Origin: Woeseia sp.
GTDB taxonomy: Bacteria; Pseudomonadota; Gammaproteobacteria; Steroidobacterales; Woeseiaceae
Reading direction: 5' to 3'
Assembly (NCBI GenBank): GCA_013003155.1
Contig: JABDKF010000249.1
Location: forward strand, 1 to 33,693
DNA length: 33,693 bases
Position numbers and translations under genes: made by a program. Below are positions 1-33,693 of this stretch, one piece after another. How positions within the stretch are numbered: the first letter of the stretch is position 1; each line of letters starts with the position of its first letter. The notes beneath the pieces were generated by a model. That model saw only the letters and a list, made by a program, of their open reading frames with translations, was not told the origin of the DNA and ran no database searches.

Positions 1-1
1 T

Positions 2-1828
2 AGTGGGCAGCGTCAGGAAATTGCGCGCATCGATGCGGACCTCCTGGAAGACTTGTTGAACGCTGCAGGCGAGATCAGCATCTATCACTCGCGCCTCAGT
101 CAGCAAATCAGCACGATCGAGTTTCACGTCGAGGAGTTGGAGCAAACGGTTACTCGACTGCGGGAACAATTGCGCAAACTGGAAATGGAAACCGAAGCGC
201 AGATCATGCACCGTCACCAGGACACGCTGGCGGAGAAAGATTTCGACCCGCTGGAGATGGACCGGTACTCGAATATTCAGCAGCTGTCGCGCGCTCTTGC
301 GGAATCCGCCAGCGACATGGCCAGTCTTAAGGAGCTGTTGCGCAATACGACCTCAGACGCAGAGACACTACTGGTTCAACAATCCCGTGTGACGGCAGAG
401 TTGCAGGACGGGTTGATGCGCACGCGGATGGTACCTTTTGAGCGTCACGTACCACGCTTGACGCGGCTGGCGCGGCAGGTTGCGACCGAAACGGAAAAGC
501 GTGCGGAACTGGCTGTAGAAGGCGCATCCGGTGAGTTGGACCGGCAGGTGCTGGACAAGATGCTCGCACCCTTCGAGCACATGGTACGCAACGCTGTCAT
601 TCACGGAATAGAGTTGCCGCAGGTGCGCCAGGCCGCCGGCAAACCAGCGACCGGCCGAATTACAGTCCGGCTGCATCGTGAAGGCGCCGAAATGGTCATC
701 GATGTTTCTGACGATGGTGCGGGTCTGGACGTCGATGCCATTCGTCGCAAGGCATTCGAGCGCGAACTGTTGCGGCCGGACAGCAAAGTGTCAGACACCG
801 AGATCATGCAGTTGATTCTGACGCCCGGCTTCAGCACTGCCAAGGAGGTGACCCAGTCCGCCGGCCGCGGTGTAGGTATGGACGTCGTTGCGAACGAGGT
901 GAAGCAGCTCGGCGGCTCGCTGCAAATTTCTTCTGTTATCGGTCAGGGCACCAATTTTACCATTCGGCTGCCGTTTACGTTAGCCATCACGCAGGCGCTG
1001 ATTGTCCGCGCCGGCGACGAGGTGTACGCATTGCCGCTGCCAACGGTAGAAGGGGTGTCGCGTGTGGCGCGCCACCAATTAGAGGAAATGTTGCAACAGG
1101 CCGACCCGGTTTATGAATACGGCGAACAGACTTATCACTTTCGGCACCTGGGCATGTACCTTGGCGGACAGGCCGCGCAACTGCCGGAGGACGACAGCCA
1201 CATCCCGGTAATACTGGTGCGCGCTGGTGACCATGCCATCGCGCTGTTGACAGACGAAATGATCGCCAGCCAGGAGATCGTCGTAAAATCGCTGGGGCCT
1301 CAACTATCCAGTATTCGCGGCATTTCAGGTGCGACCATTCTCGGCGACGGCCGTATCGTGCTGATACTGGACATCAATGCGCTGGTGCGGGCCGGCATGC
1401 CGATTGTCGAGGTTCACAGTGCGACGCCGGCGGCGACAGATCAGCGACCATTGGCGTTGGTTGTCGACGACTCTATAACCGTGCGCCGTGTCATGGAGCG
1501 TTTCCTGACGCGTAACGGCATGCGCGTCGCAACCGCGAAAGACGGTATGGACGCGATAAGCGTTTTGCGGGATACGGTACCCGACATCATTTTGCTCGAT
1601 ATCGAAATGCCGCGGATGGATGGTTACGAATTCGCAACACACGTGCGGAATGACGAGCGCGTGTCCGACGTGCCTATCATCATGATTACTTCACGTGTTG
1701 GTGACAAACACCGGGCGCGCGCGATTGAAATCGGCGTCAACGACTATCTCGGCAAGCCGTACCAGGACTCGCAGCTGCTTGATGCAATTGCCCGACTGCT
1801 GCAGGATCGCGGGATTGAGCCGGGATGA
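2..1828 (+). CDS. chpA: ChpA-like hybrid CheA histidine kinase/response regulator, 3' part
   Basis: The reading frame is already open at the window edge, so the gene is cut at its 5' end; the TTG at 53 is not the real start. The visible part begins in the CheA dimerisation segment (ADLLEDLLNAAGE, about 35-73). It continues into the HATPase domain with an N box near 578-613 (HMVRNAVIHGIE), the DDGAG box near 710 and the GRGVGMD box near 863. A CheW-like regulatory domain follows, then a C-terminal receiver domain from about 1450 with the phospho-acceptor Asp at 1598-1600 (LLDIEMPRMDG) and the conserved Lys at 1754 (GKPY). CheA fused to a C-terminal receiver is the layout of ChpA/PilL of the type IV pilus chemotaxis system. 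The Hpt domains should lie upstream. It overlaps the next gene by ATGA, implying translational coupling. Confidence 0.93.
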   Translation, partial: SGQRQEIARIDADLLEDLLNAAGEISIYHSRLSQQISTIEFHVEELEQTVTRLREQLRKLEMETEAQIMHRHQDTLAEKDFDPLEMDRYSNIQQLSRALAESASDMASLKELLRNTTSDAETLLVQQSRVTAELQDGLMRTRMVPFERHVPRLTRLARQVATETEKRAELAVEGASGELDRQVLDKMLAPFEHMVRNAVIHGIELPQVRQAAGKPATGRITVRLHREGAEMVIDVSDDGAGLDVDAIRRKAFERELLRPDSKVSDTEIMQLILTPGFSTAKEVTQSAGRGVGMDVVANEVKQLGGSLQISSVIGQGTNFTIRLPFTLAITQALIVRAGDEVYALPLPTVEGVSRVARHQLEEMLQQADPVYEYGEQTYHFRHLGMYLGGQAAQLPEDDSHIPVILVRAGDHAIALLTDEMIASQEIVVKSLGPQLSSIRGISGATILGDGRIVLILDINALVRAGMPIVEVHSATPAATDQRPLALVVDDSITVRRVMERFLTRNGMRVATAKDGMDAISVLRDTVPDIILLDIEMPRMDGYEFATHVRNDERVSDVPIIMITSRVGDKHRARAIEIGVNDYLGKPYQDSQLLDAIARLLQDRGIEPG

Positions 1829-2295
1829 GTGACGCCGCCGAAGAACTCTACAGTCTGTTGGTGCCGCTGGCGGAGGATCGGCTCATCGTACCGCGTGCCT
1901 GCGTTGCCGAGGTTGTGCGCTTTGTGCCTCCCGATGAAATACCCGGCTGCGAGCCCTGGTTAACGGGCAGTGTTGCGTGGAATGGCCGTGCTCTGCCGGT
2001 CGTGTCTTTCGAGGGCACTCTCGGTCGAGCGTTGCCGCCGGTAACGGGACGCACCCGAATTGTCGTGTTTTATTCCAGTACGGGGCAGGTGCGCGCCGGT
2101 TATTTCGGCATTCTTACCCAGGGATTTCCGCAACTGGTGAGGGTCAATCGTGATGTCTTGAAGCTCGAAGCCAGGGACGGCTGGCCTATCGAGGCGCCCG
2201 TTCTATGTCGCGTTAAAATGATAAACGAGTATCCGTTGATTCCGAATCTGGAGAAACTTGAAGCCATGGTCGGCGACCAGGCAGTCGACGGCTAG
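1825..2295 (+). CDS. chpC: CheW-domain coupling protein, ChpC-like
   Basis: A 156-residue protein made of a single CheW-type beta domain. The pattern of a hydrophobic 'VPRACVAEVV' strand, the 'PWLTGSVAWNGRALPVVSF' segment and the later 'RTRIVVFY' strand is typical of CheW/ChpC. CheW proteins link chemoreceptors to the CheA-type kinase in the cytoplasm. It begins inside the stop of the chpA-like gene (ATGA), so the two are surely one operon. In Pseudomonas a CheB-type methylesterase gene (chpB) separates chpA and chpC; none is present here. Its stop shares the palindrome CTAG at 2292-2295 with the stop of rsmE on the other strand. The family is clear; the assignment to ChpC rather than a generic CheW rests on context. 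Confidence 0.82.
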   Translation: MSDAAEELYSLLVPLAEDRLIVPRACVAEVVRFVPPDEIPGCEPWLTGSVAWNGRALPVVSFEGTLGRALPPVTGRTRIVVFYSSTGQVRAGYFGILTQGFPQLVRVNRDVLKLEARDGWPIEAPVLCRVKMINEYPLIPNLEKLEAMVGDQAVDG

Positions 2296-3050
2296 CTTCC
2301 GGGTCTTGGCACTCCGCCAAGGTCCCCCCAAAAAGCCTGTACCAGCGCCACGGCTGCCACCGCAGCAGTTTCAGTACGCAACACCCGTGGTCCGATCGCG
2401 ATCGGCAAGAATCCGTGTTGGCGCGCCAGGGTTGATTCCTGCTCACTAAATCCACCCTCGGGGCCGATCAATAGTTCGACACTGCCCGTGGGTTTTTTTA
2501 ATGATTCCATGGTTTCGGTAGCCTCGGGCGACAACATGAGACGAGTTGTTTCAGTCGGGCATTTAAGCGACAGGAAGTCTGAGAGGGTCAGCGCGCCATC
2601 GATCACGGGCAAGACGTTTCTGCCGCACTGCTCGCATGCACTGGCGCAAATCCCTTGCCAATGCTGCAGCCGTTTGGCAGCGCGTTGCGCATTCAGCCGC
2701 ACGACCGAGAACTCCGTTTGCAGCGGCGTAATTCTGTGCACGCCCAACTCGGTTGATTTCTGTACGACAAAATCCATGCGATCGCCCCGCGAGATCCCTT
2801 GTAACAGCCTTACCGCAAGCGGCGATTCTGTATCGCGCCGCGAGCCTTCACCAAGCCGCAGCTCGATGCAGTTTTTGTCGATCTGCTGTATGCGCGTACT
2901 GAATTCCTCGCCGCGACCATCAAACAGGGTAAGAAGATCACCGGGCCGGGCGCGCAATACGCGACCAATGTAGCGCGCCGCGTCGCCCCTCAGCGTAACC
3001 TCCGAATTTGCGGCTAGCGCCTGATCGACGAAAAGACGGGGGATGGACAT
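2292..3050 (-). CDS. rsmE: 16S rRNA (uracil-1498-N3)-methyltransferase RsmE
   Basis: RsmE methylates U1498 of 16S rRNA in the 30S subunit, using S-adenosylmethionine and a SPOUT-fold knot. The conserved C-terminal knot motifs are visible: LLIGPEGGFSEQE, then IGPRVLRTETA. The N-terminal PUA-like part begins with the usual RLFVD. I chose the ATG at 3050 (MSIPRLFVD), giving 252 residues, close to the usual 243. The frame is open to an ATG at 3107, but that codon lies in the -35 box of the likely rsmE promoter. The gene is convergent with the CheW-domain gene and divergent from ampD. Confidence 0.93.
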   Translation of the reverse strand: MSIPRLFVDQALAANSEVTLRGDAARYIGRVLRARPGDLLTLFDGRGEEFSTRIQQIDKNCIELRLGEGSRRDTESPLAVRLLQGISRGDRMDFVVQKSTELGVHRITPLQTEFSVVRLNAQRAAKRLQHWQGICASACEQCGRNVLPVIDGALTLSDFLSLKCPTETTRLMLSPEATETMESLKKPTGSVELLIGPEGGFSEQESTLARQHGFLPIAIGPRVLRTETAAVAAVALVQAFWGDLGGVPRPGS

Positions 3051-3078
3051 CGAAGAAATCCAGGAAAAGAACGTTGGT

Positions 3079-3107
3079 ATTAGGCCGCCGCCGTTAATCG
3101 ATGTCAA
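3079..3107 (-). promoter_or_regulatory. probable sigma-70 promoter of rsmE
   Basis: On the minus strand TTGACA (3107-3102) is followed by 17 bases and CCTAAT (3084-3079, four of six matches). Transcription would start near 3072, about 20 bases before the ATG at 3050, which supports that start. The -35 hexamer overlaps the proposed -35 of the divergent ampD promoter. Confidence 0.5.
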
Positions 3108-3129
3108 AATCGTGCTCGGCCGCTATGAT
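3101..3129 (+). promoter_or_regulatory. possible sigma-70 promoter of ampD
   Basis: ATGTCA (3101-3106, four of six matches) is followed by 17 bases and TATGAT (3124-3129, five of six matches). The start site would be near 3136. That places the in-frame GTG at 3132 upstream of the transcript and favours the ATG at 3171 for ampD. Confidence 0.4.
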
Positions 3130-3170
3130 AAGTGCCAGGCAAAAGCTGTGTGAAGGCATCGATCAAGGCC

Positions 3171-3758
3171 ATGACCACCCGTTACACTATCAGTCCCGGC
3201 GAAGGCCTGATACGCCCGGCGCGGCAATGTCCTTCGCCGAATCAGGATGAACGCCCGCCGGACGTCCAGCTTGACCTGCTGGTTGTGCACGGCATCAGCC
3301 TGCCGCCCGGGGAATTTGGCGGACCTTACATTGAAGAATTTTTTTGCAACAGCCTCGAGCCCACCCAGCATCCTTATTTTTCTGAAATTTGTGACATGCG
3401 TGTCTCTGCACATCTGCTCCTGCGACGGGACGGCGAGCTGGTGCAGTTCGTGCCGTTTGCACGGCGTGCGTGGCATGCTGGCGAATCTTCATTCGCTGGT
3501 CGCAGTGCATGCAACGATTTTTCGATTGGCATCGAGCTGGAAGGAGAAGATCAAAGGCCGTACAGCGACGCGCAATACGCCGAGCTCCCCGGTATCGTTA
3601 GTGCATTGCAGCAGAGCTATCCGCGACTGAACGCGAGACGCATCGCGGGTCATTGTGATATTGCGCCGGCGAGAAAAGAGGACCCGGGCCCTGCTTTCGA
3701 CTGGTTGCGACTGTATGATGCACTCAGCGATTTCACCGAAACGACCGTGTCTCCATGA
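3171..3758 (+). CDS. ampD: 1,6-anhydro-N-acetylmuramyl-L-alanine amidase AmpD
   Basis: AmpD is a cytosolic zinc amidase that cuts the stem peptide from 1,6-anhydroMurNAc peptides during peptidoglycan recycling; its loss induces AmpC beta-lactamase in many gammaproteobacteria. Counting from the ATG at 3171 (195 residues), the zinc ligands are H40 (VVHGIS), H161 (GHCDIAP) and D171 (KEDPGPAFDW). The signatures SLPPGEFGG, RVSAHLLLRRDG and CNDFSIGIELEG match the E. coli protein closely. A GTG at 3132 would add 13 residues with no family counterpart. The following gene overlaps by ATGA, as expected for an ampDE operon. Confidence 0.96.
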   Translation: MTTRYTISPGEGLIRPARQCPSPNQDERPPDVQLDLLVVHGISLPPGEFGGPYIEEFFCNSLEPTQHPYFSEICDMRVSAHLLLRRDGELVQFVPFARRAWHAGESSFAGRSACNDFSIGIELEGEDQRPYSDAQYAELPGIVSALQQSYPRLNARRIAGHCDIAPARKEDPGPAFDWLRLYDALSDFTETTVSP

Positions 3759-4663
3759 AACTTATTGCGTTACTGATCGGCCTGCTGATCGAACGACTGG
3801 CTACCCAGCTTTTCCACCTGCGCGAACTCCGCTGGCTCGACAGCGTCATTGATGCCGGGTCTGAAAAAATATTTCGATCTACCAAGTGGCCGCCCGTAGT
3901 TCCGGTGTTACTGCTTACCGCGCTACTGGTTTTGCCGGTTTTTGCCGTGATGTTGCTGTTGGGCAATACCTTGTTTGGTTTTCCCTACCTCCTGGTGGCA
4001 ATCGTCGTCTTGTTTTTCTCTTTGGGCCCCACGGACATCGGCGAAGAGGTGGACGCCTATTGCGCGGCAGTTGAAGCGAAGGATCCTGAGGCTATTCGGC
4101 GAACCGCCAAAGCTCTGCTTGAACACGATGTTCCGGAGGATGACCGGGCGCGCACGCTGGCAGTTGAAAAAGCAGTTTTCGTGCAGGCAAACAATCGCTT
4201 GTTTGCCGTGATTTTCTGGTTCGTCCTGCTGGGCCCGCTGGGAGCCTGGTCCTACCGGATTACTGACTTGATTCGTCGCAGAACGGTGTTTCGGGCAGGG
4301 CGTCATGAAGCGGAAGAGCATTACTCGAAAATCGCGAGCGCGGCGAATTCAGTGCACAGCTGGGTCGCCTGGGTGCCTGCGCGCCTGACCGCTTGCGGAT
4401 ATGCGCTGGCCGGCAGCTTCGACGATGCGTTCGCCGTGTGGCGTGAATCACCAACTCAAGTGACGCCCACGACGGGCGTCCGCAGTGATGAATTGCTGGC
4501 GCGCGTCGGCGTTGCATCACTGGCATTGCCCCCGCTCGATGACGAGAATGAGGAGTCGCGCGCAATCCGCGGCGCGACCGCAGCAAATCGGCTGGTTTTC
4601 CGGCTTTTATTCTTCTGGGCCGTCGTGATCGCTGGTATGACACTCTACGGCTGGTCCGTCTGA
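3755..4663 (+). CDS. ampE: AmpE-like inner-membrane regulatory protein
   Basis: AmpE is an inner-membrane protein encoded with AmpD and linked to beta-lactamase signalling. This 302-residue product starts with the characteristic 'LIALLIGLLIERL' helix. It has further hydrophobic segments near residues 45-80 (VPVLLLTALLVLPVF and the following stretch), about 145-165 (LFAVIFWFVLLGPLGAW) and at the C-terminus (LLFFWAVVIAGM). The 'GPLGAWSYRITD' region is shared with the AmpE/CobD-type family. It overlaps ampD by four bases. The biochemical role of AmpE remains poorly defined in general. Confidence 0.87.
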   Translation: MKLIALLIGLLIERLATQLFHLRELRWLDSVIDAGSEKIFRSTKWPPVVPVLLLTALLVLPVFAVMLLLGNTLFGFPYLLVAIVVLFFSLGPTDIGEEVDAYCAAVEAKDPEAIRRTAKALLEHDVPEDDRARTLAVEKAVFVQANNRLFAVIFWFVLLGPLGAWSYRITDLIRRRTVFRAGRHEAEEHYSKIASAANSVHSWVAWVPARLTACGYALAGSFDDAFAVWRESPTQVTPTTGVRSDELLARVGVASLALPPLDDENEESRAIRGATAANRLVFRLLFFWAVVIAGMTLYGWSV

Positions 4664-4671
4664 CGTCGATC

Positions 4672-5547
4672 ATGAAATTCTTAGTGCTGCCTGCCCTGGT
4701 GCTGTGTGCAGCGTGCGGCGCGGGTGACAAAAACCCTCCATCTGCGGAAACTGACCTCTCACAATTGCGCATCGTCGCGCTCTCGCCGCATCTGGCGGAG
4801 CTTACGTTCGCCGCAGGCGCCGGCTCGCAGCTCGTCGGCGTCAGTTCTTACAGCAATTTCCCGCCCGAAGTGTTGCAGCTACCTATCGTTGGCGACGCTT
4901 TTCGCATCGATCAGGAGCAACTGGCCCTGCTACAGGCTGACTTGTTGTTGGCCTGGGATAGTGGCACGCCTTCCCACGTCCTTGATTCGCTTCGCAGGAA
5001 TGGTTATCGAGTCGCACTAATCGAGACCCGGAGTCTCGCTGATATCGGTCGCGCGGTTGAACATATCGGTGCGCTGACGGGCAGGGAGGCCAGTGCCCGG
5101 GCGGCGGCAAAAGCGTTCGATGCCAAGCTTCTTAAACTGGCCGTGAGAGGGCGCGCGGCAGAACCGATCAGAGTATTTTACCAGGTGTCGTTGCGACCCC
5201 TTTACACGGTAAACGGGCAGCACTACATCAGCGAGCTCATCGAGCTATGCGGCGGTCAAAATGTGTTTGCCGAGCTCAATGAACTCGCGCCAATGATCAG
5301 CGAAGAGGCGGTGCTCAGCCGCGATCCGGAGGTTATTCTCTCCGCTGCTACCACGGGCGCGGCCACGGACCGGGATTGGGGTTACTGGCAAGATCTTTCG
5401 GCGAATCGCTACGCCAACCATTTTCTCATCCCGGCTGACGCTGTCGCACGCGCAACGCCGCGTGTTTACGGCGCTGGAGTTGCGATTTGCGATGCGCTAC
5501 AACGGGGGCGCGAACAACGTGCAGCCCGGCGGCAGAAAGCCTCTTAA
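4672..5547 (+). CDS. btuF: BtuF-like cobalamin-binding lipoprotein of an ABC importer
   Basis: A 291-residue substrate-binding protein of the BtuF/FhuD (helical-backbone) class. A signal peptide ends in a lipobox-like CAAC with Cys at residue 15; the -3 residue is Cys rather than Leu, which is unusual. The mature part begins 'RIVALSPHLAELTFAAGAG', and 'GDAFRIDQEQLALLQADLLL' plus 'AWDSGTP' follow the BtuF pattern of a Trp-containing cobalamin site. The second lobe carries 'YTVNGQHYISELIELCGGQN', typical of this class. It starts eight bases after ampE, so it is probably read from the ampDE transcript. It ends tail to tail with the adenosyltransferase gene, sharing TTAA at 5544-5547. B12 specificity is inferred from the neighbouring btuB and adenosyltransferase. 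Confidence 0.87.
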   Translation: MKFLVLPALVLCAACGAGDKNPPSAETDLSQLRIVALSPHLAELTFAAGAGSQLVGVSSYSNFPPEVLQLPIVGDAFRIDQEQLALLQADLLLAWDSGTPSHVLDSLRRNGYRVALIETRSLADIGRAVEHIGALTGREASARAAAKAFDAKLLKLAVRGRAAEPIRVFYQVSLRPLYTVNGQHYISELIELCGGQNVFAELNELAPMISEEAVLSRDPEVILSAATTGAATDRDWGYWQDLSANRYANHFLIPADAVARATPRVYGAGVAICDALQRGREQRAARRQKAS

Positions 5548-6098
5548 GTAGAGCGCTTTCGGTTCCAGGTGACTTCCTGGCCAGATTCCGCACGAGCAAG
5601 CCGCCTGGCAACGACGAACAACAGATCCGATAAACGATTCAGGTAGCGCAGCACTTCAACGCGCACCGTATCTGTATCTTGCAAAGTCCGCACTCGCCTT
5701 TCAGCGCGGCGTACTATCGTGCGGGCCAGATGGCAGGCTGCGGAAGCAGGGCCGCCACCCGGAAGAATGAAGTCCTTCAAAGGCGGCAGATCGGCGTTGA
5801 AGCCATCGAGCGCTACCTCGAGTCGTTCGACGAATTCGTCTTCAATGGCTGCGTGCCCCGGAATACATAACTCGCCGCCGAGATCGAAAAGATCGTGCTG
5901 CACCTCGAGCAGACAATCGCGAATATCATCCGGCACACTGTCGTAGCCAAGCACGGTACCGATCGCGCTATTCGCCTCATCAACGGTGCCGTACGCCTCA
6001 ACGCGCGCACTGTCTTTCGGCACCCGGCTGCCATCACCAAGGCCAGTGCTACCGTCGTCCCCGGTGCGCGTATAAATCTTGCTAAGGCGATGTCCCAT
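5544..6098 (-). CDS. pduO: PduO-type ATP:cob(I)alamin adenosyltransferase
   Basis: This enzyme transfers the adenosyl group of ATP to cob(I)alamin (or its corrinoid precursor) to make the coenzyme form. The 184-residue product has the PduO/MMAB hallmarks: N-terminal 'KIYTRTGDDGSTGLGDGSRV' (ATP binding), 'VEAYGTVDEANSAIG', 'LFDLGGELCIPG', 'FILPGGGPASAACHLART' and 'RRAERRV' followed by 'YLNRLSDLLFVVAR'. The C-terminus (EVTWNRKRS) is usual. It lies six bases downstream of btuB on the same strand, so the riboswitch in front of btuB very likely controls both. Databases may name it cobO or mmaB. Confidence 0.93.
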   Translation of the reverse strand: MGHRLSKIYTRTGDDGSTGLGDGSRVPKDSARVEAYGTVDEANSAIGTVLGYDSVPDDIRDCLLEVQHDLFDLGGELCIPGHAAIEDEFVERLEVALDGFNADLPPLKDFILPGGGPASAACHLARTIVRRAERRVRTLQDTDTVRVEVLRYLNRLSDLLFVVARRLARAESGQEVTWNRKRST

Positions 6099-6104
6099 GC
6101 GTGT

Positions 6105-7859
6105 CTACCAGCGGTATTTAAGTTCGAGAAAAACGCTGCGTTCTGCCATCTGGTAGGGCGCAGCGGTCTGGTAACGGGTATTCAACAGGTTTTCCAGCCG
6201 CGAATGCAATTGCCAGTGCTGCCCCAGTTTAAACTGTCCGGTGACATTCAGCAGCACGTAGCCCGGCAAGCTCTCTGCGATATCCTGACGACGGCTGCTC
6301 GCCAGCATCGACAGGCCCAGCAGGTGGTTGCCGATCTCCCGGGTAACATTGATCGTCAGACTGCGTTCCGCGCGGCGCAAGAGCTTACTGCCATCGGCGG
6401 CATTCTCTGCGCTTTGGGATACAAGATCGGCGCGCAATCTGAACAAGTCGCCGCGGTATGTCCAACCCAACTGACCCCCGCGAATTTTTGCGCGCGCCAG
6501 GTTTTGCAGTGTGAATGAGTTGAAATCAAATTCAATGAGATCGTTGATATCGTTGCTGAAGAGATCGAAGCGCAACAGGTTGCGCGGATTGACCTCGACC
6601 TCTACCCCCAGTTGAATTTCGTCCGCGACCTCAGGCCGCAACGTGGTGTTGCCACCAAATCCGAAACGGTCAGTTGCATCGGGCGCGCGGAATGCGCGTG
6701 CCATGCCTGCGCTCAGCGACCAGGCATCGTTGAGGTCAAATGCGACCTCAGCGTTCCAGGTGAACTCATTGCCAAATGTTTCATGATCGGTATAACGGCC
6801 AGCGAGAAATGCACGGAGCCGGCCGCGGGTAATGCTGTCCTGCAAAAACAGCGCCCGCGTTGCGGTGTCCTCGCTGAAGCCGCTGCCGAAAGATTCTGCC
6901 CGGGCATTCTCTTCCGTGGCATAAATACCGGCGGCCAGGTTGTGACCCGGTAACGATACAGAGTAAAGCCAATCAAGGGCATACCGTCGGGAAGTTACAA
7001 AATCCGGCGACTGGTTCTGGTCGATCTTGTCGATCATATGGCTAAGTAGCAGGCGGCTTTCTGAGCGTTCGCCGAGAGGCGTGGTCACCTCGAGGGCGCT
7101 ACTTTGATTCTGATAATCCTGATCCACCGGCGCCAGGAAAAAGTCGAGATACTCGCTGTTGCCGCGAGCACTCCAATGGCGGAGATTAACAGTCGACCGG
7201 CCAATCTGTCGGCTGCCATAAATGTTGGCGCTAAAATTGTCATAGCCACGTTCGATTTCGCTGTCAGCACGAACTGCATATCCATCCGTATCCTGAACAT
7301 TAAGCGTGACGCCGAGCTCACCGGCGTCGGTAGCTGCGCCAAAACTTGTGTAGGCGGATTGCGTCGAAAAACTTCCGGCGCTGGCACCCGCTTCTGCGTA
7401 GCCACTGCCGGCGCGACGAGTGATGATGTTGATAACGCCGCCAATTGCATCCGTTCCGTACAGTGACGATCGTGCGCCTTTAACTATTTCGATACGCTCG
7501 ATCAGTTCGGGTGAGATGTTTTGCAGTGCTGCACCGCCAATCGTTCCCGGGTTAATGCGTACGCCGTCGATGAGGACCAGCGTGTGGTTGCTTTCGGTGC
7601 CGCGGAGGAAAACTGAGCTCGCCTGACCTGGCCCACCGTTGCGGCCGATGTCGAGACCCGCCTCGAAGCGCAGCAGTTCAGTAACGTCTCTTGCGGCTGC
7701 AAGTTCGATTTGCTCACGGTTAATAATCGTGACCGGTACGATCACGTCCTGCAGCGCAATTTCGTTGCGCGTTGCCGTGACCACGATGACATCGTCGTCC
7801 GCAACTGCGAACACCGGCAGCAGCGCAATGATCAGAAAAAATGTTCGAGTAAAAAGCAT
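6105..7859 (-). CDS. btuB: BtuB, TonB-dependent vitamin B12 outer-membrane receptor
   Basis: A 584-residue outer-membrane beta-barrel importer of cobalamin powered by TonB. A signal peptide (about 20 residues, ending AVA) is followed at once by a TonB box (DVIVVTA). The plug domain has 'NGGPGQASSVFLRGTESNHT', 'VLIDGVRIN' and 'YGTDAIGGVINIITRR', all very close to E. coli BtuB. The last residues (LELKYRW) form an aromatic-ending outer-membrane strand. A ribosome-binding site (AGGAAGG) lies just before the ATG. Control by cobalamin is evident from the riboswitch upstream at about 7976-8222. Confidence 0.96.
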   Translation of the reverse strand: MLFTRTFFLIIALLPVFAVADDDVIVVTATRNEIALQDVIVPVTIINREQIELAAARDVTELLRFEAGLDIGRNGGPGQASSVFLRGTESNHTLVLIDGVRINPGTIGGAALQNISPELIERIEIVKGARSSLYGTDAIGGVINIITRRAGSGYAEAGASAGSFSTQSAYTSFGAATDAGELGVTLNVQDTDGYAVRADSEIERGYDNFSANIYGSRQIGRSTVNLRHWSARGNSEYLDFFLAPVDQDYQNQSSALEVTTPLGERSESRLLLSHMIDKIDQNQSPDFVTSRRYALDWLYSVSLPGHNLAAGIYATEENARAESFGSGFSEDTATRALFLQDSITRGRLRAFLAGRYTDHETFGNEFTWNAEVAFDLNDAWSLSAGMARAFRAPDATDRFGFGGNTTLRPEVADEIQLGVEVEVNPRNLLRFDLFSNDINDLIEFDFNSFTLQNLARAKIRGGQLGWTYRGDLFRLRADLVSQSAENAADGSKLLRRAERSLTINVTREIGNHLLGLSMLASSRRQDIAESLPGYVLLNVTGQFKLGQHWQLHSRLENLLNTRYQTAAPYQMAERSVFLELKYRW

Positions 7860-7975
7860 TCCACCTTCCTTCGCATGCCGCCCGCATGCCGTGCCAATCG
7901 ATAGAACGAGAAGCTTGCGGGGAGAGAAGGACGCACAGCAGAAGGCACGTCCGAACAGCCGCCCGCCGCGCCGTT

Positions 7976-8222
7976 CGTGTGTTCATCGGGCCGGTCTCCG
8001 GGCTTACGAGCGGCGCTAAACGCCGGTTCACAGCGCCTTCCCGCGAATTATCGCGCCCGATGGGCACGGGGTCTCGCAGTGGCTCCGGTGTGCGTGTTGC
8101 ACATCGGGGGCTGTGGCTTAACTCGATCACCGTTGCGGGGGCAGCGCCGGATTAAGGAGCAAAAAACACTCCACACCGGCTTCCCGTTCACCCGAATCAA
8201 TGCCAATCCGGGCTCACCTGAT
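7976..8222 (-). ncRNA. cobalamin (AdoCbl-type) riboswitch upstream of btuB
   Basis: Read on the minus strand, this leader contains the canonical elements in order: GGGAA then GGTG near 8173-8186, GCTGCCCCCGCAAC near 8131-8144, GCCACTG near 8078-8084, a second GGGAAGGC near 8034-8041, and the B12 box AGCCCGGAGACCGGCC at 7989-8004. Cobalamin riboswitches bind adenosylcobalamin or another cobalamin and repress B12 uptake genes. The distance from the B12 box to the btuB ATG is about 130 bases. I see no good poly-U terminator in between, so control of translation seems more likely (inference). Outer borders are approximate. Confidence 0.95.
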
Positions 8223-8231
8223 GAGGCGGCC

Positions 8232-8260
8232 ACACTAGGTATAGTGTCCGTCGCTGTCAA
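8232..8260 (-). promoter_or_regulatory. sigma-70 promoter of the btuB riboswitch leader
   Basis: On the minus strand a perfect TTGACA (8260-8255) is followed by 17 bases and TAGTGT (8237-8232; the key T, A and final T are kept). Transcription would start near 8225, just before the riboswitch begins. The -10 lies in a small dyad, ACACTA-GGTA-TAGTGT at 8232-8247, which could bind a regulator. Confidence 0.65.
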
Positions 8261-8269
8261 GGACGCATC

Positions 8270-8298
8270 TTGAGTCATGCGGCGGCTACGGCCATAGT
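8270..8298 (+). promoter_or_regulatory. weak candidate promoter for the HisN-like gene
   Basis: TTGAGT (8270-8275), 17 bases, then CATAGT (8293-8298); each hexamer has four of six matches. It is correctly placed for the GTG at 8325 and back to back with the btuB promoter. Weak evidence only. Confidence 0.3.
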
Positions 8299-8324
8299 GT
8301 CGCTTCAACAAACAGGAGCCATTA

Positions 8325-9119
8325 GTGGACGACGGCAAAAAGGTTCAGGAATCGCAAGAGCTTAGCGTTGCGCTCGAGGCAGCTCGCGCGGCGGCGAAAC
8401 TCAGCAGGCGGTTTTACAGCGGCAATTTTACCATTCGTACCAAGGCAGACCGCACGCCAGTGACGCAGGCTGATGTCGAATGCGAACAACTCATCCGCGA
8501 AATTATTCTGGGTGCGTTTCCCGACCACGGATTTTTCGGCGAAGAGACCGGCAAGTCCCGGGAAGACAGTTCGAGACTGTGGCTGGTCGACCCAATAGAC
8601 GGCACCAAGGGTTTCGTGCGTCAGTACCCGTTTTTTTCCACGCAAATCGCGCTAAGTCGTGAGGGTGAGCTGGTGCTCGGTGTTTCCAGCGGCACGATGT
8701 TCGATGAGCTTGCCTGGGCTGAGCGCGGCGCGGGTGCGTGGTTGAACGGCAAGTCGTTGCGGGTCAGCAACACTGCAGAGATCGAAAACGCCGCCGTCTC
8801 CGCGGGCAACCTCGCGTCACTCGCGGCCAGCGCCGGGTGGCAGGCCTATGGCGAACTCGTTGCGGCTGTGGACCGGATTCGCGGCTACGGAGACTTCTAT
8901 CACTATCATTTACTTGCTGCCGGCAAGATTGATGCGGTTATCGAGTCGGACGTGAATATCCTCGATATCGCTGCGCTGAAAGTCATCGTCGAGGAGGCCG
9001 GCGGAGTCTTCACGGATCTCAACGGAGGCGAGGTTGATCTGCAAACGCGCTCTGTACTGGCGGCAAATCCGGCGCTGCATGCCGCCATACTGCCGCGAAT
9101 TTCAGGTTTCGTACAATGA
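8325..9119 (+). CDS. hisN: inositol monophosphatase-family phosphatase, HisN-like (histidinol-phosphatase)
   Basis: A 264-residue Mg-dependent phosphatase. The metal-binding motifs are GEETG (Glu ligand), LVDPIDGTKGF (Asp-Pro-Ile-Asp-Gly-Thr) and 'DVNILDIAALKVIVEEAGG', where the ligand Asp is kept though the usual preceding Trp is Leu. 'KADRTPVTQADVECEQLIRE' is the normal N-terminal signature. HisN-type members dephosphorylate L-histidinol phosphate; other members act on inositol monophosphate or PAP (CysQ), so the substrate is not certain. The start is GTG at 8325, with AGGAG at 8314-8318. It ends three bases from the end of the convergent btuD-like gene. No other histidine genes are nearby. 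Confidence 0.78.
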   Translation: MDDGKKVQESQELSVALEAARAAAKLSRRFYSGNFTIRTKADRTPVTQADVECEQLIREIILGAFPDHGFFGEETGKSREDSSRLWLVDPIDGTKGFVRQYPFFSTQIALSREGELVLGVSSGTMFDELAWAERGAGAWLNGKSLRVSNTAEIENAAVSAGNLASLAASAGWQAYGELVAAVDRIRGYGDFYHYHLLAAGKIDAVIESDVNILDIAALKVIVEEAGGVFTDLNGGEVDLQTRSVLAANPALHAAILPRISGFVQ

Positions 9120-9122
9120 TAT

Positions 9123-9905
9123 TCAGCCGCTGGCAAAGAACAGGGTGTTGCCGCGCCACTCTACGGCATCCATCGACGTCGCATACAGACTGCTCAAAGT
9201 GTCGCTAGTCAGCACTTGCTGTGTCGGACCAAACTCCCATCGTCCATCTCCAAACAACAGCAGGCAATCCGTCGCGAAGCGTACGGCCAGGTTGACGTCG
9301 TGCAAACTGGCAATGACCGTACCCCCTCTCTGTGTTTCACCACGAAACACTTTCAGCACGTCCAGTTGGTGTTGCGGGTCGAGATGGTTCGTCGGCTCGT
9401 CGAGTAAGTAAAGCTGCGGTTGTTGCGCGAGCGTCTGTGCAATGGCCACGCGACGGCGCTCCCCGCCTGATAACGTTGCAACATCCCGCGCATGCAGCGT
9501 TGCGAGGTCCACACGTTGCAGGCAACCCAGCACAATTTCCCGATCTTCCGGTCCTTCCCATTGCAAGGGGGGTACGTGCGGATGTCGGCCTGCCAGTGCG
9601 GTGTCAAACACCGTTGCCGGAAACGCATCGTCAGAATGCTGCGGCAGCAACGCAAGTTGTCGAGCAATGTCCTTGCGAGGCAGCGACGCCAGGTTCGCTT
9701 CATGCAACGCGACGGAGCCCGCGGCTGGCGGCCGCAAGCCAGCCAGGGTGTGCAGCGTCAGCGACTTGCCCGCACCGTTCTGACCGAGCACCGCGACGAA
9801 TGCGCCCGTGGCAACCTTAAGCTCAAGCTTTTCGACCAGCAGCCTGCCCGGCACTTCCACGTTCAGATCGTTGCAGGTCAGCATTAAATTACCGTCTGTG
9901 CTCAT
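9123..9905 (-). CDS. btuD: BtuD/FecE-like ABC transporter ATP-binding protein
   Basis: A 260-residue ATPase of the iron-siderophore/B12 importer class. Walker A is GQNGAGKS, the signature is LSGGERRRV, Walker B is LYLLDEPTNHLD and the switch His is in ASLHDVNLA. This class pairs with FecCD-type permeases and BtuF-type binding proteins. The likely partners are the permease at 25,435-26,415 and the lipoprotein at 4,672-5,547, both in this window but not adjacent. The gene is 43 bases downstream of the HExxH-protein gene on the same strand and may be co-transcribed with it. Cobalamin specificity is inferred from the btuB/adenosyltransferase context; a siderophore or heme substrate is possible. 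Confidence 0.83.
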   Translation of the reverse strand: MSTDGNLMLTCNDLNVEVPGRLLVEKLELKVATGAFVAVLGQNGAGKSLTLHTLAGLRPPAAGSVALHEANLASLPRKDIARQLALLPQHSDDAFPATVFDTALAGRHPHVPPLQWEGPEDREIVLGCLQRVDLATLHARDVATLSGGERRRVAIAQTLAQQPQLYLLDEPTNHLDPQHQLDVLKVFRGETQRGGTVIASLHDVNLAVRFATDCLLLFGDGRWEFGPTQQVLTSDTLSSLYATSMDAVEWRGNTLFFASG

Positions 9906-9948
9906 GCACGGAGGCTAGCGGCAAGCCCGTACCAATGCCAGTTGCGTC

Positions 9949-10719
9949 TCAACGGACAAGGCGTATTTCCGCAGCCGTGTCAGGTCCTATCAAGACATAC
10001 TCCAGGCTGGACGGAACGATCGCTTGTTGGTCAGCGACCGCTATGCGTCCGCCCATCAATTCCGCGAAACGTTGCGGAAAAAGCGGCAATAATTCAGGTT
10101 CCGCGAAGCCGTCCGGGTACCGCGGTAAACCGCTCGCGGGGTCGTACTTGTCCGTGGCGCCCAGCGTGTGCAGGAATTCATGGGCGATAACGACGTTGTT
10201 ACTGCCGATCTGGCGGCGCCCGGTGTACGCGTTAACCAGTCCGACCATGCCTTTTTGCAGTCCTACCGAATTCTCGAGTCGCGCACCTTCGCGAGCCTCG
10301 AAGTAACGGACAAAGATTCGGACATCCGGCGCGGGTGAATCCTGCGGGGATGCTGCACGGTGCGCCCACCAGCGCATCTTCAGGCTCCAGGCCATGATCG
10401 AAAGCCGGCTATTGGCCAGCGGCACGTCCGGCGGCTGTTGATCGATAATCTCGCCAAGCTCAATACGCACTGGCCGTTCTAAACTGACTCCGTAGCGACT
10501 GACCTCCCGCGCCAGGAAGCTTTCGATTTCTGCAAACAGGGCCACGTCAAGATTTTCAATATAGCGCCGGCTGGCGGCGCTGCCGTCGCCGTTGATCGGA
10601 TAGATCTTCACCCACAGGCTGTTATTCCAGTCAGTGCTGCGCGCCTGCGCCAACCAGGTCGTCCCGGACACGAAAATCAGCAACAACAACAGCAGGGTTA
10701 TGCGAACGACTCTAAACAT
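9949..10719 (-). CDS. exported HExxHxxGxxD protein, putative zinc metalloprotease
   Basis: I do not recognise the family. The 256-residue product begins with a hydrophobic signal sequence or anchor (residues about 5-25, 'ITLLLLLLIFVSGTTWLA'). Its key feature is HEFLHTLGATD at residues 180-190 (10,150-10,182), an exact HExxHxxGxxD zinc motif of the metzincin type with Asp as third ligand. About 30 residues later 'FAELMGG' places Met222 where a Met-turn might be. Upstream are 'IEIGE'-like strands and a conserved-looking 'MVGLVNAYTGRRQIGSNNVVIAHE' stretch (shown in part). I expect a periplasmic or inner-membrane-anchored protease, but catalytic activity is inferred. It sits between the amidase and btuD-like genes on the same strand. 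No clear ribosome-binding site is seen before the ATG. Confidence 0.7.
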   Translation of the reverse strand: MFRVVRITLLLLLLIFVSGTTWLAQARSTDWNNSLWVKIYPINGDGSAASRRYIENLDVALFAEIESFLAREVSRYGVSLERPVRIELGEIIDQQPPDVPLANSRLSIMAWSLKMRWWAHRAASPQDSPAPDVRIFVRYFEAREGARLENSVGLQKGMVGLVNAYTGRRQIGSNNVVIAHEFLHTLGATDKYDPASGLPRYPDGFAEPELLPLFPQRFAELMGGRIAVADQQAIVPSSLEYVLIGPDTAAEIRLVR

Positions 10720-10813
10720 GAACGGCGCTCAAATTGCGAGCGTCGATTACGCCAGTGTCATGGGCCATGCGCCAGCGAGTGGTTCGCAGTTTCATTGGGC
10801 GTCGACCGTTCGG

Positions 10814-12382
10814 TCACGGGCGCATTGGATTTGTTGGATCGGGCACCCGGCGTGCTTTTCCGGCCTGTTCGAACGCGAATGCCATTTCGATCAACTGCCG
10901 TTCGCTGAAGGCGGTGCCGATAAAAGACAGACCAATCGGCAAGCCGAACACGTTGCCGGCCGGAACGGTCACATTGGCATAACCGGAAACCGCGGCGAAC
11001 GAGGAGCTGCCAACGCTAAAGTGATCGCCAAGCACATGGTCCGTCATCCAGGAGGGGCCGTTCGACGGAGCGATCAAGGCGTCGAGCTTGAATTCGCTCA
11101 ACGCCTTATCGATTCCTTCCTGCGCAATACGCTTCGAGTCGGCTAGTGCCTGCAGGTAGGCAGCATCCGTCAGCGGTCCTTTCTCCTGAGCGGCGATCAA
11201 ATTGTCCTGACCAAAAAACGGCATCGTGGCGTCCGCATTCTGCGTGTTGAACTCGATCACGTCGGCAAGCGAGCCGACCTCGGCACCGGCTGAGGCGAGA
11301 TAGCGATTCAGGTCGGCCTTGAATTCATACAGCAGTACGCCGTACTCCGCATCGCCCATGCCCTCAGTGTCGATATTTACGGGATCGATGATCTCAGCCC
11401 CGTTCTCCTCGATTAATCGAATGCTTTGGGCAAAGACTTCCTCAACCCGGGCATTCCGGCCTGAGCCGCCATAGGTACGCAGCACACCGATTCGCTTGCC
11501 CTGCAGGGCATCGGTCCGCAGGTCGGCGGCATAATCGGGCAATGTATCCGGCCTGTTTGACATCGCCGGGTCCTGATCGTCATGCGCCACCAGAACGTTG
11601 AGCAGCAGTGCCGCGTCTTTTACCGTCCGCGCCATCGGCCCGGCTGTATCCTGGCTGTGTGCGATGGGAATAATGCCGTCGCGACTGACCAGCCCGAGTG
11701 TCGGCTTGATACCCACAATGCCGTTGATCGAAGATGGGCAAATAATGGAACCGTCCGTTTCCGTGCCGATCGCCAACACGGTGAGATTTGCGGAAACCGC
11801 AACGGCCGAACCGGAAGAAGAACCACAGGGGTTGCGGCGGGGATCGTAAGCATTATTCGTTTGACCGCCGATACTGCTCCAGCCACTCGATGAATCGCGC
11901 GAACGGAAGTTCGCCCACTCGCTGAGATTCGCTTTCGCGAGTATCACAGCACCCGCTTCGCGCAATCGCGCAACGAGGAACGCGTCATCGGGAGCTCGAT
12001 GATCACGAAGCGCGAGAGAGCCGGCGCTGGTCGCCATCTGATCGCCAGTATCGATGTTTGCTTTTAACACGACCGGAACGCCGTGCAGCGGGCCGCGGCT
12101 CTGTCCGGCAGCACGCTCCCGATCGAGCTCATCGGCGATTGCCAGCGCGTCAGGATTGACTTCGATAATTGAATTGAGGATGGGGCCGTTGCGATCAATG
12201 GCCTCAATGCGTTCGAGATAAAGCTCAACAATTACACGCGTGCTGACTGAATCGTCCTGCAACGCACGTTGCAAACTGGCGATCGTGGCTTCTTCGATTG
12301 CGAATCGCGGGGCCTCTGTTTTTTCCGCACAAGCCGAGAACAGCAAGGCGCTCAGCAGTAGGGCTTTCACTTTTAGACTCAT
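10814..12382 (-). CDS. exported amidase-signature family protein (lipoprotein amidase)
   Basis: An amidase-signature hydrolase of about 522 residues. The Ser-cisSer-Lys triad is readable: Lys in 'VPVVLKANIDTGDQ', the Gly/Ser-rich 'NPCGSSSGSAVAVSANL', and the nucleophile region 'ETDGSIICPSSINGIVGIKPT'. The ATG at 12,382 gives a lipoprotein-like signal peptide (MSLKVKALLLSALLFSAC) and has GGAG seven bases upstream; the frame is open to 12,445 but the extra residues have no signal character. Exported amidases of this group (annotated as amidase or GatA-like) act on amides in the periplasm; the substrate is unknown. It is not the tRNA amidotransferase subunit, given the signal peptide and the absence of gatB/gatC. 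Confidence 0.88.
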   Translation of the reverse strand: MSLKVKALLLSALLFSACAEKTEAPRFAIEEATIASLQRALQDDSVSTRVIVELYLERIEAIDRNGPILNSIIEVNPDALAIADELDRERAAGQSRGPLHGVPVVLKANIDTGDQMATSAGSLALRDHRAPDDAFLVARLREAGAVILAKANLSEWANFRSRDSSSGWSSIGGQTNNAYDPRRNPCGSSSGSAVAVSANLTVLAIGTETDGSIICPSSINGIVGIKPTLGLVSRDGIIPIAHSQDTAGPMARTVKDAALLLNVLVAHDDQDPAMSNRPDTLPDYAADLRTDALQGKRIGVLRTYGGSGRNARVEEVFAQSIRLIEENGAEIIDPVNIDTEGMGDAEYGVLLYEFKADLNRYLASAGAEVGSLADVIEFNTQNADATMPFFGQDNLIAAQEKGPLTDAAYLQALADSKRIAQEGIDKALSEFKLDALIAPSNGPSWMTDHVLGDHFSVGSSSFAAVSGYANVTVPAGNVFGLPIGLSFIGTAFSERQLIEMAFAFEQAGKARRVPDPTNPMRP

Positions 12383-12517
12383 CGCTTGACTCCGCGAGCG
12401 CTGCCGAAATGTGGCAGACGAGCGTAAAGGCCGCGCCAGCCTCACGCAAGCGCAACCAGGGAGTTTGGCTCAAGGCCGAATTGAGAAAGTACCGAACAGA
12501 ATTAAAGGGTCACAAAT

Positions 12518-12544
12518 AAAAAACCCCGCGGTGAACCGCGGGGT
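12518..12544 (-). terminator. strong intrinsic terminator
   Basis: On the minus strand a 9-10 bp GC-rich stem (ACCCCGCGGT at 12,544-12,535 pairing with ACCGCGGGGT at 12,532-12,523) is followed by six T residues (12,523-12,518) and then ATTT. It ends the proposed sRNA and insulates the amidase gene from it. It is too far (about 465 bases) from the stop at 13,009 to be that gene's own terminator, and that gene already has one. Confidence 0.85.
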
Positions 12545-12721
12545 CAATCTCTCTTCTTATTATTAGAGAGGTAACTGGTTATTCGGCAAGCAAATACAAA
12601 TTATTATTGGAATTGGATTTCAAACTTATCGTTATTATTATTTTTTATAATTTTTCTTCTGGCGTCTTAGATCCTGTCTGTATTTTTTGCGCTTGCCCTC
12701 CAGTTACGCTTCGCTTGGGCA
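12518..12721 (-). ncRNA. candidate sigma-54-dependent small RNA with AAUAAUAA motifs
   Basis: The proposed RNA of about 204 nt runs from the predicted start of a -24/-12 promoter to an intrinsic terminator. It contains no ATG and no convincing small ORF. Visible structure: GUAACUGG (12,707-12,700) is fully complementary to CCAGUUAC (12,578-12,571), and GGCAAGC (12,697-12,691) to GCUUGCC (12,591-12,585), so a two-part long-range stem would close an A/U-rich loop. That loop holds AAUAAUAA at 12,632-12,642 (overlapping copies) and at 12,601-12,608. A third AAUAAUAA (12,557-12,564) is displayed in the loop of a CUCUCU/AGAGAG hairpin at 12,549-12,570. AAYAAYAA is the Crc/Hfq 'CA motif' of Pseudomonas CrcZ-type RNAs, which are also sigma-54 driven. 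The resemblance is inference; homology is not shown. Confidence 0.66.
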
Positions 12722-12731
12722 AGTCTTATAA

Positions 12732-12748
12732 AGCAAGAGCTGTGCCAG
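12732..12748 (-). promoter_or_regulatory. sigma-54 (-24/-12) promoter
   Basis: On the minus strand the site reads CTGGCACA-GCTC-TTGCT, against the consensus YTGGCACG-N4-TTGCW. GG (12,746-12,745) and GC (12,734-12,733) are exactly 12 bases apart. The predicted start is near 12,721. No annotated gene starts downstream before the terminator at 12,518-12,544. Confidence 0.78.
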
Positions 12749-12798
12749 CCTCGATAAAACCTTTTAAATTCAATGGTTTAAAAATTAGTCTTGCAGCA

Positions 12799-12823
12799 AA
12801 GCACGCGCTTTTGTAGCGTGCTT
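12799..12823. promoter_or_regulatory. dyad upstream of the sigma-54 promoter, likely enhancer-binding-protein site
   Basis: Perfect inverted repeat AAGCACGC - 9 bases - GCGTGCTT, centred about 90 bases before the predicted sigma-54 start. This spacing suits an NtrC/CbrB-type activator. Neither side is followed by a T run in the transcribed sense, so it is not a terminator. The protein that would bind it is unknown. Confidence 0.5.
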
Positions 12824-12956
12824 GTAAAAAATTTCGACATGCGAAGTTGGGCAATTCTGCAACAGGTCTCGCGTGCGGTCCGTAACTAATTGAATAATAT
12901 GAATGAATGTTTCTGCCCCCGAACCTGTCGGCCATCCCCGGGGTATGTATTATGTG

Positions 12957-12980
12957 AAAAAATGTCGCTAAACCGCGACA
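12957..12980 (-). terminator. intrinsic terminator of the pdxH-CPxCG-amidohydrolase operon
   Basis: On the minus strand, about 29 bases after the TAA at 13,009, TGTCGC-GGTTTA-GCGACA is followed by TTTTTT (12,962-12,957). The stem is 6 bp, modest but with a perfect T run. Its 5' arm shares three bases with the preceding larger hairpin at 12,978-13,004, so the two compete. Confidence 0.7.
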
Positions 12981-13004
12981 AATGTCCACTTTCCGGACAT
13001 TTGT
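12978..13004. repeat. perfect 10-bp inverted repeat after the amidohydrolase gene
   Basis: ACAAATGTCC - 7 bases - GGACATTTGT, starting five bases past the stop codon. As RNA it forms a stable hairpin directly before and overlapping the terminator hairpin; as DNA it could be a protein-binding dyad. Function is unknown. Confidence 0.6.
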
Positions 13005-13008
13005 AAAA

Positions 13009-15000
13009 TTATTCGACATCTTGAGGCGTTGCATCTTGCAGCAGCCTCGCGGCGCTGTAGAAACGCCCGTCCCGCACCACAGCAATGACTTCACCCACGT
13101 CGGCCAGCCGTCTGAGCGGGTCGCCTGTGACGAGCACCAGGTCGGCGCGCGAGCCGGCCTGCAATCTACCAATCTCCCCACCGGCACCTAGCGCATCGGC
13201 GGCGCCGCTAGTAGCAGCAACGAGCACATCGCGAGGACTCATGCCAACGGCGAGCAACGCCAAAAGCTCCGCTTGCGTCGCGAAGCCTGCCGGCAACCCG
13301 GACGGCCGGCTCCCGACAATGACGGTCGCGCTGCCCGCCAGCCAGCCGGGCTCGCCCGCAATACCTTGGCCAGAGAGGTTTTCGAGCTGCAAGCTACGAC
13401 CTTGCGGAGTTTGCTGCAGGTGACCAAGCCCTGGAGTTGTGCGTCCTGCCGCTCCAGAAACCAGCAGCATTTGCCGCCCGTCCGCCAGCTTGAGAACGTC
13501 GTCATAATGACGGCCGCTCGGTGAAGTCGGGAAGGTGGCGGTGCCAAGCAGCATGTCCGCGCCGGCCAGTAGTCCGGAATTCCAGTTAGCAGCCAGCAGC
13601 GGCAGGCCCTCTTGTCGCCACATCGAAATTGAGCGACTTCGGGCAATCTGAAAACCTGACGAATCAGGTATCTGCACCGCTCTTACGAAGGCCCTGGCGT
13701 CGCCGCTGGACGCGTCATTAACCGCGGCAACGGTTAACAAACGCGGGCCCGGTTGCGCAGCAGCATGCCATGTCGTTCGCGCCTGCTCGGGCGACAGGTC
13801 GGGGGATACCAGCGTTGTCACGCCGAAGGCCAATATGCGGGAGCCGAGGGCAGGCGTAAGGTTTGCTGGCAACGCTCCGTAGCTGTCGATTAAGCCGGGC
13901 AGCGCGGTGCTGTCGGGGATATCAATAACCAGCACATCGCCACGATCACGCTGTTCTTCAATCGCGGCAATGCGGCCGTTCTCAATGACGATGTCGACAC
14001 TATGCCGGTACTGGTCGCTCTCGCCGTCAAACAGGCGACTTGCGCGAATCACCATGCTGCCGCTTAGCGGCTTTGTGTTTGGCAAAGGCCGCTCATGCCG
14101 TCGCCATTGCGTCCACCGTTCAGATTTGCCAACGGCTGCAGAGAACGGCAGCGTCCGGGACTTCCGATCTTCGAAATGGCGCCACTTGATGACGCCGTCG
14201 GCCGCGTAAATGAATCGTGAGCGATCGCGCCAGGCAACGGGTGAGGCAAAGAAGTCTTCGCCGCTGGCATAAACGCGCGCCAGCGGTGGATCAGCCGGGA
14301 TGAGTATCATCAGGTCCAGCAGGCCGACCTCGTTTTGTGCGAGGAACGAAATCAAGGTGTTATCCGGTCGCCACGCAGGAGCGTAAATCGGCCGTGCCGA
14401 TTCGTGCAGGATTTGCGGCAGCTGACCCCAGCGTTTCAGCATCAGGTACCAGCGATTGCCCTCGTAGAGTCGGTAAATCAGGTGCCGGCCGTCGGCAGAC
14501 CATGCCGGGGATGATTCGTCACCCGCGTGATCCGTAAGCCGTGATGCCACACCGGTCGTCAGGTCCCGTTGCCAAATATCGAGACCGCTATCGTGGCGTG
14601 CCGCGGCAAACACGATTTGCTCTCCCGTCGGGTGCCAGGCGCCGTCTTGCTCCACTTGTATTGCTGGTGTGATGCGCTCCGGGACGTCATCTGCAAGCGC
14701 AATGCGCCAGAGTGAACTGCCGCCTGCGCGATTGCTGGCAAACAGTGCTGAAGTGCCATCGGGAGACCAGCGGGGCGCGCGGGCCTGCCAGTTGGCGTCG
14801 ACAAGCCGTCGTGCGTCACCGCCGCGGGCGGGAATGAGCCAGATGCTGCCAAGCAGGTCCGTGAGAACCCTGCCGTCGGCCGCGTTGATATCGGCACTGA
14901 TGTTCGTGCCCTGTGTCAATCGCAACTCAGCGGCCGGCAGCGGTGCAGCAAAAGGAATCAAGACAGCTGCCAGCACTAGCTGGCGAAACTCAGGAATCAC
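13009..15000 (-). CDS. exported TolB-like propeller/amidohydrolase fusion with degenerate active site
   Basis: Signal peptide first (QLVLAAVLIPFAAPLPAA). An N-terminal TolB/PD40-type beta-propeller follows with at least four blades: 'APRWSPDGTSALFASNRAGG', 'GAWHPTGEQIVFAAARHD', 'SPAWSADGRHLIYRLYEG' and 'APAWRPDNTLISFLA'. The C-terminal half is amidohydrolase-like: a composite sandwich strand (SRLFDGES, IVIENGRIAAIEE), then 'ALPGLIDSYGALPANL' and the closing 'GEIGRLQAGSRADLVLVTGDPL'. Active members have PGxIDxHxH; here HxH is replaced by SYG (about 13,871-13,905), and the barrel between these motifs is short, so hydrolase activity is doubtful. The start is uncertain: GTG at 15,000 has AGGT upstream and overlaps the CPxCG gene by 11 bases; ATG at 15,027 adds nine residues without a visible ribosome-binding site. 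It is last in the pdxH operon. Confidence 0.8.
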   Translation of the reverse strand: MIPEFRQLVLAAVLIPFAAPLPAAELRLTQGTNISADINAADGRVLTDLLGSIWLIPARGGDARRLVDANWQARAPRWSPDGTSALFASNRAGGSSLWRIALADDVPERITPAIQVEQDGAWHPTGEQIVFAAARHDSGLDIWQRDLTTGVASRLTDHAGDESSPAWSADGRHLIYRLYEGNRWYLMLKRWGQLPQILHESARPIYAPAWRPDNTLISFLAQNEVGLLDLMILIPADPPLARVYASGEDFFASPVAWRDRSRFIYAADGVIKWRHFEDRKSRTLPFSAAVGKSERWTQWRRHERPLPNTKPLSGSMVIRASRLFDGESDQYRHSVDIVIENGRIAAIEEQRDRGDVLVIDIPDSTALPGLIDSYGALPANLTPALGSRILAFGVTTLVSPDLSPEQARTTWHAAAQPGPRLLTVAAVNDASSGDARAFVRAVQIPDSSGFQIARSRSISMWRQEGLPLLAANWNSGLLAGADMLLGTATFPTSPSGRHYDDVLKLADGRQMLLVSGAAGRTTPGLGHLQQTPQGRSLQLENLSGQGIAGEPGWLAGSATVIVGSRPSGLPAGFATQAELLALLAVGMSPRDVLVAATSGAADALGAGGEIGRLQAGSRADLVLVTGDPLRRLADVGEVIAVVRDGRFYSAARLLQDATPQDVE

Positions 15001-15181
15001 CGCTGACCTGCAGGAAAAGAATTTCATTGTCACTGCAGGCAAATTCAACGCGCATCGGCCGGCAACAAATCTGGCAGTCCTCGACGTAAGTCTGGTCGCC
15101 GGCAGAGGTATCGATAACGATGTGCATCCGTTCGCCACAGTAGGGGCAGCGTACGGGTTTTTCGTGTAACGGATCGTGCAT
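14990..15181 (-). CDS. CPxCG-motif cysteine-rich small protein (zinc-ribbon-like)
   Basis: A 63-residue protein with two Cys knuckles, RCPYCGER and DCQICCRP, about 22 residues apart, as in the CPXCG-motif cysteine-rich family found in many gammaproteobacteria. It probably binds zinc; its function is not known. The ATG at 15,181 gives the family length; the frame stays open to 15,304 only by running into the 3' end of pdxH in another frame. It is ten bases after pdxH and overlaps the next gene, so the three form an operon. Confidence 0.82.
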   Translation of the reverse strand: MHDPLHEKPVRCPYCGERMHIVIDTSAGDQTYVEDCQICCRPMRVEFACSDNEILFLQVSGDS

Positions 15182-15191
15182 CAGCGGAGAC

Positions 15192-15893
15192 TCACGGCTG
15201 CAGTCGCGAGGCTTTCCATGCGCTGCACTCGAAGGTGTCATCCGACGTTCGCGTGAGCGCGCGCACCCACCGTGCACGATCGTGAATTCGGTCCGCCCCT
15301 TCACGCCAGATTTCCAGCGCTTCCGGCCAGACCCGGAATCCGCCCCAGTGGGGCGGGCGTGGAATGTCGGGCGGCGTATTTCCGGCTAATGTGTTGATGT
15401 CTTTGCCAAGCTCTACGCCCAGTTTCACTGCGCGTTCGCGGATTTGCTTTTCAAGTTGCGCGCGCGTCGCGATCGGTTTGCTTTGATCAGAACCCCACGC
15501 GCCCAGTCGGCTGCCCCAGCCACGTGTCGCGAAATAGGCGTCGCTCTCGGCGGCCGGAGATTTAACGGCTATTCCCTCCATACGGATCTGTTGACCCAGC
15601 GCGTCCCAGTGCATGATCAGTGCGACGCGCTCGTTGGCAAGAATTGCCCGCGACTTGGCAGACTCATAGTTCGTATAGAACACCAGGTAGCCGGGCTCTG
15701 CGACAAAGGCCTTGCACAACACAATGCGCGCCGACGGCGTGCCGTCCTTATCGACGGTGGCGAGGGACATCGCGTTCGGGTTGCGCTGACTGGCCGACTG
15801 TTGCGCATGCTCGAACCACTCGGCGGCGAGTGGCAGCGGGTTCTCGGGTAACGGGTTCGGCAGTTGGCCGCCAGACTCGGGATTGCGGGTCAT
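15192..15893 (-). CDS. pdxH: pyridoxamine/pyridoxine 5'-phosphate oxidase PdxH
   Basis: PdxH is the FMN enzyme that oxidises PNP and PMP to pyridoxal 5'-phosphate, the last step of vitamin B6 synthesis and salvage. Hallmarks are 'NAMSLATVDKDGTPSARIVL', 'VFYTNYESAKSRAI', 'QQIRMEGIA', 'YFATRGWGSRLGAW' and the C-terminal 'RPPHWGGFRVWPEALEIW' ending in RLQP (usual RLAP). I chose ATG 15,893 (233 residues); a TTG at 15,920 would add nine residues. It heads the operon with the CPxCG protein and the amidohydrolase-like protein. Confidence 0.95.
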   Translation of the reverse strand: MTRNPESGGQLPNPLPENPLPLAAEWFEHAQQSASQRNPNAMSLATVDKDGTPSARIVLCKAFVAEPGYLVFYTNYESAKSRAILANERVALIMHWDALGQQIRMEGIAVKSPAAESDAYFATRGWGSRLGAWGSDQSKPIATRAQLEKQIRERAVKLGVELGKDINTLAGNTPPDIPRPPHWGGFRVWPEALEIWREGADRIHDRARWVRALTRTSDDTFECSAWKASRLQP

Positions 15894-15989
15894 AGGATCA
15901 GTTCCACGCTGCTCGGGCAACGCATTGCAAATTGTCAGTCTCCAGTCGCGGAGAGTAGCAGACGCGCAATGGTGCTTTCTATTCGCAGT

Positions 15990-17510
15990 TTAGCGGTTGC
16001 TTACGCTGCTACCGCCGGCGCGTCGCGGATCCGTAGCAATCTGGAAACCCCCTGCAGGCTCATGCAATGCAGCACCGACGCCGCCAAAATACATACTCAA
16101 TTCCGGAAATTGATGCAGAGGCATCTGCAGCTTCCCGGTGGCGATGCCGGGCTCAGCAGCCACTCGATCGCCGTCGTCGCGTAACTCTACATGGAGTCGT
16201 GGGGCGCTGATTGCCTGTTCTATGCTCATATCGTATTGCAGAAAATTCACCAGGAACTGGTGGATCGCGGTGGTAATCCGATCGGCGCCCGGCGATCCGA
16301 AGGCCAGAACGCGTTCACCGTTACGGGCTGCGCCCGGCGTCATGTTTGACGGCAATCGTCTGCCTGCGGGTGCGGCTTCGAGGCCACGCGGGTTCAGCTC
16401 AATCTCACCCAGGCAGTTATTCAGCCACAATCCGGTGCCGGCGGGCATATCGCCTGCGCCGTAGCCGGACGAGGCCGTGATGGCACAGGCGTTGCCTTCA
16501 TCATCCACAGCGGAAGTATGCACGGTCGATGCGGATTGGTATTTTCCCGGAAATTGTCCGGTATTGAGCGCAGCCAGCAGCGCCGCGCTTTCCTCGGCAA
16601 GATCGTGCGTAAGGTCGAGCCGGTCACGACGGTACCGCAACACGGCGTGCTGCACGGCGACCAGTTGCGCCACGGTTGCTTCGTCCAGGTTCGCGGCAGA
16701 GGCGTCGCGAAACAGGCGCAGCATGGCCGCCAGCACCGTGCCGCCGATGGCAGGCGGTGGATTGCTGGCGATTTGCCAACCGCACAGTTCCGTTAGCAGC
16801 GGTTCTCTGGGAATCGCCCGGTACTCGCGCATATCTTCAAGTGTCATGCGCCCACCGTTTTCCTGGATGTGCGACACGATGGCGTGCGCCAGCTCACCCT
16901 CGTAGAAAATGCGGGCGCCTTCTTGAGCTATGTGCTCGAGACTGTCCGCAAGGTGCGGTACCTGGATGAGTTCGCCACGCGGCCTGAGATTTCCCTCGTC
17001 GTCGTGCAGCGCTGCGAAGCCGTCGGCGCTACGCCCGTAAATGCGGTGTCCCGCATACCCGAGGTAATAGTGACCGGACCTTGTCAATGGAAAACCATCT
17101 TTGGCATGACGAATACACGGCGTAAAGAGTTGCGACCAGGCGGCTACGCCATAGCGTTGGGAGGCAAGCTCGAGCGCGGCTACGGTGCCGGGGACGCCTA
17201 CTGAGCTGGCGCCGACCAGGGTTTGCACGCCGCCTCCGTATTCCATCTCAACGACGACCGGTTGCGGCGTGTCTATCTTGCTGCCAATGCCTGGCACCGC
17301 AACATTACCGTCGATGACAACCGGATCACTGCCGGCCGTCCAGACCGTGATATAGGTACCTCCGGCTAGCGCGCATACCCCCGGTTCCATGTTCATCGTT
17401 ACGAGCGCTGCAGCGATCGCGCAGTCGACGGCATTACCGCCAGCCTGCGCGGTTTCCAGCGCGGCGTCTGCCGCTATCTGCGAGCTGGTTGCCGTTGCGA
17501 CTCGTGTCAT
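15990..17510 (-). CDS. gamma-glutamyltranspeptidase-family protein without signal peptide
   Basis: A 506-residue Ntn-hydrolase of the GGT family. The N-terminus 'AQAGGNAVDCAIAAALV' and the end 'ATDPRRAGGSS' frame the usual domain. The self-cleavage/catalytic Thr lies in STVHTSAVD (about 16,503-16,535), where canonical enzymes read T-T-H-(F/Y)-S; the first Thr is kept but the next is Val. The 'PSNMTPGA' oxyanion-region motif is present. The protein starts directly at the domain, so it is predicted cytoplasmic, unlike periplasmic GGT, and resembles the YwrD-like branch. It lies 20 bases downstream of frmA on the same strand, hinting at a link to glutathione conjugates (inference). Substrate not certain. 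Confidence 0.84.
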   Translation of the reverse strand: MTRVATATSSQIAADAALETAQAGGNAVDCAIAAALVTMNMEPGVCALAGGTYITVWTAGSDPVVIDGNVAVPGIGSKIDTPQPVVVEMEYGGGVQTLVGASSVGVPGTVAALELASQRYGVAAWSQLFTPCIRHAKDGFPLTRSGHYYLGYAGHRIYGRSADGFAALHDDEGNLRPRGELIQVPHLADSLEHIAQEGARIFYEGELAHAIVSHIQENGGRMTLEDMREYRAIPREPLLTELCGWQIASNPPPAIGGTVLAAMLRLFRDASAANLDEATVAQLVAVQHAVLRYRRDRLDLTHDLAEESAALLAALNTGQFPGKYQSASTVHTSAVDDEGNACAITASSGYGAGDMPAGTGLWLNNCLGEIELNPRGLEAAPAGRRLPSNMTPGAARNGERVLAFGSPGADRITTAIHQFLVNFLQYDMSIEQAISAPRLHVELRDDGDRVAAEPGIATGKLQMPLHQFPELSMYFGGVGAALHEPAGGFQIATDPRRAGGSSVSNR

Positions 17511-17530
17511 CGGAATCGGGATCGGCAGAT

Positions 17531-18721
<1,191 letters not shown>

Positions 18722-18847
18722 TCAGTTGCAGGCATTGTTCAGCCGGCGTTCACAAAAAACTCGCTGCTTCGCATCGTCGGTTAAGTCGTGGTTCATCCAT
18801 GTCGCGCTAGTTTGCATCATGCGTTAACCGAAAAGGAGAACAGCGCC

Positions 18848-19210
18848 ATGCGACATTACAAAGCAGTTTGCCTGCCAGCCATATTGGGCGCGGCACTCAT
18901 GATGACGCCGCTGCCCGAGGCGGCGGCTCATGACATCGCGACCAGGATTTATCACGGACACCCTGCCTCATACATCGACTACCGACGAGCCGCGCTGCCA
19001 CGCTGGTTGCGTCAGCATAAAGATTTTATGCGCTGGTATCGTCTCAATCACGCATATCTTGCCGTTGACCTCGGCTGGCATCGCCAGTATCGGCGTTACC
19101 AGCAGGATCGCTTCTACCACCGGCGCGCGAAACTCAGAAAAACTGCGAGATACAAGCAGCGGCGTTATTACAAGAGGAAGCGCCAGCAAAAGCGTTACTA
19201 TCGGGACTAA
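18848..19210 (+). CDS. small, very basic Tyr/Arg-rich exported protein of unknown function
   Basis: No family recognised. The 120-residue product has a signal peptide (MRHYKAVCLPAILGAALMM... ending near EAAAHD). The mature part is rich in aromatic and basic residues: a middle segment 'LPRWLRQHKDFMRWY' and 'LGWHRQYRRYQQDRFYHRR', then a C-terminal tail of alternating Arg/Lys and Tyr (residues about 96-120). The start at 18,848 is supported by AAGGAG 9-10 bases upstream; an in-frame start at 18,788 would bury the signal peptide. It is a single-gene unit closed by its own terminator. A positively charged periplasmic or cell-surface protein binding an anionic partner (peptidoglycan, LPS or nucleic acid) is only a guess. 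Confidence 0.72.
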   Translation: MRHYKAVCLPAILGAALMMTPLPEAAAHDIATRIYHGHPASYIDYRRAALPRWLRQHKDFMRWYRLNHAYLAVDLGWHRQYRRYQQDRFYHRRAKLRKTARYKQRRYYKRKRQQKRYYRD

Positions 19211-19240
19211 TTAAGTTCGTTACAAATGCTACTGATTCGC

Positions 19241-19266
19241 CCGGGCCCATAGCGGCCCGGTTTTTT
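19241..19266 (+). terminator. intrinsic terminator after the basic exported protein gene
   Basis: CCGGGCC - CATAGC - GGCCCGG followed at once by TTTTTT (19,261-19,266), 31 bases after the stop at 19,210. A 7-bp perfect GC stem; it separates this gene from tyrA. Confidence 0.88.
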
Positions 19267-19351
19267 GTGCCAGAATTTTTGTTTGAATCTTCTGTTACGG
19301 GCAGAACTGCGGTAAAACCTTCGGCTACCCCTGATTTTGGATTGACCAAGC

Positions 19352-20437
19352 ATGACGCTCGACCAACTACGCGCCGAACTATCTGCCATCGACCAACAGC
19401 TGATCGAGCTGGTAGCGCAGCGCCAGCAGGTTGTAGGCAAGATAGGCAAGAGCAAGTTGACCACGGGCCGAGCGACGCGCGACTATGAACGCGAAAAAGA
19501 GGTGCTGAATCTCGCCCGTGAACATGCCAGCGCGATGTCGGTCAATCCCGATCTGGCCGAGTCGATCATGCGGTCACTGATTCGTTCGTCCCTGGCAAGT
19601 CAGGAGCGCGAGCGCGTCGCGGCTGAGGGCAAGGGAGACGGTCGACGTGTTCTGATCATTGGTGGTGCGGGTAAAATGGGCGGCTGGTTCGTCGATTTTT
19701 TTTCATCCCAGGGATTCGTTACGGTTGTCGCCGACGCCGCCATCGAAGACGGAGATCAGAGATTTAGCGATTGGCACGATGCCGGTCTCGATTTTGACGT
19801 CATCGTCGTTGCAACCCCATTGGCGACTTCCGGAGTGCTCTTGCTGGAACTCGCCGAGCTTGCGCCACGCGCGTTAATTTTTGATATCGGCTCCCTGAAG
19901 TCGCCGCTTCGCAAGGGTTTGTATGCTCTGCGGGATGCTGGCTGCAAAGTGACTTCTCTGCACCCGATGTTTGGCCCGGACACCGATTTGCTGTCAGGGC
20001 GTCACCTGATTTTCGTCGACGTAGGGTGCGCCGCCGCGACAGCCAGCGCGCGGGAAATGTTTGCAGCGACGATGGTTGAACAGCTCGAAATGAATCTCGA
20101 CGACCATGACCGGTTGATTGCTTACGTCCTTGGTTTGTCGCACGCTCTGAACATTGCGTTTTTTACCGCGCTCGCGGAGAGTGGTGAAGCGGCGCCGCAA
20201 CTCGCCAAACTGTCGTCTACCACTTTTGATTCGCAGCTGCTTGTTGCAACTGCAGTCGCGGACGAGAATCCTTATCTGTACTTTGAGATTCAGAACTTGA
20301 ATCAGTTTGGCCTGGGTCCGCTCGATGCATTGTGCGAGTCTACGAACCGAATTCGACGGCTGGTCGCTGACGGTGATCAGGAAGGATTCGTTAAATTGAT
20401 GAGCGCAGGTCGCGAATATCTCGCGACGCGAGTCTAG
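19352..20437 (+). CDS. tyrA: bifunctional chorismate mutase/prephenate dehydrogenase TyrA
   Basis: The T-protein converts chorismate to prephenate and then to 4-hydroxyphenylpyruvate, committing carbon to tyrosine. Residues about 1-90 are an AroQ-type chorismate mutase (LDQLRAELSAIDQQLIELVA, then RQQVVGKIGKSK). From about residue 98 comes the NAD-binding dehydrogenase (RVLIIGGAGKMGGWF), with IFDIGSLKSP, TSLHPMFGPD and the helical 'LGLSHALNIAFF' dimer region. Length is 361 against 373 in E. coli. The fused form is typical of gammaproteobacteria. The diguanylate cyclase gene follows after 33 bases on the same strand. Confidence 0.95.
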   Translation: MTLDQLRAELSAIDQQLIELVAQRQQVVGKIGKSKLTTGRATRDYEREKEVLNLAREHASAMSVNPDLAESIMRSLIRSSLASQERERVAAEGKGDGRRVLIIGGAGKMGGWFVDFFSSQGFVTVVADAAIEDGDQRFSDWHDAGLDFDVIVVATPLATSGVLLLELAELAPRALIFDIGSLKSPLRKGLYALRDAGCKVTSLHPMFGPDTDLLSGRHLIFVDVGCAAATASAREMFAATMVEQLEMNLDDHDRLIAYVLGLSHALNIAFFTALAESGEAAPQLAKLSSTTFDSQLLVATAVADENPYLYFEIQNLNQFGLGPLDALCESTNRIRRLVADGDQEGFVKLMSAGREYLATRV

Positions 20438-20470
20438 AGCGCAGCCAGCGGGCAAGGGGAGAAGCAAAAA

Positions 20471-21577
20471 GTGTCGGCCAATACGCAGTCACAAAGGGAC
20501 ATAGCAGACGAATTACGCGAAGCGCAGCGCGAGCTGCAGCGGCTGACACGCGAAGTTGATCGCAATTCAAGAAAGCTGAAGGTTACGCAAGAGCGCGAGC
20601 TGAAAATGCTCAAGGCTGAAGATATTGCCGCGTTGCTGCGTGTCGTATTGAACGACCTCAAATCGAGCTACGCATTGGATTCGGTCAGCGTCGTGATTTG
20701 TGACCCGAACCACGACTTGCGTCACCTGTTGTTAGCGGGCGGCCATACAGTCGATGATTTTTCCGGGCTTCGCTTCGTCGATTCGTTGACCGGCCTCGCA
20801 CCACAGTACATTGCTTTGCGTAAACCCTGGCTTGGGCAATTTTCGGCCGCCGATCACTCGCTGATTCTGCCGCAAGGCGGCACCATCCGGTCCATCGCAG
20901 TTTTGCCGCTGCGCCACAAAGGCAAGCTGCTCGGCAGCATAAATTTTGGCAGTAACGATGAGAGCCGTTTCACTTCGTTGCACGCGACCGATTTCTTTGC
21001 GCACTTTAGTGTCATCGCTTCGTTCGCGCTCGAAAACGTTGTTAACCGAGCGAGGCTCTTGCGCAGCGGCCAAACTGACTTCCTGACGGGCTGGCACAAC
21101 CGGCGCTACCTGCAATTCCGCCTGAAAGAGGAGCTGGCACGCGCAAGTCGCGAGGGTTCAACGCTCGTGTGCCTGATGCTGGATATCGATCACTTCAAAC
21201 GCATCAATGACACGTACGGGCACGCCGCCGGCGATGAAGTGCTGCGTGAGATTGCTCACCGAGTGGAAACACAGGTTCGTGCGAGCGATGTCGCCGCGCG
21301 CTACGGTGGCGAGGAGTTCGTCGTCTTGTTGCCGGCAACCGACAGCAAATCGGCGCAGGCGTTAGCGGAACGCATTCGCACGGCGATATCGGCAACCCCG
21401 ATTGCGGTCAATGACGACGTTGCTGAGACCATCACTGCGTCGATTGGCATTGCAAGCTGCGCTGCGCCGACCAAGGGCGACGATCTCAAGACGCTGGGCG
21501 AGTCTTTGCTGGCGCGCGCAGACGTTGCGCTTTATCAGGCCAAATCGGCCGGTCGTAACCGCGTTGAGGTGGGCTGA
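20471..21577 (+). CDS. diguanylate cyclase (GGDEF) with N-terminal coiled coil and GAF/DUF484-like sensor
   Basis: Makes cyclic di-GMP from two GTP. Residues 1-50 form a charged heptad-rich coiled coil. Residues about 50-200 look like a GAF or DUF484 type sensor domain (VLPLRHKGKLLGSINFGSN); the ligand is unknown. The GGDEF domain follows from about 205: DIDHFKRINDTYGHAAGDEVL for metal and substrate, and an intact active site GGEEF. An RxxD inhibitory I-site (RASD) lies five residues before GGEEF, so product inhibition is likely. No transmembrane segment is visible, so it is cytoplasmic. The start is GTG with an AGGGGAG upstream. Confidence 0.92.
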   Translation: MSANTQSQRDIADELREAQRELQRLTREVDRNSRKLKVTQERELKMLKAEDIAALLRVVLNDLKSSYALDSVSVVICDPNHDLRHLLLAGGHTVDDFSGLRFVDSLTGLAPQYIALRKPWLGQFSAADHSLILPQGGTIRSIAVLPLRHKGKLLGSINFGSNDESRFTSLHATDFFAHFSVIASFALENVVNRARLLRSGQTDFLTGWHNRRYLQFRLKEELARASREGSTLVCLMLDIDHFKRINDTYGHAAGDEVLREIAHRVETQVRASDVAARYGGEEFVVLLPATDSKSAQALAERIRTAISATPIAVNDDVAETITASIGIASCAAPTKGDDLKTLGESLLARADVALYQAKSAGRNRVEVG

Positions 21578-21620
21578 TACTGCCTGAAATTGCCTGTAGC
21601 GCAGGCCCCCGGCCGTATGT

Positions 21621-21639
21621 GATAATGAGAAGCATTATC
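21621..21639. promoter_or_regulatory. Fur box upstream of fbpABC
   Basis: GATAATGAGAAGCATTATC matches the 19-bp Fur consensus GATAATGATAATCATTATC at 17 positions. It lies 25 bases before the fbpA ATG at 21,664. Fur with Fe(II) would repress the importer in iron-replete cells. Confidence 0.9.
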
Positions 21640-21663
21640 ATTAACCGGGAATTTCTTGTCGCC

Positions 21664-22713
21664 ATGGCCACGTCAAAATTCACGCTAAGACTCCGCAGCC
21701 TGGCGCTGCTGGCGGTCGCAATGTTCACCGCCTGTTCAAACGAAACGCCGACCGCGGAGCAACCGGCGTTGACCCCGCCAGAGACGGTCGTTGTTTATTC
21801 CGCGCGCGCTGAACAACTCATTAAGCCCCTGTTCGATGCCTACACGGCGCGGACTGGTGTCACGGTGCAGTACACGACGGACAGCGAGCAGCCGCTCATT
21901 CAAAAACTGCTGGCCGAGGGCCAGACGACACCGGCAGACCTGTTACTGACCGTAGACGCGGGTAACCTCTGGTACGCGGCTGAGGAGGGCGTGCTGCGAC
22001 CCGTACAGGCAACAACTCTCGAAAACAATATTCCGGCGCATCTTCGCGATCCAGAGAAGCAGTGGTTCGCGCTGTCCGTCCGGGCGCGCACGATTGTGTA
22101 CGACACGCGCGAAGTCAGTCCAACTGAACTTAACGACTATGCGGATCTTGCGGATGAAAAATGGCGCGGCAAATTATGCCTGCGGACCTCGGCAAAGGTT
22201 TACAACCAGTCGTTGGTTGCAATGCTGATCGCCCAATTTGGTGAGCCACGGGCCGAAGAAATCGTGCGGGGCTGGGTCGCAAACCTTGCAACGGACGTCT
22301 TTCCGAATGACACGAAGTTAATTGAGGCCATTGCGGCCGGACAATGCGAAGTGGGTATTGTTAACACTTATTACTTCGGACGGTTGCAAAGGGAGAATCC
22401 TGATATCCCGGTTGCGATTTTCTGGCCGGCCGCCAGCACAGGCGGCGTGCACGTCAACGTGTCCGGTGCAGGTGTGACACGACACTCCAGCAACCCGGAC
22501 GGTGCGCTTGCCTTGCTGGAATGGATGTCGACGGAGGAGGCACAGCGCTTGCTGGGCGGCGAGAATCTCGAATACCCCGCTAACCCTTCTGTCGCCGCGG
22601 ATTCGATGGTGCTTGGCTGGGGTAGCTTCGAGGCGAGTCCCATGAACGTTGCTGCGGCAGGTGAGAATCAGGCGGCTGCGGTCCGACTGATGGATCGCGC
22701 CGGCTATCGCTAG
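21664..22713 (+). CDS. fbpA: ferric iron-binding lipoprotein of an Fe(III) ABC importer (FbpA-like)
   Basis: A periplasmic Fe(III) receptor of the FbpA/FutA class, 349 residues. A lipobox-like 'MFTAC' ends the signal peptide, so it is probably a lipoprotein, a form less common in this family. The mature protein starts 'TVVVYSARAEQLIKPLFDAY', and the paired iron-binding tyrosines are in 'VGIVNTYYFGRL'. The start was set at ATG 21,664 because the in-frame GTG and ATG at 21,619 and 21,625 lie before or inside the Fur box. First gene of fbpABC; the permease follows after 24 bases. Confidence 0.92.
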   Translation: MATSKFTLRLRSLALLAVAMFTACSNETPTAEQPALTPPETVVVYSARAEQLIKPLFDAYTARTGVTVQYTTDSEQPLIQKLLAEGQTTPADLLLTVDAGNLWYAAEEGVLRPVQATTLENNIPAHLRDPEKQWFALSVRARTIVYDTREVSPTELNDYADLADEKWRGKLCLRTSAKVYNQSLVAMLIAQFGEPRAEEIVRGWVANLATDVFPNDTKLIEAIAAGQCEVGIVNTYYFGRLQRENPDIPVAIFWPAASTGGVHVNVSGAGVTRHSSNPDGALALLEWMSTEEAQRLLGGENLEYPANPSVAADSMVLGWGSFEASPMNVAAAGENQAAAVRLMDRAGYR

Positions 22714-22737
22714 TCGTTAGCGGCGAGAGGCGAAAAT

Positions 22738-24390
22738 ATGGCTGACACCGGCGTTCTTTCCGCGCGTTTGTCGCGCGCGCCGGCCAGGAAGAACGGCTAC
22801 GCCCGACACCGCGGTTTTGGGTTGGCGATCGGGCTCATTGCGCTGGTGGCGACGGCGCCGTTGCTCGTTGCTGCATTGTCATTATTTTCAGACACCGGCG
22901 ATATTTGGCAGCACCTACTGCGTTACGTGCTGCCCGAAGCTTTCGCGAATACGCTGCTGCTGGTTTGCGGGGTTGCCGTTATTGCTGCAATTCTGGGGGT
23001 GTCCCTCGCGTGGTTTGTGGCTGTTTGCGAATTTCCCGGACGCAGTTTCTTCAGTTTCGCGCTGCTGTTACCCATGGCGATGCCGGGCTACGTACTCGGG
23101 TTTGCGCTCGCCGCCATTTTTGAATACACCGGTCCCTTACAGACAGGGTGGCGCTCGCTCTTTGGCATGCATGTCGGCTTTCCGGACGTGGGCGCGGCCG
23201 GAGCCTCGATCCTCACGCTTAGCCTGGTGCTTTATCCCTATGTCTACCTGATTACGCGACAAGGATTTAAAACGCAGGGTGTGCGCGGCATTGAGGTTGC
23301 GCAGAGTTGTGGATTGCGGCCGACAAAGGGCTTTTTCGCCGTGTCATTGCCTATGGCTCGCCCCTGGATCGTTGCCGGCGTCAGCCTTGTAATTATGGAA
23401 TGTCTCGCTGACTTTGGAACGGTGCAGCTCTTCAACTACACGACGTTTACAACGGCGATTTACCGAGCATGGTACGGCTTGTTTTCGCTGCAATCGGCTC
23501 TGCAACTGTCCCTCGTACTGGTACTTCTGGTGCTCGGAGCCCTTATGCTCGAAAAACGTGCGCGCGGTAATTCCCGGTTCACAGCGACCTCTCATGAAAG
23601 CCTTACGCGTTTGCGGCTCGGGCGACACAGTCGCTGGGCGGTTACTGTCTATTGCAGCGTCATACTGCTCATCGCATTCGTACTCCCGGCAGCGATGATC
23701 CTGAAATGGAGTGTGAGCTCATTCATTGTCGAGTTTGACCAGCGCTACTGGTCACTGGCAGCAAACTCGCTGATGCTCGCCACGCTTGCCGCCGTTTTGG
23801 TTTGTGCTATCGCGCTACTGCTGGCGTTTGCGGTGCGTTATTCACCCGGAAAAATAAATAGCGGCCTGGCGCGGCTTGCCACGCTGGGCTACGCAATACC
23901 CGGCACCGTGCTTGCCGTTGGCTTCTTCGTCCCGGTTGCAGCGCTCAGCCGCTGGATAAATGCATCGGGGCTGTTCGGCCCCGGCACTATCATCGCTTTG
24001 CAAAGTGGCCTGGCCGTCGTGTTGTTGGCCTATCTTGCGCGCTTCATGGCCGTGGCGCATGGCCCCATCGACAGTGCCCTCTTGCGCATCGGTCCAAGCG
24101 TGGAAGATGCAGCTCGTGGCATGGGTGTGGGTGGATTAAAATTGCTGCATCGCGTACATCTTCCCATCCTGAAGCCTGCGATCGTAACCGCTATGCTGCT
24201 GGTGTTTGTGGATGTAATGAAAGAATTACCTATCACCTTGATGACCCGCCCGTTTGGCTGGGACACCCTGGCCGTCAAGGTGTTTCAGCTCACGACAGAA
24301 GGCCAGTGGGAACGCGCTGCATTGCCGGCATTGGCGATCGTCCTGGCGGGTCTGTTGCCGGTCGCACTGTTGAACAGGCGCAATGACTGA
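22738..24390 (+). CDS. fbpB: Fe(III) ABC transporter permease (FbpB-like)
   Basis: A 550-residue inner-membrane permease built from two fused BPD-transport halves, about 12 helices. Each half has an EAA-type ATPase-contact loop: 'EVAQSCGLRPTKGFFAVSLP' in the first and 'EDAARGMGVGGLKLLHRVHLP' (about 24,101-24,165; shown in part) in the second. 'LLLPMAMPGYVLGFAL' and 'YAIPGTVLAVGFFVP' are typical FbpB/SfuB membrane motifs. It passes iron from FbpA to the cytoplasm using FbpC. The stop overlaps the start of fbpC by one base (TGATG). Confidence 0.93.
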   Translation: MADTGVLSARLSRAPARKNGYARHRGFGLAIGLIALVATAPLLVAALSLFSDTGDIWQHLLRYVLPEAFANTLLLVCGVAVIAAILGVSLAWFVAVCEFPGRSFFSFALLLPMAMPGYVLGFALAAIFEYTGPLQTGWRSLFGMHVGFPDVGAAGASILTLSLVLYPYVYLITRQGFKTQGVRGIEVAQSCGLRPTKGFFAVSLPMARPWIVAGVSLVIMECLADFGTVQLFNYTTFTTAIYRAWYGLFSLQSALQLSLVLVLLVLGALMLEKRARGNSRFTATSHESLTRLRLGRHSRWAVTVYCSVILLIAFVLPAAMILKWSVSSFIVEFDQRYWSLAANSLMLATLAAVLVCAIALLLAFAVRYSPGKINSGLARLATLGYAIPGTVLAVGFFVPVAALSRWINASGLFGPGTIIALQSGLAVVLLAYLARFMAVAHGPIDSALLRIGPSVEDAARGMGVGGLKLLHRVHLPILKPAIVTAMLLVFVDVMKELPITLMTRPFGWDTLAVKVFQLTTEGQWERAALPALAIVLAGLLPVALLNRRND

Positions 24391-25427
24391 TGCTGACCCT
24401 GGAAAATGTCAGTCATCGCTACGATGAAACGCCCGTACTGCACGATGTTTCGTTAGAGCTGGATGACGGCCACATTGGCTGTATTTTGGGCCCCAGTGGC
24501 TGCGGCAAGACCACGCTGTTGCGATGCATTGCCGGTTTCGAGAGGGTCGAGAGCGGTGAGATCCACGCAGGTTCGACCGTCCTCAGTTCAACTTCTACGC
24601 ACATTGCGCCCGAGGAGCGTCGTATTGGTATGGTCTTCCAGGACTATGCATTGCTGCCGCACCTGACTGCCCTCAAGAATGTTGTGTTTGCGCTGCATCG
24701 TGAACCCGCCGCAAACGCGGAAGCCACCGCTGCCGATTTTCTCGACCGTGTGGGTCTTGGAAAGTTAACAGGTCGATATCCACACGAACTGTCCGGCGGT
24801 CAACAGCAGCGAGTGGCATTGGCGCGTGCGCTCGCACCCCGCCCGCAGTTGCTGCTAATGGACGAGCCTTTCTCCAATCTCGATATCGGCCTGCGTGCAA
24901 AGCTCGGCAGCGAGGTGCGCGAGTTACTGCGCGAACTCAACACGACCGCATTGGTTGCCATGCATGATCACCAGGATGCGTTTGCCCTGGCCGACGATGC
25001 GGGCGTTTTGCGACGCGGCAAGCTCCTGCAATGGGACACCGCCTACCAGCTATATCATCGTCCGGCAGATAGATTTGTCGCGGACTTTGTCGGCCGAGGC
25101 GTATGGCTCGAAGGACAGGTGCAGGATGACAATTCCGTTACGACAAAAGTTGGTACGATTTCCGGGCGCATGAAAGACAAGTTGCCGGCGGGAACGCGTG
25201 TCGACGTGTTGTTTCGCCCTGACGATGTTGTGCACGATGACGATAGCCCGATGCAAGCAACGGTGCTTGCCAAGCAATTTAAAGGTTCGGAGTTTCTCTA
25301 CGAGCTATGCACCGAGAGCGGCGTGAAACTACTTTCCTCAGTGCCGAGTCACCATGACCACCCCATCGGCGAGCCTATCGGAATCTGCCTGGAAACCGAT
25401 CACCTCGTCGTGTTCCGACGCGACTAG
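24390..25427 (+). CDS. fbpC: Fe(III) ABC transporter ATP-binding protein (FbpC-like)
   Basis: A 345-residue ATPase. Walker A GPSGCGKTTLL, Q-loop 'GMVFQDYALLPHL', signature LSGGQQQRVALARAL, Walker B LLLMDEPFSNLD and switch 'VAMHDHQDAFALADD'. After about residue 235 a TOBE-like regulatory domain follows (VLFRPDDVVHDDD), as in FbpC and other CUT1-like ATPases. Length and order match fbpABC/sfuABC. Translation is coupled to fbpB. The gene ends eight bases before the convergent btuC-like gene. Confidence 0.94.
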   Translation: MLTLENVSHRYDETPVLHDVSLELDDGHIGCILGPSGCGKTTLLRCIAGFERVESGEIHAGSTVLSSTSTHIAPEERRIGMVFQDYALLPHLTALKNVVFALHREPAANAEATAADFLDRVGLGKLTGRYPHELSGGQQQRVALARALAPRPQLLLMDEPFSNLDIGLRAKLGSEVRELLRELNTTALVAMHDHQDAFALADDAGVLRRGKLLQWDTAYQLYHRPADRFVADFVGRGVWLEGQVQDDNSVTTKVGTISGRMKDKLPAGTRVDVLFRPDDVVHDDDSPMQATVLAKQFKGSEFLYELCTESGVKLLSSVPSHHDHPIGEPIGICLETDHLVVFRRD

Positions 25428-25434
25428 ATACGCG

Positions 25435-26415
25435 CTACTCGCGGCGGGCGCTGCGGCTCATCAGGTAAAGAAACACCGGCACACCGATAGCCGCCGTCAA
25501 TGCGCCCACCGGCAACTGGCGCGGCGGCAAGGCGCTGCGCGCCAGCGTGTCGGCGATCAAGAGCAAAGTCCCACCGCAGATAACGGACATCGGTATCACT
25601 ACGCGGTGGTCGCTGCCGGCTATTAACCGCACCAGGTGTGGTACGACCAGGCCGACAAAACCAATAACACCCACGGCCGTAACCGATACGGCTGTGGCTA
25701 ACGCGGTAACCGCGAAAATGACCAGCCGAAACGAAGCGACACGTAGCCCCAGAATTGAGGCCTCCAGCTCGCCACGCGAAAGTATATTCAGATGCCGTGC
25801 CGCCAGCGTCGTGCTGGCAGTAATAATTGCCAGCAACACCAACAGTCGACCGGGTTCGCGTGAAAAACTTAAGTCGCCCATGAGCCAGAACAACATGCCG
25901 CGTAGATGCTGGTCGGGACTGAGCGACAAAAGCAGCGTGGTTGCCGCACTAAATCCGGCGGCGAGTACCACGCCAGTCAGCAGCAGGCGCGCCGGTGTCC
26001 AGCTGCCGCTGCCCTGGGCAATGGTAAAAACCAGAAGATTGGCAGCCATGGCGCCGGCAAATGCCGCGGCGTCCACCAGCAGCACGCCAGCGCCTGAGGT
26101 AATGGCAAGCAGTGCCGCGACGGCAGCACCGCCCGACGTGCCAAGGATGTAGGGTTCTGCGAGCGGGTTGCGCAGCAACACCTGCATCAACACGCCGGCA
26201 ACGGCCAGCAAGCCGCCGACAGCAAATGCCGTCAACGCCCGCGGCAACCTGAGTTCCAGTACGACGGTATGATTCGACGATGAGCCGTCACCAAGCAACG
26301 TTGCCAGCACTTCGGCAGCGCCAATCTCTGCGCTGCCGGACGTCAATGCTGCCGCAAACGCCAGCAAAGACACCAAAACCAGGCCAAGATAGAGTCCGGT
26401 ACGTTTCAGCGGCAC
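25435..26415 (-). CDS. btuC: BtuC/FecCD-family ABC permease, probably for vitamin B12
   Basis: A 326-residue membrane protein with about ten helices. FecCD hallmarks are 'LRLPRALTAFAVGGLLAVAG', 'LLRNPLAEPYILGTSGGAAV', 'FWLMGDLS' and 'VGVIGFVGLVVPHLVRLIAG', followed by the C-terminal 'LPVGALTAAIGVPVFLYLM'. Such permeases pair with BtuD/FecE ATPases. None is adjacent, and the best local partner is the ATPase at 9,123-9,905, 15 kb away. With btuF and btuB in the window, B12 is the most likely cargo, but an iron-chelate permease cannot be excluded beside fbpABC. The start is GTG; the ribosome-binding site is weak. Confidence 0.84.
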   Translation of the reverse strand: MPLKRTGLYLGLVLVSLLAFAAALTSGSAEIGAAEVLATLLGDGSSSNHTVVLELRLPRALTAFAVGGLLAVAGVLMQVLLRNPLAEPYILGTSGGAAVAALLAITSGAGVLLVDAAAFAGAMAANLLVFTIAQGSGSWTPARLLLTGVVLAAGFSAATTLLLSLSPDQHLRGMLFWLMGDLSFSREPGRLLVLLAIITASTTLAARHLNILSRGELEASILGLRVASFRLVIFAVTALATAVSVTAVGVIGFVGLVVPHLVRLIAGSDHRVVIPMSVICGGTLLLIADTLARSALPPRQLPVGALTAAIGVPVFLYLMSRSARRE

Positions 26416-26573
26416 TGAGTTTTAACCTGCAACGTGATGGTCATTGGCACAGAGTCTACTGCGCGACCCGGAGCCAAAGGCTAATCAATGGTGTAAGTTC
26501 ATACAAGGTGATTGCAGCAAGCCCGCACGGATGCTTTATAGTGTGCTGCGAGACGGGAAACAATGATTCGGCC

Positions 26574-27155
26574 ATGAGCAGCGACCTCATCGATTCGGAA
26601 GGCTACCGCGCCAATGTCGGCATTGTCATCGCAAACGACGCAGGCAAGTTGCTGTTAGCAGGGCGTGTCGGCAGCAAGGGGTGGCAGTTTCCGCAGGGCG
26701 GAATAGTCGAAGCAGAGAGTGCTGAAGAGGCGATGTACCGTGAGCTGCAGGAGGAAGTGGGACTGGAGCCAAGTGACGTGGTGGTACTCGCTGCAACTTC
26801 CGACTGGTTGCGCTACCGGCTACCAAAAAAATACCTGCGCCGCGGCAGCAAACCACTTTGCATTGGTCAGAAACAGCGGTGGTTCCTGCTACGACTCAAA
26901 TGCTCTGACGATCGATTGCGTTTCGATCGCTGTGATACACCGGAGTTTGACCGGTGGCGGTGGGTCGACTTTTGGAAGCCCGTCAATGAAGTTATCTATT
27001 TCAAGCGCCGTGTTTATGCACAGGCGCTTCACGAGCTCGGGCCTCACTTGCACCCGGACGGGGTTCCTCCACGACCGCGATGGTGGCCGCAAAGGTGGCG
27101 CACCGCGTTCGATAAGGACATTGCGCGCGGGGAAAAGCGGGACACCGACAAGTAG
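26574..27155 (+). CDS. rppH: RNA pyrophosphohydrolase RppH (Nudix)
   Basis: RppH removes pyrophosphate from 5'-triphosphate mRNA and so triggers RNase E-dependent decay. The protein starts in the usual way (DSEGYRANVGIVI) and has 'GWQFPQGG' followed by an exact Nudix box (GX5EX7REUXEEXGU) at about 26,697-26,765. 'YLRRGSKPLCIGQKQRWFLL' is the family's conserved segment. The ATG at 26,574 gives 193 residues; the open frame extends upstream to 26,280, overlapping btuC on the other strand, but those residues are not part of the family. Its stop abuts that of hemJ on the other strand. Confidence 0.93.
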   Translation: MSSDLIDSEGYRANVGIVIANDAGKLLLAGRVGSKGWQFPQGGIVEAESAEEAMYRELQEEVGLEPSDVVVLAATSDWLRYRLPKKYLRRGSKPLCIGQKQRWFLLRLKCSDDRLRFDRCDTPEFDRWRWVDFWKPVNEVIYFKRRVYAQALHELGPHLHPDGVPPRPRWWPQRWRTAFDKDIARGEKRDTDK

Positions 27156-27590
27156 CTACAGCGGCTTGATGACGGCCAGGCCGACGATCCCCAATAAGAA
27201 AATTACCGGGATCTCGTTAAACCAGCGTAGCCACCGGGTGCTTGTAGGACGATCGTCATTGGCGAGGCGCGTTATCCAATGGCGACAGCGTAGGTGGTAG
27301 ACAATGAGTCCGGCCAGCAGCAGGAGTTTTAGCCGGAACCAGTAGAAGTCCAGCAAACTGCTGTTCAGCCATAGCATTAGCAGGCCGAAGAGTATGGTCG
27401 TAACAGCGCCGAGCGTCATGATTGCGTACAGTCGCCGCTCCATGACCTGAAAACGATCCAGACTGGGCTGATCATTTGCCTCGCAGTGGTATATGAAGAG
27501 GCGCGGCAGGTAAAACAGGCCGGCGAACCACGTCACCATAAAGGCGACGTGAATGGCCTTCAGGTACGGGTACCACTGGATCAGTCGCAC
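27156..27590 (-). CDS. hemJ: protoporphyrinogen IX oxidase HemJ
   Basis: HemJ is a four-helix inner-membrane enzyme that oxidises protoporphyrinogen IX to protoporphyrin IX in heme synthesis. The 144-residue product has the family start 'YLKAIHVAFMVTWFAGLFYLP' (shown in part below 21 residues: IHVAFMVTWFAGLFYLP) with the essential His in the first helix, then 'RLFIYHCEA', 'ERRLYAIMT', and 'FYWFRLKLLLLAGLIVYH' with the conserved Lys. The start is GTG. It is convergent with rppH with no gap between the stop codons. Confidence 0.93.
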   Translation of the reverse strand: MRLIQWYPYLKAIHVAFMVTWFAGLFYLPRLFIYHCEANDQPSLDRFQVMERRLYAIMTLGAVTTILFGLLMLWLNSSLLDFYWFRLKLLLLAGLIVYHLRCRHWITRLANDDRPTSTRWLRWFNEIPVIFLLGIVGLAVIKPL

Positions 27591-27750
27591 GAGCTGTTAT
27601 TCCGCGGATAACTGGTGATTTTCCCGATATTTCTCATAGTTGCCGTACCTGGTGATAGTCGATATTTCGCCCAAATCCGTGAAGTAACGCACTTCTGTTT
27701 GCCAGGGCCACCGCGTAACATAACGCTTCTGTCTCCCGAGCTTTGTACCC

Positions 27751-28467
27751 GTGGCCAAACGATCTACAGCAAATATCAGTGGCACCCCGGCCTGGCTGGT
27801 CTGGTCAGGCATAGGTCTCGGTATTCTGCTGGTTCTTTATCTTACCTTCGAGTTCGGGCGGATTCAGGCCGGTTACAGCATGACCGATGCAATGCATGAG
27901 CGTGATGCCCTTTCACAACAGATAGCGGCGCTCGAGACGACCATCGAGGCACAAAAAGAGCAGATAGCGTTGTTGCAGACGCACCGGGACATCGACAAGG
28001 CGGCCTATCGAGACGTCGAGGCGAGCCTTGGCAAATTGCAGCGAAAGATCCAGGAGCAGCGCGAAGCCATCGCATTCTATCGCGGCATAATTTCGCCGGC
28101 CGATGGAGGAAGGGGTTTACGCGTCCAGGATCTAAAACTTGCGAAAGGTTCAGAGGAAGGTCGTTACAGTCTGCGGTTGGTGTTGGTACAGGTCAAGCAA
28201 CATGACCGCAGCGTCAAGGGTGAGGTTGATGTTACTTTCGACGGTGAACAGGACGGGGTCGCCAAAACCTATACGTTGGCCGAGTTGATGCCGGCGAGTG
28301 AAAACAGTAAATGGCCGTTCTCGTTTCGCTATTTTCAAAATTTTGATCGTGATCTGTTGTTGCCAACCGGCTTTCAACCTGAGCGCATCAACATCGAGGT
28401 CAAGTCACGCACAAAATCCGTGGCGAGCCTCAAGCAAAGTTTTCCATGGGAATCGAGCCGTAGCTAA
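27751..28467 (+). CDS. DUF6776-like membrane-anchored coiled-coil protein
   Basis: A 238-residue protein with one N-terminal membrane helix (residues about 14-36, GIGLGILLVLYLTFEFG). A long coiled coil follows (about 45-108), then a C-terminal globular part (SLRLVLVQVKQHDRSVKGEV). This resembles the uncharacterised family now called DUF6776 that precedes the bactofilin and erpA genes in Pseudomonas; the family name is from memory. It is ten bases before the bactofilin gene, so a role with it at the envelope is plausible but unproven. The start is GTG with no strong ribosome-binding site. Confidence 0.75.
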   Translation: MAKRSTANISGTPAWLVWSGIGLGILLVLYLTFEFGRIQAGYSMTDAMHERDALSQQIAALETTIEAQKEQIALLQTHRDIDKAAYRDVEASLGKLQRKIQEQREAIAFYRGIISPADGGRGLRVQDLKLAKGSEEGRYSLRLVLVQVKQHDRSVKGEVDVTFDGEQDGVAKTYTLAELMPASENSKWPFSFRYFQNFDRDLLLPTGFQPERINIEVKSRTKSVASLKQSFPWESSRS

Positions 28468-28476
28468 GGAGTATTA

Positions 28477-28905
28477 ATGTTTGGTCGTAAGAAAAGACAT
28501 CTCTTCGTCGTTGACACGCTGGTCGGGAACAACTCCCGTGTAAACGGCGACCTGAACTTTACTGGTGGTTGTCACGTCGACGGCACGGTCAAAGGCAACG
28601 TTTCAGCAGACCCTGATACTGAATCTGAACTGATAGTGACAGAAGACGGGACCGTTGAAGGGAATGTCCACGTACCTTACGTAGTGTTAAACGGCATCGT
28701 TCGGGGCGACGTCTCGGCCGGTCAACGGGTGGAACTCGGCCCGACAGCCCGTGTCATTGGTAATGTATATTACAACTTGATCGAGATGGCGATCGGCGCG
28801 GAAATCAACGGCAAGTTGGTACATCAGCCCGAAGGGCACGTGCCGCTACTCGAGCAGACACAGCATTTACAGCCAGCGACCGCCGACGCCACAGGGAATT
28901 CCTGA
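28477..28905 (+). CDS. bactofilin (polymer-forming cytoskeletal protein)
   Basis: Bactofilins are right-handed beta-helix proteins that polymerise without nucleotide and scaffold cell-wall and envelope processes. The 142-residue product shows the repeating strand pattern 'GDLNFTGGCHVDGTVKGNV', 'LIVTEDGTVEGNVHVPYVVL' and 'RGDVSAGQRVELGPTARVIG', with short polar ends. A good AGGAG lies before the ATG. It sits between the coiled-coil membrane protein and erpA. Confidence 0.92.
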   Translation: MFGRKKRHLFVVDTLVGNNSRVNGDLNFTGGCHVDGTVKGNVSADPDTESELIVTEDGTVEGNVHVPYVVLNGIVRGDVSAGQRVELGPTARVIGNVYYNLIEMAIGAEINGKLVHQPEGHVPLLEQTQHLQPATADATGNS

Positions 28906-28938
28906 GCACGGCCGTCGCAAGCAGAGTATAAAGTTAAT

Positions 28939-29304
28939 ATGACAAGCGAAAATACAGTAAGCAGTTCGATGCCACCGCCCCCCATCGTATTTACCGATGC
29001 GGCAGCCGACAAAGTGAGTGAGCTCATCAAGGATGAAGATAATCCCGGGCTTAAGCTGCGCGTGTTTGTTTCAGGTGGCGGTTGTTCCGGCTTTCAGTAT
29101 GGATTCACCTTCGACGAGAAATTCGAAGAAGGTGACAGTGCCGTCGAAAATCGAGGCGTTACGCTGCTCGTCGATCCGATGAGCGTGCAGTACCTGATGG
29201 GTGCCGAAATCGATTATAAGGAAGACTTGCAGGGCGCGCAGTTCGTCATTCGCAATCCCAATGCAGAAACGACCTGTGGTTGCGGCCAGTCATTCAATGT
29301 CTAG
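28939..29304 (+). CDS. erpA: iron-sulfur cluster insertion protein ErpA
   Basis: ErpA is an A-type carrier that receives Fe-S clusters and delivers them to apoproteins such as IspG/IspH. The three conserved cysteines are present: GGGCSGF and CGCG near the C-terminus. '[11 protein letters not shown]', '[15 protein letters not shown]' and '[18 protein letters not shown]' are family signatures. Length 121 against 114 in E. coli. The 3' end may be overlapped by the next frame. Confidence 0.95.
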
Positions 29305-30890
29305 GACTCCCTAGCCAACCATCCCAAAAGCAGGACCCCGCAATAAGCGCCGTCGACGAAAAAACGTATGCACCGGAATCGGCGGACTCGACAGCCGCTG
29401 AAGTCATTGCGGCGGTCGATCTGGGCTCCAATAGTTTCCACATGATTGTCGGCGAGTTGCGCCACGGGCAACTCGTAATCATTGATCGATTGCGTGAGAC
29501 CGTCCGTCTTTCTGAAGGCCTGGAGGCAACGGGAGGACTGACGGAGGCCGCCTGTGCCCGTGCACTGCAATGCCTGTCTCGTTTTGGAGAGCGCCTCCGC
29601 GATATGCGCGCGTCCAACGTGCGGGCGGCGGGTACCAGCACGCTGCGACGAGCGAGCGACAGCGTTTCCTTCCGCGAGCGCGCCGAGACGTCGTTGGGCC
29701 ACCCCATCGAAGTGATCTCCGGTATCGAAGAGGCGCGTTTGATTTACACGGGCGTATTGCACAGCCTGCCACCGCATGACGGGCACAGGCTTGTTCTGGA
29801 CATCGGTGGCGGCAGTACCGAACTCATTCTCGGCAAAGGTAACCAGACCCTGCGGCTGGAAAGTCTGCACTTGGGCTGCGTGGCCATAACCGAGCGCTTC
29901 TTTCCGGACGGTAAGCTGACGCGGGACGCGTTTGATCGGGCGCGAATTGCCGCACGGCTTGAATTGCGGCCTGTTAAAGCGTTTTTTCGTGAATATCCGA
30001 AGGTTCAGGCAATAGGAACATCAGGCACGATCAACTCAACAGAACAGGTTGGACGCGCCACCGGTATCGTCGAGGTTGCGGGCTTGACCCCCGCCGCCGT
30101 AGAGGCGCTTATTTCCAAAATTATCGAGCTTGGCAGCATTAGTGCGCTGTCGTTGCCCGGCTTGTCTGAGCGCAGGGCCCAGGTTTGGCCGGGAGGTCTC
30201 ACTATACTTGCGGAGCTTCTCCACGCACTTCGCATTCCCCACCTGCAGATTTCTGACGGCGCTTTGCGCGAGGGCCTGCTGTACGAAATGATCGGGCGCC
30301 GCAAGCGGGAAGACGCGCGACAGCTCTCCGTTCGCGCTATGGCCAGTCGCTATCATGTCGACGAGTTGCAGGCCGAGCGCGTGGCGAAAACCGCGGCCAA
30401 TCTTTTGGCGCAATGCGCTGCTGATTGGGGGCTGCAATCGGAGCTATCGGCAAACATGCTTGACTGGGCCGCTCGCCTGCATGAGATCGGCCTCGATATT
30501 TCACACGACGGCTATCAAAGGCACGGCGCCTACATCGCGGCAAACGCTGACATGCCGGGCTTCCCGTGGACCGAGCAGGCGACGCTCGCCTACCTTATTG
30601 CGAGTCAGCGCCGACAATTTCGACAGCGCGATAATGAAAAACTACCGACGGCGTGGCAGCTCAGCGCGCAGCGCTTGGCTGTACTCTTACGTCTCGCGGT
30701 GTTGCTTAATCGCAGCCGCAGTTCTGAGTTGCTGCCCGATATTCAATTGAAGGCAAACAATCACACCTTGCTGCTGACGTTCCCCGCCCAATGGATCGAC
30801 GACAACCCGTTAACCCTGGCGGATTTGCAGCGGGAGTTCGACTATCTGAAGTCGGCCGGCGTTACGCTGACGGTCGCCAGGCAGACCTGA
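29280..30890 (+). CDS. ppx: exopolyphosphatase/pppGpp phosphohydrolase (Ppx/GppA)
   Basis: This family cleaves polyphosphate or the 5' phosphate of pppGpp. The actin-like ATPase fold is shown by '[19 protein letters not shown]', '[12 protein letters not shown]' and the phosphate loop '[13 protein letters not shown]'; '[10 protein letters not shown]' and a C-terminal HD-like part with '[20 protein letters not shown]' follow. The start is odd. The only common start codon in frame before the first motif is TTG at 29,280, inside erpA with no ribosome-binding site. An AGGA at 29,332-29,335 sits seven bases before an in-frame ATA at 29,343, which would give a protein of normal length. Ppx and GppA cannot be told apart by eye. 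Confidence 0.9.
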
Positions 30891-30894
30891 CCGC

Positions 30895-32040
30895 TCAAGG
30901 TCCCGGGGCGGCGGGGCGACCCGCGTAAATGCCGCCAAGAATCGCGGCTTCGCGAGCCCCGGTGACATCGGGCAGATTGCCGGTTTGGTTGGCCAGGCGA
31001 CACGCAGCGAGCCAGGCGAACGCCGCGGCCTCGATCCAGTCGGGCGCGACACCCAACTCTGACGTACTCTTTAGCGAGGCTGGCACCAGCGTTTCGCGCA
31101 TCCTCGAAACGAGGTAAGAATTGCGAGCGCCGCCGCCGCACAACCACACTTCGTTCGTTTCCGGCGCATGCCTTGAGATAGCAGCGGCAACTGACTGAAC
31201 CGTTAGTTCGCACAGAGTGGCCTGCACGTCAGCGGCATCAATATTGCTGCCGTCGATATGCTTTGCCAGCCAGGCGAGATTGAAATACTCAAAGCCCGTG
31301 CTTTTCGGCGGTGCAGCCGCGAAATAGGCGTCGTCCAGCATGCGGCGCAGTAATGGCTTATTGATCTTGCCGCTTGCCGCCCAATGACCCTCTGCATCAA
31401 AGCTTTCGCCCAGCTGCTGCATGCACCAGGCGTCCATTAGCGTGTTACCCGGGCCGGTATCGAAGCCGAATGTTGACGACTGGCCTGCCTGTAGCACCGT
31501 GATGTTGGCAAAACCACCGAGATTCAAGACGACGCGGTGCAGGTCTGCATGCGCGAATAACCAGTGATGAAACGCCGGCGCCAGCGGCGCACCCTCTCCG
31601 CCTAACGCGATGTCGCGGCGCCGGAAATCGGCCACTGTCGTGATGCCGGTGCCCGCCGCAATAACGTTGGGATCGCCAATCTGGATCGTGAAAGGGAATT
31701 CCGAACGCGGCCGATGGCGTATCGTTTGGCCGTGGCTGCCTATCGCCGTAACAGCGGATTTCGCAATGCCGGCATCCGCCAGTAGCTCTACGGTTGCCGC
31801 TGTGAACGCGTCCGCGACCTGGCGATCGAGGCGGCCGAATTCATCGAGGCCGCATTGGGCCGGATTGCGGCTTGCTTGATGCAGCGCCTCTCTAAGGCTT
31901 TTCTCATAGGGTGTTGTGTAAGCCGCCACGACAGAACAACTCTTTGCCGTCAGCGCCACAAGTGCGGCGTCCACGCCGTCCATACTCGTGCCGGACATCA
32001 GCCCCACATAAAGTCGCTGATCGGACGCGGACTGCGGCAA
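30895..32040 (-). CDS. anmK: anhydro-N-acetylmuramic acid kinase AnmK
   Basis: AnmK opens and phosphorylates 1,6-anhydroMurNAc to MurNAc-6-phosphate in cell-wall recycling, directly downstream of the AmpD step in the same pathway. The 381-residue product has the N-terminal phosphate loop 'VGLMSGTSMDGVDAAL', then 'AIGSHGQTIRHRP', 'VADFRRRDIALGGEGAPL', 'LNLGGFANIT', 'FDTGPGNTLMD' and 'VWLCGGGARNSYL'. The start is TTG at 32,040, five bases after the mepM stop. The mepM-anmK order is common in gammaproteobacteria. Confidence 0.95.
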   Translation of the reverse strand: MPQSASDQRLYVGLMSGTSMDGVDAALVALTAKSCSVVAAYTTPYEKSLREALHQASRNPAQCGLDEFGRLDRQVADAFTAATVELLADAGIAKSAVTAIGSHGQTIRHRPRSEFPFTIQIGDPNVIAAGTGITTVADFRRRDIALGGEGAPLAPAFHHWLFAHADLHRVVLNLGGFANITVLQAGQSSTFGFDTGPGNTLMDAWCMQQLGESFDAEGHWAASGKINKPLLRRMLDDAYFAAAPPKSTGFEYFNLAWLAKHIDGSNIDAADVQATLCELTVQSVAAAISRHAPETNEVWLCGGGARNSYLVSRMRETLVPASLKSTSELGVAPDWIEAAAFAWLAACRLANQTGNLPDVTGAREAAILGGIYAGRPAAPGP

Positions 32041-32045
32041 AAAGC

Positions 32046-33560
32046 TTACTCGGCGGACGACGACGCAATCTGGGTGCGCTTGTAGCGATTCAGCTCGTCG
32101 AGAATGGGTTGCGCCGATGCCAGAAACTCTTCGCGATACTCGCTGCTGATCGGCTGCGCCTGCGGCAGAGCAACCGTGCGTGGATTGCGATGTGCGCCGT
32201 TCAGGCGGTATTCGTAATGCAAATGCGCGGCCGTAGCGAGCCCGGTGCTGCCGACAAAGCCAATCGTTTGCCCTTGCTTAACTCTTCGTCCAACGCGCGC
32301 TTTTTTGGCGAACGACGACATGTGTGCGTACAGGGTCGTAATATTGCCGCCATGCTGGAGGATGATCGCGTTGCCATAGCCACCTTTACGTCCGCGAAAA
32401 ATGACCTTGCCATCGCCTGCTGCCTTTATCGGGGTACCGCGCGGTGCCGCGTAATCGACGCCCCTGTGAGCGCGAATAGTGTTGAGTACAGGGTGCCTGC
32501 GCCGCGGATTAAAATTCGAACTGATTCGAGTGAAATCTACCGGCGCACGAATAAACGCTTTGCGGACGCTGCGGCCCTCTGGCGTGAAGTAATCTGATTT
32601 GCCATCCCGATCGATAAAACGGACGGCGTGGTTAGACCTGCCCGCGTTGTTGAATTCGGCAGCAACAATTTCCCCGGTCGATACAAATTTTCCGTCCTGC
32701 CAGATTTCCTCGTAGAGAATGTGGTAGTCATCGCCCGTGCGAATATCGAGAACGAAATCGACATCCCACGCAAAGATACCTGCAAGGTTCATTATCACGT
32801 TGTCGGACAGACCGGCGGCCACCGCACTCTCAAACAAAGACGTTTCGATCCGGCCATAGGCGTGATTGCGACGAATCTCGATTGGCCGTTCGATCAACGT
32901 CGTGGTGAATCGATCGGTGTCGCGAGATATGTGCAATGCCTGGGTGAGACTCAATTCACGATAGAGGCTCATCAAGCGGCCATCGTCATGTTGAATTTCA
33001 AAAGTATCGCCGGGGCGCAGCATCGTCAGATGATCTTTCGCCTCCGGCAGGCGCACGATCCGAGCAAGATCCTGCAGGCTAACTTTATTTTTTCTGAAAA
33101 CTCGTTCGAGTGTGTCGCCGCGACGCACTGTGTGGTCGAACACATCGTATTGTGGCAGAGACAACGGCGGGTGAAACATCGGATCAACGAAGACGGCATT
33201 CACAGTAGCGGATTGAATCTTGGGGACGGCAGGCAACAAAGTGGCCGTGGTAACGACAGCTTCGCTTTCAGCGGTAACAACAGCTTCGCTTTCCGTTGAA
33301 GATTCCGCAATCGTGAGCAGCGATTCGACCTGCATAGCTTCGTCATGAGCCATGTCCGCTTGCGCTGTTTCGCCTGCTTCAATGTCTGCGTCGTTGAGTT
33401 GGTTTTTGCCATCTGCGCCGCTCATCATCAACACACCGCTTACCGCAAGTAACGGCAGACCGAGCCCCACGGTGAACCAGTGCCACGCCTTGATTTTCGC
33501 AGGCGATGACGCAGCGATCGATTTGTAATCGTGAAGTAACGGGCTCACCGGTCTTCGCAC
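32046..33560 (-). CDS. mepM: M23 murein DD-endopeptidase, MepM-like
   Basis: MepM-type enzymes cut D-Ala-mDAP crosslinks to let peptidoglycan grow. The 504-residue product has an N-terminal membrane anchor (FTVGLGLPLLAVSGVLMM, about residues 29-46), an acidic low-complexity linker with a duplicated 8-residue unit, and an OapA/LysM-like domain (VRRGDTLERVFRKNKVSL). The M23 catalytic domain carries zinc motifs HRGVDYAAPRGTP, LYAHMSSF and HLHYEYRLNG. The start is GTG at 33,560 with GGGGGAG eight bases upstream. A sigma-70 promoter lies just before it, and anmK follows after five bases. Confidence 0.93.
   Translation of the reverse strand: MRRPVSPLLHDYKSIAASSPAKIKAWHWFTVGLGLPLLAVSGVLMMSGADGKNQLNDADIEAGETAQADMAHDEAMQVESLLTIAESSTESEAVVTAESEAVVTTATLLPAVPKIQSATVNAVFVDPMFHPPLSLPQYDVFDHTVRRGDTLERVFRKNKVSLQDLARIVRLPEAKDHLTMLRPGDTFEIQHDDGRLMSLYRELSLTQALHISRDTDRFTTTLIERPIEIRRNHAYGRIETSLFESAVAAGLSDNVIMNLAGIFAWDVDFVLDIRTGDDYHILYEEIWQDGKFVSTGEIVAAEFNNAGRSNHAVRFIDRDGKSDYFTPEGRSVRKAFIRAPVDFTRISSNFNPRRRHPVLNTIRAHRGVDYAAPRGTPIKAAGDGKVIFRGRKGGYGNAIILQHGGNITTLYAHMSSFAKKARVGRRVKQGQTIGFVGSTGLATAAHLHYEYRLNGAHRNPRTVALPQAQPISSEYREEFLASAQPILDELNRYKRTQIASSSAE
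33249..33296. repeat. 24-bp tandem duplication in the mepM linker
   Basis: Two 24-bp units (33,249-33,272 and 33,273-33,296) differ at two or three positions and encode the repeated SEAVVT unit in an acidic, Ser/Glu/Val-rich linker. It keeps the frame and probably varies linker length between strains. Confidence 0.8.
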
Positions 33561-33593
33561 GGTGTTGTCTCCCCCGAGGGTGTCGATGCCGCT

Positions 33594-33622
33594 ACTGTAC
33601 AGCGACGTCCAGGGCCCGTCAA
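33594..33622 (-). promoter_or_regulatory. sigma-70 promoter of mepM-anmK
   Basis: On the minus strand TTGACG (33,622-33,617), 17 bases, then TACAGT (33,599-33,594): five of six matches at -35 and four of six at -10. The start site would be near 33,587, about 27 bases ahead of the GTG. Confidence 0.65.
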
Positions 33623-33693
33623 AGAAAAAGCTCTCAAAATCATTACCTTAATTTCGTTTCATCAAGCGGCTTCTGATTTAGGCGGCCCCGGTT

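Follow-up and report, generated by a model that had tools for sequence, protein, structure and literature searches.

In the analysed Woeseia sp. DNA (33,693 nucleotides, here called the window), a PD40/amidohydrolase-type gene (13009-15138) and an amidase gene (10814-12445) flank a gap that carries what is, judging by the sequence, a free-standing and apparently uncatalogued Woeseiaceae small RNA (sRNA) of about 205 nt. The sequence evidence shows its transcription unit, sigma-54 box, fixed enhancer motif, conserved triplet tracts, structure and distribution. With modest confidence, we favour a reading in which this sRNA would be driven by PrsR/PrsK and sigma-54, would dock on Hfq by its A-rich tracts and, most likely, would titrate it.

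The sRNA is intergenic and is read from the minus strand (12517-12721), its start being predicted from the -12 element and its end from the terminator; conservation extends from promoter to terminator. The sigma-54 promoter is a perfect -24/-12 box (TGGCACAGCTCTTGC, 12733-12747, minus strand) with the predicted start near 12721, and the box is found in all 66 distinct family sequences. The unit is closed by a strong intrinsic terminator with a T6 tail (12518-12545, minus strand), yielding a sigma-54 promoter ahead of a terminated sRNA, as in CrcZ. The 5' end of the sRNA (TGCCCAAGCGAAGC, 12708-12721, minus strand), possibly a pairing segment, is near-invariant in the family and replaced in other families. 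There is almost no variation within the family in the first 20 nt and in the GACGCCAGAAGAA segment; the 5'-end motif served in the family-wide selection of loci, with 30 loci, from an unbiased DNA search, being independent of that. Nearly all family loci share this amidohydrolase gene as the upstream neighbor, and the downstream genes differ. Elsewhere in the window, a TonB-receptor-like gene (6105-7859) is preceded by a cobalamin riboswitch (7972-8236, minus strand; Rfam RF00174, 80 bits), with genes for B12 transport and adenosylation nearby.

A preliminary description of this DNA noted three A-rich motifs in the gap, one of them in a hairpin loop, and proposed a Crc/Hfq-type sponge. The AATAATAA / AAUAAUAA motif is indeed found at these positions on the minus strand, in four copies: two overlapping ones at 12642-12635 and 12639-12632, and one each at 12608-12601 and 12564-12557. 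The last copy does lie in the 10-nt loop of a 6-bp hairpin formed by CTCTCT (12570-12565) and AGAGAG (12554-12549); the arms of this element (CTCTCT-AATAATAAGA-AGAGAG, 12549-12570, minus strand) recur in homologues. The accompanying caution, that copies could arise by chance in an AT-rich segment, was not borne out, as shuffles that preserve dinucleotides, made from either the intergenic region or the sRNA, yield on average 0.10-0.11 copies, and none of 2000 shuffles reached four. The whole window, both strands included, has only six copies versus 2.3 expected; therefore, the enrichment is local.

Alignment A1, of 65 distinct homologues, has on average 3.3 AAYAAYAA copies per homologue versus 0.08 in shuffles, with at least one copy in 64 of the 65, and the mean unpaired probability of the motif sites is 0.90. 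Conservation of the motif, suggested earlier as a check, holds at two of the three places and fails at the third. The motif is kept in 51 of the 65 homologues at 12642-12632, within A-tract 1 (12631-12658, minus strand), which consists of AAN/ARN triplets between the arms of a GGAUUU/GAUCC-type stem, and in 56 in A-tract 2 (CAATAATAAT, 12600-12609, minus strand), but the hairpin-loop copy, the least conserved one, is retained in 11. The triplet register of tract 1 is conserved as AAG-AAN-AAY-AAY-NAY-AAA-AAY-AAN-AAG, with A at positions 1 and 2 of the triplets in 87-100% of the sequences (the exception being the first position of the fifth triplet) and with a mostly variable position 3. AAN runs in this tract amount to 5.4, versus 3.0 in base-shuffled tracts; none of 200 shuffled sets exceeded 3.3. 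Hfq prefers ARN triplets on its distal face, e.g. in the 18-nt amiE RNA of the Hfq/Crc structure, and CrcZ acts as a sponge (PMC6422490). From the type of the motif, this A-A-N register, conserved with position 3 left free, seems to be a signature of Hfq distal-face binding. The sRNA carries both a distal-face ARN element characteristic of Class II sRNAs, judged from sequence alone, and the multiple conserved, unpaired CA/ARN motifs seen in CrcZ-type RNAs.

The 209 nt spanning the sRNA (12725-12517) fold into a structure far more stable than those of shuffled sequences (z -6.2). The closing stem (helix 1) is formed by the 5' arm GTAACTG (12701-12707) and the 3' arm CAGTTAC (12571-12577), both on the minus strand; 97% of its alignment cells are paired, and it is mostly invariant. 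In the tested stems, 93-99% of the cells are paired and covariation exceeds that in shuffles and slid controls, the test being weakened by the relatedness of the sequences. The energy of the inner stem is -14.8 kcal/mol within species versus -12.1 between swapped species (-13.0 in the best of 200 swaps), with the same weakening by relatedness. Two other interpretations of the transcript were rejected: a small ORF, or a poly-Asn peptide encoded by the AAN tract, given in-frame stops in the tract of the window and frame-breaking indels among homologues, and a CsrA/RsmA sponge, for which conserved GGA motifs are too few.

A DNA search of 99 related genomes yielded matches in 47, nearly all from the same family, and the strong matches have the sigma-54 box and the terminator as their approximate limits. 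When a named collection was scanned with a pattern, 66 stretches were returned, mostly titled Woeseia/Woeseiaceae or unresolved proteobacterial MAGs; one of them (L074) has no promoter and was taken as a chance match. By an RNA model search, the sRNA was identified in 85 Woeseiaceae genomes, at one locus. The same family model also gave weak full-length matches outside Woeseiaceae, in families f15 and f6 of the order. These homologues have A-rich tracts, terminators, sigma-54 boxes (except for L164) and the enhancer, and their 5' sequences differ. A second RNA model, built from seven f15/f6 homologues, detected the sRNA in 32 f15 and 18 f6 genomes and independently recovered the family locus in 73 f1 genomes, at the same places where compared. 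By eye, parts of the wider neighbourhood seen in the window recur around the f15/f6 homologues, namely, a pyridoxamine-phosphate-oxidase-like gene upstream, and genes for an ABC ATPase and cobalamin adenosyltransferase downstream. Of 369 scanned genomes from the class, only three gave matches, all from the same order. No Rfam family matches the sRNA, and for CrcZ in Rfam there is no match even at E up to 10; weak matches to anti-hemB, ncS54 and ncr1575 were dismissed, being below gathering and mainly over the terminator end. In the literature, we found nothing on small RNAs of Woeseiaceae.

Upstream of the promoter, a 17-nt enhancer motif, TGTCG-N8-TACA, occurs twice. The near copy (TGTCGAAATTTTTTACA, 12823-12839, minus strand), a predicted PrsR site, has the same motif as PEP-CTERM promoters. 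In 59 of 62 scored family loci, it precedes the T of TGGC by 91-93 nt; the corresponding distance is 92 nt for almost all of the f15 loci listed and 90 nt for f6. The far copy (TGTCGAATAATTTTACA, 13002-13018, minus strand) shares bases with the stop codon of the gene upstream, its conservation being partly confounded by the coding end (VE-stop). According to the text description of Haft et al. (2006, PMC1569441), a 17-nt motif ending in TTTACA, sometimes repeated and followed by a sigma-54 box, is found upstream of proteobacterial PEP-CTERM genes, and the phylogenetic profile of this promoter element is matched to PrsR, PrsK, and PrsT. Compared with that description, the sRNA locus has the same elements, i.e. 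a motif ending in TTTACA and a conserved spacer to the -24/-12 box, with the motif present twice and about 75 nt of spacer. The difference is that PEP-CTERM promoters (PrsK/PrsR/RpoN) drive a protein gene, and here it is a non-coding RNA. Experimental dependence on RpoN has been shown for a PEP-CTERM gene (PMC9850573).

A search for the enhancer with a sigma-54 box in 396 genomes produced matches in 217, part of them by chance, as seen from a backwards control. Among 20 loci outside the known sRNA sites, hand-picked from these matches for good enhancer resemblance, two are RNA-like (L270 and L284), and most others open into a protein gene. All 14 extended protein loci (hand-picked, from the same order) encode proteins with a PEP-CTERM-like C-terminal segment, and nine of the ten scanned proteins from the hand-picked composite-promoter loci exceed the TIGR02595 cut-off. 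The enhancer consensus of the 14 PEP-CTERM loci is essentially equal to that of the sRNA, and in 13 of them the enhancer is at -90 to -93, though a wider range was allowed in the search. PrsR itself is encoded in the genome of the window (TIGR02915, 704.6 bits versus the cut-off of 502.6), and its orthologues in f15 and f6 genomes are 64-71% identical. Motif identity, together with the literature, points to PrsR as the activator of the sRNA. NtrC and a PAS-type bEBP, shared with f15 and f6, also co-occur with the sRNA, which counts against this.

Several further promoter-associated features were seen. L270 (family f8) and L284 (family f15) are A-rich and terminator-ended, have the same composite promoter, and may be diverged members of the sRNA family. 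In another genome of the same genus (G001), a PagP-like gene (lipid A acylation), possibly of the same regulon, has the enhancer motif of the sRNA together with a sigma-54 box in front of it (L145). In three Woeseiaceae genomes (L146, L147, L150), a different sigma-54 promoter, with CTGTC-N10-GACAG upstream, is followed by a 300-430 nt leader before a protein gene. Between the enhancer copies of the window, there are two perfect dyads on the minus strand, TGTCCGGAAAGTGGACA (12999-12983) and TGTCGCGGTTTAGCGACA (12980-12963), the latter fitting the E. coli GlrR consensus TGTCN10GACA; it could be an extra site or a terminator. An inverted repeat, AAGCACGC-N9-GCGTGCTT (12799-12823, minus strand), lies between the near enhancer and the promoter, and a ATTGRACATAAT box recurs some tens of nucleotides past the far enhancer in many homologues (e.g. 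L095, L064, L054).

Hfq is encoded in the genome of the window and in most relatives. In the nine genomes of genus g5 of the family (G005, G015, G019, G022, G025, G028, G031, G034, G037), 1.1-2.0 Mb in length, neither the Hfq gene nor the sRNA was found. In 60 genomes, Hfq and the sRNA are associated (Fisher p = 0.0015, phylogeny being ignored and small-genome loss being a confounder); eight genomes have Hfq without a detected sRNA, and five have the sRNA without a detected Hfq, part of these absences being gaps in drafts. Crc in the strict sense, with a catalytically dead ExoIII fold, was not found among nine family genomes, that of the window being 89% complete. The nearest homologues belong to the exonuclease III family, are 44-47% identical to Crc and, in the nine family genomes, have intact catalytic QET/GDWN/SDH residues, which Pseudomonas Crc lacks. 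CbrAB has been described as unique to Pseudomonadaceae (PMC8871633), and the conserved upstream site, TGTCG-N8-TACA, does not match the TGTTAC/GTAACA subsites of CbrB. Hence the earlier proposal survives in part. A sigma-54-type sRNA outside Pseudomonas with a CrcZ-like architecture is upheld by the box in all family sequences, the conserved, mostly unpaired tracts and the presence of hfq, and the sponge itself is what we infer from them. The Crc/CbrB catabolite-repression part is not supported, given the intact ExoIII residues, the PrsR-type enhancer in place of CbrB subsites, and the absence of a CrcZ match in Rfam.

The favoured mechanism would operate as follows. When PrsK is active, PrsR would bind the upstream TGTCG-N8-TACA sites and sigma-54 would transcribe the sRNA. 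The long-range stem would expose the A-rich AAN/ARN tracts, at least two of them, in loops; these tracts would bind the distal face of Hfq, and the U6 tail could bind the proximal face. The sRNA, accumulating as long as PrsK/PrsR is on, would most likely titrate Hfq, alone or with an unknown partner, so that Hfq would be drawn off A-rich mRNA leaders and other sRNAs. In design the sRNA would resemble CrcZ, with a coupling to the extracellular-matrix programme in place of CbrAB/Crc catabolite repression. The choice between titration and base-pairing with targets is the least certain part, and we put titration somewhat ahead. Replacement of the 5' sequence between families, while the tracts stay, favours titration. 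On the other hand, a 5' sequence so strongly conserved inside the family speaks for pairing, either as the sole function or as an additional one; near-invariance of the 5' 20 nt and of GACGCCAGAAGAA is more than a pure sponge needs and counts against titration.

The pairing alternative, a trans-acting Class II sRNA like ChiX and MgrR with the PrsR/sigma-54 control unchanged, is a serious possibility, if not the one we consider probable. The ARN tracts would then hold the sRNA on the distal face of Hfq, and the 5' end (GCCCAAGCGAAG) or the CCUCU segment would pair with mRNAs. Class II sRNAs bind Hfq via the distal face; the near-invariant 5' end and GACGCCAGAAGAA segment agree with this reading. 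The A-rich ARN elements and the U-tailed terminator are shared with ChiX and MgrR. However, the f15 and f6 homologues replace the 5' sequence and retain the tracts and the promoter, and several separate tracts exceed the need of one Hfq hexamer. Compared with ChiX and MgrR, the sRNA has longer A-tracts in several places, sigma-54 control, and no known target pairing. It is unlikely that the same sRNA depends on another activator, such as GlrR, NtrC or a PAS-type bEBP. GlrR, whose consensus is TGTCN10GACA (PMC8745638, PMC4987338), was first suspected from TGTC-N10-GACA in the window (12980-12963), and the genome has a GlrR orthologue; an NtrC-family regulator also activates GlmY/GlmZ via TGTC...GACA-like dyads and sigma-54. 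But the conserved site has a 9-nt spacer instead of 10 and matches PEP-CTERM promoters, and GlrR is disfavoured, as in two single-contig genomes carrying the sRNA (G087, G185) none of the enhancer-binding proteins was assigned as its orthologue (some loci there have no assignment). The sRNA also differs from GlmY/GlmZ in its A-rich tracts, in the absence of a sequence match and in not being located beside glrK/glrR. NtrC and the PAS-type bEBP are shared with f15 and f6, which speaks for them; the PAS-type protein (L104) was set aside as not decisive, as it co-occurs with the sRNA and is also present where the sRNA was not found.

A sponge of the CrcZ type serving catabolite repression, under CbrAB control and working together with a true Crc on Hfq, is largely refuted and now very improbable, notwithstanding the sigma-54 promoter with CA-type motifs, the presence of Hfq and the similarity of the exonuclease III family protein to Crc. 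The catalytically intact state of that protein, the enhancer of the PEP-CTERM type, the reported restriction of CbrAB to Pseudomonadaceae (PMC8871633) and the unmatched CrcZ in Rfam all contradict it. The sRNA shares with CrcZ/CrcY/CrcX of Pseudomonadaceae the sigma-54-driven, terminated organization and several ARN/CA tracts fit for binding Hfq on its distal face. By contrast, CrcZ is 407-426 nt long, so that the sRNA is roughly half its length, and has CbrB subsites in place of the PrsR/PEP-CTERM-type enhancer; here, strict Crc was not found, the locus is not beside cbrAB, and there is no sequence match. Finally, it is barely credible that there is no functional RNA, the motifs being chance occurrences in an AT-rich gap or parts of an amidase leader. 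The segment is A-rich, and the amidase gene follows it on the same strand, but promoter-to-terminator conservation across 85 genomes, covariation in the stems, motif counts far above shuffles, the terminator preceding the amidase gene, and the varying downstream genes contradict this.

We tentatively suggest, at somewhat less than even confidence, that the PEP-CTERM/exopolysaccharide (PrsK-PrsR-RpoN) programme includes a dedicated Hfq-titrating RNA, which would be a Crc-independent Hfq sponge outside Pseudomonas. In the literature, we found nothing joining PEP-CTERM with an sRNA and Hfq. Hfq sponges of the CrcZ type are known from Pseudomonadaceae, where they are linked to carbon catabolite repression; an Hfq-docking design under the promoter of a protein-sorting/matrix regulon would show that Hfq titration is wired to other programmes as well. 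The poorly understood PrsK/PrsR system would gain an RNA output. If the suggestion is true, switching on the matrix programme would also reshape Hfq-dependent post-transcriptional control, and the sRNA, as a holder of Hfq, would link matrix production to global RNA regulation.
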